Below are positions 1 to 64,000 of a DNA stretch of 64,000 bases, in pieces. Position numbers and translations under genes: made by a program. The stretch lies in the NCBI RefSeq assembly GCF_002355595.1, contig NZ_AP017422.1, positions 1,984,001 to 2,048,000 on the forward strand. The letters are read 5' to 3'. The notes beneath the pieces were generated by a model, which was not told where the DNA came from, searched no databases, and saw only the letters and a list, made by a program, of their open reading frames with translations. How positions within the stretch are numbered: the first letter of the stretch is position 1; every line of letters starts with the position of its first letter. Source of the stretch: Filimonas lacunae. Lineage in GTDB: Bacteria; Bacteroidota; Bacteroidia; Chitinophagales; Chitinophagaceae.

Positions 1-162
1 TATTTACCTTGCCAAATAAATGCCTGATTTTAAATTACTACTAATCAATTAATTATATAATATTAAAACTATTGGATTGTGCGGTTTCGATACTGATTGT
101 GTCCGATTCTGCCAGACAGAGGAAAGTAAGTTGTAAGATGATTTTTCACTTCAATAATAATC

Positions 163-291
163 TTGTCCGATCAAATTCTGTCTATTACGATAGATTCTTC
201 CTTAAATAAATTATCAGGGAAATCTTTATTTCCTGAAAAAGTAGCAGAGGCTAGAAGGGTATTGTCTAAGTTGAAGTCCCTTCCTAAGTAA
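163..291 (+). other. possible short coding remnant (about 42 codons)
   Basis: An open frame without an ATG (possible TTG start at 163) ends at the TAA at 289-291. Its peptide contains SSLNKLSGKSLFPEKVAEAR, a charged, protein-like sequence. It could be a small peptide gene or the tail of a degraded gene; no family is recognised. The rest of the first 390 bases is AT-rich with no other gene. The end of this frame (about 266-291) is imperfectly duplicated at about 301-328. Confidence 0.2.
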
Positions 292-390
292 TTTGCCAAA
301 AATGAAATCCCTTCTAAGCTAATTTTTTAGTGTGTAGATATTGAGTGAGCGTTTTTGTAATTCATTTGGCTTGTTGCCTAAGGATTGCTG

Positions 391-786
391 CTAACGCTCA
401 TTTTCTATAAGATAATGAAGTGTGTTTTTAAGATTGTATGAAACGCTTTCTGCGGCAATGATAATATTGTTTTTAAAGTCTTCAGTAACAAATGAAAATA
501 ATTGATAGCCTTGTATTATCTCATGTTTTAGGTTTAGCTCTGGTTCGTTAGAAGGGATAATGAACGCAGGGTGCTGGGTGTTGGACTTCCATTCGGCGAA
601 AACTCCACTATAATAGAAGACGTTCTCAAAGATTATTTCAAGCTGGTGGCTATACATTAAGTCCTTTCCTCCTGCTATTATAAGCTTGTTTCTATCATAA
701 CTCCAGACCTCAAAATCAAACCAAAGTTCTTTTCTGATAATGGTGTCTATTTCTTCGACTGTTTGGCGTAAAGAGTCAGTAAGCAT
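391..786 (-). CDS. hypothetical protein, 131 aa
   Basis: Not recognised. The 131-residue product has no signal peptide or membrane segment and is rich in aromatic and acidic residues (for example ELWFDFEVWSYDRNK near residue 20), which suggests a small soluble alpha/beta protein. It lies 50 bp downstream of the XRE regulator gene on the same strand, so the two may be co-transcribed. Small soluble proteins beside HTH regulators can be toxin, antitoxin or immunity components, but nothing in this sequence proves that. Confidence 0.5.
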   Translation of the reverse strand: MLTDSLRQTVEEIDTIIRKELWFDFEVWSYDRNKLIIAGGKDLMYSHQLEIIFENVFYYSGVFAEWKSNTQHPAFIIPSNEPELNLKHEIIQGYQLFSFVTEDFKNNIIIAAESVSYNLKNTLHYLIENER

Positions 787-836
787 ACTATTATTAAAAT
801 CTATTTGAGTATGTTTAATTATTTGTAGGGTGATTT

Positions 837-1343
837 TTATTGTAAAGAAAATAGCTCGTATGCTTCCACCTTTAAACCATATGCAAGAATAGTGATAGTA
901 TCTAATTTTGAAAATCTGTTACCTAATTCATAGTTACTGATGTTGGAGTTGAATATGCCTGATTCTATCTCAGTATCAAGCTGCGTCATGTTTTGAGCTT
1001 TTCTGATCAAACGAATATTCTGGCCTAGTATATCTGCTTCATTTTTCATACGCTCTTCTAAGTCGTAATTATAGGTTGGATTTATAATAATGGGGGAGGT
1101 CCCATTGTAGTCAAATAGGTTAAAGAGGGGCATTTCTAATGCATTAGCTAATTTTATAATTGTTTGGAAATTGATATTTGCTCCTCTTTCGATTTTACTA
1201 ATAAAAGACGGGACATTGGTCGCTCCCAGGACCTTTTGTCCAAAAACATATTGAATCTTAAACCCTGCCTCTTTTCTTAATGTTGCTATCCGTTTACCAA
1301 ATAGTAATTGTTGCTGCTTTAAGTATTCATTACTTACCATCAA
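837..1343 (-). CDS. XRE-family regulator with two HTH domains
   Basis: A 168-residue protein with two helix-turn-helix XRE/Cro-type domains in tandem. The first, at about residues 12-75, contains RIATLRKEAG and SFISKIERGANINFQTIIKL. The second, at about 105-168, contains NIRLIRKAQNMTQ and ISNYELGNRFSKLDTITIL. Both show the family pattern of a recognition helix followed by a conserved (E/N)xG and a fourth-helix I/L pattern. There is no sensor domain, so DNA binding as a dimer or pseudo-dimer is the likely role. A second ATG three residues in (MMVSN) is an alternative start. It is divergent from the structured RNA region just upstream and may act there; that is inference. Confidence 0.8.
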   Translation of the reverse strand: MMVSNEYLKQQQLLFGKRIATLRKEAGFKIQYVFGQKVLGATNVPSFISKIERGANINFQTIIKLANALEMPLFNLFDYNGTSPIIINPTYNYDLEERMKNEADILGQNIRLIRKAQNMTQLDTEIESGIFNSNISNYELGNRFSKLDTITILAYGLKVEAYELFSLQ

Positions 1344-1418
1344 TTTTTTAGCGGTAAGGTTTCTCTATGTTTTAAAAATAAAATCTATCACAAGTGAGCA
1401 AAGTGTGCCCTGATTAGG

Positions 1419-1426
1419 TATATTTG
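1419..1426 (+). promoter_or_regulatory. -7-like promoter element TATATTTG
   Basis: TATATTTG is an exact match to the Bacteroidota -7 consensus TAnnTTTG. No good TTTG is seen about 20 bp upstream, so the match is partial. It sits just before the folded segment that begins near 1441 and would place a transcript start around 1433. Confidence 0.35.
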
Positions 1427-1432
1427 AACTGA

Positions 1433-1656
1433 AATATGATAATCTAGCGCCCTTAACAGGGAAAGCGCTTTAAAAATCTCGCACTAGTAACGTGACGGTT
1501 GAGAACTGCGAGGAAGGTTTAAAGCGCCCAATCAGTATATTGCGTAGCAATAGGGTTGGGCACTACTCTTTCGTCGGTTCACTCACCGAAAGGTGATAGG
1601 TCTCGTCACGACCTCTGGAGGCGGAATATGTGGGTGCCCAGCTCTATTGCTTTTTA
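1433..1656 (+). ncRNA. candidate structured noncoding RNA
   Basis: There is no convincing reading frame, but base pairing is extensive. Stem A pairs 1465-1474 (GCGCTTTAAA) with 1518-1527 and encloses a second 6-bp stem, 1478-1483 with 1507-1512. Stem B is a continuous 17-bp helix, 1547-1563 with 1634-1650, including two G-U pairs. Inside it are a GAAA tetraloop hairpin (1583-1596) and a hairpin at 1598-1614. The closing helix is followed by TTTTTATAT, as in an intrinsic terminator, and a TATATTTG element lies upstream. It does not match what I know of tmRNA, RNase P RNA, SRP RNA or 6S RNA. The 5' end is an estimate. Confidence 0.45.
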
Positions 1657-1773
1657 TATAAGGCTGTGGCATCGGGTTGTACCTTTTTGAAACTAAAAAA
1701 CGCCTGAGCATGCCGTATCGTTTGAAAACACAACGCTTTCTTGTGTTCCCATATCCTGTCAATTTAGTAATGA

Positions 1774-1923
1774 ATGATTTTGATGATGGCTGGTGTTTAT
1801 CTGGCTAGTGTAATCTTATATAAGTCCTGTATTTTCTCACATTCACAGGCAGGCAGTAGCAGGCTGTTGGATGAGCTGCTGCAAGCTGAAGTAGTAAGCG
1901 AACATAACAACAGTCTGCGTTGA
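1774..1923 (+). CDS. possible small membrane peptide, 49 aa
   Basis: A 49-codon frame (ATG at 1774, alternatives at 1783 and 1786) encodes a hydrophobic N-terminus (MILMMAGVYLASVILYKSC) followed by a polar helix-like tail with SRLLDELLQAEVVSEHNNS. The stop codon lies just before the next gene, so translational coupling is possible. The composition looks coding, but no homologous family is recognised and this may be chance. The rest of 1660-1930 shows nothing else. Confidence 0.25.
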   Translation: MILMMAGVYLASVILYKSCIFSHSQAGSSRLLDELLQAEVVSEHNNSLR

Positions 1924-1969
1924 TGGCCTTTTGCAAAAGGCATTGTGCAACAATTTCAACTTAAATAGA

Positions 1970-2248
1970 ATGGCATACCGTAATGCTTTTGAAGCAATTG
2001 AACAGCTATGCTCTGTATATACCGAAGAAGATGCGATAGCTATATTGGAAAGCCAATATGCGCAAAGTCTTTTTGGGAGGGAAATCGGTGGGGAGTATGA
2101 TCTAAAACCAGGTACCAGTTATGCGTTCAATTGTCATTTGAAGGAGGTGCTAAGGCATTTGTATCAATGGAATAATGCGGACCAGGAGAAAATACGAAAT
2201 GGCCTGCAAAGTGGCGATGGTGAGTGCTTCGAGCCAATAATAGATTGA
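1970..2248 (+). CDS. hypothetical protein, 92 aa
   Basis: Not recognised. I chose the ATG at 1970, giving MAYRNAFEAIEQLCSVYTEE; an in-frame TTG at 1931 would add 13 residues. The product looks soluble and mostly helical, without a signal peptide or membrane segment. A small GC-rich hairpin (CCCCTG/CAGGGG, 2256-2270) follows the stop and may be a weak terminator, although it lacks a T-tract. It lies in a run of small same-strand unknown genes (1970-3761). Confidence 0.5.
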   Translation: MAYRNAFEAIEQLCSVYTEEDAIAILESQYAQSLFGREIGGEYDLKPGTSYAFNCHLKEVLRHLYQWNNADQEKIRNGLQSGDGECFEPIID

Positions 2249-2332
2249 AGAGTTACCCCTGACACAGGGGGAGTATGGAAGGCCCCTGGTATTTCTATAT
2301 CAGGGTATTTTATCACCTTATAATATGCATGT

Positions 2333-2692
2333 ATGAGTATTGTAATGGATATGGAACTGGCTAGTATGCCTATTCGCTTGTTGTTTCAATTAAGCCGAAC
2401 AAGGAGTAATAAAACAGAACAGGAAATAGCCGATTTGCTGAATATTGACCTGGAGGAATATCGTGCTATGGAGCATAGCCTGAACGAGGGGTTTACCGGT
2501 GAGCAGCAGAACGTATTATATCAGTATTATAAAAGCTGCCCGAATGCTTTTGAGAATATGCTTTTTATCTGGAAAACTTTGTATGTTGAATTAAGGCAGC
2601 TGGGGATGGGGGATATGGTGCATGAACTGTTGTGGGATACAGCGTTTACGTTACACGAGAAGATAGCGGATAATATGCTGATACCGCAATAG
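2333..2692 (+). CDS. hypothetical protein with HTH-like N-terminal half
   Basis: A 119-residue protein. Residues about 15-65 (IRLLFQLSRTRSNKTEQEIA then LLNIDLEEYRAMEHSL) resemble an XRE-type helix-turn-helix, with the EIADLLNID turn and a following helix. The C-terminal half is helical and aromatic-rich. No signal peptide or membrane segment is seen. It could be a small DNA-binding regulator or an immunity-type protein; the assignment is tentative. It is preceded by an imperfect inverted repeat (CCTGGTATTT around 2284) that may be a regulatory site. Confidence 0.5.
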   Translation: MSIVMDMELASMPIRLLFQLSRTRSNKTEQEIADLLNIDLEEYRAMEHSLNEGFTGEQQNVLYQYYKSCPNAFENMLFIWKTLYVELRQLGMGDMVHELLWDTAFTLHEKIADNMLIPQ

Positions 2693-2780
2693 ATATGTTT
2701 TGTAATAAAATGCTGCATTACTACCTTAGGATATTATAAACAGGCAGTGAGATAATGAGCTGCTTTTAATAAAACGGACA

Positions 2781-3230
2781 ATGGTAGCTGTTGATAGGCA
2801 TTTGACATTACAGCAATTTGTAGATGCCAGGTATGTTGGCAAGGTAAACAACTTTGACTATGCCGGTATTCCAGGTGTGGCAGAAGTGATCGGGTATCAC
2901 ATTATATTTTTTACCGTAAAGGGTAAGGACGGCTTGAGTGCTATTTCTATGGAAGAGTTGGAGGGCAATGCATTGTTTACTGAAATTGCCAATAAGATAT
3001 TAGCGGCCATACATTGTGATGTTGCTATAGGGGAGAAGCGAGAGCATGTAAAAAAGCTATGGGGAGAGCCTGATTTTAAAGATGATGTTTTTACCGGTAT
3101 AGAAAGATGTTATTATTTAAAGAAGGGGGTACTGCTGGTTGCCGGTTTTAACAGGTATCAGAAAGGAGTTTCCCTGGAATGTGTAATGGATGAGGAGCTT
3201 ATTAAGAATAGAATTTCTATTTTCTCCTGA
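2781..3230 (+). CDS. hypothetical protein, 149 aa
   Basis: Not recognised. The soluble 149-residue product has an alternating hydrophobic pattern that suggests an alpha/beta fold, with GYHIIFFTVKGKDG near residue 38 and VKKLWGEPDF near residue 90. The WGEPDF stretch is reminiscent of small domains in cell-surface or immunity-type proteins, but this is not enough to name a family. It is the third of three small same-strand genes. Its 3' flank contains a pair of direct repeats (3247-3280) that probably belong to the next gene's control region. Confidence 0.5.
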   Translation: MVAVDRHLTLQQFVDARYVGKVNNFDYAGIPGVAEVIGYHIIFFTVKGKDGLSAISMEELEGNALFTEIANKILAAIHCDVAIGEKREHVKKLWGEPDFKDDVFTGIERCYYLKKGVLLVAGFNRYQKGVSLECVMDEELIKNRISIFS

Positions 3231-3246
3231 TATATAGCAAAGGCTT

Positions 3247-3280
3247 ATAATTACCTGTTGCCGGGTATAAATACCTGTTT
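3247..3280 (+). promoter_or_regulatory. paired TACCTGTT direct repeats, operator-like
   Basis: ATAATTACCTGTT (3247-3259) and ATAAATACCTGTT (3267-3279) are direct repeats exactly 20 bp apart, about two helical turns. The second is also one arm of the near-palindrome GGGTATAAATACCTGT (from 3263). Closely similar palindromes occur at 5388-5490, so this is probably a regulator-binding site upstream of the DUF1842-like gene. Confidence 0.5.
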
Positions 3281-3353
3281 TGAAAAACGCATATTTCTGC
3301 ACTAGATAAGGCTGGTGGTATGTTGTTGCTTTGTGAACATAAAAATTTATATT

Positions 3354-3761
3354 ATGTCAGCACCAACCAATGCATTAGCAGATCTGTATCGCGCCTGTGG
3401 TATCATGGGTAATCAGGGAACCCCCGGCGCCCCTCTTGTACATTATTCTTTACTGGTAGATCCTACCAATGGAAAGGTTACAGGTATTGTACATATTACG
3501 CAGGCTATTGCCGGTCCTAATTCCGACATTCGTGTAAATGTAACCGGCACCATACAGGAGTTTGTATTTGGCGCTAAGGTTACCAAATCCATTGCTATCA
3601 GCGGCGATTATCTGCAGTACTGCACACCGCCGGCATTGTGTGTGTACCAGTTGAAGTTTTCGGCTAATATGTTAGTGGAAAACAGCTGGGATGGCACGGG
3701 TAATTTTGAGTATGGCTGCCACGTTATTAAAAACGTACCGGTGAAAAGCGGCAATTGTTAG
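3354..3761 (+). CDS. DUF1842-like protein
   Basis: A 135-residue protein starting at the ATG at 3354 (MSAPTNALADLYRACG). It has no signal peptide. The region from about residue 18 to 60 (PGAPLVHYSLLVDPTNGKVT, then ITQAI and DIRVNVTG) resembles the DUF1842 pattern of a beta-rich domain with PGAP, an LLV strand and an ITQA motif; that family has no known function. The rest is predicted beta strands with four cysteines. The operator-like repeat pair at 3247-3280 lies about 75 bp upstream, and a strong terminator follows. The family call is from memory and moderately sure. Confidence 0.55.
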   Translation: MSAPTNALADLYRACGIMGNQGTPGAPLVHYSLLVDPTNGKVTGIVHITQAIAGPNSDIRVNVTGTIQEFVFGAKVTKSIAISGDYLQYCTPPALCVYQLKFSANMLVENSWDGTGNFEYGCHVIKNVPVKSGNC

Positions 3762-3794
3762 GCTTTTCCTGATCATTTATTTTTTTATTCTGTT

Positions 3795-3837
3795 ATCCTC
3801 CGGATGCGCTTGCTGTCCGGGGGATTTTATATTTTTT
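3795..3837 (+). terminator. intrinsic terminator after the DUF1842-like gene
   Basis: A 10-bp stem pairs 3795-3804 (ATCCTCCGGA) with 3816-3825 and is followed by TTTATATTTTTTT. The rest of the 312-bp gap to the next gene is AT-rich with no other feature seen. Confidence 0.75.
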
Positions 3838-4073
3838 TGAGCAGTTGGGTTTCAGGGTTTTTAATATCTCTTTTATTTGCATGCGGGTAAGGTTGTTTTT
3901 TATGGGATAGGTACTAAGTTATATTTGGTTACAAATTTTTGTATAGATGAAGTGAAATGAGTATTTTAGTTTTTCTGATAGTGATTTTCTACTAACAGAC
4001 TACTTGCTATTTCCAATATTTATGAAAGACTGTTTCCTGTCTATTGCAGGAGATCATATTTAAATATTAGGAA

Positions 4074-4553
4074 ATGTTACCAGTTTTCGACGAATGGAGA
4101 AAAGAATTTGTCGCATCTGCGAGTTCGCAAAAAGTGCCGTGGTCTGGCACAGCAGAAGATTTTTACATTTTTGTTCGCTTTATGTATGCCAGCCATAGGG
4201 ATGGTAGTATAGCGTTTGATATGTGTGATCCCTTTTATGCCAAAGAGCGAAAGGAGCTGGAGCAATTTGGGGTTGCCTTTGCACAGGTTTTCGATGTTGA
4301 TTTATCTCCTTACGAAAGCTTTTCTGAAATGATTGACGAGGTGGATTATGCTGAACGTATGCAGGATATTTGCGTGAAAGGTCTTAATTTTTTACAGGGG
4401 GAGATAGCTTTGGCCGAAGCGGTTGAAGGTGAGGAAGGGATTGAGTATAATAACGAAATGGATGTAGATGATATTGCAGAAGACATCTCACATGAAATTT
4501 TGATGACGCGGATGCAGCGTTTTTTTAAGTTTAAGGATGAGGAGTCCAACTAA
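4074..4553 (+). CDS. hypothetical acidic protein, 159 aa
   Basis: Not recognised. A soluble, strongly acidic 159-residue protein. The N-terminal part has aromatic residues (DEWRKEFVASASSQKVPWSG, then EDFYIFVRFMYAS). The acidic middle and C-terminal parts include AEAVEGEEGIE and a predicted final helix ending FFKFKDEESN. No signal peptide or membrane helix is seen. A perfect-palindrome terminator lies directly after it and is shared with the convergent downstream gene, so it is probably a monocistronic unit. Confidence 0.5.
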   Translation: MLPVFDEWRKEFVASASSQKVPWSGTAEDFYIFVRFMYASHRDGSIAFDMCDPFYAKERKELEQFGVAFAQVFDVDLSPYESFSEMIDEVDYAERMQDICVKGLNFLQGEIALAEAVEGEEGIEYNNEMDVDDIAEDISHEILMTRMQRFFKFKDEESN

Positions 4554-4561
4554 ATATATGT

Positions 4562-4593
4562 AAAAGGTTCCGGCAATTGCCGGAACCTTTTTA
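4562..4593. terminator. bidirectional intrinsic terminator
   Basis: A perfect palindrome at 4562-4591 (AAAAGGTTCCGGC, AATT centre, then the complement) has T-runs on both strands. It separates the convergent genes ending at 4553 and 4611. Confidence 0.9.
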
Positions 4594-4610
4594 TTCAGAG
4601 GGGTTGTTGT

Positions 4611-5264
4611 TTACACTAACTCACGCAGGAATACTGCTGGTTCATCTACACTTATACACGTTAAACCGCCCAGGGTTACCAGGCTGCCATCTTTGTTTTT
4701 GCCTGTGATAATGACGTTTTTAGAACCTACAATAAGATGGCTTACACGAGTGCCAGTGGTTATTTCAACGCCTGTTTCGTGTGGGGTGCCTACCTGGGTG
4801 GCAATGATGTTGCCCGTGCCGTTGGTAATAAGCAATGTTTGGCCTATTGCCGGCGGAGGAAACACCTGGCTTACTGTTATATCGGTTAAGGCCGACAGCA
4901 CTATATAAGGTGGTGTGGCAATAGGGGCAGGTGTAGGGAAGGTGTTACCGGGACGCATGTTTACTGTAAGGCCAAATGTTGGGCTATCGCTGTTGTTAAG
5001 GCAATACATCCAATGGGTAGTGAATGGTGAGCCATCTTCTGTTTCTCCGGTAGCAAAATAGCGGCCATGCACAGCCAGTGTGCCGGTACGCTGACCACCG
5101 GTAAGGTTGAGGTTGTAAAAGATGTTGGTGGTGAGAGTGCCTACTGAATAGCTACCTGTGGCATTGTCAACAACGGGTAAAATAACCGGGCCTACGCCGC
5201 CGCCATGCCATTCAAAATAAGGATACACTTTTACGTTTGTTACTTTAACAGGAATCGGAAACAT
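4611..5264 (-). CDS. hypothetical protein, 217 aa, beta-rich
   Basis: I chose the start giving MFPIPVKVTNVKVYPYFEWH; an upstream in-frame ATG would add 13 residues. There is no signal peptide. The N-terminal half is beta-rich with many Gly, Thr and Asn residues (GGGVGPVILPVV near residue 23). The C-terminal half is a Thr/Val/Ile-rich domain with GQTLLITNGTGNIIATQVGT. It might be related to the DUF1842-like protein upstream, but no motif proves this. Three palindromic operator-like sites lie 120-230 bp upstream of its start, between it and the divergent signalling operon. Confidence 0.5.
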   Translation of the reverse strand: MFPIPVKVTNVKVYPYFEWHGGGVGPVILPVVDNATGSYSVGTLTTNIFYNLNLTGGQRTGTLAVHGRYFATGETEDGSPFTTHWMYCLNNSDSPTFGLTVNMRPGNTFPTPAPIATPPYIVLSALTDITVSQVFPPPAIGQTLLITNGTGNIIATQVGTPHETGVEITTGTRVSHLIVGSKNVIITGKNKDGSLVTLGGLTCISVDEPAVFLRELV

Positions 5265-5387
5265 AATTGATAGATTTAGTTGATAAAAAAAATAACTATG
5301 CAAAGTTGCATCGGCTAACTGTGGCGGGTAAGCGTAGAAATGTGTGATTATAAGAAACCATATTTATGCTTGTTTTTTGCAGTAGTG

Positions 5388-5490
5388 CGGGTATAAATAC
5401 CTGTTTGCTGTGTAGCTATGTAAAAGCTGTTATTTAGCAACAGGTAATAATAACTGTTTGTGAAAAATGAACAGGTATAAATATCTGTTT
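5388..5490. promoter_or_regulatory. three palindromic operator-like repeats
   Basis: There are three copies of a near-palindrome of form AACAGGTATAAATACCTGTT: 5388-5407 (GGGTATAAATACCTGTTT core), 5439-5460 (ACAGGTAATAATAACTGT core) and 5470-5490 (ACAGGTATAAATATCTGT core). Their centres are about 53 and 31 bp apart, near whole helical turns. They lie between two divergent genes, the 4611-5264 gene and the lipoprotein/two-component operon at 5571, and match the site near 3247-3280. A dimeric regulator binding here is likely; the response regulator encoded at 7579 is a natural candidate by proximity. Confidence 0.6.
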
Positions 5491-5570
5491 TTGCTTGTGC
5501 AAGCCGGCAATGCAATTGCAGCGCTGATTTTGTTATTTAACATTGCGTAAAGACGATTAAATACTAAGCA

Positions 5571-6128
5571 ATGAAAAGTAACTTCTTTGTGTTAGGCTTT
5601 GCTATTTGTGTGTTAGCAGCCTGTAATAACAGTAATGGCAGCGGTGGAAACGGCGCTATCTCTACCGGTGGTGATTCTGTACCCGGCATATCTAATGTGC
5701 TGATGACCTGGGATGATGCCCGTACAGATATAAACCGGTACGACTCGATATGCAGGTATTATTTTAAAGATTCTATACCCATCCGGTATTTTACTATCCG
5801 GTCGCAGGATCTGCTGGCTTCTATGGGGATGGATGTTACTATTATCGATAGCCTGGTGTTGAGGATGCACCCATTTGTGCGTTTGAATATAGGCATGGAT
5901 ACCTTGCCTGGTAACAAGTTTACTTTTAAAGCCTTTTTGCAGCCGGTAGATAGTGTTTGTGCGCAGTATCCGGCTGGCATTGGAAGGTTTTTTAATAAAG
6001 AGGGTTTTATTGTAAACAGGCATGGTGGGCGTGCCGGTGTGCCTGTAAGCCAGGATGGCTCTATTACCTTGTATGTAGCTGATTTGAATACGCCTTGCCC
6101 TAATACTTGTGAAAAACCTACTGAATAA
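5571..6128 (+). CDS. hypothetical lipoprotein
   Basis: A 185-residue protein with a classic lipoprotein signal: MKSNFF, a hydrophobic stretch, then the lipobox LAAC with Cys17, followed by a Gly/Ser/Asn-rich linker. The mature part is unrecognised and has many aromatic and acidic residues and three late cysteines (CPNTCEKPTE end). It is the first gene of a four-gene operon; its TAA is followed directly by the ATG of the membrane-protein gene. An exported ligand-binding or accessory sensing role for the two-component system downstream is plausible by context only. Confidence 0.6.
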   Translation: MKSNFFVLGFAICVLAACNNSNGSGGNGAISTGGDSVPGISNVLMTWDDARTDINRYDSICRYYFKDSIPIRYFTIRSQDLLASMGMDVTIIDSLVLRMHPFVRLNIGMDTLPGNKFTFKAFLQPVDSVCAQYPAGIGRFFNKEGFIVNRHGGRAGVPVSQDGSITLYVADLNTPCPNTCEKPTE

Positions 6129-6785
6129 ATGAGTTTAACCAGAACCCTTTTAGTGTGTTCGGATTTTCCGGTGTTGACAGCTTTGTTGCTGGTGATTTGT
6201 TATTACCGGAAGTTTGATTACAGGGTGCGTGTGTTTGCAGTATATATTGCTTTTTCAGCTATTATACAGCTAACAGCGTTGGTATTGTGGTTTTGGAAAA
6301 TGAATAACATGCTTTTGTTGCATATTCATGTGCCAGTGGGCTTTTGCCTGCTAGCGTGGTTTTATCAAAGTGTATTGGAAAGTTTGATTAACAAAAGAAT
6401 AATAGCTACCATGGTGCTATTATTCTTTTTGTTTTCACTAGTGAATTCTGTTTTCTTTCAGCCTGTGCATGTGTTTAATTCTGCTGCATTAACAGTGGAA
6501 TCCATTTTACTCATCATTATTTCTATATTCTCTTTTATCGTATTTTTAAATCAGAAGCCAGAAGGGATGTCGCAACCTGTGAGAAAAAGTATTGGCTGGA
6601 TTAATTCTGGAATTTTTATTTATTATTCTTCTACATTGCTATTGTTCTATTTCTCAAATTTTGTGATGGAATATTATAGTGTAAAAATTAGCGCTTATGC
6701 CTGGGTGTTTCATGCGTTTTCGTCAATAGTAATGTATTGTTGTTTCATCATTGGTTTATGCAAACAAATACGGGTATATCGATAG
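6129..6785 (+). CDS. integral membrane protein, about seven TM segments
   Basis: A 218-residue, very hydrophobic protein with roughly six or seven predicted membrane helices (for example FPVLTALLLVICYY at about 13-26, MVLLFFLFSLVNSVFF near 100 and IYYSSTLLLFYF near 165). No catalytic motif is seen. Its start abuts the lipoprotein stop, and its 3' end overlaps the kinase gene by 28 bp, so the four products are probably made together. It may act as the membrane sensor unit for a kinase that itself has only one membrane helix; this is inference. Confidence 0.6.
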   Translation: MSLTRTLLVCSDFPVLTALLLVICYYRKFDYRVRVFAVYIAFSAIIQLTALVLWFWKMNNMLLLHIHVPVGFCLLAWFYQSVLESLINKRIIATMVLLFFLFSLVNSVFFQPVHVFNSAALTVESILLIIISIFSFIVFLNQKPEGMSQPVRKSIGWINSGIFIYYSSTLLLFYFSNFVMEYYSVKISAYAWVFHAFSSIVMYCCFIIGLCKQIRVYR

Positions 6786-7567
6786 TAGACATTATTATTC
6801 CTTTTACTATAGTGCTTTTTATTATAGCAGTAGGTGTTGTGTTGTTGTATGAGCATTTTCAGAAAAATATTTACCAGCAGGAGCGGGATAAGGCTGCTTT
6901 AAAGTTTGCTCATCAGACAGATTTGCTGCGTAATAACATACTTATACAGGAAGAGGAACGGAAGCGGATTGCGTCGGACCTGCACGACGAGCTGGGTGCA
7001 GCGCTTTCTATTATACGCATGAACCTGGTGTTGTTAAAGCAAAAGGAACATCAGCGTAGTACGGGTGCTTCGGAAAATATTCCCAAGCTGGAAAACCTGA
7101 TCTCTCTTTCGGAGAATGCCATAACCAGTGTTAGAACGATAAGTCACCAACTGATGCCGCCACAGCTGGAATCGTTTGGTTTAATGAAAACGCTGGAGTC
7201 TTTCATAGAAAATATTAATGCTTCGGGTAAAATAAATATCTGTTTAACTGTAAAGTGTAATATGCCAGATTTACAATGGCCTTTAACACTGGGGTTGTAC
7301 AGGATTATTATGGAGTTAACGAATAATACTATTAAACATGCGGGCGCAAGTACAATAGATTTAAATTTTAATTGTAATAATGACAAGCTTGTGTTTAGCT
7401 TTACAGATAATGGTAAGGGTTTGAAGGCTACTGATGAGGTAAGCAAAGGCATGGGTATTCAAAATATAGAAGCCCGCATAGATGCATTGAAAGGTAGCTT
7501 TGTGTATGGGAATGATAGTGTTACCAATGGTTTTATGATGTATATAGAACTACCCATTGAAAACTAA
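6758..7567 (+). CDS. sensor histidine kinase, HisKA_3 type
   Basis: A 269-residue kinase. I chose the ATG at 6758; an upstream TTG would add seven residues. One membrane helix (about residues 9-31) is followed by a short coiled stretch. The HisKA_3 dimerisation domain has the motif EEERKRIASDLHDELGAALS with the phospho-accepting His76. The HATPase_c domain has an N-box (MELTNNTIKHAG) and G-boxes (FTDNGKG and GMGIQNI). It has no separate periplasmic input domain, so signal input probably comes from the lipoprotein or membrane protein encoded upstream. It pairs with the NarL-type regulator 11 bp downstream. Confidence 0.9.
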   Translation: MQTNTGISIVDIIIPFTIVLFIIAVGVVLLYEHFQKNIYQQERDKAALKFAHQTDLLRNNILIQEEERKRIASDLHDELGAALSIIRMNLVLLKQKEHQRSTGASENIPKLENLISLSENAITSVRTISHQLMPPQLESFGLMKTLESFIENINASGKINICLTVKCNMPDLQWPLTLGLYRIIMELTNNTIKHAGASTIDLNFNCNNDKLVFSFTDNGKGLKATDEVSKGMGIQNIEARIDALKGSFVYGNDSVTNGFMMYIELPIEN

Positions 7568-7578
7568 TTTAAGCTGCC

Positions 7579-8256
7579 ATGGATGCACAAGACACAATAA
7601 GAGTAGGTATTGTGGAAGACCAGTTTCTGTTTAGAGAAGGCATTAAAGCCATACTGAATAACTGGGAAGATATTGCTGTAGTGTTTGAAAGCCCTGACGG
7701 GTATTCGTTACCTGATCGTTTAGCTGTTGCGGAAGTTGTTCCTGATGTAATGCTGGTGGATTTGTCGTTACCTCCTAAAGATAAGAAGGAGTATAATGGA
7801 TTGCATGTGACTATTGCTTTACGCGAAATGTACCCGGATATTAAGGTGCTTATTTTATCGGTGCATGATGATGAGAATTTTATTATTGAGCTGGTGAAGA
7901 ACGGCGCACACGGTTACCTGGTAAAAGATTGCGACCCACAGGAGGTATATGAAGCTATTCAGAGTGTGTATTATAAGGGCTCTTATATCAACAGCCGCAC
8001 CCTGGTGGCCATACAAAGTAATATGGCTAAGAAAACCAAGCCCAAGAAGTTAACGGTGAATATATCGGCCCGGGAAGAGGAGGTGTTGCAGCTGGTGTGC
8101 CAGCAGTATACAGCGGAAGAAATTGCGGAGAAGCTGTTTATTAGTGTAAAAACGGTAAACGGGCACCGGAATAACCTTTTGCTGAAAACAGGATCGCGCA
8201 ATGTTACCGGGTTGGTTATTTATGCTATTAAAAACGAGATCGTGCGCCTGATTTAG
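7579..8256 (+). CDS. NarL/LuxR-family response regulator
   Basis: A 225-residue two-domain regulator. The receiver domain (about 7-130) has acidic residues at Glu13/Asp14 and the phospho-acceptor Asp61 in VDLSLPP. The C-terminal LuxR-type HTH (about 155-220) has SAREEEVLQLVCQQYTAEEI and VKTVNGHRNN. It is encoded directly after its likely kinase, and a strong terminator follows. Members of this class bind short inverted repeats, so the palindromes at 5388-5490 and 3247-3280 are candidate targets. Confidence 0.9.
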   Translation: MDAQDTIRVGIVEDQFLFREGIKAILNNWEDIAVVFESPDGYSLPDRLAVAEVVPDVMLVDLSLPPKDKKEYNGLHVTIALREMYPDIKVLILSVHDDENFIIELVKNGAHGYLVKDCDPQEVYEAIQSVYYKGSYINSRTLVAIQSNMAKKTKPKKLTVNISAREEEVLQLVCQQYTAEEIAEKLFISVKTVNGHRNNLLLKTGSRNVTGLVIYAIKNEIVRLI

Positions 8257-8260
8257 TAAA

Positions 8261-8291
8261 AGCCCGGGAAATGACCTTCATTTCCCGGGTG
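8261..8291. terminator. strong hairpin between convergent genes
   Basis: A 12-bp stem pairs 8263-8274 (CCCGGGAAATGA) with 8278-8289 around a 3-nt loop. The T-tract is poor on the plus strand. It ends the signalling operon and lies just before the stop of the convergent gene at 8299. Confidence 0.7.
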
Positions 8292-8298
8292 TGTCTAT

Positions 8299-8919
8299 TT
8301 ACGAGTATACGATATTTTCCAGTTCAAACTTTAGCGGAGCAGCATCGGAGCTTGCGCCGCCGCCAGTCATTACAATACTGGCGCTTTTAATACCTTCCAA
8401 AGATATCTCTGTGCTTACTTTAGATGCCAGGCTGGTGTTAATTAACGAGCCTTCTTCTATTTGTGAGCCTACGCCCACCCATATAGTAGGTTTAAAGTTG
8501 AAGGATGCTTTTACGCCGGGCTCAATGTTAGTGGTGGTAGCCAATAAACGCCCATCTTTATAAATGCTGGCGTTTATAGCGCCTTCTTCCAGTTTGTTGC
8601 TAAGGGTTATATCTTGTGTATAGGATGCATTGTTGCTGGAGCTGATGGCGTGGCCTGAATCGTCCAGCACAAACTGAAACTCACTGCCACTAGCAGCGGC
8701 TAACCGGGGGCTGATGTTGCCATAGCTGTCAGTTGCTGCAATTTGCGAAGCAGCAGGATACACGAAAGGATGTGAAAAGCCCTGGCCGCAATTTTTAATC
8801 ACTTTCCAGGCTACAGAAGGTGCATCTGTATTGGCTGACTGGTTTTGCTGAAAGATAACAATCTGAGAATTGTTCTTGTCGTTTGAGTCGTTAACGAAGG
8901 TTAATTGGATGTTGGACAT
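8299..8919 (-). CDS. hypothetical protein, 206 aa
   Basis: A 206-residue protein without a signal peptide, beginning MSNIQLTFVNDSNDKNNSQI. Other segments are SVAWKVIKNCGQGFSHPF (about 35-52) and a C-terminal beta-rich part with IWVGVGSQIEEG. I recall similar proteins of unknown function in other bacteria but cannot give a family name. It has a Gly/Ala/Ser-rich tail (MTGGGASSDAAP) near the end. It is one of three beta-rich, signal-less proteins flanking the two-component operon, so a shared role is possible but unproven. Confidence 0.55.
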   Translation of the reverse strand: MSNIQLTFVNDSNDKNNSQIVIFQQNQSANTDAPSVAWKVIKNCGQGFSHPFVYPAASQIAATDSYGNISPRLAAASGSEFQFVLDDSGHAISSSNNASYTQDITLSNKLEEGAINASIYKDGRLLATTTNIEPGVKASFNFKPTIWVGVGSQIEEGSLINTSLASKVSTEISLEGIKSASIVMTGGGASSDAAPLKFELENIVYS

Positions 8920-9370
8920 AACTGTTTATGTAAGGAGTAATGAATAAATTATATGCTGGTTGAATTGGTTTTTCGAATGGCTGTTAGGAAAGCAGGGAGA
9001 GTTCCGTTGTCGCAATTGCGATGGAAGTTGTAACATGAAAATGATAAAACAGAAAAGGCGATATAAAGGCCCTTGCTTTTTCTCATGAGTGGTTAAATGG
9101 GTTTAGGCAATTCGTTAGGGGAACTGTTTTGCTTTTTTCGTGGTAAAGATAGAGGGTTTTAGTATATAATCTTTTTTAATGTTTGTAATGCAACAAGGGC
9201 AGTCTGTATCAAGCTGATATCTTTCATATGTTAAGTCGTTAGGATTTAAATTACATATTAGTGGGTAAAGTAAATGTGAAAGGAATATTTATTTTTTGTT
9301 CAATAGGATGAAGGGCGATTATTTATTGAGCATCAGTGAATTGTGTAATAGCGCTGGTATATACATGCAA
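8920..9370. other. intergenic region, no gene seen
   Basis: About 450 bp of AT-rich sequence with no convincing reading frame. It contains a 12-bp perfect palindrome, TCGCAATTGCGA (9010-9021), which could be a regulator site or chance. It presumably holds the promoter of the leftward gene starting at 8919. Confidence 0.4.
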
Positions 9371-9405
9371 ACGGGCCTGATGTAGTATCAGACCCGTTTT
9401 TTATT
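9371..9405. terminator. terminator-like hairpin downstream of the RND gene
   Basis: ACGGGCCTGAT (9371-9381) pairs with ATCAGACCCGT (9387-9397) with one mismatch. The T-run is long on the plus strand and only three T on the minus strand. It lies just beyond the stop of the leftward efflux operon and probably ends it. Confidence 0.6.
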
Positions 9406-9426
9406 GCGAACCAGTAAAGAGAAAAA

Positions 9427-12400
9427 CTATTTCTTTTGCCTGTTTTGTTTGGCTGCTTTACGCAGGTGTGCCCAGTAATATAATGGTGGCACAATTACCG
9501 GTGTAAACAACAGGGTAGAGGTTAAGCCGCCGATAATTACAGTGGCTAACGGGCGTTGCACATCGGAACCTATGCCGGAGCTGATGGCAGCCGGGATAAG
9601 GCCGATAATGGCCACAATCAGCATCATTAAGATAGCACGGAACTGATCGGCTGCTACTTTGTGTACGGCTGCCCTTGGATCGGCAGGGTTCTGGTAAAAC
9701 TCCCGGTTCAGACCGGATACCAGCATTACGCCTGCCATTACGGATATACCAAAGATGGATACGAAGCCTACGCCTGCACTTACGTTAAAGTGGTAACCTC
9801 TTATAAACAGGGCAATAATACCGCCTGCCAGTGCAAACAGGATACAGCTCATGGTTACAAAGGTGTCGTTCATGCTTTTAAACAGCATAAACAGGAACAC
9901 GAATACGATAACAATAGTAAGTGGGATGGTAAACAGCAGTTGTTTGCCGGCGCGTTCCAGGTTTTCGTATTGTCCACCGTAGATGATAGAGTAGCCTTTG
10001 GGCACTTTAATGGCTTTACCTATTTTGTCCTGTAGCTCAGCAACAAAAGAGCCCTGGTCGCGACCGCGTACATTGGTACGTACGGTAATCATTCGTTTGC
10101 CATCAATGCGGTAAATGTTGGTTTGACCATCTACAAACGACACATCGGCCAGTTGCTCCATAGGTATCAATGCGCCTGTGGCGGATGGTACCTGCATGGC
10201 TTTAATGGCTTCGATATTGTTGCGGTTGTCGGGCAGGTAACGTACTACTATATCGTAGCGTTTGGTGCCGTCGTACAAGGTGCCTACGGCTTTACCCCCG
10301 ATGGCGGTTTCTATCATGGCTTGTATATCGCTTACATTAATGCCAAAACGGGCTGCGTTTTCGCGGTTAATGTTGATGGCGAGTTGTGCCTGGCGGCCTT
10401 CCTGCTCAATGTTTACAGAAGAGGCGCCCTGGGTGCCTTTTACAATAGCGGCTATGCTGTCGGCTTTTACGCGCATCATTTCCAGGTCTTCCCCTACAAC
10501 AGAGATAGCGAGGTCGGCGGCACTACCGGTTACAATTTCCATTACCTGGTCAATGATAGGCTGGCCGCTGTTGAAAGAAGCGCCAGGGATGTTGCGTTCC
10601 AGGTCGGACTGTATGCGGCGCACCAGTTCTTTTTTGGTAATGGTATCGCTCCATAGTTTGTATTCTTTCAGGCCTACCAGTATTTCGGTACGGTTGGCCG
10701 GGAATGGATCGGTGCCATCGTCGTTGCGTCCGCTTTGTGTAATTACGTAGCGGATGGGCGGGTATTTGGCGATGATCTCGCGAATTTTAGGTGCTATTTT
10801 GGCGTTTTCCTGTATGGTTACACCAGAGGGCAGGAAGGCGCGCATGAAAATAGAGCCTTCGTCTAATTCTGGTAAGAACTCGGTTCCCAGTTTTCCGCCA
10901 AAGCCTATTAATATTATTACTATAATACCGCCTATAAGGGCTGTTTGCTTGTAGTATTTGAGGAAGAAGTGTAATGATTTTTCGTACGGCTTCTCCATCA
11001 TATCCATTACCGGGTTCTTATGCTCTTTCATAGGCTTATCGGATGATAAGGCTTTTTTATAAGCGAAAGAAATTAACACCGGTATCAGGGTTAAGGCGCA
11101 TATCATAGCGCCAATTACGGCAAAGCCTAATGTCAGCGCCATAGGGGAGAACAGCTTGCCTTCTACACGGGTCATCATTAAAATAGGCGTATAGGCTAAT
11201 ATGATGATGGTTACGGAGAAGAAAATCTCGCGGCCTACTTCCTGTGCGGCCAGCAGGGTTATGCCGCCAATGCCGCTTTTCTTTTCTTCGGCAGTGGCAT
11301 TACGGTAGCGCCTTATCAGGTGTTCGGCCATAATACAGGCGCCGTCTACAATAATACCAAAGTCGATAGCGCCTAACGAAAGCAGGTTGGCGGGGATGCC
11401 GGACATGCGCATTAATATAAATGCGAACAGCAGTGCAAAGGGAATGGTAGCGGTTACTACCAGTGCAGAGCGCACGCTGCCCAGGAAGAATATTAATACA
11501 ATAATTACGATGCTTACACCGGTAAACAGGGTGTGGGCAACGGTTTCGAGGGAGTGATCAATTAAAAAGCTTCTATCGTACAGCACGCGCAGTTTCACAC
11601 CTTCGGGTAGTTCGGTAGCGGTAAGATCGGCTATTTTTTCTTTTAACAATTTTAAGGCATCGCTGGGGTTTTCGCCACGGCGTAACAGGATGATGCCTTC
11701 GGGCGAACCTACTTTGTCAATGCCTTCGCCCGGTATGGCATAGCCTAACACACCGGATGGTGGTGGCGGCAATATTTCTACCGACGCAACATCTTTTACA
11801 TACACGGGCACACCGTTTACAGCGGTAAGCACTATGTTTTGAATATCCTTTTCCGATTTCACAGCACCCAGGCCGCGCACGGCAAAACCCTGGCCACCTC
11901 TTTCTATTACGTTACCGCCGGTGTTGAGGTTGTTTTTTTGAACAGCGTCTACCACGTTTTGCAGGGTAAGGCTGTATTTACGCAGTTTGGCGGGTGAAGT
12001 CAATATGTGATACTGCTTCATGGGGCCGCCAAAGTTGGTAACGTCTGCAATGCCGGGAACCTGCAATATGGCCGGGCGTATCACCCAGTCCTGCAGGTCC
12101 CTTAATTGCATCGGGGTAAATGTGGCAGGGGCTTCTACCACGTATCTGTAAATTTCACCAACGGCAGTGGTTAAGGGAGCCAGTTCGGGTGTAACGCCAT
12201 CGGGCAGTTGCAATGAACTCAGGCGCTCTATTACCTGTTGCCGTGCAAAGTAGTCGTCGGTTCCATCTTTAAAAGTAAGCTGCACTACGCTCAGGCCAAA
12301 TATGGTACGGCTTCTTCTGTCCTGCACACCGGGCACGTTATTCAATGCCCTTTCAATAGGTATGGTTACCTGCTGCTCTACTTCTTCAGCGGCGCGCCCG

Positions 12401-12561
12401 TCGTAGGGCGCCACTACTATTACGTTGGTATCTGCGATATCGGGATAGGCTTCTATTTTCAGCTGTGTAAAGCAGAAATAGCCTATAGCTGATATTACCA
12501 CGGCGGCTATGATAACAGCCCAGCGGTTGCGCAGCGAGAATATAAGTATGTTACGGATCAT
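9427..12561 (-). CDS. heavy-metal RND efflux pump, CzcA/CusA family
   Basis: A 1044-residue inner-membrane proton/metal antiporter of the heavy-metal efflux branch of RND. Twelve membrane helices and two large periplasmic loops fit the family length. The fourth-helix charge relay is present as Asp400, Asp406 and Glu413 (IDFGIIVDGA and MAEH), matching the CzcA pattern. The N-terminus (SLRNRWAVIIAAVVIS) and the metal-pump segment AYPDIADTNV near residue 38 are also typical. It works with the adaptor and outer-membrane channel encoded upstream. The exact metal (Cu/Ag versus Co/Zn/Cd/Ni) cannot be read with confidence. It is the last gene of the operon, with a 2-bp gap from the DUF190 gene. Confidence 0.93.
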   Translation of the reverse strand: MIRNILIFSLRNRWAVIIAAVVISAIGYFCFTQLKIEAYPDIADTNVIVVAPYDGRAAEEVEQQVTIPIERALNNVPGVQDRRSRTIFGLSVVQLTFKDGTDDYFARQQVIERLSSLQLPDGVTPELAPLTTAVGEIYRYVVEAPATFTPMQLRDLQDWVIRPAILQVPGIADVTNFGGPMKQYHILTSPAKLRKYSLTLQNVVDAVQKNNLNTGGNVIERGGQGFAVRGLGAVKSEKDIQNIVLTAVNGVPVYVKDVASVEILPPPPSGVLGYAIPGEGIDKVGSPEGIILLRRGENPSDALKLLKEKIADLTATELPEGVKLRVLYDRSFLIDHSLETVAHTLFTGVSIVIIVLIFFLGSVRSALVVTATIPFALLFAFILMRMSGIPANLLSLGAIDFGIIVDGACIMAEHLIRRYRNATAEEKKSGIGGITLLAAQEVGREIFFSVTIIILAYTPILMMTRVEGKLFSPMALTLGFAVIGAMICALTLIPVLISFAYKKALSSDKPMKEHKNPVMDMMEKPYEKSLHFFLKYYKQTALIGGIIVIILIGFGGKLGTEFLPELDEGSIFMRAFLPSGVTIQENAKIAPKIREIIAKYPPIRYVITQSGRNDDGTDPFPANRTEILVGLKEYKLWSDTITKKELVRRIQSDLERNIPGASFNSGQPIIDQVMEIVTGSAADLAISVVGEDLEMMRVKADSIAAIVKGTQGASSVNIEQEGRQAQLAININRENAARFGINVSDIQAMIETAIGGKAVGTLYDGTKRYDIVVRYLPDNRNNIEAIKAMQVPSATGALIPMEQLADVSFVDGQTNIYRIDGKRMITVRTNVRGRDQGSFVAELQDKIGKAIKVPKGYSIIYGGQYENLERAGKQLLFTIPLTIVIVFVFLFMLFKSMNDTFVTMSCILFALAGGIIALFIRGYHFNVSAGVGFVSIFGISVMAGVMLVSGLNREFYQNPADPRAAVHKVAADQFRAILMMLIVAIIGLIPAAISSGIGSDVQRPLATVIIGGLTSTLLFTPVIVPPLYYWAHLRKAAKQNRQKK

Positions 12562-12563
12562 GC

Positions 12564-12863
12564 TTAGAATAGATCTACTGGATGAGTAATAATTAAGCCG
12601 CCTTTGTATTCGTGTCTTAAACGCGTTAATACATCTTTTACTTTGTCGGCTTCATCAACAAATGTGATTACCACGGGCGGTTCATCAAACGAGAACAGCT
12701 CGTTGGGGCGTTTCATTTGCTGGTGATGGCCAAAGCCCATAATGCCGGTGAGGGCAGTGGCTCCGTTCACATGATTAATTAGTAAAAACTGCATTACAAA
12801 CTCGTACAACGGCTGTGAGCCATGGAAATCGCTTTTGTCGATATATATCTGTGCCTGTAACAT
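12564..12863 (-). CDS. DUF190 family, PII-like protein
   Basis: A 99-residue small soluble protein of the DUF190 family, which has a PII-like ferredoxin fold. The family pattern is visible: an opening strand (AQIYIDKSD), HGSQPLYEFVMQFLL, the conserved GATALTGIMGFG loop (about 35-46), PPVVITFVDEADKV and a final strand pair. It lies between the adaptor and RND pump genes with gaps of 12 and 2 bp, so it is made with the pump. A trimeric regulatory or metal-sensing role on the efflux complex is plausible, because PII-like proteins gate membrane transporters; this is inference. Confidence 0.8.
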   Translation of the reverse strand: MLQAQIYIDKSDFHGSQPLYEFVMQFLLINHVNGATALTGIMGFGHHQQMKRPNELFSFDEPPVVITFVDEADKVKDVLTRLRHEYKGGLIITHPVDLF

Positions 12864-12875
12864 GGTTAGTGTGGT

Positions 12876-13931
12876 TTAATAGCCAAATGAAATGCCTTTT
12901 AACTGCATGGTGCCATCGGTTACTACTTCATCGCCCGCCTGCACACCGCCGTAGATGATTACCCGGTCGTTGATTTGTGTGCCGGATAATACTTCTTTAC
13001 GGGTGAAGGTGGTAGCGTTTGTTTTTACAAACACATAGTTTTTACCCTGCACGGTAATTAGTGCGCTTTTAGGTACTGACAGGTTGTTGCCTTCACTTAC
13101 ACCAAAGGATACAGAAGCAAACATGCCTGCACGCAGCTGGTTGTTGAGGTTAGGTAAACCTATACGCAGTTTTACCATGCGGGTGATATTGTCTACCACT
13201 TCGCCTACACTTTCAATTGTGCCGGTAAAAGTTTGATTGGGGTAGGAGGTAAAGTGCAGCTGACAGGTGCTGCTGGTTTTAATATTGTTTACCTGGCTTT
13301 CGGGAATGTCGCATATCACCCATACCTTATCGGCACTGGCGTGTATTAGCGATTCGGGATTAAAGCCTGCCAGTTTTAAACGGGTTTCGTGTTCTATCAC
13401 CGCTGTTTTTTCGTTAGCCAGATCGTTTTGTGCAATGGCTATATCTGTTTGCGCACCTATTAAATCGGTTTTGGCATCTGATACATCTTTACCGGTTCCT
13501 GCACCATGATTGGCCAGATCGGTAAAGCGGTCTACTTCAATCTGCTTTTGTGTAGCGATGGATTTTTTCTGTTGTATGATGCTGCCTTTTTCGCGAATGC
13601 TGATAATGTGCTGTAACAGGGAAGTATAGTTGGCTGTTAATTCGGGATTTTCGAACAGTACTAAATTTTGCGATGGGTTTTCGCTGGAGTGCACTACGGT
13701 GGCGGCCACGCGGGCAGGCGCATTCAGTTGGGCGCTCATGCTGGTAGAGCCTATTTTTTCGGTGCCGAAAAAATGCAGGGTGGTGCTGTCGGGCGGAAAC
13801 TGTACGGTGCGCCCGCTGTCTGTTACCTGTACTTTAGCAGCAGCCGGTTGTTTGGCCGTTTCGTGTGAGCCGCAGGAGAACAGTGTTGCAGAAGCGCCGG
13901 TTAGTAATACATATGTAACTATTCTTTTCAT
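12876..13931 (-). CDS. RND periplasmic adaptor lipoprotein (CzcB/CusB type)
   Basis: A 351-residue membrane-fusion protein with a lipoprotein signal (MKRIVTYVLLTGASATLF, then SCGSH, lipid Cys20). It has the adaptor layout: a short N-terminal beta part, a coiled hairpin with GKDVSDAKTDLIGAQTDIAI, a barrel domain with SASVSFG-like strands (AGMFASVSF) and a membrane-proximal tail. It links the inner-membrane pump to the TolC-type channel. It starts 10 bp after the channel gene and precedes the DUF190 gene, all in one operon. Confidence 0.9.
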   Translation of the reverse strand: MKRIVTYVLLTGASATLFSCGSHETAKQPAAAKVQVTDSGRTVQFPPDSTTLHFFGTEKIGSTSMSAQLNAPARVAATVVHSSENPSQNLVLFENPELTANYTSLLQHIISIREKGSIIQQKKSIATQKQIEVDRFTDLANHGAGTGKDVSDAKTDLIGAQTDIAIAQNDLANEKTAVIEHETRLKLAGFNPESLIHASADKVWVICDIPESQVNNIKTSSTCQLHFTSYPNQTFTGTIESVGEVVDNITRMVKLRIGLPNLNNQLRAGMFASVSFGVSEGNNLSVPKSALITVQGKNYVFVKTNATTFTRKEVLSGTQINDRVIIYGGVQAGDEVVTDGTMQLKGISFGY

Positions 13932-13941
13932 GAAAGGCTTT

Positions 13942-15189
13942 TTATAATTGAGTAATCAATCCGGTTGCGTGTAATAATTGCAGGTAATTCTGGCGGTATT
14001 CGTATACAGCATCGTAATACATTTTCTGCGTATCGAACCAGGTGCGTTGTGCATCGAGGAAATCGATAATGGTGGTGCCACCTCTTGTATAAGCATATTT
14101 AACAGAGGTTAATACCTGTGTGGCTTTTTGTAAAATGTTTTCGTAGTGCTGCACGTTTTCTTTGCTTACCTGCCAGGATGCGTATACGGTTTGCACTTCG
14201 GTGCTTACCTGTTGCTGCAGGGCGGTGAAGCTTTGCTGCGATTGTTGCAGGGTGATTTTAGATTTTTTAATCTCACCCTGGTTTCTGCTAAAGAAAGGCA
14301 GGTCTATAGTGCCGTAAAAACCTACGTATTGCACGGTGTTTTGCGGGTTATAAATAACACCCATTTCCGGAACGGGTTTGGATAAGGCATGTTGCAGTTT
14401 GATGTTGCTTTGTGCAGCATCAATGCTTAATTGGGCGCTTTGTAAATCGGGGCGCTGGTGAAAGGATAAGTGTATTAAACTATCTACCTGCTGGTTGATG
14501 GCAAAATAGGCCAGTGCATCGGTGGTGTCAATGCCTGCGTTGGCATCGCCTGTGGCCAGTTTCAGGTTTTGCAGTTCGTTTTTAAAATTCTGCTGCGATG
14601 TTTTCAGTTGCAACTGGTATTGCTCGCTTAACAACTGTGTACGCGTTAACTCGTTGCTGCTGATGACCTGGTTTTTCAGGCGCAGTTCCTGTGTTTGCAC
14701 CAGGCTGTCGATATTGCTTTTTGCTTCCTGCAGCAGTTGCAGGTTTTTGCTGTGGTACCATACATCTAACCATTTGTTACCGGCATCCAGCAATACATCC
14801 CTTTCGGTGTTGGCGTAGTCTTTCCCGGCAATAGCGGCGTTTTTAGTGGCCACTTCCTGCCGGTATTTGCGCTGGCCCGACATATTGAATTGCTTGGTTA
14901 CCTGCCACCATACCTGCCTGTTTTCCGGTTCGTAAAACTTAGTGTTGGGGGCGAAGTGTTTGGAGCTGGCGTTTTGCAATGTCTGGTTATTTAAGGTGGG
15001 ATTGGGCCTTAAACCAGCGGTAATTACATCCGACTGTGCAATGGAGGTGTCCAGTGCCGCAGGCTTCAGAAAAGGGTTATTGCTTCTTGCCGCGTGTAGC
15101 GCCTGTTGCAGGGTGAGGTTATTTTGCGCCTGCAAAGCAGGGAGCATACCCAAACCACACACAAGGGTTACCAGGAGTTTTTTCTGCAT
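13942..15189 (-). CDS. TolC-family outer membrane channel (CzcC type)
   Basis: A 415-residue outer-membrane factor with a cleavable signal peptide (MQKKLLVTLVCGLGMLPALQ, then AQ). It has the two homologous helical halves typical of TolC proteins, with long Gln- and Ala-rich coiled segments (LQLKTSQQNFKNEL) and TIDLPFFSRNQGEI, a motif common in CzcC-like members before the second coiled region. It forms the exit duct for the efflux pump. It is first in the structural operon; the sensor kinase gene lies 353 bp further upstream on the same strand. Confidence 0.9.
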   Translation of the reverse strand: MQKKLLVTLVCGLGMLPALQAQNNLTLQQALHAARSNNPFLKPAALDTSIAQSDVITAGLRPNPTLNNQTLQNASSKHFAPNTKFYEPENRQVWWQVTKQFNMSGQRKYRQEVATKNAAIAGKDYANTERDVLLDAGNKWLDVWYHSKNLQLLQEAKSNIDSLVQTQELRLKNQVISSNELTRTQLLSEQYQLQLKTSQQNFKNELQNLKLATGDANAGIDTTDALAYFAINQQVDSLIHLSFHQRPDLQSAQLSIDAAQSNIKLQHALSKPVPEMGVIYNPQNTVQYVGFYGTIDLPFFSRNQGEIKKSKITLQQSQQSFTALQQQVSTEVQTVYASWQVSKENVQHYENILQKATQVLTSVKYAYTRGGTTIIDFLDAQRTWFDTQKMYYDAVYEYRQNYLQLLHATGLITQL

Positions 15190-15542
15190 ACTGTTATTTC
15201 AAAAACTGCTTTAATGATGTTACGTTAACCATTGAAACCTTAACTGGTTCATTTACAGCGCTTAAATGCGCATTAAAAATGTATGGACAGGCTAATCATG
15301 CGGGTATAACTGCAAAAACTAACAAATGCCGGGGTACACGCCTGTTTTATGTCCAATGCGGGCGATACGGAAGTTGGGATTTAGTTATTGAATTACCACC
15401 AGCAAATGTAAGCGGGCGGGTTGCGGAAGGCTGTTAGAGGATTTATAGAATGTTATTAGAAAATTATTAGAGCAGCTGTTTTTTGCCCGTAAGCAGGGCG
15501 CTTACGGGGGCGAATGCACATTTTTATGTGATCAATGCTTTT
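15190..15542. other. intergenic region between efflux operon and its two-component genes
   Basis: 353 bp with no gene. A 9-bp stem (15486-15494 with 15500-15508, CCCGTAAGC) lies near the kinase stop but has no T-tract on the minus strand, so it may be a weak terminator or mRNA-end structure. The promoter of the channel gene and any binding site for the OmpR-type regulator should lie here, but I see no clear repeat. Confidence 0.4.
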
Positions 15543-16901
15543 TTACAGGTGGGGTAGCTGCACGGCAAACACGGTACCTTTTTGTAGTTGCGATTGCACC
15601 GCAATGTGTCCGTTGTGCAGTTTAATAATGCGTTCGGTAAGCGACAGGCCAATGCCGTTGCCCTGTGCATGGGTTTTATTGCTGCCCCGGTAAAAGGCTT
15701 TGAATATGTGCGGCAGCTCGTTAAGGTCAATACCTATGCCGGTATCGGAAAAATGGGCCGTAATGTTTTTGCCGGTGGAGTGTATGGTTACTTTACACTG
15801 GTGGTTGCTACTGAATTTGCAGCCGTTTTCCATCAGGTTGGCAAAGGCCACTTTTAGCAGGTATTCGTTACCGTTAAGGGTAATGAGCTCATCGTTTTCT
15901 ATCTCTTCTTTAAATTCTATACTCACCTGGTAATTGCTGTTGGCTTTAATTACCTGCATGCGCGCATCCAGCAACAGCTCATCTACCCGCAGGGGTTTAA
16001 AGGTAATTTCGGCCTGGTCGTAGCTGGCTTTGGCAAAGTCGAGTAAATCGTTGCTTAACCTTGCCAGTTTGCGTGCATCGGCCAGTGCCAGTGCAATAGT
16101 GGCTTTATAATCTTCGGCTGTGCGGGGTTTAATGGTAGATAGTTCCAGCTCGGTTATAATAGTGGCTAAGGGGGTGCGCAGTTCGTGTGATATATTAGAT
16201 ACAAATTGTTTCTGGGCTTCGAACGAGTTTTCCAGGCGGTTAAGCATGTGGTTGAAAGTGATGGCCAGCTCGGCAATTTCATCTTTACCATTGCCTTCCG
16301 GCACGCGCAGATGCAGGTTGGTGGCGGTAATGTCTTCTACTTTTTCAATCATATCTGATACCGGGCTTAATGCTTTTTTGGAAAAGAACCTGCCAGCTAC
16401 CAGTGTAAGGATAATAGAAGCTATAAAGCCCACTATCAGTGTGTTTTGCAGGTTTTGCAGTTTGCGCAGGCCCCATTCGTCGGCTGCGGCGGCGGTAATA
16501 ATATATGTTTTGCCTTTGTGGTGGTATAAGAAGCCTACGGCCTGCTCGCGGTTGATATGAAAACGTATTTCGCCCTTGTGCAGGATGTTGTTCATCATTT
16601 GCGGGGTTTCCTTTACCTTATCAATATCCGGCCCATCGTGATAAATAAGGTTGAAAGCAGTATCGAAAACGGCTACTTCTTCTTCGTTAAGGGCGTTGCG
16701 GTAAATTAACTGCAACACGCTGGGATGCACACCGGCATCCAGCAACAGGTTGGCCTGGGTAATAGCGCGTTGCTGCAGGCGTTTGTAAAACTTTTCTTCC
16801 CGGTTTTCGGAATAGGAGAAGTTGATAATTAATGCAAAGGCCAGCAGTATGGCCGCAAACAAAAATGTAAACAGCAGGGTAAGCCTTAGCCTTATTTTCA
16901 T
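15543..16901 (-). CDS. sensor histidine kinase of the metal efflux locus
   Basis: A 452-residue membrane kinase. Helix 1 (about 7-29) and helix 2 (about 154-172) flank a roughly 125-residue periplasmic sensor. HAMP follows, then HisKA with phospho-His239 in NISHELRTP, then HATPase_c with an N-box (NLMENGCKFS) and G-boxes (FSDTGIGI and GNGIGLSL). The architecture matches heavy-metal sensor kinases such as CusS/CzcS. The gene overlaps the regulator gene by one base and both read toward the efflux operon, which supports metal-responsive control of the pump. Confidence 0.9.
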   Translation of the reverse strand: MKIRLRLTLLFTFLFAAILLAFALIINFSYSENREEKFYKRLQQRAITQANLLLDAGVHPSVLQLIYRNALNEEEVAVFDTAFNLIYHDGPDIDKVKETPQMMNNILHKGEIRFHINREQAVGFLYHHKGKTYIITAAAADEWGLRKLQNLQNTLIVGFIASIILTLVAGRFFSKKALSPVSDMIEKVEDITATNLHLRVPEGNGKDEIAELAITFNHMLNRLENSFEAQKQFVSNISHELRTPLATIITELELSTIKPRTAEDYKATIALALADARKLARLSNDLLDFAKASYDQAEITFKPLRVDELLLDARMQVIKANSNYQVSIEFKEEIENDELITLNGNEYLLKVAFANLMENGCKFSSNHQCKVTIHSTGKNITAHFSDTGIGIDLNELPHIFKAFYRGSNKTHAQGNGIGLSLTERIIKLHNGHIAVQSQLQKGTVFAVQLPHL

Positions 16902-17581
16902 TATCCTTCTTTTAATATAAAGCCAACACCGGGCTTGGTGTGAATAAGACGGGTGTCGTAATCTCTATCTATTTTCTTGCGGAGGTAATTAATATATACA
17001 TCAATGAAATTGGTGCCGGTGTCGAAAATAGTGTCCCATACTTTTTCGGCTATTTCAGTACGGCTTAACACGCGTCCGCTGTTTTTCATCATATATTCCA
17101 GCAGCTTAAACTCTTTAGGGGTGAGGTTTATTTCGTTGCCTGCCCGGTTGGCCGTCATGGTTAAGGGATTCAGCACCAGGTCGGCAATGGTTAATTTTGT
17201 GCCATTGTTGCTGCCCGGTTGCTGGTGGCGTTTGGTAACGGTGCGCAGGCGGGCCATCAGCTCGCGAAAATCGAATGGTTTTACCAGGTAATCGTCGGCC
17301 CCGGCATCCAGGCCTTCTACCTTATCGTCGGTAGTGCCCAGGGCGGTGAGCATAATAATGGGCAGATGGGGTTTGGCTGCCCGCACTACCTTACACAGGT
17401 CAATACCATTGAGCTGCGGCAGAATTACATCCATAATTACGGCATCATAATCGAATTGGAGGGCCATTTTCTTACCCAGGTTACCGTCGTAGGCGAGTTC
17501 TACCGTAAAAAGATGCTCTTCCAAACCTCTTTTGATCAATTCGGCAACGCGTTGCTCATCTTCCACTACCAGGATTTTCAC
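16901..17581 (-). CDS. OmpR-family response regulator
   Basis: A 226-residue regulator. The receiver domain has Glu7/Asp8 acid residues, phospho-acceptor Asp51 (VIMDVILP) and Lys101 (DDYLVKPF). The C-terminal winged-helix domain (about 128-224) has LTPKEFKLLEYMMKNSGR and TNFIDVYINYLRKKID. It resembles CusR/CzcR regulators. It is first in the string regulator, kinase, channel, adaptor, DUF190, pump, all on the minus strand, so it probably activates the downstream efflux genes. Confidence 0.92.
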   Translation of the reverse strand: MKILVVEDEQRVAELIKRGLEEHLFTVELAYDGNLGKKMALQFDYDAVIMDVILPQLNGIDLCKVVRAAKPHLPIIMLTALGTTDDKVEGLDAGADDYLVKPFDFRELMARLRTVTKRHQQPGSNNGTKLTIADLVLNPLTMTANRAGNEINLTPKEFKLLEYMMKNSGRVLSRTEIAEKVWDTIFDTGTNFIDVYINYLRKKIDRDYDTRLIHTKPGVGFILKEG

Positions 17582-17724
17582 AGCGGATATTATTTGTGTA
17601 CAAAGTAACTAAATACCCTCTTTCACGATAAGTTAATTATGCGTTTACAAAAAATTAACATACCGGGTGCAAATTGCGCTGGTGTTTGGTTTAATCCCCG
17701 TTGATGTTTAATAAGCTTTGAGGT

Positions 17725-18294
17725 ATGTATTCTCCCGAAGGTTTTCCGGACGAACAATCATTACTGCTGCGATTGAAAAAGAGCGATAAGGCCGCTTTTG
17801 ATTTGCTTTTTCATCAATTTGCAGACCCCGTGATCACTTATATCCGCTTCAGGCTCCAGGATGAGCATGATGCGGAAGATGTGTTGCAGGAAGTGTTTAT
17901 TAAACTGTGGGATAAGCGTAGTAGCATTGATGTGCATACTTCTTTTAAAAACTACTTATATACGATAGTGCAAAACAGCATTATTGACCATCAGCGTAAA
18001 TTAAAACGCAAAAAATACCATCCCGCCGAAACGCCACCCGACACACAGGAAGATACTTGCCAGCCTAACGATCATTACCAGTATAAGCAACTGAACCAGC
18101 TATGGCAGCAGGCTATTAAGCGATTGCCTGTTCAAATGGGGAGGATATATGTAATGCGTAATGAAGAAGCTTTAAGTGTAAAGGAAATTGCTTCTGAACT
18201 GGATTTATCTGAACAAACGGTAAAAAATCAATTGCATACCGCCGGCCAGCGTATTGTAAAAATTATGCAGCAGGTAAACACATTCTTCCTGTAA
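17725..18294 (+). CDS. ECF RNA polymerase sigma factor
   Basis: A 189-residue sigma-70 family factor of the extracytoplasmic type. Region 2 (about 25-95) has LQDEHDAEDVLQEVFIKLWD. Region 4 (about 130-185) has RIYVMRNEEALSVKEIASEL and SEQTVKNQLHTA for -35 recognition. It belongs to the large Bacteroidota group paired with FecR-type anti-sigma proteins. The FecR gene starts 101 bp downstream, followed by SusC/SusD, so the expected role is to activate that transport locus on a substrate signal. Confidence 0.92.
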   Translation: MYSPEGFPDEQSLLLRLKKSDKAAFDLLFHQFADPVITYIRFRLQDEHDAEDVLQEVFIKLWDKRSSIDVHTSFKNYLYTIVQNSIIDHQRKLKRKKYHPAETPPDTQEDTCQPNDHYQYKQLNQLWQQAIKRLPVQMGRIYVMRNEEALSVKEIASELDLSEQTVKNQLHTAGQRIVKIMQQVNTFFL

Positions 18295-18326
18295 GCCGCT
18301 CTTTTTTCGAAGCAATATGAACTAAT

Positions 18327-18338
18327 TGTTAACTCGCA
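18327..18338 (+). promoter_or_regulatory. shared 12-mer upstream of FecR (copy 1)
   Basis: TGTTAACTCGCA lies about 57 bp before the FecR start codon. The same 12-mer occurs about 45 bp before the second FecR gene (38334-38345), and both are followed within 7-9 bp by GGT(A/T)C and a T-rich stretch. It may be part of an ECF-dependent promoter. Confidence 0.45.
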
Positions 18339-18395
18339 TTTTTCTCTGGTACTTATTTTCTCTGCCAGCGTCACTTCATTAAAGATATTTCTTTC

Positions 18396-19238
18396 ATGAT
18401 GTGGAAAGGACGTAAGCGTGGCACTGGTATAGATAAGCTTTGGCAAAAGGCATGGGATAACCCTGATACATTACCGGTTGAAAAAAAGGAGGAGCTGCTG
18501 AGTGCTATTCATCAACGCATGAATGCTTCGGCCAGTTTGGGCAGGCGTGTGGTATATATTGTATCCGGTGCTGCCGCCGCTATACTGGTAACCATTGTGG
18601 CCAGGCAGGTGTGGGTGAATACCAAACTGGCGCCTGTAGCGGAATGGAACACTATAGCCAGTAATAATGAAAATAAGAAGGTGATACTGTCCGATAGCTC
18701 GGTAATATGGCTGGCGCCACATTCAGTGGTGCGCTTATATCCGCAGTTTACCCGTCACCGGTCGGTGTTGTTGGATAAGGGTACTGCTTTTTTTGAAGTA
18801 ACAAAAGATAAAGACCATCCTTTCCAGGTGAATGTGAATAGTCAGGAAGTGCAGGTGCTGGGTACTGCGTTTACATTGGAAAGAAAAGACACAGTAGATA
18901 TTGATCTGGCTGTAAAAGAGGGTAGCGTGGCTTTACGTAGTAACGAGCAACGCGTGGTGGTGCATGGTGGTGAACAGGTAAGCACTACCCATAAACAGGT
19001 GAATGCAGTGGCCAGAATGATGGCTATGCCTGCTGACTGGTGGTTGCAGGAGGAAGTGCGGTTACTGGATGTATCGTTAAGCGAGCTGGTTACGCGAATA
19101 GAAAGATATTATCATGTACAATTAAATACGGAAGGTGTAAAATGGAATACACGGGTTTCGTTAACCTGGTACTTTACACAGCCACTGGAAAAGAACCTGG
19201 AGGTGCTTAACCAGTTAACGGGCAATACCATTCATTAA
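18396..19238 (+). CDS. FecR-type anti-sigma factor
   Basis: A 280-residue single-pass inner-membrane anti-sigma protein. A short cytosolic part is followed by a membrane helix at about 50-70 (VVYIVSGAAAAILVTIV) and a periplasmic FecR domain (about 90-190, with VILSDSSVIWLAPHSVVRLY). The C-terminal DUF4974/STN-like domain (from about 220) begins LLDVSLSELVTRIERYYHVQ. The protein ends at NQLTGNTIH and seems to lack the last strand of that domain, so the C-terminus may be slightly shortened. It should hold the ECF factor inactive until the receptor encoded next signals. Confidence 0.88.
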   Translation: MMWKGRKRGTGIDKLWQKAWDNPDTLPVEKKEELLSAIHQRMNASASLGRRVVYIVSGAAAAILVTIVARQVWVNTKLAPVAEWNTIASNNENKKVILSDSSVIWLAPHSVVRLYPQFTRHRSVLLDKGTAFFEVTKDKDHPFQVNVNSQEVQVLGTAFTLERKDTVDIDLAVKEGSVALRSNEQRVVVHGGEQVSTTHKQVNAVARMMAMPADWWLQEEVRLLDVSLSELVTRIERYYHVQLNTEGVKWNTRVSLTWYFTQPLEKNLEVLNQLTGNTIH

Positions 19239-19312
19239 ACATTTAATCACAGGTGTTCTGTAATCTGCTGCCAACAGGCGGTAAGGCAAACTATTGTTAT
19301 AACTCAACAACT

Positions 19313-22300
19313 ATGCAACAAGGGAATTTTACACGAAGGGGCGGGTTAATGGTGGTGCTGCTAATGGTATGTACCTATTGGCTGCCGGCGCAAACTACCC
19401 TGCTTCATTTTCAGCATGCTGCTGGTAAACTGTCGGCCGTAATGGAGCAGTTTGGAAAACGTTTTCATGTGCAACTGGCTTATGTTAGTGACGAGCTGTC
19501 TGCTGTGCAGGTGCAGGCTGGTACGGTAGAAGCAGGCTCGGTAGAAGAGCTGCTGAACAAGGTGCTGGCGCCTGCGCATTTTGTAGCTACCGGCGCGGGC
19601 AACAATTATGTAATTAAGAAAGCTCCTGCTGTGAAGAAGGCGGTAGTGGGTACTATGACGTTGCATGGTAAGGTAATGGATAATAACGAACCCGTGCAGG
19701 GCGCGTCTGTTACCATTAAGCAGGACGGTTATAAAACCGTAACGGTGGTAGTGGATGAAAAAGGTTTTTTTAATAAAACCGTGTACCAGACAGATGGGAC
19801 TATGGAAGTGGCGGCTGTTGGTTACTACCCGGTGAAAAGAACTTTTGGGGGGAACAATGACGATGTGTTTGTGATTGAGTTATCGAAAGATGTAAAGGAA
19901 ATAGATGGTGTGGTGGTAACGGCGCTGGGTATTAAACGTGCCGAAAGGGCGCTGGGATATGCTGCTACTGTTATTTCTAACGATCAGTTAACGAATTCTA
20001 TTTCTACCAACTGGACGGATGCTTTATCGGGTAAGGTGGCTGGCCTTAACCTGGTAAGAAGTAACAGTGGTCCTTCGGGTTCCAATAAAATTATCCTGCG
20101 TGGGGAGAATAACCTTACCGGTGATAATGAAGCGCTGATAGTAGTAGATGGTGTTATTATCAACCAGGGTAGTGGCCGCCGTAGTGCTATTACCGGCGAA
20201 ACTGCTTATGGCACGGGTAGTGATAACATGCCTGCCGACTATGGTAGCAGTTTAAACGATCTGAACCCGGAAGATATTGAAACGGTAACAGTATTGAAAG
20301 GGCCAGGTGCTGCTGCCTTATATGGTCAGCGTGGTGCGAATGGTGCTTTGATCATTACCACTAAGGCGGGTGCTAATAAAAAGAGAAAGCTGAATGTAAA
20401 TATTAATTCCAATGCTTCGGTTGAAACGCCTAACCGCTGGCCGGCATTGCAGTATGAATATGGTATGGGCCTGGATGGTCAGGCAGATTATGAATATGGC
20501 AAAAGCGCCAACAGCACTACCAGTAGTGCTTACGGGCCTAAGTTTGACGGACAGCTGTTTTACCAGTACGATCCGTTAACACAAACGAAAGGAACAACAC
20601 CTACCCCTTGGGTTCCTTATAAAAATGCTACCCGTAACTTTTTTGCAACGGGTAGTGATATTGCCAATACGATCAGTATTGATGGTGGTTCGGACAAAAC
20701 CAGTTCGCGCTTATCCATTACGCATGTAGATAATAAATGGATACTGCCTAACACGGGTTTTAAGCGTAACACGGTATCGTTTTCGGTGAACTCTAAAGTG
20801 AGCGATCAGTTTACGGTTTCTTCCAAATTAAACTATACCAATAAGTGGAGCGATAACCTGCCGGGCGCGGGTTATGGCAACCAGAGCATTATGTACTGGT
20901 ACATTTTCTGGCAGCCGAATGCCAACCCGGAATGGTTAAAGAATTACTGGGCCAAAGGGCAGGAGGGGTTGAATATCGTATATCCTTATAGCTCTTATCC
21001 TTCCAACCCCTATGCGGTAACCTACGAGTTTTTAAATAAGAGTAACCGCCATTCTTTAACAGGTAACGTACAGGCTGCTTATGCTTTTACGAAAGAGTTT
21101 AGCCTGCAGGTAAGATCTTCTATTGACTTTGCTTATGAAGCACGTGCGCAGCAGCGGCCATATGATGCGGGTACTAAATATCCTAAAGGCAGCTACCGCA
21201 CACAGAATATCTTTTCTATGGAGGAAAGCACTGACTTTTTGTTAAAGTATAATAAGAAGGTGAACCGCGACTGGGATGTTACTGCCACTGTGGGTGGTAG
21301 CACCCTGCGCAACAACTATAACAGGGATGAAGTACGCGCCGATTCGCTTACTTACCCTGGTGTGTACTCGCTGGCTAACAGCAAGGGGCCATTGGTTACT
21401 ATGCCTTATAAGAGCAAGTATGCTATTAACAGCTTTTACGGATTGGTGTCGGTGGGCTATAAAAACCTGGTGTTTGGTGATATTACGGCGCGCCAGGACT
21501 GGAACAGTGTGCTGGCCACGCCGGAGCGCACGGCGAATGCAGGATTCTTTTATCCCTCTGTTAACTTAAGCTTTATTGCTTCGGATGTGTGGCATATGCC
21601 TAAGTGGGTGAACTATGCCAAGCTGCGTTTTTCGGCTTCCAGTGTGGGCAGTGGCAGCACCACGCCTTATCTTACTGCTTATAACTATGCCAGTGCGGGC
21701 AGCTTATATAGTGGTGGTTTAGAAAACCCTTCTGTATTGGCTAACCCCGATTTAAAGCCTTTAAAAACCATTACCTACGAAGCGGGTACAGAGGTGCGTA
21801 TGCTGAACAACCGCCTGAGTGTAGATGTGGCAGTGTATACCGGTTTAACCAAAGACCAGATCTTATACCGCATTATTGACCGCGCTTCGGGTTATACCAA
21901 AAAGGTGATCAACGCGGGTAAGGTAAATAACCAGGGTATTGAAGTAACGTTGAATGCTTCGCCTGTGGTAACCAAGAATTTTAAATGGACTACCAGTATG
22001 GTATTCTCTGCCAACCGCAACCGTATTAAGGAGTTGCCGGATAGCTCGGTGGTGCTGCAAACGGGTTATGTAGGTGGTGGTCAGATTGTGGCAAAAGTAG
22101 GTGGCAGTATGGGCGACCTGTATGGTAAAGGTTACCAGCGTGCCCCGGATGGACAGGTGGTATATGATGCCACTACCGGATTTGCTGCGTTAACAGAAGA
22201 TGTGAAGTACCTGGGTAACACTATTCCTAAATGGAAGATGGGCTTTACCAACGATTTTACTTACAAACAATTTCGCCTGCACCTGTTGTTTGATGCGCAG

Positions 22301-22762
22301 GTGGGCGCTGTAGCACATTCGCTGATGCACTATAAACTGGCTGAGCAGGGTAAAACGCCTAACACTTTACCAGGCCGTTACAGTGGCATTATTGGCAATG
22401 GTGTAATACTGGGTACTGACGGTAAATACCGCAAGAATGATGTGCTTACGATGGATATTGATGAGTATTATCGCTCGCACTACGGGGCGGATAATGCCGA
22501 GGGTAGCACGTTCAGCACCGACTTTATCAAGTTCAGGGAAGCCAGCATTTACTATACATTAAACAGCAAGATGTTGAAGAAGGCGGGCTTACAACGTGTA
22601 ACAGTAGGGGTGTATGGCCGTAACCTGTTTATCTGGTCGCCATGGCCGATGTTCGATCCTGAGTTTGGTACATTGAATGGTACCGACATTGTACAAGGGT
22701 TTGAAGTAGGTCAGTTTCCTTCAACCCGTTCTTATGGCTTTAACCTGTCTATCGGACTTTAA
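19313..22762 (+). CDS. SusC/RagA-type TonB-dependent receptor with STN domain
   Basis: A 1149-residue outer-membrane active transporter; I chose the ATG at 19313 over an upstream GTG at 19253. It has a signal peptide ending near YWLPAQ. An STN signalling domain (about 30-95) lets it talk to FecR. Then come a carboxypeptidase-D-like beta domain (about 105-180, LHGKVMDNNEPVQGASVTIK), a plug domain with the SusC signature ALIVVDGVII, and a 22-strand barrel. The SusD gene follows by 11 bp. The transported substrate is not evident; the downstream phosphoesterase hints at a phosphorylated compound. Confidence 0.93.
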   Translation: MQQGNFTRRGGLMVVLLMVCTYWLPAQTTLLHFQHAAGKLSAVMEQFGKRFHVQLAYVSDELSAVQVQAGTVEAGSVEELLNKVLAPAHFVATGAGNNYVIKKAPAVKKAVVGTMTLHGKVMDNNEPVQGASVTIKQDGYKTVTVVVDEKGFFNKTVYQTDGTMEVAAVGYYPVKRTFGGNNDDVFVIELSKDVKEIDGVVVTALGIKRAERALGYAATVISNDQLTNSISTNWTDALSGKVAGLNLVRSNSGPSGSNKIILRGENNLTGDNEALIVVDGVIINQGSGRRSAITGETAYGTGSDNMPADYGSSLNDLNPEDIETVTVLKGPGAAALYGQRGANGALIITTKAGANKKRKLNVNINSNASVETPNRWPALQYEYGMGLDGQADYEYGKSANSTTSSAYGPKFDGQLFYQYDPLTQTKGTTPTPWVPYKNATRNFFATGSDIANTISIDGGSDKTSSRLSITHVDNKWILPNTGFKRNTVSFSVNSKVSDQFTVSSKLNYTNKWSDNLPGAGYGNQSIMYWYIFWQPNANPEWLKNYWAKGQEGLNIVYPYSSYPSNPYAVTYEFLNKSNRHSLTGNVQAAYAFTKEFSLQVRSSIDFAYEARAQQRPYDAGTKYPKGSYRTQNIFSMEESTDFLLKYNKKVNRDWDVTATVGGSTLRNNYNRDEVRADSLTYPGVYSLANSKGPLVTMPYKSKYAINSFYGLVSVGYKNLVFGDITARQDWNSVLATPERTANAGFFYPSVNLSFIASDVWHMPKWVNYAKLRFSASSVGSGSTTPYLTAYNYASAGSLYSGGLENPSVLANPDLKPLKTITYEAGTEVRMLNNRLSVDVAVYTGLTKDQILYRIIDRASGYTKKVINAGKVNNQGIEVTLNASPVVTKNFKWTTSMVFSANRNRIKELPDSSVVLQTGYVGGGQIVAKVGGSMGDLYGKGYQRAPDGQVVYDATTGFAALTEDVKYLGNTIPKWKMGFTNDFTYKQFRLHLLFDAQVGAVAHSLMHYKLAEQGKTPNTLPGRYSGIIGNGVILGTDGKYRKNDVLTMDIDEYYRSHYGADNAEGSTFSTDFIKFREASIYYTLNSKMLKKAGLQRVTVGVYGRNLFIWSPWPMFDPEFGTLNGTDIVQGFEVGQFPSTRSYGFNLSIGL

Positions 22763-22773
22763 AATTTCCCGGA

Positions 22774-24291
22774 ATGAAAAAGATGATTTATACAGTAGCT
22801 GTTGCGGTGGTGGTAATGAGCATTGCGTTTACCTCCTGCACCAAAAACTTTACAGATATTAATACCGATCCTAACAATCAAACGAACGCACAGCCGGGCC
22901 AGCTAATGGCCCCGGCCCTAGTGAATACGTTGAACTATAACATGCAGCGTAACCGCAATTTTAACAATGAGCTGATGCAGGTTACGGTGGATATGAGTGA
23001 TGCGGAGGGCAAGGTGTTTCGCTACGATTACCGTGCTACCTGGGCAGATTATTTATACAATGGCTGGTACTCGGAGCTAACCAATTTTCGCGATATGTAT
23101 AAGCTGGCCAGCAACCCGCTTACCGCAAACAAATCGTATATGGGCATTTCGCTTATTTGCCAGTCGTGGATTTATTCCATGCTTACCGATACGTATGGCG
23201 ATGTGCCTTATACCGAAGCGGGAGAAGCGAAAGACAGTGCTAACTACGAGCCTGCTTTTGATTCGCAAAAAAATATATACCTGGGCATTTTTTCCAAACT
23301 GGAAGAAGCGAATAAGCTGTTAGCATCTAAAGTGGCTATTGATGCCTCTAACGACCCGGTGTATTATGGGGATGTATCGAAATGGCAAAAATTTGGCAAC
23401 TCGCTGTACCTGCGTTTGCTGATGCGCGTTTCGGGTAAGGCAGAAGTGGCCGATACGGTGATTAAGAAGTTTAAAGAGATAGTAGAAGTAAAGCATAGCG
23501 ATTATCCTACTATTGACAGTAATGCGGAAAGTGCTATCCTGCGCTGGACGGGTGCAGGGCCTATTGTATCGCCTTATATGAGCGTGCGCGAGCAGGATTT
23601 CAGAACGCCGGGGCTGGGTAGCTTTTTTATCGATAACCTCAGCCGCTGGAGCGATCCGCGTATTGATATTCCTACCTACGGCAGCGGCGGGTATAACCGT
23701 TGGGCTATTGCGCCTTATTCGGGCTCGTACCAGGGCATTCCTTCGGGGTATTCGCCTGGCGAAAACCCGGTGAAAAAATCGTATTTCTATTCTACATCCA
23801 CCAAGGGGGCCACGTTAATGTCGGAGCCGTTAACGGGTATGATGATGAACTATGCCGAACTGCAGTTGATATTGGCTGAAGCAGCTGCCAAAGGCTGGAT
23901 CAGCGGCCCGGCTTCCAATTATTATAATAATGGCGTTAAAAGCAGTATCACTTTATGGGTGCCTAAGTTTACTACCTCCATTACTACTTACCTGGCAGGT
24001 ATTGATATGGACTGGGATGATAATTACACCCAGGATCAGAAGATGGAACTGATTCACCTGCAAAAGTATTACGCTTTGTTTTTAACCGATATGCAGCAGT
24101 GGTTTGAATATCGCCGTACCGGGCATCCTAATTTGCCCAAGGGAGCGGGTTTACGTAATAATGGTGTAATGCCTGCGCGTATGACCTACCCGATATACAT
24201 TTTATCTACTAACCCTACCAATTACAAAAAAGCCATTGCCAACCAGGGGCCGGATGAAATATCAACCCAGGTGTGGTGGCAAAAGCCCTAA
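22774..24291 (+). CDS. SusD/RagB-like nutrient-binding lipoprotein
   Basis: A 505-residue surface lipoprotein with signal and lipobox (FTSC, Cys22). The mature start FTDINTDPN and the helical tetratricopeptide-like body match the SusD-like_2 group. The C-terminal half has MMMNYAELQLILAEAAAKGW, a hallmark helix of SusD proteins, and a QQWFEYRRTGHPNLP segment. It forms the lid over the SusC transporter encoded just before it. Residues that would show the ligand cannot be read from sequence alone. Confidence 0.93.
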   Translation: MKKMIYTVAVAVVVMSIAFTSCTKNFTDINTDPNNQTNAQPGQLMAPALVNTLNYNMQRNRNFNNELMQVTVDMSDAEGKVFRYDYRATWADYLYNGWYSELTNFRDMYKLASNPLTANKSYMGISLICQSWIYSMLTDTYGDVPYTEAGEAKDSANYEPAFDSQKNIYLGIFSKLEEANKLLASKVAIDASNDPVYYGDVSKWQKFGNSLYLRLLMRVSGKAEVADTVIKKFKEIVEVKHSDYPTIDSNAESAILRWTGAGPIVSPYMSVREQDFRTPGLGSFFIDNLSRWSDPRIDIPTYGSGGYNRWAIAPYSGSYQGIPSGYSPGENPVKKSYFYSTSTKGATLMSEPLTGMMMNYAELQLILAEAAAKGWISGPASNYYNNGVKSSITLWVPKFTTSITTYLAGIDMDWDDNYTQDQKMELIHLQKYYALFLTDMQQWFEYRRTGHPNLPKGAGLRNNGVMPARMTYPIYILSTNPTNYKKAIANQGPDEISTQVWWQKP

Positions 24292-24340
24292 CGGCGTTTA
24301 TTGCTTATAATTTGAAATAGTTGGTCATAAAAAACAAATA

Positions 24341-25870
24341 ATGAAAAAGCTATTGATATATTCTTTCTTATTATCTGCTCTTGTTTTTATGGGAGCCTGC
24401 AAAAAGGGTAATTACCCGGGTGGTGAGGTAAGCCCCTATATTGGGTTATATGATGTTCGCAACCTGTTTAAAGGAAATGATCTTGTTCTTTCCCGCGAGG
24501 TAATGGGGGGCAGTAATGCTATTACCGGTGTGGTAGTAAGCGATCATACAGAAAAGAATTTGCCGGAGGGTTTATTGATAGTGCAGGATAGCCGCCGTTT
24601 ATCCAAACTGCGGGGTATTGCTATTCCACTGGGAGCTGCTGCCAATGATTTTACGCATGGCGATTCGGTGGTGATTCGTGTAGAAGGAGCGGTGCTGAAA
24701 AGAGTGGATGGCATGTTGCAGTTAACGGGTATTACAACGGCTATGATTGATAAGGTGGCTACTAATGTAACTATTCCCATCGGCATGGTTACATCTGATA
24801 AAATACTGGCTGCGCCGGGCGATTATGAAAGTACTTTACTGGCTGTTGTAAAAGAAAGCTTTAATCCTTTGCCGCAACCGGGTGATGTGCTGGAAGGGGA
24901 TAAGGTAATGAATGATAGTTATGGTGAATTAATCTTGCGCACATCGGCTAATGCAACCTTTGCAAAGGAGGAAGCGCCGATAATGGCTAAGTATTATGGG
25001 ATTGTGTTAAATACAATAGCTGCTGATACGGTATCGCCCCGTTTTTATTTACGTAAGCGTACCGATAAGATGGTATTAAGCTCGGTTATTGAAATTCCTG
25101 ATATTGTTATTACCGGGTTTATGAGCGATCCTATTGGTACGGATAGCACTTATGAATATATTCAGCTGAAAGCTACGCGCGATGTAAATTTTGCCGAAAC
25201 GCCTTTTGCGGTGGTAACCTGTAACAATGCCAATGCTTCTACACCTACCGGGTATCCTGCCAATGGATGGGCTACAGGTGGTTTACGCAGCTATAAAATC
25301 AACCTTACTTCGGGCTCGGTAAAAAAGAATGAGTTCTTTTATGTAGGATGTCCGTATAAGCGTATTAACGGAGAAAACTCTACCGATATCAGCACCACTG
25401 CCAAATGGATCAATGCGTGGAATTATAACTCTAATAACGGCAATAGTTTTGGCACTAAAACCAGTAACCTGCTGGCCAACAGTGGTAATGCTTTTGGTAT
25501 GGCTGTATTTGCCGGAACTACTGTTACAGAAGCTTCGAAGCCCATAGATGTGATTTTTATTTCCACTGGTGGCAGCATCTATTCTGCGGGTCCTCCTGCA
25601 AAAGGATACCGTATCTGTAATAATGACTGGTATGATGTAATCAATCCGCTTTCAGATAGCGGACAGGAACAGCCGTTTTATTTGAATGGCAGCAATACAA
25701 AGAACCTGAGCTATAATACCGGTAACCTGGGCATATTTAATATACTGGGTGGGGTGTACAGCACTTCGCTGGGCAGATGGAAAAAAGCAAGATCGCAAGG
25801 CAGTATCACACTTACTATTAACGCGCAGTTGAGTGAAATTGAAGCGGGTAACACTACTACTATAGAATAA
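24341..25870 (+). CDS. DUF5689-type lipoprotein
   Basis: A 509-residue lipoprotein (MKKLLIYSFLLSALVFMGAC, lipid Cys20). Residues about 30-240 match the DUF5689 pattern seen in proteins next to SusC/SusD genes, with YIGLYDVRNLFKGND, GVVVSDHTEKNLPEGLLIVQ and VIRVEGAVLKRVDGMLQLTG. The rest is a beta-rich, Gly/Asn/Ser-rich domain with a lamin-tail-like feel but no certain family. It lies 49 bp after susD and just before the phosphoesterase gene. It is probably a surface binding protein that helps the locus capture or present substrate. Confidence 0.8.
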   Translation: MKKLLIYSFLLSALVFMGACKKGNYPGGEVSPYIGLYDVRNLFKGNDLVLSREVMGGSNAITGVVVSDHTEKNLPEGLLIVQDSRRLSKLRGIAIPLGAAANDFTHGDSVVIRVEGAVLKRVDGMLQLTGITTAMIDKVATNVTIPIGMVTSDKILAAPGDYESTLLAVVKESFNPLPQPGDVLEGDKVMNDSYGELILRTSANATFAKEEAPIMAKYYGIVLNTIAADTVSPRFYLRKRTDKMVLSSVIEIPDIVITGFMSDPIGTDSTYEYIQLKATRDVNFAETPFAVVTCNNANASTPTGYPANGWATGGLRSYKINLTSGSVKKNEFFYVGCPYKRINGENSTDISTTAKWINAWNYNSNNGNSFGTKTSNLLANSGNAFGMAVFAGTTVTEASKPIDVIFISTGGSIYSAGPPAKGYRICNNDWYDVINPLSDSGQEQPFYLNGSNTKNLSYNTGNLGIFNILGGVYSTSLGRWKKARSQGSITLTINAQLSEIEAGNTTTIE

Positions 25871-25882
25871 ACAGCAACAGAC

Positions 25883-27367
25883 ATGATGGATAACAGAAGA
25901 AGCTTTTTAAAGAAATTAGGTTTAGCAGGTTCCCTGCTTTCTGCGCCTTCTTTATTGAAGGCTTCTCCTTTTGCAAAAAAGGGGAATATAGATGTAAGCA
26001 GTATTACGCTGCGTGGCCGTGTACACAGCAAGGGTAAAGGTATTGCAGGTGTGGCGGTTACAGATGGGATTAATATTGCGCAAACCGATAAGAATGGCGA
26101 ATATGAATTGCTGAGTAATGCTACGGCGCAGTTTGTATACATCAGTGTGCCTTCGGGCTACGCTTTCCCGGAAGAAAAGGGGATAGCGGCGTTTTATAAA
26201 CCCATTAGCAAAGCGGCTGTGGTAAAGAACGATTTTGCTTTGGATAAGCTGGAGGTGGATGACCGCAAGCATCATTTTGTAGTATGGGCCGATCCGCAGG
26301 TGAAAAACAAAAGCGATGTGGAGCAATTGGTAAAGCAGAGTGTACCGGATTTAAAAGAACTGGTAAAATCGTTACCTGCCGGAACGCTGATACATGGCAT
26401 TGGCTGCGGCGACTTGGTATGGGATGAGCTGGAATTGTTTGAAGATTATAAAAAGGCAGTGGCTTTAACAGGGGTGCCTTTTTACAACCTGATAGGTAAT
26501 CACGATATGGACCTGGAAGCACGTACTGACGATTTAAGTGCGCATACTTTTAAACAACAATTTGGCCCTACTTACTATTCCTTTAACAGGGGAGATATTC
26601 ACTATGTAGTACTGGATGATGTGTTTTTTCTGGGGGCCAGTAAAAACTACATCGGCTATATCACCGAAAACCAGCTGCAATGGCTGGAGCAGGATCTGGC
26701 GCTGGTAAAACCAGGCAGTATGATAGTGGTAAACCTGCACATTCCTACCTATACCGGCCAGGGCCGTCGTATGAAAAAGAAAGAAGACGAGCCGGGTGGC
26801 ACTGTAGCCAACAGGAAACAGCTGTATAAAATGCTGGCTCCTTTTAAGGCTCATATTATGAGCGGCCACACGCACTTCAATGATAACTGGGAAGAAGGCG
26901 ATATTATGGAACATAACCACGGTACGGTATGTGGCGCCTGGTGGACAGGCCCTATTTGCGGCGATGGCACGCCTGCTGGTTATGGAGTGTACGAAGTAGA
27001 CGGATCGGATATTAAGTGGTACTATAAAGGCACCGGCATGACGAAGGATAAGCAACTGCGTATTTATGAAAAAGGCCGCGTGAAAGAATACCCTGATGAA
27101 ATATCTGCCAACGTGTGGAACTGGGATAACAAGTGGAAGGTAGAATGGTATGAAGATGGTGTGTTGAAAGGGGAGATGCAGCGCCGTGTATCCTTTGATC
27201 CCTGGGCAGCTGAGCTGTATTTAGGTCCGCAACTGCCCGTTAAACGCAAGTTTGTTGAACCCAATCTAACCGATCATATGTTTTTTGCCAAGCCTACCGG
27301 CCAAGCCACTAAAATAACCGTCAAAGCGACAGACAGGTTTGGGAATATTTATGAGGAAACGATATAG
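25883..27367 (+). CDS. calcineurin-like metallophosphoesterase, exported
   Basis: A 494-residue exported phosphoesterase. The N-terminus (NRRSFLKKLGLAG) is a Tat-like twin-arginine signal. An N-terminal beta domain (about 45-115, LRGRVHSKGKGIAGVAVTDG) is followed by the calcineurin-like core with metal-binding residues Asp137 (WADPQ), Asp173-region (CGDLVWD), Asn206-His207-Asp208 (IGNHDMD), HIPTY and His329/His331 (SGHTHF), then a C-terminal domain. It should release phosphate or a head group from a phosphodiester or monoester outside the cytoplasm. It ends the SusC/SusD/DUF5689 locus and is followed by a terminator. Confidence 0.9.
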   Translation: MMDNRRSFLKKLGLAGSLLSAPSLLKASPFAKKGNIDVSSITLRGRVHSKGKGIAGVAVTDGINIAQTDKNGEYELLSNATAQFVYISVPSGYAFPEEKGIAAFYKPISKAAVVKNDFALDKLEVDDRKHHFVVWADPQVKNKSDVEQLVKQSVPDLKELVKSLPAGTLIHGIGCGDLVWDELELFEDYKKAVALTGVPFYNLIGNHDMDLEARTDDLSAHTFKQQFGPTYYSFNRGDIHYVVLDDVFFLGASKNYIGYITENQLQWLEQDLALVKPGSMIVVNLHIPTYTGQGRRMKKKEDEPGGTVANRKQLYKMLAPFKAHIMSGHTHFNDNWEEGDIMEHNHGTVCGAWWTGPICGDGTPAGYGVYEVDGSDIKWYYKGTGMTKDKQLRIYEKGRVKEYPDEISANVWNWDNKWKVEWYEDGVLKGEMQRRVSFDPWAAELYLGPQLPVKRKFVEPNLTDHMFFAKPTGQATKITVKATDRFGNIYEETI

Positions 27368-27383
27368 GGTTTGTGTCAATGTC

Positions 27384-27417
27384 AAAGCCGCCTTGTGTCA
27401 GAAGGCGGCTTTTGATT
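27384..27417 (+). terminator. intrinsic terminator after the phosphoesterase gene
   Basis: An 11-bp stem (AAAGCCGCCTT, 27384-27394, with 27402-27412) and a T-rich tail follow the stop codon. It ends the SusC/SusD transcription unit. Confidence 0.85.
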
Positions 27418-27436
27418 TTGTCGCTGCTATTAAATG

Positions 27437-27465
27437 ATAATGGCTGCATTTGGGGCAGCCATTAT
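27437..27465. terminator. second hairpin between convergent genes
   Basis: An 11-bp stem pairs 27437-27447 (ATAATGGCTGC) with 27455-27465 just past the stop of the leftward nuclease gene. AT-rich flanks on both sides suggest it works in both directions. Confidence 0.6.
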
Positions 27466-27473
27466 TTATTTCG

Positions 27474-28292
27474 TTAATCTATTTGTTTTTTATTCTTTAG
27501 TTCCTGCAAGGTTTCAGGTTGAATACCGGTTAGTTTCGTTATCATTGAAGCGGGGAAGTGCTCTTTTAACATATTACGTGCAATTTCCAGTTGCTTTTCA
27601 TATCCTCCTTCCTGAATCCCCTCTGTTACTCCTTGCTGGTAGCGGAAGTCTTTTTTTATATCTAGAATAATAGGCATATGCTCCTCCTCTTCTTTTAATA
27701 ACGTTTGTAAATCATTGTCCCGTAACTGGGATAAAATTTCAAGATGTCTGACTTTTTCTTGGAAAAAGGCTTCATCTCCTTCCGTTAATATACGCAATTT
27801 ACGCAAAATTTCCTGTATTACTCCCTGCCTGGTAGCCTTGTCTGTGAGAATTGCCAGAACCACTTCACCCGGATCGGTAGAAGAAAGGAATACTTCGGGA
27901 GGGATATTACGAATATCAATAATGGGACAGGTGTAATGAAAGCCGTAAAAACCACATTGGTTATTCATAGCCAGTCGATTTTTGCCCACATAAATGACTG
28001 CTCCCATTACTTCTTTTTCATAACTGTATGACAACAGCAGGTCGTACCGGGCCATTCGCATGGCCATTTTTTTATCGTTGGAAGATTGCCACTCCAGGTG
28101 GAGTATAAAGGGGGAACCTGTTACCGGTTGCACCTCCAGCACCGTATCGGCTTCCTGTTCAATAATGGTTTGTTGTACTTTGGGAGGGAAGGCTTGTATA
28201 CTTTGTACATCCACTTCCAGTAGCAATTTTAATAAGTTGGGTTTGGGGCGTTTAAAGGTTTCTCGCAGTATCTTATCGTATTCGTTTGGCAT
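27474..28292 (-). CDS. Rpn/YhgA-like PD-(D/E)XK nuclease family protein
   Basis: A 272-residue protein of the recombination-promoting nuclease / transposase-like group. The PD-(D/E)XK core is visible at about residues 48-75: Asp in EADTVLEV and then LHLEWQSSND, giving the D...ExQ pattern of this subgroup. The middle part (about 130-200) is helical, and the C-terminus has an EGIQEGGYEKQLEIARNMLK segment typical of these proteins. Members are often found in many copies and are called transposase-like, although they carry no terminal repeats. It is flanked by terminators and is probably a single-gene unit. Confidence 0.8.
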   Translation of the reverse strand: MPNEYDKILRETFKRPKPNLLKLLLEVDVQSIQAFPPKVQQTIIEQEADTVLEVQPVTGSPFILHLEWQSSNDKKMAMRMARYDLLLSYSYEKEVMGAVIYVGKNRLAMNNQCGFYGFHYTCPIIDIRNIPPEVFLSSTDPGEVVLAILTDKATRQGVIQEILRKLRILTEGDEAFFQEKVRHLEILSQLRDNDLQTLLKEEEEHMPIILDIKKDFRYQQGVTEGIQEGGYEKQLEIARNMLKEHFPASMITKLTGIQPETLQELKNKKQID

Positions 28293-28370
28293 TAGTCGTT
28301 AAACGGTTTAAACGATAAATATAGCAGCAGGGGTATGAACGGCTTTGTTCATTTTGTTCAGTGTAGGCGC

Positions 28371-28931
28371 TTACCGCGAGCTTTGCATACTTGCATAATC
28401 TGTTTTTGTAATACCATACATGATGATGTTATGAAACACGCCGTTTTTGCAAACATGCTCTTTCAGTTCTCCTTCTTTTTGCATGCCGCATTTTTCCATC
28501 ACTTTGCCGGAAGCCATGTTTTTATCAATGTAGTGGGCGGTAATTTTGTTTAGAGCGAGTATCTTAAGGCCGAACTCAATGGCTGCCTGTGCTGCTTCTG
28601 TAATATAGCCCTGGCCCCAAAAAGGCTCAGCAACCCAGTAGCTTAATTCTGCCTGGGAAAACCGGGCTTCTACGCGCAAGCCTACGCCACCAATAAACTC
28701 CAGGGTTTCTTTTAAGCGAACAGCGAACAGGTAATTGTTTTTTTGTTGAAAGCCCTGGTTAGATGAATTGATCCAGTAAATGGCATCTTTCTCTGCATAG
28801 GGGTAGGGCATGTTGAGCGTATAGGCCGAAACATTGGGGTTGTTGGCGTATTGGACGATAACAGGAATATCGCTTGCTGTAAAGGGGGTTAATTGCAAGC
28901 GTTCTGTGGTTAAAGTAGGTAGTTGTTCCAT
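28371..28931 (-). CDS. GNAT acetyltransferase, RimJ/RimL-like
   Basis: A 186-residue acetyltransferase of the Acetyltransf_3 group. It begins with the typical TERLQLTPFTASDIPVIVQY. A strand with AELSYWVAEPFWGQGYITEA carries the acetyl-CoA pyrophosphate-binding loop (WGQGYITEA), followed by NKITAHYIDKNMASGKVMEK and CGMQKEG. The acceptor may be a ribosomal protein N-terminus, an antibiotic or a small amine; sequence does not decide. It lies alone between unrelated genes. Confidence 0.9.
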   Translation of the reverse strand: MEQLPTLTTERLQLTPFTASDIPVIVQYANNPNVSAYTLNMPYPYAEKDAIYWINSSNQGFQQKNNYLFAVRLKETLEFIGGVGLRVEARFSQAELSYWVAEPFWGQGYITEAAQAAIEFGLKILALNKITAHYIDKNMASGKVMEKCGMQKEGELKEHVCKNGVFHNIIMYGITKTDYASMQSSR

Positions 28932-29084
28932 GAGTTATATGTTAAGCGTTGTTTTTAATCAGTGGTATGCAAGCCGGTTATAAAGTGGTGTCACTTGTAT
29001 GGAGGCCTTTTGTTGAATATTGATAGCAGGGTTAATTTCAAATATAATATTTTCGAAAGCATATCCATAAAATATGCTACAATA

Positions 29085-29113
29085 AAAAAGCTGCATCTGT
29101 TGCCAGATGCAGC
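29085..29113 (-). terminator. intrinsic terminator of the phosphatase/TonB unit
   Basis: A perfect 10-bp stem (GCTGCATCTG, 29090-29099, with 29104-29113) has a T-run on the minus strand. It ends the leftward unit that contains the phosphatase gene. Confidence 0.85.
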
Positions 29114-29169
29114 CTGCTACTCTTCGATTCGGGGAATCGCTCGGTTTTCAATGGGGAACGGGGGAGGGA

Positions 29170-29988
29170 TTAAAATGTATACTTTGCTTTTAATATAGCC
29201 AATTCTTTTGGACCAACGCCTAATTCTTTATCCATAAAGTTTTCAACAGAGCCGTAGCTGTCTTTTAAAGCACCGAAAAAGCTTTGCAGCAGTTCGGGGC
29301 GCAGCTCCATTTCTTTTTTCACCTGCTCGGGAGTTAAGCCCATTGCTTTAGACATACCTGCAAACATTTGGTCGTGCATGGGTTTCAGGTAAACATTCGA
29401 TGCGGTGAAATCGGCTTCAATAGTTTGCATGGGCACATCCAGTGCATACAGGAATAAGGCGGTAGCCATACCGGTTCTGTCGCGTCCGCCGGTGCAATGG
29501 TATAACAGAGCAGCCGTGTCGGGCATGGTTAATAATTGCTGAAATAACGGCTTATAACGTTCGCCATAGTATTTAACACTTGGTGCGCCATACATGCCTG
29601 TGAGGAAGCCGCTTTGTGATTTTATTAAAGCCGCTATCTGCTGCATGGAAGGAATGCTGTCGCTACCGGCAGGGCATAACAAATAAGGAGTGCCGGTTGG
29701 TAACCTGTCTGGTGCTGCGGCTGCTTCTTTGGTGCCGCGGAAATCGATAACAGAATGTATTTTTTTGCTGTTAAAGGTTTGCAGATCGGCATCGGTTAAT
29801 TTGCTGATTTCGGCGCTGCGGAATACTTTACCCCATGCAACGTGTTTGCCGTTGCTGGTGGTGTAACCGCCGGCATCGCGGAAGTTAATAGCGCCCTGCA
29901 TGTGTACCAGGCGTTGTGCACTGTCCTGTAATTGGGCAAAAGAAAGTGCGGGGGCCAGAATGGCGGATAAAAGGATCAGTTTTTTCAT
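29170..29988 (-). CDS. exported tyrosine/dual-specificity phosphatase
   Basis: A 272-residue secreted phosphatase of the Y_phosphatase3 group. I chose the start giving MKKLILLSAILAPALSFAQ, a clear signal peptide; longer frames run into the upstream gene. Conserved elements are NFRDAGGYTTSNG (about 34-46), a general-acid region (SVIDFRGTKE) and the active site HCTGGRDRTG, a CX5R signature with catalytic Cys and Arg. It should remove phosphate from a protein, lipid or sugar phosphate outside the cytoplasm. It lies 28 bp after the TonB receptor gene, suggesting that it processes the receptor's substrate. Confidence 0.88.
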   Translation of the reverse strand: MKKLILLSAILAPALSFAQLQDSAQRLVHMQGAINFRDAGGYTTSNGKHVAWGKVFRSAEISKLTDADLQTFNSKKIHSVIDFRGTKEAAAAPDRLPTGTPYLLCPAGSDSIPSMQQIAALIKSQSGFLTGMYGAPSVKYYGERYKPLFQQLLTMPDTAALLYHCTGGRDRTGMATALFLYALDVPMQTIEADFTASNVYLKPMHDQMFAGMSKAMGLTPEQVKKEMELRPELLQSFFGALKDSYGSVENFMDKELGVGPKELAILKAKYTF

Positions 29989-30016
29989 TGTAGTATTTTT
30001 TAAGATTATAGATGAA

Positions 30017-32863
30017 TTAGTGAATAATGTCCCAACGTATACCAGCCTGTCCGCGTATGCCATACCATTCCGCCGTAGCTATACGGCGCTGGTCGCCCAT
30101 ATAGGTTTTTAAAGGTTGATTGGTCAGGTTGTTCAGTTCTGCAAATACTTTCAGCGATTTGGTTAAGGTTACCGTGGCTGATGCATCTACCGTGAAGTTC
30201 TTATCTGTCCATATGTAAAAGTCTTTGCCCAGTTTCTGGTTAATGGTTTCTACCGACTTGCCTCTATAGTTACCTGCCAGGCGAACCATTACACCTTTGC
30301 GCTCGTAAAAAAGGATGGTGTTGAATAATACTTTAGATTGGTTAGGCAAGCTGGATTTGTCAGTGATAGTGCTTGTAGTGCGTGGGATGTTTACTTCAGA
30401 CTGGATGTAAGATCCGTTCACTTCTACACCAAACCCGCTCCAGAAACCTTTTAAGAAATCGAACCTTTTGTTAATGCCTGCTTCCACGCCATAGAGGTGC
30501 GCATTATCCAGGTTATTGGCCTGTGTTACTGTATAGTTAGTGCCGTCCTGTATATAAGCAGTGGTGTTGCTGAATATCAGGTTGCTGAGTTGCTTATAAA
30601 ACACGCCGCCAGACAACATGCCTATGTTGTTGAAATAGTATTCGGCCATCAGGTCGAAGTTGTTGCTGAAAGTGGGTTTCAAATCAGGATTGCCTTTGGT
30701 GATGGCGATAACGCTGGAGGTGCTGTTTACAGACTGGCCCGGTGTTAAATCGCTGAAATTGGCACGGATAAAGGTTCTGGTATATGCGGCACGGATATTT
30801 GCCTTATCGTTCAACGCATATTTAAAGTGCAGCATAGGCAGTAAAGCATTGTAATTGCTTTTTACCGTAGCGGCTTCAATAGTAGTGCCTGAAGAAGTTG
30901 TATTGGCTTTGTTGCCGTTCAGTGTCATGTTTGTGTATTCGTTACGTACACCACCAATGATTTTTAATTGGCTGGTGGCGTCGTATTCAGCCATCACATA
31001 ACCTGCTGTAACGTCTTCTGTTCCTGTGTATGGGTTGGTAGCATTGGTAGCGCTGGTATAGTTGGCAAAGCCGTTTTGGCTAAGTGAACCGGCGCTGAAC
31101 TGATCAAACAACTGCTGTTTGGTTAATGGGTTCATTACGTATTGATTGTAATGGCCACCCATGTTTTTGAAAAAGGTTTCACCGCCTGGCTTATCGGTTG
31201 TTTGTAAAGAGGATAAGGTCTGCAATGGAGCTGAGCCGGTAGCTATGTATACGAAGTTAGAACCGTACAGGCTGCTTCTGTATTTGTGCCGGAACTTGCC
31301 ACCTGCTTTTATGCTAAGACGTGAGTTGATATTGAATTTTACATTTACCTGTGCAGTTTTATCACGCTCTTTGGTATCCAGTTGGGATACAACCAGCTGC
31401 TGTAAGGTTAATTTGCTGGCGTCCATTACTTCCGATTTATCAGCAATACCCGGCTCAAAGCTTAATGCTTCGCCACCTACACCGTTAGGGGAGTCAAAGC
31501 CCCAGTATCTTTTGCCGTCAGAAGAGAGGTTATTGAAACCTCCGGTAATTTTCTGGCGGAAGGTAGCAATAGGTAAACCGTTATTTTCGGAGGTTCCCGG
31601 GGTTTTGAGATAGTATTTAGATAAATAATCGCTTACACTCCAATCTAATTTTATTTTAGAAGACAGCTGGTGTTCGCCACCCAGTTCTGCTCCATTCAGT
31701 TTGGTTTGGTAATAAGAGTAGCGGTAGTTGTACTGGTAACGGCTGTTGTTATAATCCACATACGATTCGTATACGGGACGTATGTCATTAAACTTATCCA
31801 TTAAGCCACGAAAGGTGATTTTGTGGGCTGCGTTGAATTTGTATTCCAGGCCCAGGTTACCACCATAGGTTTGCCTTTTGCCCATGTATCTTTTCAGTAA
31901 CGCTGTGCTGATAGATTTTTGCTGTGTAGCGTCGCTTAAACCGGTATTGTAGGCAATTTCATAGCTATCAGTACCCCATTGTCTGTCCCAGATAGCACCC
32001 GCCAGCATTACACCCAGCTTGTTGTTAAAGAAACGGTCGCCATATACTAATGAGGCATTGTACGTACCATTTTGCGAGAAGGAATTGTAACCACCTGCCA
32101 GGCTTGCGTTCAGCTGTCTTTTGGCAGGAGCAGTGCGGGTGATAAAGTTGATAGAACCACCAATGGCATCGCCTTCCCAGTCGGGCGTAAGGGCTTTGGC
32201 CACTTGTACATACTGTATCATTTCTGAAGGCACAGCATCCAGTACGGATGAGCGGTTGCCCAGCACGTTAGAGCTGGGTAAACGGCTGCCGTTGAACATG
32301 GTAGAGGTCCATGCAAACGGGGTTCCGCGCACGGTGGCCTGATCGGCTTCGCCGTGGTAACGGGCAACAGCCACACCCTGCATACGTTGTACTGCTTCGG
32401 CAGCGTTACGATCGGGTAGTTTGCCAATAGCATCCGCAGCTATTACATCCATAATGGCCACAGAGTTTCTTTTAATACTATATGCTTTTATTTGTGAAGG
32501 CGCCATTGTTCCTCTTACCAGTATTGAGGACGGGCCGGTGTTGTCGGGAGATAATTCAATAGTGCCGGCATCGTTCACGCCTTTGCTTACTACTATTTCC
32601 ATTTGTTTTTTCAGATAACCCACATAAGAAACGGTAATGGTTTGTTTGCCTAATGAGGGAAGCAGGAAGGTAAAAGTACCATCCAGATTGGTAGTAGTAG
32701 ATTTGCTACCATTAGAACTGCTGATGGTGGCGCCGGGAAGTAAACCATCCCTGCCGGTAATAGTACCTTTTACCACCTGGGCCATTAATTGCCCCCATCC
32801 TGTAATGCTAAACAGTAGCAGGCCACTTTTTAAACCTGTTACTAAAAGCCGTTTGTTACGCAT
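30017..32863 (-). CDS. TonB-dependent outer membrane receptor
   Basis: A 948-residue receptor with a signal peptide (about 1-28), a carboxypeptidase-D-like beta domain (TITGRDGLLPGATISSSNG, about 34-55) and a plug with DAIGKLPDRNAAEAVQRMQG followed by an RGT motif. The barrel ends with a Trp-containing C-terminal strand. The DAIGKLPDRNAAE plug motif is the signature of the large carbohydrate-type TonB receptors. There is no STN domain, so it is not a sigma-signalling receptor; the AraC gene upstream may control it. It is cotranscribed with the exported phosphatase. Confidence 0.92.
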   Translation of the reverse strand: MRNKRLLVTGLKSGLLLFSITGWGQLMAQVVKGTITGRDGLLPGATISSSNGSKSTTTNLDGTFTFLLPSLGKQTITVSYVGYLKKQMEIVVSKGVNDAGTIELSPDNTGPSSILVRGTMAPSQIKAYSIKRNSVAIMDVIAADAIGKLPDRNAAEAVQRMQGVAVARYHGEADQATVRGTPFAWTSTMFNGSRLPSSNVLGNRSSVLDAVPSEMIQYVQVAKALTPDWEGDAIGGSINFITRTAPAKRQLNASLAGGYNSFSQNGTYNASLVYGDRFFNNKLGVMLAGAIWDRQWGTDSYEIAYNTGLSDATQQKSISTALLKRYMGKRQTYGGNLGLEYKFNAAHKITFRGLMDKFNDIRPVYESYVDYNNSRYQYNYRYSYYQTKLNGAELGGEHQLSSKIKLDWSVSDYLSKYYLKTPGTSENNGLPIATFRQKITGGFNNLSSDGKRYWGFDSPNGVGGEALSFEPGIADKSEVMDASKLTLQQLVVSQLDTKERDKTAQVNVKFNINSRLSIKAGGKFRHKYRSSLYGSNFVYIATGSAPLQTLSSLQTTDKPGGETFFKNMGGHYNQYVMNPLTKQQLFDQFSAGSLSQNGFANYTSATNATNPYTGTEDVTAGYVMAEYDATSQLKIIGGVRNEYTNMTLNGNKANTTSSGTTIEAATVKSNYNALLPMLHFKYALNDKANIRAAYTRTFIRANFSDLTPGQSVNSTSSVIAITKGNPDLKPTFSNNFDLMAEYYFNNIGMLSGGVFYKQLSNLIFSNTTAYIQDGTNYTVTQANNLDNAHLYGVEAGINKRFDFLKGFWSGFGVEVNGSYIQSEVNIPRTTSTITDKSSLPNQSKVLFNTILFYERKGVMVRLAGNYRGKSVETINQKLGKDFYIWTDKNFTVDASATVTLTKSLKVFAELNNLTNQPLKTYMGDQRRIATAEWYGIRGQAGIRWDIIH

Positions 32864-33027
32864 GAGATGTAAATTTTCAGCAAAACTGCTTTGCCGGTTT
32901 TACAGGTTCGTCCGGCTCGGCCAACCGGTACCTGAGGTGTTTATTTTTGCAGCATTAGCACTTGTTGGCGTTGATTGTCAGTTGTTTGTGTTGTGTTATG
33001 AAAAGGTTACCAAAAGGCATCGGTTAT

Positions 33028-34230
33028 TTATTCCAGGGCCAGTATAGTGCTGGAGGTGTAATGTTTTCCGGGTGCATTGGCTTTTTTCAGGTATTCGGAT
33101 GGGGTGTAACCGGTAGCTTTTTTAAAGTACTGGTTGAAAGTAGATTTAGAGTTGAAGCCTGCTTCAAATGCCAGGGAAAGTATGCCGGGTGTTATTTGTT
33201 GTTTCTTGCATTTATCCAGTAGATGTAACACCTCTTTCATACGAAAGTCGTTGATGAACTGGTAAAAGGTTTTGCCTAAGTGATGGTTTAAGGCTTCTGA
33301 TATATGATGCCGGGGTATCTGGCTTTCGGCTGCCAGTTTTTCAAGGGTAAGATCGGGATCGGTATAGGTTTTCTTTTTCTCCATTAAAGCCACCAGTTTT
33401 TCTGTTACTTCTGTTTGCTGCTGGCTGGTGAGTACGGTGCGTTTGGCTGCCAGGGGAAGTGTTGCTGTGTTTTCTTCTTCGTTGATGATTGCCGGCTCTG
33501 CTGCCATTTCTTCTACAAAAGCAGGTGCTGCAGCTACAGTTGCCGCGGCGGCTGTTTCGCCTGCCAGCCTCGCCAGGCGATATCGGATAATGAACAGGGA
33601 TATTACCACCATCAGACTATAAGCGATAATGCGGATAGTGATATTGAGTGTATCGGCGTTAAACAGTTCCAGCGGAGTAATAATGTAGGTAAGCAGGAAG
33701 GATAGTATACCCAGGCCCAGCCAGATGACGGCTATCTTTTGTATCAGCCTGCGTTCCGACCTCCAGAATTGGGGCAGGCGGGCTGCCTTTTTTAAACACA
33801 GCACCGGGAACAGGATGTTGAACAGGTTAATGGCATGTGCGGTAACCTGGTTGTAGCCGTTGAGTAACTGTGCGGGGTGTGTGCCATCGGCAACCAGGTA
33901 TAATAATATAGAGAAATAGAAAATGCAGGCCAGCAGGGTAGGCACCAGCAGGTACCAGTGCTGCATGGGCTGGTATCTGGAGTTGGAAATTTTGGAAGTG
34001 TACATCCATAACAACGGGCCATAGGCCAGATCGATAAATGTATTGAAGGCTGTTTTAATGTCGTGATGGCCATCGGCCGCAAAAATGGTAAACTTGATAC
34101 ATAGGTGCGTAAAAATGCACAGCAAAATCCAGTTAAGCAGGGTATCTGCAGGTCGTTTTTGTCTATGGGCTACAAACAACCATAACGCCACCAGGCTTTG
34201 AAATGCGCCTATAATAATTATGTAGTTCAT
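33028..34230 (-). CDS. AraC-type regulator with N-terminal membrane domain
   Basis: A 400-residue membrane-anchored transcription regulator; the start giving MNYIIIIGAFQSLVALWLF is preferred. About seven membrane helices cover residues 1-225. An Ala/Glu-rich linker follows, then an AraC HTH domain (about 290-385) with LTLEKLAAESQIPRHHISEA and the second-helix motif LAFEAGFNSKSTFNQYFKK, GYTPSEYLKK. It is a common Bacteroidota design in which membrane signals reach DNA in one polypeptide. It is upstream of the TonB receptor on the same strand, with 164 bp between them. Confidence 0.92.
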   Translation of the reverse strand: MNYIIIIGAFQSLVALWLFVAHRQKRPADTLLNWILLCIFTHLCIKFTIFAADGHHDIKTAFNTFIDLAYGPLLWMYTSKISNSRYQPMQHWYLLVPTLLACIFYFSILLYLVADGTHPAQLLNGYNQVTAHAINLFNILFPVLCLKKAARLPQFWRSERRLIQKIAVIWLGLGILSFLLTYIITPLELFNADTLNITIRIIAYSLMVVISLFIIRYRLARLAGETAAAATVAAAPAFVEEMAAEPAIINEEENTATLPLAAKRTVLTSQQQTEVTEKLVALMEKKKTYTDPDLTLEKLAAESQIPRHHISEALNHHLGKTFYQFINDFRMKEVLHLLDKCKKQQITPGILSLAFEAGFNSKSTFNQYFKKATGYTPSEYLKKANAPGKHYTSSTILALE

Positions 34231-34327
34231 GTAGCACAAAGCTAGCAGCTGAATGTTACCTTACGGTTAACACCGCCGGGGCTGCGGGAGGGAATCTGCC
34301 ATTGAAATACCTTCCCATACGGGCACT

Positions 34328-34360
34328 AAAAAAGCCACCTCAAATGAGATGGCTCTTTCA
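34328..34360 (-). terminator. intrinsic terminator of the 34384 gene
   Basis: A stem of 34333-34341 (AGCCACCTC) with 34346-34354, one mismatch, is followed on the minus strand by six T. It lies directly after the stop of the leftward small exported-protein gene. Confidence 0.85.
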
Positions 34361-34383
34361 TTATTTGGATTGTGTGTGTGCTA

Positions 34384-34791
34384 CTATAATTTAGTAACTA
34401 CTACGTCTTCTGAAGAAGAGCTGGTAGAGTTTACTTTGAAGCTACGCTCAATTCTTTGGTTGCCTACGCGGATAACGAAAGTAGGGTTCATTTCGTCAGC
34501 TTCTTTCAGCAGGTGAACTGCTTTGGTGAAGTTTGCTTCGTTGTATTGACCTTGGTACAGAATGTCGCCAGCTTCGTTTTTAATAATCAGGCTGAACTTC
34601 TGAGCGGTTGGGTTATCGAAAGATACGCGGAATACCACGCTGTTTTCGTTATATCCTGTGTACTGAATAGTTACTTGCTTTTCAGATACGGTTGTTGTTT
34701 CTTTTTCTTTGTTGGTGTTTGCTTTGCTGCTGTTTGGAACCGCAACTAAGGAAACTAAAAGGGCGATGACTGCACAATAAACTGTTTTCAT
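34384..34791 (-). CDS. small exported protein, probably well expressed
   Basis: A 135-residue protein. The start giving MKTVYCAVIALLVSLVAVPN is chosen; it is a clear signal peptide ending near SSKAN. The mature part is beta-rich (VTIQYTGYNENSVVFRVSFD) and resembles small secreted Bacteroidota proteins of unknown role. The gene has a textbook promoter upstream and codons that look biased toward high expression (CTG, AAC, GGT). It has its own terminator and is a single-gene unit. Confidence 0.7.
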   Translation of the reverse strand: MKTVYCAVIALLVSLVAVPNSSKANTNKEKETTTVSEKQVTIQYTGYNENSVVFRVSFDNPTAQKFSLIIKNEAGDILYQGQYNEANFTKAVHLLKEADEMNPTFVIRVGNQRIERSFKVNSTSSSSEDVVVTKL

Positions 34792-34847
34792 AAATCTTGA
34801 TTTTTGAAGCTCTGCAGGGTTAGTGCTTTGTGCTTCTTTTGATGATA

Positions 34848-34879
34848 CAAATGTATATCGACAGTAAGGGCCATGCAAA
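34848..34879 (-). promoter_or_regulatory. Bacteroidota promoter, TTTG-N20-TACATTTG
   Basis: On the minus strand, TTTG (34876-34879) and TACATTTG (34848-34855) are separated by 20 bp. This matches the -33/-7 consensus TTTG and TAnnTTTG with ideal spacing. It lies about 57 bp before the start codon of the 34384-34791 gene. Confidence 0.75.
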
Positions 34880-35015
34880 CCACATTTTGCTTGTTTTTAT
34901 TATAGGCAAACTGGTTTGTGAGTAATGTAAGTAGCTGATTTTTAATATGTTGTGCGTGAATTGGATATGATGACCAACACAAAAAATACTTTGAAAAAAG
35001 TTGTAAAAAGGCTGT

Positions 35016-36227
35016 TTAATAGTCAAATCTTGCCCAAATACCTGTCCAGGGAAACTGTTCGGGATCAAAAGCGCCTCTATAAGTAGTAATACCAGGTTTG
35101 CCACCTGTGGCAGCGGGAGAAAAAGTAGCCGGGCGAAAGTCGGCATAGTCCCAGGGGGATATTAGTTGCACCTGGTCGTTCACATCGGTTTTGGTGGAAG
35201 GGGGTACTGATATAATATTATAGTCCGAATCGGATGTAGTGATGCTGGTAAAGTATCCCAGGAAAAGGGAGTTAGACAAACGGTAGCCCAATGTGCGGGT
35301 AAAGATGCCTGCATACAGCCAGTTGCCGGTGAGCGTGGTTTTGTTTTGCAAGCCTACTACGGTAAGGTTGCTGAACAGGGGCCTGGCATGGGGTACTGAT
35401 GTTATGGAACGAAAACTGCTTTTTACACTACTATCTATAGTGGCCAGAAAAGCCGGGCGATTGTTGGCGGCTACTAATGAATAGGAAATGCTACCGTTAT
35501 AGTCTTCACTGGTGGCAAAGGCTTCCCGCAAAGGGGCAAGTGCCACCAGATGATGGGCAGAGGTATTGCCGCCTTTAAAATCAAATGCGTTGTTTTTGCT
35601 ACAGGCTACTTCTATGTATTCCAGCGTAGTACCGCTTCCGGTGCCGCAAAGGGTGAGCGGGCTTATTTTATAGGGAACGCCTGCATATTCAATGCGGGTA
35701 TAGCTGATAGAGCCGGAATTATCGGCAGGCAGGTTGCCGCCGTATTTTAACAGGGCAGGGGCAATGTGGTGGCTGGTGTCTGTAATAATATTTTTGAGAG
35801 AAGTGTTTTTAGTAACAGGGGAAGCTTTACCTAATAATACAATGCCACCCCAGTCGCCCATGGCGGGAACAGATTCGTGTGAGGTGAATACCACCGGCTC
35901 GGCGGGTGTGCCATTGCAATCAATCTGAGCGCCTTTTAATACTATAAGTGTGGCTACCTGGCTGCTATCGGTTGATTTAATGCCTTCTATACGGGCGCCT
36001 GCTTCAATGGTAAGCAGGCTGCCGGCGGTTACAAACACTTTTCCGCTAAGCAGGTACAGGGTATCGTTACTGAGTGTGCGGTTACCCGTAATAATGCCTG
36101 AGAGGGTAGCGGTGCCTGCAAAGGCGCCGCCCGGCCGTAATAAACGATCGGCATTTACATTTTTTTCGCAGGACAGAATGCTTGCCGCCATTGCAATGGT
36201 AAGCAGGCAACGGGTAAAGGTATTCAT
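35016..36227 (-). CDS. beta-helix-type lipoprotein (paralog of 42656)
   Basis: A 403-residue lipoprotein (MNTFTRCLLTIAMAASILSC, lipid Cys20). It is rich in Gly, Ser, Thr and hydrophobic strands, consistent with a right-handed beta-helix. Conserved blocks are NRTLSNDTLYLLSGKVFV, GDWGGIVLLGKASP and GAFDPEQFPWTGIW. The same blocks occur in the 42656-43975 product, so the two are paralogs. It follows the ECF sigma gene by 7 bp on the same strand and is probably cotranscribed with it. The function is unknown; surface binding is likely. Confidence 0.75.
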   Translation of the reverse strand: MNTFTRCLLTIAMAASILSCEKNVNADRLLRPGGAFAGTATLSGIITGNRTLSNDTLYLLSGKVFVTAGSLLTIEAGARIEGIKSTDSSQVATLIVLKGAQIDCNGTPAEPVVFTSHESVPAMGDWGGIVLLGKASPVTKNTSLKNIITDTSHHIAPALLKYGGNLPADNSGSISYTRIEYAGVPYKISPLTLCGTGSGTTLEYIEVACSKNNAFDFKGGNTSAHHLVALAPLREAFATSEDYNGSISYSLVAANNRPAFLATIDSSVKSSFRSITSVPHARPLFSNLTVVGLQNKTTLTGNWLYAGIFTRTLGYRLSNSLFLGYFTSITTSDSDYNIISVPPSTKTDVNDQVQLISPWDYADFRPATFSPAATGGKPGITTYRGAFDPEQFPWTGIWARFDY

Positions 36228-36234
36228 AAGCTTG

Positions 36235-36801
36235 TTAATCCATCAAAAGCGGCAAGGTATAGGGCAGCTGGTATAAAAACAGGATTGCTACCACATCCAT
36301 ACCTGCCAGATTGTTTCTCAGATAGTCCACCGCTTCCGACAAATGTTTGCGAACGGCTCTGGGCGTAATGTTCAGTTTCGTTGCAATTTCTGTTACAGTT
36401 AAGCCTTCTTCTTTACGCATCAGGAATATTTTCCTGCGGCGCGAAGGCATTTGCACTATTGCTTTATTAATCTGCTGCACACTTTCTGCGGTCCATATCT
36501 GCGGCTCGGTAGAAGTTACCGTTTCCTGCGTCAATTTCAGGTTCAGGAAATGTTTCTTTTCCGTAGCCGTTTTCCGGATGTTATCGATCATCAGGTTTTT
36601 GGCATAGCTGAATAAAAGGGGCAACATTTGTTCGTCGGTGTCAATGGTATCTATGTTAATCCATAGTTTGATATAACACTGCTGCATAATGTCCTTGATG
36701 CCACTTTCATCAGGAACAAATTTTTTTACATAAGCGAAAAGTCTTTCACGGGTGCTGGTGTAAATGCGATCGAATAATTTTTCCCTTGAGGTCATATGCA
36801 A
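36235..36801 (-). CDS. ECF RNA polymerase sigma factor
   Basis: A 188-residue ECF sigma factor; start ATG at 36801 or 36795. Region 2 (about 15-90) has ESGIKDIMQQCYIKLW, and region 4 (about 125-170) has RRRKIFLMRKEEGLTVTEIA and TPRAVRKHLSEAVDYL. A hydrophobic C-terminal tail (VAILFLYQLPYTLPLL) extends past region 4 and is unusual; it may touch the membrane or the anti-sigma factor. The gene is divergent from an S41 protease gene, and the likely FecR partner lies beyond that protease, so sigma and anti-sigma are not adjacent. Confidence 0.88.
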   Translation of the reverse strand: MHMTSREKLFDRIYTSTRERLFAYVKKFVPDESGIKDIMQQCYIKLWINIDTIDTDEQMLPLLFSYAKNLMIDNIRKTATEKKHFLNLKLTQETVTSTEPQIWTAESVQQINKAIVQMPSRRRKIFLMRKEEGLTVTEIATKLNITPRAVRKHLSEAVDYLRNNLAGMDVVAILFLYQLPYTLPLLMD

Positions 36802-36939
36802 GGTGTCTTGTGTTGGTAAATTTCCTAAACAAATCGTTAAAACATTCGCTTATCATTAAACATAACAATTAGTTCATGGAATAAAAATAAATATAAAATT
36901 CCTAATAAAGAATTTTAAACCTTTCAAACCTTATGTTTT

Positions 36940-38328
36940 ATGCCAACTCGTTCAGCCGTTGTTACATTATTGCTGTTACTGCTTACAGGAATACTTTCCT
37001 GCCATAATAAAGATGTGGCTTCAGGGCCTGTTATCACGGATTCTATTGGAAAAATCAATAAATGGATATATGATAGTATGCAGCGTTATTACTACTGGAG
37101 TGGTGATATTACCGCTACGCCGGACTATACATTGCCATCGGGCAATTTTTTTCATTCCCTGGTGAGTAACCAGGATCGGTTTTCTTATATCAGCAACCAG
37201 GTAGATGTTGGCCCTCAAAGAACTACGTTTCAATTATATAATTTTCATTACAGCATAGTAGCGCAGGCAGCTACGGATACGATGGTAGGGGTAATTACAT
37301 ATGTAGTAAAAGGTAGTGTTGCTTATAATTCCGGTTTTAGAAGGGGGACCTGCTTTTCCAGGGTGAATGGGGTGGGTATTAGTGGCAGTACTTTAGCTAC
37401 AGTTCAGGCAGCTTTGTTGTCGGGTGAGGTGATAGCGCTTACCTTATGTTCCTATACCGATGGGCAATGGGTAGAGGGTAAAACGGTGAAAGTAGGTAAA
37501 ACCAATGCTGTGGAAAACGTGGTAGTGCAAACCCGTTATTTTTCCTATAACGGCAAAAAAACAGGGTATCTCTTATATAATGGATTTTCAGCCGATTATG
37601 ATGAAGTATTGCTAGCTGCTTTTGCTAAACTGAAAAACGCCGACGTTACAGAGTGCATTATCGACCTGCGGTATAACCCTGGCGGCAGTGTGGCTACCTG
37701 CGCCAAATTAACGGGCATGCTGGCGCCTGTAGCAGATAATAGTGTGTTTGGGGTTTTTCAGGGCAATGCCAGCGAAGGCACCCAGGTGTATACGATGAAC
37801 CGGGTATTAAAAACTTCTACCAATGCCAATGGCAATACTATTGCTGCGCTGGAAGCTAACCGGCTTTCACTTTCACGGGTGTATGTACTTACCACGCGCG
37901 CTACCATTTCGGCCGCCGAATTATTAATCAACAACCTGAAACCATACCTGCCGGTGGTACAAATTGGCGATACTACCCTGGGAAAGGATGAAGCCAGTAT
38001 CCAGATTGTGGATGGCAGGGTGCCCCGGCAGGTGCAATGGGTAATACAACCTATTATATATAAACTGCAAAATGCAAACTATAAAGGGGGGTACCATACC
38101 GGTATTGCGCCTGACTATGCAGAAGATGAATTATCGGCACTGCCGCTGGCAGATTTTGGGGCGGCAAGTGATGTGTTAATAAATCGGGCCTTGCAACTGA
38201 TTTATGGCACTAATGTGGTGGAAAGCGTCGGGTTGCGCAAAAACACACTTTTTGTGCAAAAGCGTTTTCAATCGGCAGAGGCAGCTGCGAAAGTGTTGCC
38301 GGTAGTGGTACTATCCCATCTACATTAA
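36940..38328 (+). CDS. S41-family (tail-specific) protease, lipoprotein
   Basis: A 462-residue exported protease with a lipoprotein signal (LLLLLLTGILSC, lipid Cys21). Residues about 30-110 form an N-terminal domain (IYDSMQRYYYWSGD). A PDZ-like part follows (SGFRRGTCFSRVNGVGISG, about 133-151). The catalytic S41 domain has LRYNPGGSVAT, the Ser nucleophile Ser324 (ATISAAELLINN) and Lys349 (LGKDEAS). It lies between the divergent sigma gene and the FecR gene. Tail-specific proteases can take part in regulated cleavage of anti-sigma factors, so a role in switching on this ECF system is plausible. Confidence 0.88.
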   Translation: MPTRSAVVTLLLLLLTGILSCHNKDVASGPVITDSIGKINKWIYDSMQRYYYWSGDITATPDYTLPSGNFFHSLVSNQDRFSYISNQVDVGPQRTTFQLYNFHYSIVAQAATDTMVGVITYVVKGSVAYNSGFRRGTCFSRVNGVGISGSTLATVQAALLSGEVIALTLCSYTDGQWVEGKTVKVGKTNAVENVVVQTRYFSYNGKKTGYLLYNGFSADYDEVLLAAFAKLKNADVTECIIDLRYNPGGSVATCAKLTGMLAPVADNSVFGVFQGNASEGTQVYTMNRVLKTSTNANGNTIAALEANRLSLSRVYVLTTRATISAAELLINNLKPYLPVVQIGDTTLGKDEASIQIVDGRVPRQVQWVIQPIIYKLQNANYKGGYHTGIAPDYAEDELSALPLADFGAASDVLINRALQLIYGTNVVESVGLRKNTLFVQKRFQSAEAAAKVLPVVVLSHLH

Positions 38329-38333
38329 CTTAA

Positions 38334-38345
38334 TGTTAACTCGCA
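38334..38345 (+). promoter_or_regulatory. shared 12-mer upstream of FecR (copy 2)
   Basis: TGTTAACTCGCA, identical to 18327-18338, lies about 45 bp before the second FecR start. It is followed by GGTTC and a T-rich run. It probably forms part of an ECF-type promoter. Confidence 0.45.
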
Positions 38346-38390
38346 AAAAGCAGGTTCCCTTTTTTTAACTGTCCACGTGATAGTAGTGTC

Positions 38391-39404
38391 ATGATAAATA
38401 AATATATTTTACAAAAATACTTTTCCGGTTTATGTGATGCAGAAGAGCATAGCAGGGTGGTAAATTTTCTGGCAAACGAGCAATCAGATTTAGCTGCTTT
38501 GCACGAGTTGCTGGAAGAGGAAGCGGCACACGCACAAGAAGAAGTGTTGCCTGTTACCCTTGAAAAAGAGCTGCATAAGGGAGTATACAGATATATATTT
38601 ATCAATGGCGTGCTGGTGCGCAGATTGTGGCAAACGGTAGCTGCGGCGGCTGTTTTATTGCCCGTATTATTTGCATGGCACCTGTTTTCTAAAAAGGCCG
38701 ATTTTAAAAACCTGGCGAAAGTAAAAGCAAACACACATCTGGATGAAGGCTGGAAGGTGCTGTTGAACAAAGGCAACGAAAACCAGAAAGCCACCATGCC
38801 GGATGGTACGCAAATATGGCTGATGGCGCATAGCAGCATACAATATCAGCCGCATTTGTATGGCAAGCATTTGCGTGAAATAAAGCTGGAAGGGGAAGCA
38901 TTTTTTGATGTAGCTACCGATGCACAGCACCCGTTTATTGTACGGCATGGTGTAATATCCACCCAGGTGTTAGGTACCTCCTTTAACATTGAAGCTTACG
39001 ATAATGAAGGCGCTATTCGCATTGCGCTGGTGAGTGGTAAAGTGATGGTGAAGCGAACGGGGGATTCGTTAGAAGCTGCCGGTTTAAAAACGCTGAGTGC
39101 CGGACAGTTACTGAGTTACCGGAAAAAAGACAATAGCTACCGTGTGAAGCCATTGGTGATAAAAGACGAAGCAGTGTGGAAGCAGGGAAACATTGTATTT
39201 AATGATATTCCACTGAAAGATGCTTTAACGCGATTGCGAAAAAAATATGATATAACCATTGAGGCACCAGACCATATAGATATGAGTAATATGCGCGTTA
39301 CCGCTGTGTTTAAAAGCGGGAATGCCGAGCAGGTACTGCAGAACCTGTTGTTTATTCATAACCTTCATTTCAGGAAACATAAAAATGTTTTTACCATTTT
39401 CTAA
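38391..39404 (+). CDS. FecR-type anti-sigma factor
   Basis: A 337-residue anti-sigma protein. The cytosolic part (MINKYILQKYFSGLCDAEEH) is a typical FecR N-terminus. A membrane helix at about 87-105 (VAAAAVLLPVLFAWHLF) is followed by a periplasmic FecR domain (about 125-220, TMPDGTQIWLMAHSSIQYQP) and a C-terminal DUF4974 domain (IVFNDIPLKDALTRLRKKYD). It precedes a receptor with an STN domain. It should restrain the ECF factor encoded at 36235. Confidence 0.92.
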   Translation: MINKYILQKYFSGLCDAEEHSRVVNFLANEQSDLAALHELLEEEAAHAQEEVLPVTLEKELHKGVYRYIFINGVLVRRLWQTVAAAAVLLPVLFAWHLFSKKADFKNLAKVKANTHLDEGWKVLLNKGNENQKATMPDGTQIWLMAHSSIQYQPHLYGKHLREIKLEGEAFFDVATDAQHPFIVRHGVISTQVLGTSFNIEAYDNEGAIRIALVSGKVMVKRTGDSLEAAGLKTLSAGQLLSYRKKDNSYRVKPLVIKDEAVWKQGNIVFNDIPLKDALTRLRKKYDITIEAPDHIDMSNMRVTAVFKSGNAEQVLQNLLFIHNLHFRKHKNVFTIF

Positions 39405-39434
39405 TTAAAAAGAACAGAAACTAAAGCTTAAGGT

Positions 39435-42400
39435 ATGGCTGCTTTTCAAAGAGGGTTTTCCAGTGCAAGAGCATTTGTGTTGTTGTGCTTAGGGGTTTGT
39501 ATGCTTACGGGTGTAAAAAAAGGATGGGCTCAGGAAACTTTGTCATCATTAAAAGACAAGGTCTCTATCAGTATTAAAAATGCGAATGCTGCTATTGTGT
39601 TGCAATCATTGCAGCAGCAAACCAGTTATACATTTTCTTTTGATAATACCGCTATGCAAAGTGTGCATATTGATTCGGTGCATGTGAAAACAGGCACGCT
39701 GGGTAGTGTGTTAAAGCAGTTGCATGATAAGGCGGGGTTGCAGTTTTCGGTAATGCCTAATAAAAACATAGGTGTTCAGAAAGGAAAGGCGCCGCTGAAA
39801 GAAATCAGAATTACCGGGCAGATTATAGATCAGAAATCTGGTTTGCCTGTTGTAGGGGCCACTGTGGTGATAGGTAAGGTACATCAGACCAGCGATGTGG
39901 AAGGTAAGTATTCTATATTGCTTACACCAGGTACTTACACTGCTGAGGTTTCTTTTGTTGGATACCAGGGCAAAAAGATCACTGATATAGTGGTGGGACA
40001 GGAAGAAATTGCCAGTATGGATGTGATACTGGTACCTGAAACCGGTACTTTATCCGGGGTAATGGTATCAGCGGGCATGCGCAGGGAAACCGTAGCGGCC
40101 CTGTATGTAAAACAGAAAAATAACGTAGCCATCAGCGATGGTATCAGTGCCGAGCAGATAAGGGCTACGTCCGATAATAATGCGGGACAGGTGTTGAAGC
40201 GTGTGAGTGGTGTGGTGGTACAGAATGATAAGTTTGTAACTATACGCGGCGTAAGTGAGCGTTATAATAACGTACTGATCAATGGTGCTATGTTACCCAG
40301 TACAGAGCCTAACCGACGCAACTTCAGCTTTGATATTGTACCCAGTTCCATGATTGACAATATTGTGATTAACAAAACTGCTACTCCGGATATGCCGAGT
40401 GAGTTTTCGGGTGGTTTTGTGCAGATTAATACGAAGGATGTTCCGGCTAAAAACTTTTTAAGCATTACCGTGGGATCGGGGTTTAATGGAGCCAGCGTTG
40501 GCCGCCAGATGAAAGATCATAAGCGCTATGGGGGAGACTATCTTACTTTAAAAGGAAGTGAACGCAACTGGTTTGGTACCGTGTTGGATAGAAACAAGTA
40601 TGCAGAAGCAGTGGTTGCCGGTGATAAAAGTTATATGGCGGAGGTGGGGAGTAAAATTGCTAACAGATGGGGTTATTATCAATATCCTTACACCCCGGTT
40701 CAAAACTATCAGATTGGCGGTGGCATGCTGTTTAAGTTTAAAAACAGTAATTCGCTGGGGTTTACAGGGGGAGCTACCTACCGTAACGAACAGTCTGTTG
40801 AAACAGGAGAAAAGGCTAATGTGGCAAACTATGCCTTCCAGACAGAGCGTTATCGTTTTACTACTACTGTGGGGGCATTATTTAATACAGCTTTTAAAAC
40901 CCAGCATCATAAAATAGCTTTTAAAAATTTATACAACCGGAAGTTTAATAGCCAGTTTGATTATGATGAGGGGCACAATTATGATGGTGGGCAAGAGCTT
41001 CGTAATACCGTTTCTAACATTCTTATTACAGATATAGTGCAGAACAGGGTAGAAGGAGAACATGTGATCGGGAAAAATGCAATAAGGATAGATTGGTTTG
41101 CTGATAGAAATGTTTTGCACCGCGATCAGCCAGATACCAGGTATATACGTGGGGTATTGTCGAAAGATGGTTTTGGTACACCTTATTATCTATATAATTT
41201 CAGCGAGATAACGATTCCATGGGGAGCATTGTATGCCTCCGCTTTGAAGGAAACGCGCAAGAATACGGGAGTGAATGTTGCGGTGCCTTTTACCATTGCA
41301 CATAATGCTCAGCAAATAAAAGCAGGTTTTGCTTACTCTGCGAGGGATGCAGTATATAACGGCTCTGCTTTTCGCGTATTAGATGCGGTAGATGGTGGAG
41401 TTGAACGGTATAGGGGATTGGCGTATAATAAGATAGCTACGCAGGAAGGTTTTGCTAATGGTTTTTTATATTATAAATCCACTTATGTTACTTCCGGTTC
41501 CAGTACGGGTGATGGTTATACCGGTAAGCAAAACTTAAATGCTTATTACCTGATGGGAGATTTCAGGTTAATGCAGCAGTTGCGTGTAACAGGTGGTATG
41601 CGCTATGAAAAAAATGATGTAACAGTAAATACCCTGTATCAATTAGTCTCTGCCAAAGATTCAGCCAGTGGTGGCGCTTTGCCTTCTGAGAAAAAATGGC
41701 TGCCTTCTGTAAATCTTATTTACAACGTTTCGCCCAAAATGAATATACGGGCTTCTTATGGTGAAACGTTGGCCAGACCTGATTTTGTAGAACGTTCACC
41801 ATTTGTGTACTATGATTTTACGGAGCAGTTGTATGTAAATGGAAGCCAGGGGTTGAAAACCACTTCGGTGAAAAACTATGATGTGCGTTTTGAATATTAC
41901 GCCACAGGAAATGAAGTGGCCTCTGTTTCTTTTTTCTATAAAAAGTTTTTGAACCCGGTAGAGCGTTTTTTTTATATAGGTGTTCCTTCCAGTGCAGTAG
42001 CTTATAATAACCTGGATGCTGCCACAGTAAAGGGTATAGAACTTGATTTTAGAAAGGGGCTATATTTTATCGGGGACAATGCTTTCTGGAAAAATTTATA
42101 TATAACAGGCAATTACAGCTATCTGAGCGGAAAGATAGAAGCTTCTTCTGATGTAAAAGATTCAGTTACCGGCGAGATAAAAAAAGTGAAAGTGGTGAGT
42201 AACAGACCTGTACAGGGATTGTCGCCTTATGTAGTTAACCTGGGCCTGAACTATGTTTCCAAAAATGTAGGCTTCAATATCTCTTATAATCGTTTTGGAA
42301 GAAGGATTGTATATGGCGGAACGGATGAAGCGTTGGTGCAGTATGAAGTGCCCCGGGATGTACTTGATTTACAGTTGAGCTTTCAGTTGATAAGGCAGAA

Positions 42401-42605
42401 GCTGGAATTACGTTTAAATGCTTCTGATATTTTAAACCAGTCTTATATTATTTATTGTAATGCTCAAAGAAATGTGGAATCTGGTGGGCTTAATTCTCTG
42501 AACGCCGATCCTAAGGGGCTTGCTTATAACCCGGAATACGATTTTATTAATTACAAAGTGAAAAAAGGAGCTAACTACAGCTTTGTAATTACCTACAAGT
42601 TTTAA
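39435..42605 (+). CDS. TonB-dependent receptor with STN domain
   Basis: A 1056-residue outer-membrane receptor. It has a signal peptide (about 1-32, ending WAQE) and an STN domain (about 45-120, VSISIKNANAAIVLQSLQQQ), which marks a sigma/FecR signalling receptor. A carboxypeptidase-D-like domain (about 128-205, ITGQIIDQKSGLPVVGATVV) is followed by a plug with QVLKRVSGVVVQNDKFVTIR and a barrel without the SusC signature. No SusD gene follows; a beta-helix lipoprotein gene takes that position, so the locus is not a normal Sus pair. Confidence 0.92.
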   Translation: MAAFQRGFSSARAFVLLCLGVCMLTGVKKGWAQETLSSLKDKVSISIKNANAAIVLQSLQQQTSYTFSFDNTAMQSVHIDSVHVKTGTLGSVLKQLHDKAGLQFSVMPNKNIGVQKGKAPLKEIRITGQIIDQKSGLPVVGATVVIGKVHQTSDVEGKYSILLTPGTYTAEVSFVGYQGKKITDIVVGQEEIASMDVILVPETGTLSGVMVSAGMRRETVAALYVKQKNNVAISDGISAEQIRATSDNNAGQVLKRVSGVVVQNDKFVTIRGVSERYNNVLINGAMLPSTEPNRRNFSFDIVPSSMIDNIVINKTATPDMPSEFSGGFVQINTKDVPAKNFLSITVGSGFNGASVGRQMKDHKRYGGDYLTLKGSERNWFGTVLDRNKYAEAVVAGDKSYMAEVGSKIANRWGYYQYPYTPVQNYQIGGGMLFKFKNSNSLGFTGGATYRNEQSVETGEKANVANYAFQTERYRFTTTVGALFNTAFKTQHHKIAFKNLYNRKFNSQFDYDEGHNYDGGQELRNTVSNILITDIVQNRVEGEHVIGKNAIRIDWFADRNVLHRDQPDTRYIRGVLSKDGFGTPYYLYNFSEITIPWGALYASALKETRKNTGVNVAVPFTIAHNAQQIKAGFAYSARDAVYNGSAFRVLDAVDGGVERYRGLAYNKIATQEGFANGFLYYKSTYVTSGSSTGDGYTGKQNLNAYYLMGDFRLMQQLRVTGGMRYEKNDVTVNTLYQLVSAKDSASGGALPSEKKWLPSVNLIYNVSPKMNIRASYGETLARPDFVERSPFVYYDFTEQLYVNGSQGLKTTSVKNYDVRFEYYATGNEVASVSFFYKKFLNPVERFFYIGVPSSAVAYNNLDAATVKGIELDFRKGLYFIGDNAFWKNLYITGNYSYLSGKIEASSDVKDSVTGEIKKVKVVSNRPVQGLSPYVVNLGLNYVSKNVGFNISYNRFGRRIVYGGTDEALVQYEVPRDVLDLQLSFQLIRQKLELRLNASDILNQSYIIYCNAQRNVESGGLNSLNADPKGLAYNPEYDFINYKVKKGANYSFVITYKF

Positions 42606-42620
42606 AAGGATGATAAGACA

Positions 42621-42642
42621 TATATAAGTTTCAAAAATTAAA
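42621..42642 (+). repeat. 22-bp exact repeat, copy 1 (leader of the 42656 gene)
   Basis: This 22-bp AT-rich block begins TATATAAGTTTC and is identical to 48701-48722. It lies 13 bp before the start codon of the lipoprotein gene. TAAGTTTC inside it resembles a -7 element (TAnnTTTG with one mismatch), so it may be a promoter core. Confidence 0.6.
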
Positions 42643-42655
42643 CACGTTAGACACT

Positions 42656-43975
42656 ATGAACAAAATCACTATGGGCTTAGTAGGTATCATTGCCTTAAGT
42701 GCCGTTTCATGTAAGAAAAATTTGGAAAGCGCTGACAACAAGTCATTACAAGCTACTCCTTATGGCGGTTTGGGCCCTGTTACACTTTCAGGTGCTATTA
42801 CTGCAAACCGTACATTATCACAAGACACTACTTACCTGATTGATGGTAAAGTATTTGTTGCCGGTGGTGCTACTTTAACCATTCAGCCAGGTACACTGCT
42901 GAAAGGTGTTAGTAAAGCCAGTGCTCTTGATGCTTCTGCTTTGGTTGTTACAAGAGGTGCTAAAATTGATGCTCAGGGTACTGCTGATGCGCCAATCATC
43001 TTCACATCTAACGAAGCTGCTCCTGCTCCTGGTGACTGGGGTGGTGTTGTACTGTTAGGTAAAGCACCTATCAACAAGCCTGATACTTTAATTGAAGGCA
43101 TTGACAATAATATTCACCTGCCAGGTAACCTTACTCTGGATTCAGTAAGATATGGTGGTAATGTAGCAAACGACAATTCTGGTATCCTGAAGTATGTAAG
43201 AATTGAGTATGCCGGTGCTTCTATCGCAGCCAACAACGAGTTAAACAGCCTTACTTGTGGTGGTGTTGGTAACGGAACTACTTTAAGCTACATTGAAGCT
43301 TATTATGGAAGAGATGACTCATTTGAGTGGTTTGGCGGTACTGTAAACGCAGATCACCTGGTTGCAGTTGCTTCTGATGACGACGCATTTGATACCGACT
43401 TCGGTTTCAGTGGTTCTATCTCTTATGCAGTATCTGTATTAGATCCTAACAAACCTAGCTATTCTTCTAACCCTAACGGTCTGGAAGCTGATAACGATGG
43501 TACTGGTTCTACAGCTACTCCATATTCTTTCCCTAAATATGATCACCTGACTATCGTTGGTGTTGAAAACAGCACTATCGCTACTGCTAAAGCTTTATTC
43601 AATGGTGCTCATTTCCGCAGAAGAACTAAGTTACAGGTAACTAACTCTATTTTCATCGGTTTCCCTACAGGTATCAGATTTGAGTCTGACACCACCGGTG
43701 CAAATGCAGTTAACTTCAAAAACAACCTGGTACAAGGCTTTACTGCTGATTACATTCTGCCTACAGGTTATTCAGTGGGTACTGGTAACACTTCATTTGT
43801 TGGTAACACCTCAAATGCAAACACCAATATCGAACTGATTTCTCCTTTCGATGCAGCTAGCTTTGTTCCTGTTATTGGTTCTAATGCTGACAGCAATCCT
43901 TATAAAGGTGCTTTCGATCCTTATGCTGATCAGGACTGGACTTTCGGCTGGACTAATTTCGCATTCATTTACTAA
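42656..43975 (+). CDS. beta-helix-type lipoprotein, probably highly expressed
   Basis: A 439-residue lipoprotein (MNKITMGLVGIIALSAVSC, lipid Cys19), paralog of the 35016 gene. Shared blocks are LSGAITANRTLSQDTTYL, GDWGGVVLLGKAP and KGAFDPYADQDWTFGW. The repeated G-rich strands fit a parallel beta-helix. Codon choice differs from the neighbours (GGT, GCT, CTG, AAC favoured), suggesting high expression. It follows the TonB receptor gene by 50 bp and has its own terminator, so it may be made in large excess over the genes downstream. Confidence 0.8.
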   Translation: MNKITMGLVGIIALSAVSCKKNLESADNKSLQATPYGGLGPVTLSGAITANRTLSQDTTYLIDGKVFVAGGATLTIQPGTLLKGVSKASALDASALVVTRGAKIDAQGTADAPIIFTSNEAAPAPGDWGGVVLLGKAPINKPDTLIEGIDNNIHLPGNLTLDSVRYGGNVANDNSGILKYVRIEYAGASIAANNELNSLTCGGVGNGTTLSYIEAYYGRDDSFEWFGGTVNADHLVAVASDDDAFDTDFGFSGSISYAVSVLDPNKPSYSSNPNGLEADNDGTGSTATPYSFPKYDHLTIVGVENSTIATAKALFNGAHFRRRTKLQVTNSIFIGFPTGIRFESDTTGANAVNFKNNLVQGFTADYILPTGYSVGTGNTSFVGNTSNANTNIELISPFDAASFVPVIGSNADSNPYKGAFDPYADQDWTFGWTNFAFIY

Positions 43976-44018
43976 TCTATTGTAAGAACAACATGTTCTT
44001 ATCATCCTTTTGTTTTTC

Positions 44019-44047
44019 AAGGCACACTATGTAATTAGTGTGCCTTT
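44019..44047 (+). terminator. intrinsic terminator after the abundant lipoprotein gene
   Basis: A 9-bp stem (GGCACACTA, 44021-44029, with 44036-44044) is followed by TTT and AT-rich sequence. A smaller hairpin (AAGAAC/GTTCTT) lies at 43985-44001. It separates the lipoprotein gene from the next gene. Confidence 0.75.
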
Positions 44048-44062
44048 CTATAAGCTCAAAAC

Positions 44063-44785
44063 ATGAATATGAATCACAGGTTTTTTAGTTGTATAATGTT
44101 AGTGGTGATTACTGTGTGGCTGCATGGTTGCAGCAAAGGTGTAGAAATGGAGGGGGAGTCGTTGGTTTTTGTGAGTTTAAAAAGCAAAACAATTGACCCT
44201 GTTAATTGCCAGTTTTTATTGAACGGAGAGGTGCAGGATCCTTATGTAACAAACGGAAGTCCTATTGGTAAAACGCTTACATTAAGTGCAGATGCTAAGA
44301 GCATACAGGTGAAAATAGTGGATCTGCCTGCTAAAAATGTATTGGCGGATGTGAATTATAGCCCCCGCCTGGGAAAAAATGATTCTTTGTATTTTTCACT
44401 TTTCCAGCTGGCAAGTGGTACTACTCCCTATCTGGTATTGCCGGCAGATACGGCCGCACTTCCTGAAGTGGGATATGGTAAGCTACAGTTTATTTATGGT
44501 ACAGCTTCCATGCCAGATAGCATTCATCTGAAATTTTATTACTCTAATAATACATCACCCGTTGATAGCTGTATCGTTCGAAGGAATGTATACTCCAATT
44601 GGGTAAACATTTCATTAATAACCAAAGGGGTGCTTCAGTACGAAGTGTATAATGCGGTTACCAATGTGCTGGTAGCTTCTAAACGAACCTACCCGATAGC
44701 GAGAGTGCATACTTCTATGGGATTGAATATTCATACGATAGAAAAGGATGCCAATAACAATTATTTATTTACCCAGTTGTATTAA
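44063..44785 (+). CDS. hypothetical lipoprotein, 240 aa
   Basis: A 240-residue lipoprotein (signal MNHRFFSCIMLVVITVWL, then HGC, lipid Cys23). The mature part is two beta-rich halves with LQFIYGTASMPDSIHLKFYY and VYSNWVNISLITKGVLQYEV. The pattern resembles the DUF4397 type of surface lipoprotein but is not certain. It sits between the beta-helix lipoprotein and the T9SS cargo, so a surface role in the same island is likely. Confidence 0.6.
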   Translation: MNMNHRFFSCIMLVVITVWLHGCSKGVEMEGESLVFVSLKSKTIDPVNCQFLLNGEVQDPYVTNGSPIGKTLTLSADAKSIQVKIVDLPAKNVLADVNYSPRLGKNDSLYFSLFQLASGTTPYLVLPADTAALPEVGYGKLQFIYGTASMPDSIHLKFYYSNNTSPVDSCIVRRNVYSNWVNISLITKGVLQYEVYNAVTNVLVASKRTYPIARVHTSMGLNIHTIEKDANNNYLFTQLY

Positions 44786-44828
44786 CTATTTATATTAATA
44801 ATCAGGTGTGCTGATAAACTAATAGCTG

Positions 44829-47528
44829 ATGAAAAAGTTGATTTTACAGTTTTGTTTTTTAGGGTTATTTTTTATTGCGGGTAAATCGCAAACGCTTACT
44901 GAAGTTATTTTGCCTCAGTATATGTATGGCAATGGCACAACGGGCGGAAGTATTATTACTTTTGCTTTCAGGGCTAAAATAAGCGGCCTTACGGCTAGTT
45001 CTACCTACCGCTATAACAATCTGGCCGTGTTGGTGGCGGATGACCAGACTAAAACGGGCACCGGCTATTCGCAGGTAGCAAAGGAAACGGCCAATTTTAA
45101 CCGTAATGTAACCACAGCGGCATTAACCGGAAGCAATACCGGAACTTTTGTAAGTGACGCTAATGGGGAGTATACCGGATGGTTTATACTGGAACCTTAT
45201 GGTGTTAAGTTTACCGCCGGCAATGAGGTGTTAATGCAGGTGAACCTGGGGGCAGCTGGTGGGGGGCAGTCTATCACCAAACGATTGTATAGCTCTAATA
45301 CAGTTAAAGTGATTAACTGGGGAAGCTCTGCTGCCAACAATGGTACTGCCATCAGAAGTGTAGCCAAGGCAGGTGTTGCTAAGAACTTTGTAATGTTATA
45401 TGATACGGACACGGCTACAGTCAATGTGCGTCCTATCAGTAGTGCTGTAATAGAAAGTGATGGCCTTGATATCTCCACACAAACATTAGCCAGTGCATTT
45501 GCTTCTTTTTATAAAACAGATGTTGATGCAAAAGATAAAGCGTGGGGCACTCTAATTCCTAACAACCTGGCCAACGGCATCAGAAAAATTATCCGTTATA
45601 ATTTTGATGGCTCACAGGCAGGCTTTAATACTTCTGCTACCGGTAGCTGGCCAGCTTCTGCTACCACTACTGTTTCTACTGTAAATGCAACGGGTGGTAT
45701 CACTGATGTGATAGTGCTGGATGGCGACCAGGTTACACTGGATGCGCCTGTTAAAACCAAAGCCGAACTGGCATTCCCTGCAACCTTCCCTGCTGAGGTG
45801 TATACTACTGCGACAGATTTTAGTGCGGGTGTTACCAGTAAGTCTCTTGTTACTATTGCTTACAGCAGCAGTAACGAAACGGTGGCTACCATTGATGCTG
45901 CCGGTTTAATACATATTGTGGGTGCAGGTTCGGTAACAATTAAGGCGGTACAGGCAGAAGATGCGACCTATGCGGCAGATTCTGCTGAGGTGTCTTTGCT
46001 GGTAACTGTGCCTAAAACAGTGCCAACGCTGGTGTTTCCGGATGCTTTTCCTGCAACGGTAATTGTAAGTGCGGCAGATTTTAATGCGGGTGTTACCAGT
46101 AATTCTCCTGTAGCCATTACTTATACCAGCAGCAATGCAGCTGCGGCTACCATTGACGCCAATGGCCTGATACATATTGTAGGGCTGGGCACTACGGTAA
46201 TCACTGCTTCGCAGGAAAGCGATGCGACTTATACAGAAGCCACGGCTACTAAAACACTTACTGTGGTAGATAAGCCGGTGCCTACTACCAGTTTTCTGCC
46301 ATTTTCTACTAAAATATACGGGGATGTGCCTTTTGATGTAACGGCTACAGCCAGTTCGGGCGCTACTGTTATTTATACTACAGACAATCCTTCTGTTGCA
46401 CAAATTGTAAACAACCAGGTTACTGTTACCGGTGCTGGTACGGCTACTATTACGGCTACTTTTCCTGCTACCAGCAGTTATTCGCAGGCTAGCACCAGTC
46501 AGGTGTTAACCGTGCAGAAGAAAGCGCTTTCTATTGTAGCTGATAATATTACCAAAAAGCAAGGGGATGCCAACCCGGCTTTAACGGTTACCTATATTGG
46601 TTTGGTGAATGGCGATACGTATGCTACTGCTTTGCAAACTCCGGTGCAGGTGAGTACTTCTGTTACAACCACATCACCTGCGGGCATATATCCTATTTCT
46701 GTAAATGGTGGCATTGCTGCTAATTATACCTTAACGTTAGTGCCAGGCACTTTAACGGTAGAAGCGGTATTTAAAGAGAATGTGATTTCCTTTCCTGCAC
46801 TGAGCATGAAGGTGTATGGTAGTGCCGATGTGGAAGCGGGTGCTACTGCCAGCTCAGGCCTTGCGGTTACTTACACCAGCAGCAATACCAATGTTGTGGT
46901 AATCTCCGGTACTAAAATTCATATAGTGGGGGCAGGGGCTGCTACTATCACTGCCAGTCAGGCAGGCAATAGCACTTATGCAGCTGCCAGCCCTGTAACA
47001 CAAACAGTAACTGTAAATAAAGCGCTGTTAACTGTAAGCACTATAGATACCTCCAAAACACAGGGTGTTGTAAATCCTGATTTTATCCTTACGTTCTCTG
47101 GTTTCGTATACAGCGATAATGCTTCTTCACTGACAACTTTGCCTGTGGCAGTTACTTCTGCTACTACCTCTTCTCCGGCAGGTGTGTATCCGGTAGTTGT
47201 TTCGGGTGGTATTGCTGATAATTACGATTTCCTGTATATAAATGGCAAGTTTACTATTTATCCAGCTTCTGGTAAAACCAACGATGAAGTAGTGGGCTAT
47301 TGCGATGCTCCCGGTCAATTAAAGATTAGTGTACTGTCTAAAAGCGCTACCAGAGCAGCCATACAACTGTACGATGCATCAGGTAAAAAAGTGGTAGACC
47401 TTACTGTGCAGTTAAGCGCAGGGTTTAATGTGTATCACGTTGATGTAAGCAGGCTGGCTGCTGGCGTGTATCCTTTACGTGTAGTAGGTAATGATCTGTT
47501 ATTAAAATATAAAGCGGTGATCCGTTAA
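44829..47528 (+). CDS. large Ig/MBG-domain protein with T9SS-type C-terminus
   Basis: An 899-residue exported protein (signal MKKLILQFCFLGLFFIAGKS, then Q). The N-terminal 300 residues are unrecognised. Then come repeated bacterial Ig-like (Big_2-type) modules (SSNETVATIDAAGLIHIVGA and similar, at about 340, 430 and 660) and two MBG modules (ITKKQGDANPALTVTYIG near 580, SKTQGVVNPDFILTFSG near 740). The last 80 residues (RAAIQLYDASGKKVVDLTVQ and GVYPLRVVGN) look like a T9SS sorting domain. It is probably secreted and anchored at the cell surface. The PorV-like gene follows by 27 bp. Confidence 0.85.
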   Translation: MKKLILQFCFLGLFFIAGKSQTLTEVILPQYMYGNGTTGGSIITFAFRAKISGLTASSTYRYNNLAVLVADDQTKTGTGYSQVAKETANFNRNVTTAALTGSNTGTFVSDANGEYTGWFILEPYGVKFTAGNEVLMQVNLGAAGGGQSITKRLYSSNTVKVINWGSSAANNGTAIRSVAKAGVAKNFVMLYDTDTATVNVRPISSAVIESDGLDISTQTLASAFASFYKTDVDAKDKAWGTLIPNNLANGIRKIIRYNFDGSQAGFNTSATGSWPASATTTVSTVNATGGITDVIVLDGDQVTLDAPVKTKAELAFPATFPAEVYTTATDFSAGVTSKSLVTIAYSSSNETVATIDAAGLIHIVGAGSVTIKAVQAEDATYAADSAEVSLLVTVPKTVPTLVFPDAFPATVIVSAADFNAGVTSNSPVAITYTSSNAAAATIDANGLIHIVGLGTTVITASQESDATYTEATATKTLTVVDKPVPTTSFLPFSTKIYGDVPFDVTATASSGATVIYTTDNPSVAQIVNNQVTVTGAGTATITATFPATSSYSQASTSQVLTVQKKALSIVADNITKKQGDANPALTVTYIGLVNGDTYATALQTPVQVSTSVTTTSPAGIYPISVNGGIAANYTLTLVPGTLTVEAVFKENVISFPALSMKVYGSADVEAGATASSGLAVTYTSSNTNVVVISGTKIHIVGAGAATITASQAGNSTYAAASPVTQTVTVNKALLTVSTIDTSKTQGVVNPDFILTFSGFVYSDNASSLTTLPVAVTSATTSSPAGVYPVVVSGGIADNYDFLYINGKFTIYPASGKTNDEVVGYCDAPGQLKISVLSKSATRAAIQLYDASGKKVVDLTVQLSAGFNVYHVDVSRLAAGVYPLRVVGNDLLLKYKAVIR

Positions 47529-47555
47529 GATTTTTTTTGGGTGTAAAAAATTGAA

Positions 47556-48662
47556 ATGAACATGAAACCTTTATTTATAAAATATGCCGGTGCTGCTTTG
47601 TTGTTAGCAGCAACCGGTGCGGTTAAAGCGCAGAATACCACTTTATCTGTAACCAATGCAGCCGTGCCTTCGCTGCAAATTTCTCCGGATGCCAAGGCAG
47701 GTGGCATGGGCGATGTGGCTATTGCCACAGATGCGGATGCGAGCAGTGTATATTATAACCTGGCTAAAATTGTGTTTGCCAAAAAGAAGTCGGGAGCCAG
47801 TGCCAACTACACACCCTGGATGAAAGATGTAGCAGATGATATGTCGTTGTCTGCTGTATCGGGTTATCACCAGTTAAGCGATGAGCAGGCTATTGGTGCT
47901 TCGCTTCGTTATTTTAATATGGGTAATGTAGATCTGATTGATTACAATGGCAACAAGCTGCAAACCAATCATCCTAACGAATTCACTCTGGACCTGGGAT
48001 ATGCCCGCAAGCTTAGCCCTTTGTTTAGTGCGGGTGTGGCATTACGCTATATCAGCTCGGGTCTGGTTGCCGGTACGGTAAACGGTACCGATTATAAAAG
48101 AGGTAACACAGTAGCGGCCGATGTATCGTTGTTTTATAACGGGTTAAAAGAAAATGCCAAGGGTTGGACTGCGGGTTTAACGCTGGCTAACCTGGGGGGG
48201 AAAATTGGCTATAGCAACAATGCCGGCAACAAAGGCTTTTTACCGGCAAGCCTGAACCTGGGTTTTGCTTATCGTGAAGCGCTGGATGATAAGAATGGTA
48301 TTTTACTGGGAGGGGATGTAAACAAATTGTTGGTGCCTGAGATGCCAGACAGTGATAAAGAAGTGGCAGACTATTATAATAAAGGGGTGGTAAGCAGTTG
48401 GTTTAGTGGTTTAGGCAATAAGGCCTGGCAGTTTGGGTTAGGTACAGAATATAACTATATGGAAAAGCTGTACCTGCGTTTGGGCTATCGCAGTCAATCG
48501 TATACGGGTGGTAGCTGGCAATTTATTACGGCAGGCCTGGGCTTGCAGTTTGATATTGCTTCTATCAATTTTAGTTACCTGGTACCAACCGGTGATAAAG
48601 TAAACAGAAACCCTTATGTAAACACGGTGCGCTTAGGTGTGCAGTTTGGATGGGGTAAATAA
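47556..48662 (+). CDS. porV: PorV/PorQ-family T9SS outer-membrane protein
   Basis: A 368-residue beta-barrel with a signal peptide (ALLLAATGAVKAQ). The N-terminal block has LQISPDAKAGGMGDVAIATD and SSVYYNLAKIVF, the hallmark of PorV/LptO-like T9SS proteins (SP.AR..GMG....D..A.YWNPA type), and the rest is strand-rich. PorV shuttles T9SS cargo from the translocon to the attachment complex. Its position right after a T9SS-type cargo gene suggests a dedicated or duplicated shuttle. The symbol is by family; it may be a PorV paralog rather than the main one. Confidence 0.82.
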   Translation: MNMKPLFIKYAGAALLLAATGAVKAQNTTLSVTNAAVPSLQISPDAKAGGMGDVAIATDADASSVYYNLAKIVFAKKKSGASANYTPWMKDVADDMSLSAVSGYHQLSDEQAIGASLRYFNMGNVDLIDYNGNKLQTNHPNEFTLDLGYARKLSPLFSAGVALRYISSGLVAGTVNGTDYKRGNTVAADVSLFYNGLKENAKGWTAGLTLANLGGKIGYSNNAGNKGFLPASLNLGFAYREALDDKNGILLGGDVNKLLVPEMPDSDKEVADYYNKGVVSSWFSGLGNKAWQFGLGTEYNYMEKLYLRLGYRSQSYTGGSWQFITAGLGLQFDIASINFSYLVPTGDKVNRNPYVNTVRLGVQFGWGK

Positions 48663-48675
48663 TAATCATAAAAAA

Positions 48676-48699
48676 GGCGGCTGTTGAAAAACAGCCGCC
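48676..48699. terminator. hairpin after the PorV-like gene
   Basis: A 10-bp stem (GGCGGCTGTT, 48676-48685) with a GAAA loop and its complement (48690-48699) follows the stop. There is no T-run on the plus strand. Confidence 0.65.
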
Positions 48700-48700
48700 G

Positions 48701-48893
48701 TATATAAGTTTCAAAAATTAAAGCATAAAGATAAAATCTGATTATTAATAAAAAAATAATAAAAGCATAAAATTGAATTAAAATATCCTACGCAATATTG
48801 CTATCTGTGTAGGGATAATGATAAATCGCTGCTTCACAAAGCATTGTTCATAATTTATTAACCTGCTTTTATGTTATAAGAAGCAGGTTTTTT
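48701..48893 (+). ncRNA. candidate small RNA unit starting at the 22-bp repeat
   Basis: The 22-bp repeat (copy 2, 48701-48722) is followed by about 140 bp without a reading frame and then a clear intrinsic terminator: AACCTGCTT (48860-48868) with AAGCAGGTT (48881-48889) and a T-run to 48893. A small hairpin (about 48788-48813) lies inside. If the repeat is a promoter core, as its place before the 42656 gene suggests, this is a noncoding transcript of about 160-170 nt. It could instead be only a terminator for the upstream operon. Confidence 0.35.
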
Positions 48894-48934
48894 ATATCTA
48901 TATATTGTAATTGAGTATTTAATAGGAAGAACCT

Positions 48935-49186
48935 ATGACATCTATCAGTAGATCGGCTCATGAAAAAATGCAGGAGCTTTTAAAAAGGATGGAAACGGAA
49001 CCGGCAGAAAAAATGCGCAGGGAGCTGGAAGAGTCGCACGATCGTTTCATGCTTCAGCTAGCGGCTGCCCGTGAATCTGTAAGTATATATGAGAAGCAAT
49101 ACAAAATAGCCCGGTCTATGCTGGCTAAAGCCCATAAGGAGCAACGGAAAGCGGAGATTTCGGAAAATATGGATAATGGCGGCTAA
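48935..49186 (+). CDS. small coiled-coil protein, 83 aa
   Basis: Not recognised. The 83-residue product is highly charged and almost all helical, with SAHEKMQELLKRMETEPAEK at the start and a strong coiled-coil pattern through EELEESHD-like stretches. There is no membrane segment. It is 21 bp upstream of the MBL hydrolase gene, so it may be cotranscribed with it. Confidence 0.5.
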   Translation: MTSISRSAHEKMQELLKRMETEPAEKMRRELEESHDRFMLQLAAARESVSIYEKQYKIARSMLAKAHKEQRKAEISENMDNGG

Positions 49187-49207
49187 ATCCTTTACTTTGC
49201 AGGTAAG

Positions 49208-49981
49208 ATGTCATTATTTATTGCCTCATTGAATTCGGGAAGTAATGGAAATTGCTACTACGTTGGTAATGAGCAGGAGGCTGTTTTAATAGACGCAGGT
49301 ATTTCGTGCAGGGAGACTGAAAGACGTATGTTACGCCTGGGGTTATCTCTCAACAAGGTAAAGGCTGTTTTTATTTCGCACGAACATTCCGATCATATCC
49401 GCGGCCTGCCTGTACTTTCCCGTAAATATAATCTGCCGGTTTACATTACAGACGGCACTTTACATCATGGCGGCTTAAAAGACCAGGTGCGTACGGTGTT
49501 ATCTTTCACTGCTGATGAAAGCGTATTGATAGGCGACCTGGAGGTGATGCCTTTTTCCAAGCAGCATGATGCTGCCGATCCACACAGTTTTACTATTTCG
49601 TGTAACGATACCCGCATTGGGGTTTTTACCGATATTGGCATTTCCTGTCCCAACCTGGTAAAGCATTTTCAGCAATGCCATGCAGCTTTCCTGGAGGCCA
49701 ACTACGATGAAACCATGCTGGCCGAAAGCCGGTATCCTTACTTTTTAAAAAAGCGTATTAGTGGTGGCAGGGGCCATCTGAGTAATAAACAGGCATTAGA
49801 ACTGTTTACCACACACCGTCCTGCTTATATGAGCCATTTATTGCTGGCCCACCTTTCGCAGGAAAACAACAAGCCCGAGCTGGTGCAGGACTTGTTTAAC
49901 AGCTGTGCAGGGCAAACTACCATTACAGTAGCCTCCCGCCACCAGGAATCGGCCGTGTATCGCATTACCGGCACTCAATAA
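49208..49981 (+). CDS. MBL-fold metallohydrolase, YycJ/WalJ-like
   Basis: A 257-residue metallo-beta-lactamase-fold protein. The family opening SLNSGSNGNCYYVG matches YycJ/WalJ-type exonuclease-like proteins. The zinc motif HEHSDH is at residues 58-63, and further metal ligands fall in ISHEH, KQHDAAD and the late HLSNKQALEL / LLAHLSQENN stretches. These proteins are thought to act in DNA processing or cell-wall coordination. It converges with the HPF-like gene with no gap. Confidence 0.88.
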   Translation: MSLFIASLNSGSNGNCYYVGNEQEAVLIDAGISCRETERRMLRLGLSLNKVKAVFISHEHSDHIRGLPVLSRKYNLPVYITDGTLHHGGLKDQVRTVLSFTADESVLIGDLEVMPFSKQHDAADPHSFTISCNDTRIGVFTDIGISCPNLVKHFQQCHAAFLEANYDETMLAESRYPYFLKKRISGGRGHLSNKQALELFTTHRPAYMSHLLLAHLSQENNKPELVQDLFNSCAGQTTITVASRHQESAVYRITGTQ

Positions 49982-50368
49982 TTATTTCACCACATCCTCC
50001 AGCTCTACATCCGAATCGTCTGCATCATTTTCGGCTTCCATAATGGCGTCCTGTACCTTTATGGCATCGGCATGCTGGCGTTGGGTTTGTTTGTCTTTGG
50101 TTTTGTTTAGCTGTAGCTTTAAAACGTCAATGCATTCACTTACCGCGTTTTCAAAGTAAATACCTGTCTTTTTTACAAAGGGATCGTAACCGGGCACTTC
50201 CAGCCTTATTTCGCAATAGTTATTTTCGGGAGTGGAGTCTGGTCCTTTGAACAGAGTAACATCGGCCCGTATAATCTGATCGCTTTTAAGAGTGTGTAAT
50301 TTTTCCCTGATAAAGCTTTCCAATGTTTCACCAGCGTTAAAGCCAAGTGATTGAATGATAATATCCAT
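49982..50368 (-). CDS. ribosome-associated factor, HPF/RaiA family
   Basis: A 128-residue protein; the start giving MDIIIQSLGFNAGETLESFI is chosen over a longer unlikely frame. The sigma-54-modulation/S30EA fold is visible as an opening strand, helix ESFIREKLHTL, then RADVTLFKGPD and YCEIRLEVPGYDPFVKK. An acidic tail (DDSDVELEDVV) closes it. Such proteins bind the 30S subunit and stabilise idle ribosomes in slow growth. Short HPF form. Confidence 0.85.
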   Translation of the reverse strand: MDIIIQSLGFNAGETLESFIREKLHTLKSDQIIRADVTLFKGPDSTPENNYCEIRLEVPGYDPFVKKTGIYFENAVSECIDVLKLQLNKTKDKQTQRQHADAIKVQDAIMEAENDADDSDVELEDVVK

Positions 50369-50483
50369 AGGTACTAGTTTTATCTGCATTGCGACAGGAA
50401 TTATGCCAATATAGCCCGCTCGGAAAATTACCGCCTTTTGCGTACCTTGAATAGAATTAACGGCAGGCAATAAATGTGTTTTT

Positions 50484-51593
50484 ATGGCAACCTTTGCACG
50501 AAACGAACTGGCTATATTGGGTACAAATTGCAGCAATATCAACAAGTTGGCCCAGTGGATAATGGGGGCATTGCCTGCTTATCGTATTGGTTATGCCGAT
50601 GCCGATCACTCAGCCGAAGCGGGCAATGACGGAATGCCGCACAGGGCAGAAGTGTTGTTCTCCGATAAAATAGCTTACACACGCGTGGAATATGCCCGCC
50701 CTTTTAATGCCATACAACAGCGGCACTGTTTTAACGATACAGACCTGGTGCTGGTAAATGGCAACCATTTTATTGCTTCCCGCCAAATAATAGTGATAGA
50801 CGATGCTAAGCCGCTACATAAGAAGTTAAGTAAGCTTACTCATGTAGTGCTGGTGTTATTGGCGGGTAATGCCACAGGGGTGCCGGAAGATATAAGCAGT
50901 CAGCTGCCGGAGCTGTTAACAGTGCCTGTGTTATCGGTAGAAGATAAAGAAGGCCTGGTACATTTTGTAGAGAACTGGATGCAGCAACGTAAACCGGTGT
51001 TAAATGGGTTGGTGTTGTCGGGTGGACAAAGCACGCGTATGGGGATGGATAAGGGGGAGATACGGTATCATGCTCATAAAACGCAAAGGCAGTATGTATA
51101 CGAATTGTTGAAGCCATTGTGCAACGAGGTGTTTGTATCGTGCAATGCAGCGCAGGCAACGGCGGTGGCAGAACAGGGATTGCCTGTTATTACAGATAGC
51201 TTTATGGATATGGGGCCTTTGGGGGGCATTTTATCCGCTTTCCGGCATACCCCGGATGCTGCGTGGTTAGTGGTGGCTTGCGATCTGCCTTATTTATCGG
51301 CCATCACCCTGGGAATACTTGTTGCGGAGCGGGATGCGTTTCGCATGGCCACTGCTTTCTGGGATCCGGAAGGTGGTAACTGGCCTGAGCCGTTGACCAC
51401 TATCTGGGAGCCTGCCAGTTATTCCTGGCTGTTGCAGTTGCTGGCACAGGGCTATACCAGCCCGCGGGAGGCGCTTATCAATGCCAATATAGCTTTGCTG
51501 CCCACGCCAGATAAAAAAGAGCTGTTAAATGTAAATGAGTATAACGACTACGTTACTACTTCTCATGAATTGAATGAGCCTGATAACAGATAA
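50484..51593 (+). CDS. MobA-like nucleotidyltransferase with MobB-like N-terminus
   Basis: A 369-residue protein. The C-terminal half (from about 173) is an NTP-transferase of the MobA type, with GLVLSGGQSTRMGMDKGE at about 175-192 and VVACDLPYL, the Mg/GTP site region. The N-terminal 165 residues resemble MobB in order (AILGTNCSNINKLAQWIMGA, then TDLVLVNGNHF), but the Walker A lysine motif is absent (GTNCSNINK instead of GxSGSGKT). MobA adds GMP to molybdopterin. No other cofactor gene is in the window. It is divergent from the HPF gene. Confidence 0.82.
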   Translation: MATFARNELAILGTNCSNINKLAQWIMGALPAYRIGYADADHSAEAGNDGMPHRAEVLFSDKIAYTRVEYARPFNAIQQRHCFNDTDLVLVNGNHFIASRQIIVIDDAKPLHKKLSKLTHVVLVLLAGNATGVPEDISSQLPELLTVPVLSVEDKEGLVHFVENWMQQRKPVLNGLVLSGGQSTRMGMDKGEIRYHAHKTQRQYVYELLKPLCNEVFVSCNAAQATAVAEQGLPVITDSFMDMGPLGGILSAFRHTPDAAWLVVACDLPYLSAITLGILVAERDAFRMATAFWDPEGGNWPEPLTTIWEPASYSWLLQLLAQGYTSPREALINANIALLPTPDKKELLNVNEYNDYVTTSHELNEPDNR

Positions 51594-51701
51594 AGTCATG
51601 AATGTATTGTTGTTTGGAATCGCTGGCCGTTGTGGTGAACAGTGAATATGCAGCTGGTAACCAGTTTTGTTTCAGGTATGGTAGGCATTGCCATCTGATA
51701 G

Positions 51702-51744
51702 CATAAAAAGCAAGGCAGCGCCCATGGTGTGGGTGCTGCCTTGC
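51702..51744 (-). terminator. intrinsic terminator of the pectate-lyase-like gene
   Basis: A 14-bp stem pairs 51710-51723 (GCAAGGCAGCGCCC) with 51731-51744 with one G-T pair. On the minus strand it is followed by TTTTTATGC. It ends the leftward gene stopping at 51780. Confidence 0.85.
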
Positions 51745-51779
51745 GGGTACAATGTGAGGGGCCTTTTCTACATTGTTGT

Positions 51780-53669
51780 TTATTCAATAATTACTTTACT
51801 ACTTTCTTTCCATCCTTTGCCGGAAGCCTGTAGTATATACAAACCAGGAGCAGGTTTGGCAGGTAGTTCTACCCGGTAGTTTTTTTCACCGGCTACAAAT
51901 GTTTTCTGATATATCGTGTTGCCCCCGGTAGTAGATAGGGTGATGTTAACGGTGCTGGTGGCAATAGTGCGCAACCTCACCTGTAGCAGGGTGGTGCCCG
52001 GGTTAGGATATACTTCTATATGTTGTGCAGTGTTGGCTTCAGTAGCTGCTTCGGCAGGTGAGGGACTGGCCAGTACCAGGCTGGCAGGTAAAGTAGATAC
52101 TACCACATTCACCGTATCGCTGTACGTGCTGCCATCCGAACCGGTTACAGTGTATTTAAAACTGCCCAGCCCGTTAAAACTGCTGGTAGGTGTAAAGCGA
52201 ACTGTATGTCCGTTAGATTGAAGGGTAGCTGTGCCATTGGCAACATTGCTGATAGCGTAGGTGGGGCTAACAGAAGTAAAGCCACTGGTGTACTTGTATA
52301 AATCCAGGTCGGCATACGTGTTGGTCACCGTATTCATATGTGGGTCGGCCAGCCAGTTGATATATTTTTCAATCAGGGTATAACCGTCTGCCCCTACAGT
52401 CATGGCATCATTACTGTTGATGTTAGAGCCGGTAGCGGTTTCCCAGAAGTCGGGTATGCCATCTCCATCGGTGTCAGTTAAAGTAGTGCCGGTGGCAATG
52501 GTGCCATAGCCATTATTGCCCAATCCTGTTTGTGTCTGGCTGGTGTATAATGCTCCATCGGGCCCGCGGGTGCCAGCACCTGTGCCTGTAGTACCGCTAC
52601 CCAGCGTGTTTATCTGGCTTACTACCAGGTTATCTACTTCATCACGCGGAAAAGCGCCGGACCAGGAAGTGGTAAGGCGAAAAGCGGTTTGCGTATTAAA
52701 CGGGGTAACCGAAGTGGTCAGTGGCGACCAGGGAGAGGTGAGTATGGTACCGGGGCCCTGATACCAGTAAGGCGTGGTGGCGGCCCCGTTCAAAGCGCCA
52801 TTTAAATCACTGTCTTTCAGGTTGCCGCTGTAATAAATACTCTGGTTCTTATCTACCTGGTACCAGGTGTTATCGGTGCCGGTGCTGGCAGGGCCATGAA
52901 TGAAATAGTTGTTTACTATGTCGTGCTTAAACTTGGTGCTGGTGTGCGTGGTGTAACCGGCAGAACAGTTATACAATACATTGTTTACGAATATGGTATT
53001 GATTTTAGCCAGCGGGTTGCGGTTGTGCGAGTTGGCAAAGATGTTATAAAACCATGCCCAGGTACCGTTCACGCCTTCTGTATGCGCACCAAACTGCTGG
53101 TAAGTAGGATTGGCAATAAGACAGTGCTGGAGAGTGATGTTGGTAACGGGGTAATTTTGCCAGTCGTCACTTACCCCATCAATATTATTCCAGGGAGCAA
53201 ACTCAAACGAACAATGGTCCAGTATTACATTGGTAGAGCGATACAGGCTAAGTGCCACATCTGTGTTGGCAGCAGTTTCACTGCCAGGGCGAAAGCGTAC
53301 ATACCGGCAGATGATATTGGTGGAGCTGCCAAAAGATATTTTACCTCCTTTAAAGCCAATGCCACCGCCGGGAGCCGTTTGTCCGGCAATGGTGATATTG
53401 CTTTTTACAGAAACAGCCGAAGCCAATGTTACATATCCACTTACATCAAACACTACAATACGGTTAGACTGGCTAACTGCATCTCGGAAAGAGCCGGTGC
53501 CTGCATCGGCCAGTGTGGTAACATGGTAAACACTGCCTGCACGGCCGCCTGTAGCGTTGGCGCCAAAGCCCAATGCGCCGGGAAAAGCCAGTTGTGCCTG
53601 TAATTGTGTACTGTTGAAAAGAGAAAATAGCATAGCTAATACACCAATGCCGTGTAATCGTTTTTTCAT
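51780..53669 (-). CDS. pectate-lyase-like T9SS secreted protein
   Basis: A 629-residue secreted protein (signal peptide to about LQAQ, residue 26). The opening FPGALGFGANATGGRAGSVY and VTTLADAGTGSFRDAVSQSN, then IAGQTAPGGGI, are the polysaccharide-lyase-family-1-like pattern of a right-handed beta-helix (about 30-400). A calcium-type DTDGDGIPDFWE stretch (about 398-409) follows, then an Ig-like module (VRFTPTSSFNGLGSFKYTV) and a C-terminal T9SS type A sorting domain (IEVYPNPGTTLLQVRL). It is likely a surface or secreted pectin-degrading enzyme. No pectin transporter is seen next to it. Confidence 0.88.
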   Translation of the reverse strand: MKKRLHGIGVLAMLFSLFNSTQLQAQLAFPGALGFGANATGGRAGSVYHVTTLADAGTGSFRDAVSQSNRIVVFDVSGYVTLASAVSVKSNITIAGQTAPGGGIGFKGGKISFGSSTNIICRYVRFRPGSETAANTDVALSLYRSTNVILDHCSFEFAPWNNIDGVSDDWQNYPVTNITLQHCLIANPTYQQFGAHTEGVNGTWAWFYNIFANSHNRNPLAKINTIFVNNVLYNCSAGYTTHTSTKFKHDIVNNYFIHGPASTGTDNTWYQVDKNQSIYYSGNLKDSDLNGALNGAATTPYWYQGPGTILTSPWSPLTTSVTPFNTQTAFRLTTSWSGAFPRDEVDNLVVSQINTLGSGTTGTGAGTRGPDGALYTSQTQTGLGNNGYGTIATGTTLTDTDGDGIPDFWETATGSNINSNDAMTVGADGYTLIEKYINWLADPHMNTVTNTYADLDLYKYTSGFTSVSPTYAISNVANGTATLQSNGHTVRFTPTSSFNGLGSFKYTVTGSDGSTYSDTVNVVVSTLPASLVLASPSPAEAATEANTAQHIEVYPNPGTTLLQVRLRTIATSTVNITLSTTGGNTIYQKTFVAGEKNYRVELPAKPAPGLYILQASGKGWKESSKVIIE

Positions 53670-54012
53670 AATAGCAAAAAATTATTAATGATGAATGGTG
53701 TTGCTTATAGCAGGAAACATCTATCAGCTTTATTTACAAAGCGATATATGTTATATGACAGGTTAGGTAAGAGAGAAAAGGCCCAAAGACTGGCAGACTA
53801 TTTCATATACAAGCAACGAACAGGTATAAATATACTCAGGAAACCGGATAATGCAATCGGTTGTTGCATTGTTTTTATGCCAGTGTGTTAACAGTAGTTT
53901 CTGCTCTACAAAATGGATGGGTTGGCGGCATATTTCTACAGCTATAACACCATGGATAGGATAGAAAATATGCGGCACGATTCTTTTTAGTATTCAGGTA
54001 TAAAGCTTTTCG
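53670..54012. other. intergenic region with one operator-like half site
   Basis: About 340 bp upstream of the leftward pectate-lyase-like gene. It contains AACAGGTATAAATATACTC (53819-53837), close to one arm and the centre of the palindromes at 5388-5490. No convincing gene is seen; a 67-codon plus-strand frame at 53688 is probably chance. Confidence 0.35.
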
Positions 54013-54090
54013 TAGAAGGGGTGGTTTGTGAGAGTGCCTGAGAGTATACCCTTATAACTTGATCCGGGTAATTCCGGCGAAAGGAGAGAA
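54013..54090 (+). promoter_or_regulatory. TPP riboswitch (THI element), orphan
   Basis: The conserved TPP-aptamer parts are all present in order. The P2 strand GGGGT (54018-54022) pairs with ATACCC (54046-54051). The pyrimidine-sensing CTGAGAG is at 54038-54044. The diphosphate-sensing arm TTGATCCGGGTAATTCCGG spans 54059-54077, followed by GCGAAAGGA. It is on the plus strand, but no plus-strand gene lies downstream: a terminator follows within 10 nt and then the gene at 54127 reads the other way. Its normal thiamin gene is missing here. Confidence 0.9.
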
Positions 54091-54095
54091 GCAAC

Positions 54096-54126
54096 AAAGG
54101 CTCCGGTAACACCGGAGCCTTTTGTA
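54096..54126. terminator. intrinsic terminator after the riboswitch / TetR gene
   Basis: A 12-bp perfect stem (AAAGGCTCCGGT, 54096-54107, with 54111-54122) is followed by TTTTGTATT on the plus strand. It sits directly after the TPP aptamer and also just beyond the stop of the leftward TetR gene, so it may serve both. Confidence 0.85.
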
Positions 54127-54708
54127 TTAACTTAACAATGTCAGTTGGCTTTTCACAATATCATCCAGGCTTTTTTTGTCCATGCCCGATCTGGCAGCTA
54201 CGCGCATACCCGACAGGGTATTGAACAGCAGGCGTGCCACTGCTCTGGGATTACTTTTGGTAGAAAACTGTCCCGATTCCTGTCCTTTTTTTACAGCCTG
54301 GTAAAATGCGTCTTCCATGTCCTGTGCATTGCCATTTACAATGGCCGCTACTTCCGGGTCGGAAGGGGCTAGTTCTACCATGCTATTGATGATAAAACAG
54401 CCTTTAGGAATTTCGGGATTACAACTATCGTTGATCACCATTTTAAAAAGCTCCTTAATGGTTTGCGCCGGATTATCCGATTGTTTAATCATTTGCAATG
54501 CGGCGCCGCCCATTTTAGTGCGATAGTGCTGTAAGGCTTTTATAAACAGTGTTCTTTTATCGCTGAACGTATCGTATAAGCTGGACCGGCTTAAACCCAG
54601 GCTATCTACCAGGTCCTGGGCAGAAGTTCCGTTGTATCCTTTGGACCAGAAGAGGTTTACTGCTTTATCCAGCACTTCATTTTCGTCAAACGCCTTTGAT
54701 CTTGCCAT
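54127..54708 (-). CDS. TetR-family repressor
   Basis: A 193-residue TetR regulator. The N-terminal HTH (about 5-50) has EVLDKAVNLFWSKGYNGTSA and LGLSRSSLYDTFSDKRTLF, matching the family pattern closely. The C-terminal ligand/dimer domain has KGCFIINSMVELAPSDPEV, a motif of the large group that controls nearby reductase or efflux genes. A perfect 14-bp operator-like palindrome (54749-54762) lies about 40 bp before its start. Three similar ones precede the SDR gene, so it probably represses both itself and that gene. Confidence 0.9.
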   Translation of the reverse strand: MARSKAFDENEVLDKAVNLFWSKGYNGTSAQDLVDSLGLSRSSLYDTFSDKRTLFIKALQHYRTKMGGAALQMIKQSDNPAQTIKELFKMVINDSCNPEIPKGCFIINSMVELAPSDPEVAAIVNGNAQDMEDAFYQAVKKGQESGQFSTKSNPRAVARLLFNTLSGMRVAARSGMDKKSLDDIVKSQLTLLS

Positions 54709-54748
54709 AACCTTTTATTTCAGTTGCTGCCACAAAGATATTTAATTT

Positions 54749-54762
54749 GGAATGAATGTTCC
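54749..54762. promoter_or_regulatory. TetR operator, GGAATGAATGTTCC
   Basis: GGAATGAATGTTCC has GGAA/TTCC palindromic arms. It matches three copies upstream of the SDR gene. It lies between the SDR stop and the TetR start and should give autorepression. Confidence 0.75.
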
Positions 54763-54780
54763 GTATTGTGGCAAAAAAAA

Positions 54781-55527
54781 TCAATGTAATACAGTTAAGC
54801 CACCATCTGCTATCAACTCTGTACCGGTGATAAAAGCAGCGTCATCAGAAGCCAGGAATCGTACAGTTTTGGCTATTTCTTCGGCCTGTCCAAAACGTTG
54901 TAATAATAATTTCTGACCAAGTGCTTCACTAAAGCCGCTCACTTGTTCCTGCGTTAAACCCAGCTTGTTGTATAAAGGAGTAGCAACGGGACCGGGTGAT
55001 ACAGCGTTCACACGTATTTTGCGTGGAGCCAATTCTGTTGCCAGCACCCTGTTAAATGATAAAATAGCGCCTTTGCTTAAAGAGTATACACTGGAATCGG
55101 GCATACCTATAGAAGCATTTACAGAAGTGTTGAAGATGACAGAACCGCCATCGCTAAGCAGTGGCAACAATTTTTGTACGGTAAAGTATACGCCTTTTAC
55201 ATTGGCATTTACCACTTTGTCAAAATGCTCTTCTGTGGCAGTGGCAACAGAACTGAATTCGGCCACGCCTGCATTCAAGAACAGGATATCTACTTTACCA
55301 AAGCTTTTTTGTAGTTGGGTTGCCAGATTGTCTATATCGCCCGGGTTACTTTGATCGGTGGCGATGCCGGTGGCACCAATTTCTGCAGCTATTGCTTCTA
55401 CTGACTGTTTGCTACGGCCGGTAATTACTACCTGTGCACCTTGCACTAAAAACTCTTTTGCAGTGGCTAAACCAATACCGCTGGTACCTCCTGTAACTAC
55501 GGCAACTTTGTTGTTAAGTGTGTTCAT
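54781..55527 (-). CDS. short-chain dehydrogenase/reductase (SDR)
   Basis: A 248-residue classical SDR. The nucleotide-binding TGGTSGIG is at 12-19, NAG at 85-87 and the active site at Tyr148-Lys152 (VYSLSK), with NTSVNASIG as the Ser region. The C-terminal part has PGPVATPLYNKLGL. Family members reduce carbonyls or oxidise alcohols with NAD(P); the substrate is not evident. It is upstream of the TetR gene on the same strand and carries three TetR-type operators in its promoter, the usual layout of an inducible detoxifying enzyme. Confidence 0.92.
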   Translation of the reverse strand: MNTLNNKVAVVTGGTSGIGLATAKEFLVQGAQVVITGRSKQSVEAIAAEIGATGIATDQSNPGDIDNLATQLQKSFGKVDILFLNAGVAEFSSVATATEEHFDKVVNANVKGVYFTVQKLLPLLSDGGSVIFNTSVNASIGMPDSSVYSLSKGAILSFNRVLATELAPRKIRVNAVSPGPVATPLYNKLGLTQEQVSGFSEALGQKLLLQRFGQAEEIAKTVRFLASDDAAFITGTELIADGGLTVLH

Positions 55528-55550
55528 TTTGTTTTGTTGTATTGTTATTT

Positions 55551-55620
55551 GGAATGTTTGTTCCGTAAAGGTAAGTGTAGTGGAATGAATGTTCCAAGTT
55601 TATTTTGGAACATTCATTCC
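55551..55620. promoter_or_regulatory. three TetR-type operators upstream of the SDR gene
   Basis: GGAATGTTTGTTCC (55551-55564), GGAATGAATGTTCC (55582-55595) and its exact reverse complement GGAACATTCATTCC (55607-55620). The first two are 31 bp apart and the last two 25 bp apart. The same motif precedes tetR. Binding by the encoded TetR is strongly suggested. Confidence 0.8.
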
Positions 55621-55648
55621 TGTTTTATGGAAGATGTTTATTTTTAGT

Positions 55649-55766
55649 ATGTTCTATCACCTGGAACATCACTTGTTTCCGGCGGTACCTACTATTAAGT
55701 TGCCGGAACTGGCTAAACGGATAGATGAGGCTTTGCCCGAATTAGAAAAGAAGCAGACCTTTTAGC
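55649..55766 (+). pseudogene. fatty-acid desaturase C-terminal remnant
   Basis: The plus-strand frame encodes MFYHLEHHLFPAVPTIKLPE and LAKRIDEALPELEK, ending TAG at 55764-55766. HLEHHLFP is the last histidine box (HxxHH) of membrane fatty-acid desaturases, and the tail matches their usual C-terminus. The rest of the gene (some 250-300 residues) is absent; the sequence just upstream is the SDR operator region. So this is the remains of a deleted desaturase gene. Confidence 0.7.
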
Positions 55767-55778
55767 ATATTGGGTTGA

Positions 55779-56978
55779 TTATACTATACTGCGGTGCCGC
55801 TGGTTATATACGAATATAGCCAGCAGCAATCCTGTAAATACTACTCCCATACTAAAGGGAAAAATGTATTGCATACCCCAGTGGCTGGCCACAGCGCCAA
55901 TCATAGGGCCGGTAATACCCAGCGATATATCAATAAACAAACCATAGCCGCCCAATGCTGCGCCTTTGTTAGCAGGCGGAACTCTTTTTACTGCTTCTAC
56001 GCCCAGGGCTGGAAACACCAGCGAAAAGCCCAAACCGGTAATGCCTGCACCCGCCAATGCGGCAAAAGGGGTACTGGCAAGCCATATCAGTAATAGCCCC
56101 ACGGTTTCCAGCGAAAGGCAGGCAAGGGCTATGCGCATACCGCCGTATTTGTCTATGGTACTTCCAAACACCACACGGGCCAGGATAAACAACGTGCTGA
56201 ATACAGAAAGGCAAAGCACAGCATTGGTCCAATTAAGATAAGCGTAATAGAGTGTGATAAAAGTAGAAATAGTACCAAAGCCCACACCACCCAACGCCAG
56301 GCAAATGCCATAGACCGACACTTTTTTCAGCACCTGCAAAAATGCTTCGCGTGGAGCATCGGTGTTGCCCTGTAATGGCTTTTTACTTTTGCTGTAAAAG
56401 TAGCCCCCCAGGCCGGTTACAAAAATGAAGATACCTATGTTGGTCATGCCAAGGCTGTTGCTGATAGCAACACCCAGTGAAGCACCGATAGCCAGGGCAC
56501 CGTAGCTGGCTATACCATTAAAAGAAATAGCCCGGCTGGTGTGTTTATCACCTACCGTTAAAATGGCCCAGTTAATAGGGCTGGCGCCAATAAGGCCTTC
56601 GCCAAAACCTGTTACTAACCGGGTAATTACCAGTAAAGACAAACTTAACGTGGGAATGTGTTTTACCATAATGGCTGCTATTAACACAAGGCCGCTTACG
56701 GTAAAGCCTGCCATGCCCAGCATTACAGCAGGTTTAGGCCCTTTTTTATCTACCAGGTTACCGGCATATCCGCGCATGAGAAAGGTGGTTACATATTGTA
56801 TGCTTATTACTGCGCCCGCTATCATGGCATTAAAGCCTAATTGCTGGTGAATGAACACGGGTAACACCGCTAGCGCCAGACCGATAGTGAAATAGCCGAT
56901 AAAAGTGAGGGCTGCAAAGGATGCTAATGTAAAACGTAACTGGATTGGATTTTCTTCTGCACTGATTCCTGCCTCCAT
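55779..56978 (-). CDS. MFS transporter
   Basis: A 399-residue major-facilitator protein with about 12 membrane helices. The helix 2-3 loop carries RGYAGNLVDKKGPKPAVM, the family A-motif pattern. Helix 4/5 has RLVTGFGEGLIGASPINWA. The subgroup resembles YhhS/YfcJ-type drug or arabinose exporters. It lies next to the SDR/TetR genes and may export the compound they handle, but its own promoter shows no GGAA/TTCC operator. Substrate unknown. Confidence 0.88.
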   Translation of the reverse strand: MEAGISAEENPIQLRFTLASFAALTFIGYFTIGLALAVLPVFIHQQLGFNAMIAGAVISIQYVTTFLMRGYAGNLVDKKGPKPAVMLGMAGFTVSGLVLIAAIMVKHIPTLSLSLLVITRLVTGFGEGLIGASPINWAILTVGDKHTSRAISFNGIASYGALAIGASLGVAISNSLGMTNIGIFIFVTGLGGYFYSKSKKPLQGNTDAPREAFLQVLKKVSVYGICLALGGVGFGTISTFITLYYAYLNWTNAVLCLSVFSTLFILARVVFGSTIDKYGGMRIALACLSLETVGLLLIWLASTPFAALAGAGITGLGFSLVFPALGVEAVKRVPPANKGAALGGYGLFIDISLGITGPMIGAVASHWGMQYIFPFSMGVVFTGLLLAIFVYNQRHRSIV

Positions 56979-57087
56979 AAAACTTCAATTAATCTCTTAA
57001 CATAATCAAGGGTAGTACAAAGGTACTTAGTAAGTGGAATTGTATGTATATTTAATGTGTTTGCCACCAATTGAAAATGTTAATGCC

Positions 57088-57582
57088 ATGACGAATGCTG
57101 TAACTGCTAAGAAGAAATTTGCACAATTAGCCACCAACCGGTTCAAATTTTCACTATACCTGTTAAGTAAGCTGCCTGCAGCCTTTTTTTCAGGGGTAAG
57201 CGTTATTTCGTTGCATGATAACACCTGTAGTGTAAAAGTGCCTTATAAGTGGTTTTCGCAAAACCCTTTTCGCAGCACTTATTTTGCCTGCCTGGCCATG
57301 GCTGCAGAGTTAAGCACTGGTATGCTGGCTATGTTGCAGGTAAAAGGAGTGGAGCAACCTGTTTCTATGCTGGTGCTGGAAATGAAAGCGGCCTTTCATA
57401 AAAAAGCGACGGGAAATACAGTGTTTACCTGCCTGGATGGTGAATTACTTGCAGAGATGGTGAATAAAGCGGTAACAACACAGCAACCACAAACCTGTAT
57501 AGTAACCTCGGTAGGGTTAAACGATAAAGGAGAGGAGGTTGCTGTATTTACTATTACCTGGACATTTAAAGCCAAAGCTTAA
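57088..57582 (+). CDS. DUF4442 hotdog-fold thioesterase-like protein
   Basis: A 164-residue protein; the ATG at 57088 (MTNAVTAKKKFAQLATNRFK) is preferred, with a longer frame possible from 57034. The pattern resembles DUF4442 hotdog-fold proteins (thioesterase-like): LSKLPAAFFSGVSVISL, KVPYKWFSQNPFRSTYFACL, an AAELSTG helix and a final strand AVFTITWTFKAK. A role in acyl-CoA or aromatic thioester hydrolysis is possible. Its stop overlaps the stop of the convergent gene by four bases. Confidence 0.65.
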   Translation: MTNAVTAKKKFAQLATNRFKFSLYLLSKLPAAFFSGVSVISLHDNTCSVKVPYKWFSQNPFRSTYFACLAMAAELSTGMLAMLQVKGVEQPVSMLVLEMKAAFHKKATGNTVFTCLDGELLAEMVNKAVTTQQPQTCIVTSVGLNDKGEEVAVFTITWTFKAKA

Positions 57583-58703
57583 TTACTACTATTGCTGAAG
57601 CAATATGCTATGAAAATGATAATGCCTATAGCAGCTAACACTGCCAGCGCTATTTTGGCAGCACTGTAAGGGCGCTCGCCCACTACTTCGCCTGTGCTGG
57701 CATTTACAGTAAAATGATACAGTTTATTGTTGTATTTATAAGCGCTGATCCATACCGGTAATAACAGGTATTTGAGTGCCAGATTTTCGTACAATGCCTG
57801 GTAACTGCCTATGCGTTGCTCATCACCGCCAATATCATGTTCTATGGTGTTTCTGATAACACCATCCATTCTTCTTTTGGCTTCTGTTAAACCATTTTCG
57901 GCGGTAACCTGGTATAGCTCAGAGCGAAAACCACTCACATATTGTTCGTTGTAACGAACGAGCTGGTTCATGTGCCAGGGCTCCAGCCTGTTAGATACTT
58001 TGGGCGGTAGTGACTGGCTTGCTGCTACAATAATATCAGTAAACTGGTTATATACTGTGCCGCTTACATAATGCCAACGGGTGTGTCGTACCTGGCGGGT
58101 GCGTGTTTCCGTTTTTCCGTTCACAGTTTCGGTATACGTTTCTGTGGTATAGTAATAATCGCCCCGCTCGCCATCGTAGTCGGTAGTTGTGTCCGCATCG
58201 TAGCTCCAGTGTGGCAGGTACATTCCTTTAAACTTACTACTCTCATTGGTGGCCATTTTGGCCAGATCGTTCGGGGCAAACCATAGTTTGGTTAACCAAG
58301 TTCGAAAAGCCTTGACAGCATCGGTTTGTGTTACCTGGAAGGGGAGCACGTAGTGTGGGCTAACAATTTGCTGGTTAGCTGCTTCATTGAGCACCAGGGG
58401 ACTTGCGCAGAAGGTACAATTCTCAGAGTTTACCTCTGGTGGCAAAGTGGTAGCGGCGCCGCAGTTTTTACAGCTGACCACTCGTTCTACGTGCGCATTG
58501 TTGTTGTTGCGTACGCTTTCAATAAACGCTTCATAATCGTACGATACTATAGTCAAAGCGCCTGTGTCGTACGGAATATCGTTGGTGGCGCCGCAATAGG
58601 TACATTTCAGCTGGTGGGTGCCAGGTGCAAAATGTAATGTGGCGCCACAGCTCTCGCATTGCAGCGAGGTATTGAGGGTAGCAGGTTGTTCGGCCTGTGG
58701 CAT
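57579..58703 (-). CDS. zinc-ribbon membrane protein
   Basis: A 374-residue protein with two N-terminal zinc ribbons: CESCGATLHF ... CTYCGAT (about 16-38) and CKNCGAATTLP ... CTFCAS (about 77-100). The middle has KFKGMYLPHWSYDADTTTDY, conserved in bacterial relatives. A single C-terminal membrane helix (IALAVLAAIGIIIFIAYCF) anchors it. Such proteins are often found next to SPFH/virion-core-like genes, as here (15 bp downstream of that gene). The function is unknown, perhaps membrane-stress or assembly related. Confidence 0.75.
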   Translation of the reverse strand: MPQAEQPATLNTSLQCESCGATLHFAPGTHQLKCTYCGATNDIPYDTGALTIVSYDYEAFIESVRNNNNAHVERVVSCKNCGAATTLPPEVNSENCTFCASPLVLNEAANQQIVSPHYVLPFQVTQTDAVKAFRTWLTKLWFAPNDLAKMATNESSKFKGMYLPHWSYDADTTTDYDGERGDYYYTTETYTETVNGKTETRTRQVRHTRWHYVSGTVYNQFTDIIVAASQSLPPKVSNRLEPWHMNQLVRYNEQYVSGFRSELYQVTAENGLTEAKRRMDGVIRNTIEHDIGGDEQRIGSYQALYENLALKYLLLPVWISAYKYNNKLYHFTVNASTGEVVGERPYSAAKIALAVLAAIGIIIFIAYCFSNSSN

Positions 58704-58718
58704 GTGTACTATTAAATT

Positions 58719-59825
58719 TTAAACAGCTGGTAAAGGTGGTGGAACGTTGTTGAATAAGGCTGCCAGTTCGGGAATAGTATTGGCAGGTGCCCAGCTGGCC
58801 ATGCCTTTTTTCCAGAACTGTGTTTGCTGGTTAACAGTACCTGCTGCTATCAGTTGGTTTAATTGTTCCATGGTATATGGGCCTGCCTGCTGGCCATTGA
58901 TGGCGGCAAAAAATGGTACAGCCTGTGGAATAGGAGGCGGACCATCATTACCCTGAAACTGGTTTTGCTGGAATACATTGCCTAACTGCCCACCTATAGC
59001 CATACCTACACCTGCGCCCAGTCCCGCACCGGCTAAACCACCACCGTTAGGGTTGGTAGCTGCCTGCTCCATGGCATTGGCTGCCTGAAACTGTGCATAA
59101 GCACCCAGGTTACCTACAATGCCCATGCTGCTGCGTTTATCCAATGCAGCTTCTACCTCAGGAGGTAAAGAAATGTTTTCAATTAAAAACTTGGTTAACT
59201 CAAGCCCCAGCTCGGTAAACTCAGGTTTTATTTTATCGGTAATCAGTGCAGATACTTCATCGTAATTCGCGGCCAGGTCCAGCACCGGAATTTTAGCTTG
59301 TGCAATAGCATCTATGCCACGGGTAATGGCCAGGTTGCGTAATTGCTCGTTAATGCCATCTACCGAAAATTCAGGGTTGGTGGCTGCAATCTCTTTTAAA
59401 AAGATTTCGGCGCTTTGCACACGAAAAGCAAAAGAGCCAAATGCACGCAAACGTACCGGGCCAAACTCTGCATCGCGCAGCATTACCGGATTGCGGGTGC
59501 CCCATTTCTGGTTGGTAAACTGCCGGGTGCTTACAAAAAACACATCCGCTTTGTAGGGACTATCAAAACCATATTTCCATCCTTTCAGCGTAGAAAGAAT
59601 AGGCAGGTTTTGGGTGGTAAGCGTGTACATGCCGGGTTTAAAAACATCTGCAATCACCCCTTCGTTCATAAATACAGCCAGCTGCGATTCGCGCACAGTA
59701 AGCTTTGCATTCATTTTAATTTCATTCTGGTAGCGCGGAAACTTCCATACGATAGTGTCGTTGGTGTTATCCACCCACTCAATAATGTCAATAAACTCGT
59801 TCCTGATTTTGTCAAAAAGTCCCAT
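58719..59825 (-). CDS. SPFH-domain (virion-core-like) protein with GYF_2 tail
   Basis: A 368-residue protein. The N-terminal SPFH/band-7-like domain (about 30-240) has ESQLAVFMNEGVIADVFKPG and LRAFGSFAFRVQSAEIF and ends with LPPEVEAALDKRSSMG. A Gly-rich linker (GAGLGAGVGMAIGGQLGNVF) follows. The C-terminal GYF_2-type module (about 310-355) has NGQQAGPYTMEQLNQLIAAG and QTQFWKKGMASW, a peptide-binding fold. This combination matches YdjI/virion-core-like proteins. It pairs with the zinc-ribbon membrane protein downstream. Confidence 0.85.
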   Translation of the reverse strand: MGLFDKIRNEFIDIIEWVDNTNDTIVWKFPRYQNEIKMNAKLTVRESQLAVFMNEGVIADVFKPGMYTLTTQNLPILSTLKGWKYGFDSPYKADVFFVSTRQFTNQKWGTRNPVMLRDAEFGPVRLRAFGSFAFRVQSAEIFLKEIAATNPEFSVDGINEQLRNLAITRGIDAIAQAKIPVLDLAANYDEVSALITDKIKPEFTELGLELTKFLIENISLPPEVEAALDKRSSMGIVGNLGAYAQFQAANAMEQAATNPNGGGLAGAGLGAGVGMAIGGQLGNVFQQNQFQGNDGPPPIPQAVPFFAAINGQQAGPYTMEQLNQLIAAGTVNQQTQFWKKGMASWAPANTIPELAALFNNVPPPLPAV

Positions 59826-59954
59826 ATATCAGTTTTTATAAGAAGATGAAATTAGAATAAAGAGCAGAATTAATGATTACCGGCTATATAAAAAGTGTGT
59901 TTGTCTATTGTTAATAATGGAAGTAAAAGTGGGGCTTATCAGGAGGAAAACAAG

Positions 59955-60311
59955 ACTTACGGAAAAAATATTCGTGCTGACGGAGTTTCCGTTGGGGCTG
60001 ACGGAAAAAGCGGAGGGGCAAACGGAACCCTTGCATGGCCATACGGAAAAAGTATTTGAACAAACAGGATGTAAGTACGGCAGAGCAGCACTTCTGTTTG
60101 ACCATACAGGTATCCCGTTTGGGCAAACAGAAGACTGGTTTTTGTATACGGAAAAAATGTTCTTGCAAACGGAGTCTTTGTTTGATCAAACCGAAGTGCT
60201 GTATATACATACCGGGCCACCGTTTGATCTGACGGAAATTCCGTAAGGCCATGCAAGGGTTCCGTCTGATCAGACAGGCATTCCGTCAGCACGAATATTT
60301 TTTCCGTAAGT
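59955..60311. repeat. phase-locked 21-nt repeat array with inverted ends
   Basis: ACGGA-type cores (AC followed by GG, AG or CC) recur exactly every 21 nt on the plus strand at 59959, 59980, 60001, 60022, 60043, 60064, 60106, 60127, 60148, 60169, 60190, 60211 and 60232; only the unit at 60085 is degenerate. After 60240 the cores are inverted (TCCGT at 60240, 60261, 60282, 60303), still 21 nt apart. A 30-bp perfect inverted repeat joins the ends (59955-59984 with 60282-60311), and a 24-bp one with a mismatch lies inside (60023-60046 with 60241-60264). Open frames on both strands read as heptads of (L/Q/H)TExxxx (for example LTEKIFVLTEFPLGLTEK). Function unknown. Confidence 0.85.
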
Positions 60312-60481
60312 GCAAGTGGCGTGTAAAAAAGTAACAACCGATGGATGGTATGAAGTGCTTTTGTTTCCGTTAGAGTGGTAAATATTATGGGCAGATATGA
60401 AACAATTGCGGTAGATACAAAAGCTAAGATGGTAATATCTGCAGTAAAAAAGGGAATGCACCAGGAACAGGCGGAAAAGAA

Positions 60482-60518
60482 AAACGGACAAAAGAGTAAT
60501 ACTACTTTTTGTCCGTTT
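60482..60518 (-). terminator. intrinsic terminator of the tRNA-Leu gene
   Basis: On the minus strand, AAACGGACAAAAAG and its complement form a long stem (60482-60518) followed by a T-rich run. It lies just downstream of tRNA-Leu. Confidence 0.75.
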
Positions 60519-60520
60519 AG

Positions 60521-60606
60521 TGCGGTGGAACAGATTCGAACTGTCACGCCCGGTAAAAGGCGCTACCACCTCAAGGTAGTGCGTCTACCAATTTCGCCAC
60601 CACCGC
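60521..60606 (-). tRNA. tRNA-Leu (anticodon GAG)
   Basis: The minus strand folds as a class II tRNA: a 7-bp acceptor stem (GCGGTGG with CCACCGC), D-arm with TGGTAGACGC, an anticodon stem-loop CTACC-TTGAGGT-GGTAG giving anticodon GAG, a long variable arm typical of Leu, and a T-arm with GTTCGAATC. The discriminator base is A; no CCA is encoded. Confidence 0.95.
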
Positions 60607-60678
60607 ATTCCCGTGGTTAACAGGGCGACAAAAGTAGGGGAAAATGCTTTTGTTTACTATTATTCTATAAATTTTTCT

Positions 60679-61827
60679 TTAACCCAGTACAATACGGAAG
60701 GTGGTGCCTTTGCCTGGCTCACTCCATTTTACGTAGATAATACCTTTGTGGTATTGTTCTATAATACGACGGGTTAAAGTAAGACCTAATCCCCAGCCGC
60801 GTTTACGGGTGGTAAAGCCGGGTTGGAATATCTTATTGATGTTTTTGGCAGGAATGCCTTTGCCGGTATCTGTAACATCTATCATTATTTTTTTATCCTG
60901 CTGTTGAAGGGTTACTTCTATGCTACCCTTGCCTTCCATAGCATCCAGGGAATTTTTTAGCAGGTTTTCTATTACCCAGTCAAACAATGGTGGAGAAATA
61001 GTAGTAACTACATCATGGGAAGGGTGGTGAAAGTGAAAGGAAACATGATTGCCCGCACGCTTTTTCATGTAATCGACCATATGTGCAATTTGCTCCGTGA
61101 TGTTTTTTTGTTCCAGTTGTGGGGTGCTGCCTATTTTACCAAAGCGGTCGGTAACCAGTTGTAACCTGTTTACGTCTTTTTCTATTTCAGTAGCAAAAGG
61201 CAAATAGGCTTCTGTTTCTTTCAACACAGCTACCCAACCCTGCAGGCTGCTTACTGGAGTGCCTAACTGGTGGGCGGTTTCTTTGGCCATACCAGCCCAC
61301 AGCTGGTTTTGCCGGCTATGGTAACTGGTTTGGATAAATAAAAGTCCTAACGCTATAAATAATGCCACAATCAATAAGAATACAATAGGGTAATACCGGA
61401 TCTGTTGTTGCAGAAAGCTACGGCCATAGTAGTATTTATTGGCCTGGTAGGGATGTTCTTTCAATACTACTACAATAGGCTGATGTTGTTTCCGGAACTT
61501 TTGCAGAGTTTGCTGCAGGTAATTGTGGTTAGCTGCAATAGCAGCACTGTCTATATTTAAATAATTACCGGTAACGCTGTCCTTTTCGTTGGTTTCGATA
61601 ATAGGTATGTCTGTGTTTTCCTGGGATATTTTTGAAGCAAGCGCCAGGTTATTACCATCGTTGCTGTTGAGAATGGTTTGCTGCGCTTCTACCCAGGAGT
61701 CCACCTTCTTTCTTTCTTCTGTTTCCAGCTTTTGCGAGAGGTATTGCGAGTAAAAGAACACGGCTATTACAATGCCTGTAGCCATTAGCACCAGCCCTGT
61801 TTTCCAGTTAAGCCACGATTGAATCAT
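60679..61827 (-). CDS. sensor histidine kinase without adjacent regulator
   Basis: A 382-residue kinase. Two membrane helices (about 10-28 and 147-166) flank a periplasmic part of about 120 residues. The H-box is unusual, AKETAHQLGTPVSSLQGWV, with His at about 187. HATPase_c follows with an N-box (NLLKNSLDAMEG), DTGKGIPAKN and a final RGWGLGLTLTRRI. No response-regulator gene lies nearby. The gene is 73 bp downstream of the tRNA-Leu 5' end on the same strand and about 80 bp beyond the 61907 gene's stop. Confidence 0.85.
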   Translation of the reverse strand: MIQSWLNWKTGLVLMATGIVIAVFFYSQYLSQKLETEERKKVDSWVEAQQTILNSNDGNNLALASKISQENTDIPIIETNEKDSVTGNYLNIDSAAIAANHNYLQQTLQKFRKQHQPIVVVLKEHPYQANKYYYGRSFLQQQIRYYPIVFLLIVALFIALGLLFIQTSYHSRQNQLWAGMAKETAHQLGTPVSSLQGWVAVLKETEAYLPFATEIEKDVNRLQLVTDRFGKIGSTPQLEQKNITEQIAHMVDYMKKRAGNHVSFHFHHPSHDVVTTISPPLFDWVIENLLKNSLDAMEGKGSIEVTLQQQDKKIMIDVTDTGKGIPAKNINKIFQPGFTTRKRGWGLGLTLTRRIIEQYHKGIIYVKWSEPGKGTTFRIVLG

Positions 61828-61842
61828 GTGTGTAATATAAAA

Positions 61843-61867
61843 AGAAATCCCGCAACACTGTGCGGGA
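61843..61867 (-). terminator. intrinsic terminator of the coiled-coil protein gene
   Basis: A 7-bp stem (TCCCGCA, 61848-61854, with 61861-61867) is followed on the minus strand by TTTCTTTTT. It separates the 61907 gene from the kinase gene. Confidence 0.8.
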
Positions 61868-61906
61868 CTTCCATGGTATTATATATATTGAAAAGGGGAA
61901 TGCTGA

Positions 61907-62896
61907 CTAGCTGAATAATCCGCCTTTTTTCAGCGTTTTAATGCCTTCACCAATCTTATAACCGTTCTGGTAAATTTCAATTTTATAGTTACCAGTTTCG
62001 TATTTGCCATCCTGCTTCCAATCAAAGCTTACAGGAGTGCGTTTGCCTTGCTGATATTGAACGTTTACTTTGTTGGTATACACTCTGTCGCCATCTTCAC
62101 GGGTAGTGAAGGTGCCACTGCCATAAGCAGGAATAGATACTGGCTTGCCTTCAGGATTAGTCATACATACATACAGTTCTTTGTTACCGCTGGTAGCTAC
62201 CCTGTTTTCATCCAGGTCGAAAGAGATACGTAACAGATCAGCTCTTTTTGCTGTGGTAGTAGCTTTTTCTTTGCCGCTGCCTTTTACGTCAATAGCTGTG
62301 ATGTTGATATTAGACACGTGCAGGGTAGAACCTACATCTGCCAGGTGATCTTTCTCAGCCTGAGTAGCGGTAAGATTTTGCTGGATCTGCTGCTTTTGCG
62401 AGCTTAAAGTGTCTCTTTCTGTAGTTAACTGCTGGTTAGAAGCGGTAAGTTGATCGTTCTCGCCTTTCAGTCTTTCTACTTCTGATAACAGATCGTTGAT
62501 TTTGCCGTTCAGCTCATTGATTTTAGTTCTGGCTTTAGACAAATCGCCATTCTTTTCTTTCAGAATGCTTCTGATTTCACCTTTCAGCTTGTCAATTTCT
62601 TGTTTGCGTTCACCCAGTGCGCCTTGCAGTTGTGCATTGTCGCCTGTCAGTGAATCCATACGGGCTAATGCGTCGTTATATTCCAACTGAATAGAATTAC
62701 GGGCAGAGTCCACATTGGTAAACTGTGTTTGTAATTGTGTTAACTCGCTTTTTGATTCGCTTTTATCCCAGATAATGTAGCCCCATGTGCCTAATAATAA
62801 TACTACAAGAGCACCATATATCAACTTTCTGCTGTCGTTTGACTTTGGAGTTGGGCGTGGCGTGGGAGTTGGGGTAGGTTCGTTTGTGTAACTCAT
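61907..62896 (-). CDS. membrane-anchored coiled-coil protein
   Basis: A 329-residue protein. A Pro/Thr-rich N-terminus (MSYTNEPTPTPTPRPTPKSN) precedes one membrane helix (about 25-42, LIYGALVVLLLGTWGYII). A long coiled coil follows (about 55-190, with heptads such as INELNGKINDLLSEVERL). The C-terminal domain from about 195 is beta-rich (VSNINITAIDVKGSGK, YVCMTNPEGKPVSIPAYG). The design suggests a periplasmic or surface rod anchored in the inner membrane. It has its own terminator; codon choice suggests fairly high expression. Confidence 0.8.
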   Translation of the reverse strand: MSYTNEPTPTPTPRPTPKSNDSRKLIYGALVVLLLGTWGYIIWDKSESKSELTQLQTQFTNVDSARNSIQLEYNDALARMDSLTGDNAQLQGALGERKQEIDKLKGEIRSILKEKNGDLSKARTKINELNGKINDLLSEVERLKGENDQLTASNQQLTTERDTLSSQKQQIQQNLTATQAEKDHLADVGSTLHVSNINITAIDVKGSGKEKATTTAKRADLLRISFDLDENRVATSGNKELYVCMTNPEGKPVSIPAYGSGTFTTREDGDRVYTNKVNVQYQQGKRTPVSFDWKQDGKYETGNYKIEIYQNGYKIGEGIKTLKKGGLFS

Positions 62897-63014
62897 ATAC
62901 GATGAAATTTTGGGTCCAATAATAAATTAAAATTGTTAAGTTCTGAGCGCAAAAATTCCAAAACCATGCCAAAAAGGTGAAAGGAAAATCTGCCATGTGC
63001 TATCTTTGTTTTCT

Positions 63015-64000
63015 ATGTCTGCAGAAAAGATCATTTCAGAATGGAAAAAGGGGCAATTTAAACCGGTTTATTGGTTGGAAGGCGATGAACCTTATTTTAT
63101 TGACCAGGTAGTGAACTATGCAGAGCATCATATATTGAATGAGAGTGAAGCGGGGTTTAATTTAACAGTATTTTACGGTCGTGATGCCGATTGGGCTTCC
63201 ATTGTAAATGCCTGCAGGCGGTATCCTATGTTTGCCGAACGTCAGGTGGTGCTGTTAAAAGAAGCCCAGCAAATGCGGGATGTGGAAAAGCTGGAAGCTT
63301 ATATTGATAACCCGCAGCCCACTACCATATTTGTAGTAAGTTATAAAGAGAAGAAGGTGGATGCGCGTACCAAATTTGCTAAAGCGCTGAAGCAGAAGGG
63401 GGAGATGCTTACTACCAAAAAGATGTATGATAACCAGTTGCCCGATTGGGTAAACCAGATGGTGCAACGGCATCAGCTGGGCATTACACAAAAGGCCTTA
63501 TTATTACTGGTAGATCATATTGGTAACGATTTAAGCCGTTTGCAGAATGAGGTGGAAAAAATAGCTGTAAACCTCAATGGCCGTAAAGAAATAACCGAAG
63601 AAGATATTGAAACTTTTGTAGGTATCAGCAAAGAGTTTAACGTGTTTGAGTTACAGGATGCAGTGGTGAAAAAAGATTTACCCAAGGCCATCCGTATCAT
63701 TAAATACTTTGAAGCCAACCCCAAGGCGGCACCTATTCAAATGATACTACCAGCCTTATATAATTTTTTCAGTAAGGTATTTATGGTGTTTGCATTGCCT
63801 TCTAAAGATGAAAGATCGGTGGCGGCAGGCTTAGGTGTGAACCCTTTCTTTGCTAAAGACTATCTTACGGCTTCACGTAACTACGATTTCAGGGGCACCG
63901 AAAAGGTATTGTTGTTATTGCATGCGTATAATCTGCGTAGCATTGGTATTGACGATGCAGGCACCAGTGATGCTGATTTGCTGAAAGAATTGTTGGTAAA
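63015..64000 (+). CDS. holA: DNA polymerase III delta subunit (5' part)
   Basis: The frame opens at the ATG at 63015 and runs off the window end, so only the first 328 residues are seen. The opening MSAEKIISEWKKGQFKPVYW followed by LEGDEPYFIDQ is the HolA pattern, and ISKEFNVFELQDAVVKKD (about 202-219) is the conserved helix region linking the AAA+ lid to the collar domain. It opens the sliding clamp for loading during replication. A TATCTTTG element (63001-63008) sits 6 bp before the start, so the mRNA may have a very short leader or none. Confidence 0.93.
   Translation, partial: MSAEKIISEWKKGQFKPVYWLEGDEPYFIDQVVNYAEHHILNESEAGFNLTVFYGRDADWASIVNACRRYPMFAERQVVLLKEAQQMRDVEKLEAYIDNPQPTTIFVVSYKEKKVDARTKFAKALKQKGEMLTTKKMYDNQLPDWVNQMVQRHQLGITQKALLLLVDHIGNDLSRLQNEVEKIAVNLNGRKEITEEDIETFVGISKEFNVFELQDAVVKKDLPKAIRIIKYFEANPKAAPIQMILPALYNFFSKVFMVFALPSKDERSVAAGLGVNPFFAKDYLTASRNYDFRGTEKVLLLLHAYNLRSIGIDDAGTSDADLLKELLV

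Follow-up and report, generated by a model that had tools for sequence, protein, structure and literature searches.

Organization of the 21-nt repeat array

The window, i.e., the whole 64,000-nt stretch of Filimonas lacunae DNA that was analyzed, contained a solo array element of about 17 to 18 units of 21 nt at 59955–60311 (no strand assigned), as delimited by its register, its pattern score, and its sibling copies L009 to L012. Its neighbors, both lying outside the element, were a gene for an SPFH/Band 7 plus GYF_2 protein (58719–59825, minus strand; Pfam) and a tRNA-Leu (gag) gene (60520–60606, minus strand; Rfam/tRNA search). The orientation of this tRNA gene relative to the neighboring histidine kinase gene was inverted in F. 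zeae (L166), and two genes left of the window array were missing from the corresponding place in F. zeae.

Eighteen units held a single 21-nt register across 59949–60326, in agreement with the exact 21-nt spacing claimed in the preliminary description. Each array unit was composed of a 12-bp dyad GTnnG-NN-CnnAC (consensus GTTTG-NN-CAAAC; conserved form GTnnGnnCnnAC) plus a 9-nt GGAnnTTCC-like linker; the linker consensus GGAnnTTCC was also palindromic, as were, roughly, most of the units. The word of the window array was GTTTGnnCAAAC, an orphan without a linked gene in its own genome. When the units of five elements sharing this word (see below) were pooled, positions 0, 1, 4, 7, 10, and 11 of the dyad were occupied by G, T, G, C, A, and C, respectively, in 74 to 81 of the 89 units. 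The four-unit pattern score reached 19 to 22 out of 24 inside the array and 15 to 18 in three edge windows of the array, and it stayed at or below 15 elsewhere in the 64 kb. Even in the best stretch of the array, units matched each other at just 54% for lag 21 and 60% for lag 42. The array was missing from the Tandem Repeats Finder output, and Rfam at the gathering score returned only tRNA in the window, with no match to the array.

The element was bounded by a perfect 30-bp inverted repeat, composed of a left arm ACTTACGGAAAAAATATTCGTGCTGACGGA at 59955–59984 (plus strand) and its perfect complement at 60282–60311 (minus strand), and it contained near-perfect inner inverted pairs as well, e.g., the arms 60019–60048 (plus strand) and 60239–60268 (minus strand) with 93% identity; both the terminal and the inner repeats had been described beforehand. 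Two further details of that description needed adjustment: (i) of the 13 units among 14 credited with an ACGG-type core, all 13 fitted AC[ACG]G, but strict ACGG was present in 8 alone; and (ii) the four units said to lie in the opposite orientation did keep the same register, but they were better read as displaying the other half of the dyad, most units being roughly palindromic. Within the window family, the dyad pairs 3/8, 5/6, and 2/9 were complementary above expectation (P = 0.0014, 0.0036, and 0.041, respectively; 5000 shuffles), the pairs 0/11, 1/10, and 4/7 were complementary no more often than constant composition gives, and pairs across the linker axis were complementary more rarely than expected. 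Pair 5/6 was the adjacent central pair and thus could not be formed by a hairpin.

Reading frames across the array

Heptad ORFs were present on both strands, as noted beforehand: a 112-aa ORF of TExxxxx heptads was found in the ORF list at 59908–60246 (plus strand), and a 196-aa ORF ran through the array at 59957–60547 (minus strand). Because 21 is a multiple of 3 (seven codons), a frame open in one unit recurs in the others by itself, and both ORFs were judged to be by-products of the 21-nt period. These two open frames are what speaks for the array being a repeat-protein gene of TExxxxx heptads, one of the options raised in the preliminary description, and we consider that option highly improbable: the plus-strand ORF stopped at 60246, short of the array end, and matched no Pfam family (the minus-strand ORF gave a sub-threshold match only), the closest sibling L009 had an in-frame stop in the plus-strand heptad frame, and the words of other arrays were unrelated. 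The codon substitution pattern pointed the same way, since the window element and L009 aligned ungapped over 378 nt with 67 differences (85% identity in the BLAST match), which, read in the plus-strand heptad frame, fell 18/27/22 on the three codon positions, without an excess at the third. The reading of loci of this type as heptad-protein genes is thereby corrected. Coding heptads are nevertheless able to mimic a 21-nt period, of which the stretch 13374–13520 of the window, lying within a 351-aa ORF (21-nt self-match 0.50) and likely encoding a heptad-patterned protein, serves as a reminder.

Copies in the F. lacunae genome and possible signs of mobility

The F. lacunae genome (one contig, 7.81 Mb) harbored five solo elements with word and ends in common, located in the window, at 1480135, 1610248, and 2846439, and at about 4874716. 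The end core GGAAAAAATATTCG was present with at most one substitution at nine of the ten element ends, being absent from the left end of L012, and the end profile R2, with 150 of 4303 candidates scored, gave the same five elements strong scores, except for a weak one at the left end of the element at about 4874716. The 100-nt flanks of the five elements had no mutual match beyond chance-level words; L009 and L010 did show a weak 71% match, starting 76 nt to the left of each array.

The five copies in unlike flanks bear out one part of the earlier suggestion of a mobile element, but convincing target-site duplications were not seen: direct repeats of at least 5 nt were found at the ends of none of the five elements (4-nt direct repeats were seen at the window element, CAAG with one base off, and at L012, and the other elements had none), and no transposase was linked to the window word family. 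The third Filimonas genome (G001) and F. zeae differed in local gene content, and neither offered a clean site empty of the window element. A REP/MITE-like non-autonomous element, in which the array would be mobilized by the linked gene described below or by another protein, would account for the 85% identity of the window element and L009 amid unlike flanks, for the terminal repeats marking a boundary, and for the solo copies of gene-linked arrays. We nonetheless regard this explanation as unlikely, given the absence of direct repeats of 5 nt or more, the lack of a meaningful-score match of the linked protein to a transposase or HUH family, and a solo slot shared by two species with differing words (L009/L051, see below). 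Array DNA had no match in the phage and plasmid collections, and a pattern search of viral contigs gave 69 pattern matches, none of them related.

A separate 2.08-kb duplication, 99.5% identical and comprising gene, array, and upstream ORF, was observed between L108 and L109 (G000:C1:1245952–1248033 and 1036929–1039010, respectively); its borders had unlike flanks, and inverted ends or duplications were not noticed there by eye.

Two words of gene-linked arrays were also followed through the genomes. The L111 word recurred at six further places in the genome, of which L219 was a remnant of about four units and L220 was degenerate. The L119 word had one further match in F. lacunae, at 753574, which was periodic, and in F. 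zeae it was present at the gene-linked L134 and at three other places (matches, not read in register). The solo L051 and the gene-linked L052 of F. zeae likewise had a common word. For the words examined, the number of solo arrays per genome ranged from 1 to 6. A 1.65-kb insertion sequence (L214:2223–3870), which from its two-ORF layout was taken to be IS3-like and whose larger ORF contained an integrase core (rve), had five genome copies (100% identity as tabulated) and none in F. zeae. All five copies (L214, L215, L216, L217, and L220) lay inside 21/42-nt arrays of the L111 word, with array on both sides in four copies and, in L214, on a single side together with a partial unit; four of the five were flanked by direct repeats of 3 to 4 nt (CAC, CAG, CCAT, and CAG).

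Arrays in related genomes

The search of related genomes with the four-unit profile R1 was positive in 6 of the 294 family genomes, namely F. lacunae itself, F. zeae, and four genomes of one other genus; G001 gave no match. Since R1 was tuned to the window word, arrays with other words were missed by it, and indeed G215 and G045 were R1-negative yet had arrays beside their 210-aa-type genes. Weak R1 matches at L059 and L062 represented something else or no clear array. At L059:2900–3120 (G198), near a contig end, a separate tandem repeat of about 21 nt (GTAGGATCGAACC...) with a low R1 score was observed.

Arrays of the Filimonas/Chitinophagaceae relatives kept the 21-nt pitch but displayed different palindromes: GTTAGTGCTTAC in F. 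zeae (CGMCC 1.15290) and GTTCAnnTGAAC, GTAAGnnCTTAC, and GTATGnnCATAC in the one other genus. The F. zeae array L051 occupied the same intergenic slot as L009 with a different word; one side of this slot was formed by the gene of a long uncharacterized protein that matched across both genomes, and the other by a gene that we take to encode inorganic pyrophosphatase. Absence from all relatives, which the preliminary description had named, together with a lack of transcription, as a mark of probable neutral expansion, was thus not observed: arrays were present in relatives, and one F. zeae array shared a slot with an F. lacunae element.

Linkage of arrays to a multicopy gene family

A multicopy, unnamed gene family encoding proteins of about 210 aa had 17 copies in F. 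lacunae and 18 in F. zeae, and none was found in G001. Thirty-five Filimonas copies (17 plus 17 loci plus L052; L109, a near-duplicate of L108, was counted) were scored for a 21/42/63-nt self-match of at least 0.48 over 126 nt within 1 kb on either side of the gene: an array signal was present upstream in 28 of the 35 copies and downstream in none. Applied to the rest of the window in 62 one-kb segments, the same test gave a background of one hit, which scored 0.50 in the 351-aa ORF, so the 0.48 threshold was not above every background value; 25 of the 35 copies exceeded 0.50, the highest background value, and L107, L110, and L129 had an upstream self-match at threshold. The seven copies below threshold were of two kinds: (i) L113, with an array 1.8 to 2.0 kb upstream of the gene, L114, where about 2 kb upstream the period was 22/43/44 nt, and L112, where a 43-nt period was seen within 0.5 kb; and (ii) L103, L104, L123, and L132, with no clear array upstream. 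Counting by best lag alone gave 31/35 upstream and 5/35 downstream; since a multiple of 21 was likewise the preferred lag of 29 of 126 window segments, this control was judged weak and amplitude took its place.

In other genomes, mostly of other genera and families, an array (self-match 0.5 over 105 nt) was found upstream at 26 of 37 loci and downstream at 3, including a strong downstream array (0.90) at L180, with 1 of 40 background segments passing. These 37 loci were those of the 40 not already read as L063 to L098 that remained after L177 and L193 (F. zeae, already counted) and L197 were left out; 19 of them had been examined for periodicity beforehand, L185 represented the same place as L086, L196 offered just 162 nt upstream, and the downstream stretches of L182 and L192 were not usable.

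The gene family was present in 7 of 395 phylum genomes and in 21 of 294 family genomes, and all six R1-positive genomes fell within these 21 (hypergeometric probability 6e-8, the six genomes representing two genera and hence not being independent). At the 16 distinct gene loci of F. lacunae, R1 had no match, and neither the whole window nor the other solo loci examined contained a copy or relic of the gene; the connection of the window array to the gene is therefore one of kind and not of direct linkage. Words differed among gene copies, and arrays tended to have their own words. Taken together, the arrays upstream of most gene-family copies point to an undescribed array-plus-gene system.

Several further features accompanied the genes. 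A leader motif like TTTTCCGCGTCCACACTGCGTTTGAGC was found at 16 of 34 Filimonas loci, in 14 of these 205 to 246 nt before the gene start (matches with at most 7 substitutions in 27 positions, not controlled by shuffling); it could be a promoter or a leader RNA. A DUF5675-like ORF followed 11 of the 35 copies (L104, L112, L113, L114, L120, L123, L125, L126, L127, L129, and L052), with Pfam confirming the assignment in L052, L104, and L125, and eight of these 11 copies were also accompanied by an 80- to 85-aa ORF resembling a small membrane protein.

The linked protein had no convincing match when 36 members were compared with Pfam, NCBIfam, PHROGs, and PADLOC and, by sequence, with PDB chains: the best E values were 0.00051, 0.014, 0.0022, 0.0043, and 0.0055, respectively, and the best matches in the first four libraries each involved one or two of the 36 members, those of PADLOC being scattered and weak with the best in 1/36. 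Among the 25 families listed, of 27 in Pfam-A matched by the 36 members at E ≤ 1, there was no Y1 (IS200/IS605-like, PF01797) and no Nop family, nor was a Rep, ParB, or ParR family among the Pfam families listed. The structure model placed helices in residues 11 to 104 and a seven-strand beta domain from residue 121, and most of its Foldseek partners were fibronectin type III domains (best E 5e-4). Because the model had a mean pLDDT of 55.8 and was built from three sequences, the Fn3-like half alone was used, and the predicted architecture of a helical half plus an Fn3-like half is held with low confidence. The protein was weakly basic, with a mean net charge of +1.9 in the N half and +0.6 in the C half. 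The L174 protein had no homologue in the phage or plasmid collections, and the L056 protein had no match in the plasmid collection.

Palindromic words and their relation to the proteins

Dyad symmetry was significant (P ≤ 0.05, column shuffles) in 43 of 66 arrays and not in the other 23; the 66 arrays, L109 included, came from 73 loci given, of which 32 outside the L103–L136 and window sets had been preselected for periodicity. A 5-2-5 dyad was displayed by 33 of 47 arrays, whereas 200 column shuffles gave 13.5 on average and 20 at most (54 loci given, 14 preselected for periodicity; L109 left out). The most frequent base had a mean share of 0.81 in the word, 0.65 in the linker, and 0.64 at the 2-nt center; the word-linker contrast of 0.156 exceeded the shuffle maximum of 0.105, and the word-center contrast of 0.168 lay within the shuffle range (maximum 0.191). 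Within-unit covariation was absent, central pair included, when 43 arrays were pooled (32 loci preselected for periodicity included; L109 left out), so the symmetry resides in the word shared by the units of each array, and the pair result of the window family is not general. Upstream of L105, at about 1722–1965, the 21-nt period was that of A/T tracts alternating with mixed segments; no dyad was significant there, and the array represents phased A-tracts.

The linkers, although less conserved than the words on average (0.65 vs 0.81), differed in behavior between arrays: they varied in L116, L118, and L119, and whole 21/42-nt units were near-identical (≥0.9) in L111, L117, L127, L133, and L052. 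Arrays of the former kind are what would be expected of a TIGR-like guide or structured-RNA array, in which the 12-nt words would be repeats and the 9-nt linkers spacers, the transcript being cut into small RNAs; the arithmetic of 12 + 9 = 21 and the frequent 42-nt alternation resemble the TIGR arrays described in PMC12045711, and G-T mismatches slightly exceeded A-C mismatches in the gene sense (108 vs 83 in 19 arrays; L109 left out). Arrays of the latter kind leave no distinct spacers, the dyad pair beside the 2-nt center was as symmetric as the outer pairs (with axes picked on symmetry), a feature not required for hairpins, and the Nop family was missing among the families listed for the 36 members, all of which makes this explanation improbable.

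Protein and word were compared in 27 arrays, L109 being left out. The partner's word ranked first or second of 16 in five of six reciprocal best protein pairs: it ranked first for L118/L136, L116/L133, L111/L127, and L117/L135 and second for L106/L121, with the remaining pair L105/L052 at rank 13. The word-sharing pairs had 41 to 79% protein identity; L116 and L133, for example, shared the word GTGAGnnCTCAC at 45%. Over all pairs the correlation was weak (Spearman 0.127, reached by 67 of 2000 permutations), and L127 and L131 had unlike words despite 75% protein identity.

The near-perfect 42-nt blocks of some arrays suggest recent tandem duplication, and together with the missing pooled covariation they fit a neutral satellite produced by slippage and unequal crossing-over, for which the gene linkage would be historical. 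We judge such an origin quite unlikely: the 21-nt pitch was found in several families of the phylum, the dyad word was conserved above the linker, words were common to five of six reciprocal best pairs at 41 to 79% protein identity, and the arrays of the Filimonas copies were confined to the upstream side.

Proposed function

The reading that we favor, tentatively and at somewhat less than an even chance, is that the window array is a non-coding double-stranded DNA platform for a dimeric protein and a solo member of a wider array-plus-gene system of Bacteroidota. It is preferred on the basis of the constant two-turn pitch, the 5-2-5 dyads, the constrained word, and the freer linker. The 12-bp dyad sites, each with 5-bp half-sites and a 2-bp center, would recur every 21 bp, i.e., two helix turns, which would place all sites on one face of the helix and make side-by-side loading of dimers possible. 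A dimeric protein would read the word as double-stranded DNA, a linked array would regulate its adjoining gene, and solo arrays would act in trans as targets or non-autonomous copies. The protein-binding scaffold mentioned in the preliminary description is thus plausible in its geometry, with binding itself deduced from the layout. The reader is possibly the product of the linked gene; against this assignment stand its lack of a known DNA-binding family, its weak charge, and the orphan status of the window word.

A more specific and doubtful version is a one-gene-one-word system, in which each paralogue would read its own palindromic word, in the array next to the gene as well as in solo arrays, with protein and word changing together; the differing words at the slot common to F. 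zeae and F. lacunae would be a trace of such change. Protein and word also change together at PRDM9 hotspots and centromeric satellites. If true, as many as about 18 nucleoprotein platforms, orthogonal to one another, would coexist in one bacterial chromosome. If the linkage has the meaning that it suggests, phase-locked DNA arrays in several Bacteroidota would belong with a patchy, multicopy gene family that has no name in the libraries searched; the many gene-array pairs per genome would then form a natural test set for changing DNA (or RNA) specificity, with the phased scaffold usable in synthetic biology.

Comparison with known systems

The literature searched (titles and abstract starts, mostly without subscription papers and preprints) contained no description of arrays phased at 21 bp next to a gene of this kind, and the array-plus-gene system is provisionally taken as new to the literature; the earlier statement that no named feature type fits holds within what was searched. 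So does the statement that the array is not CRISPR: a regular array of short repeats is common to both, but the window type had 21-nt units throughout and no long spacers, and no cas gene stood out by eye among the ORFs listed for the fetched loci. In plasmid iterons and partition-site arrays, too, sites for a protein follow one another at a distance of about two helix turns, close to the gene that encodes this protein. The present system differed from them in having 17 to 18 gene copies per Filimonas genome, differing words, solo arrays, and no Rep, ParB, or ParR among the families listed.

TIGR-Tas was nearest in arithmetic and REP-RAYT was the closest analogue in layout, and for each a defining feature was looked for and not found. 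According to PMC12045711, TIGR arrays have 8- to 12-nt repeats with 9-nt spacers, and the repeat sequence varies between loci. The arrays described here similarly had short alternating repeats at 9-nt spacing beside a gene, with a repeat that differed by locus; unlike TIGR arrays, they displayed dyad words, units of 21/42 rather than 36 nt, and, in some cases, identical linkers, the Nop domain was not found among the families listed, and the protein tested had no homologue in the phage or plasmid collections.

REP/RAYT systems, according to PMC2817692, comprise dispersed intergenic palindromes, a linked gene that lies next to repeats of its type, and further copies standing alone, with more than 100 REP copies per genome according to the REP abstract. 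The differences were as follows: (i) the present arrays were long and had 21-bp helical phasing; (ii) they lay upstream only (28/35 vs 0/35 in the Filimonas copies), whereas a RAYT gene is flanked on both sides; (iii) the linked protein was predicted to be helical plus Fn3-like, with Y1/HUH not among the families listed; and (iv) solo arrays numbered 1 to 6 per genome for the words examined, far below 100. The likenesses were the dispersed intergenic palindromic repeats, the gene beside its own type, and the solo copies of the L111 and L119 words, to which is added that insertion sequences targeting REPs are known (PMC1525189), a likeness to the insertion seen in the L111-word family.
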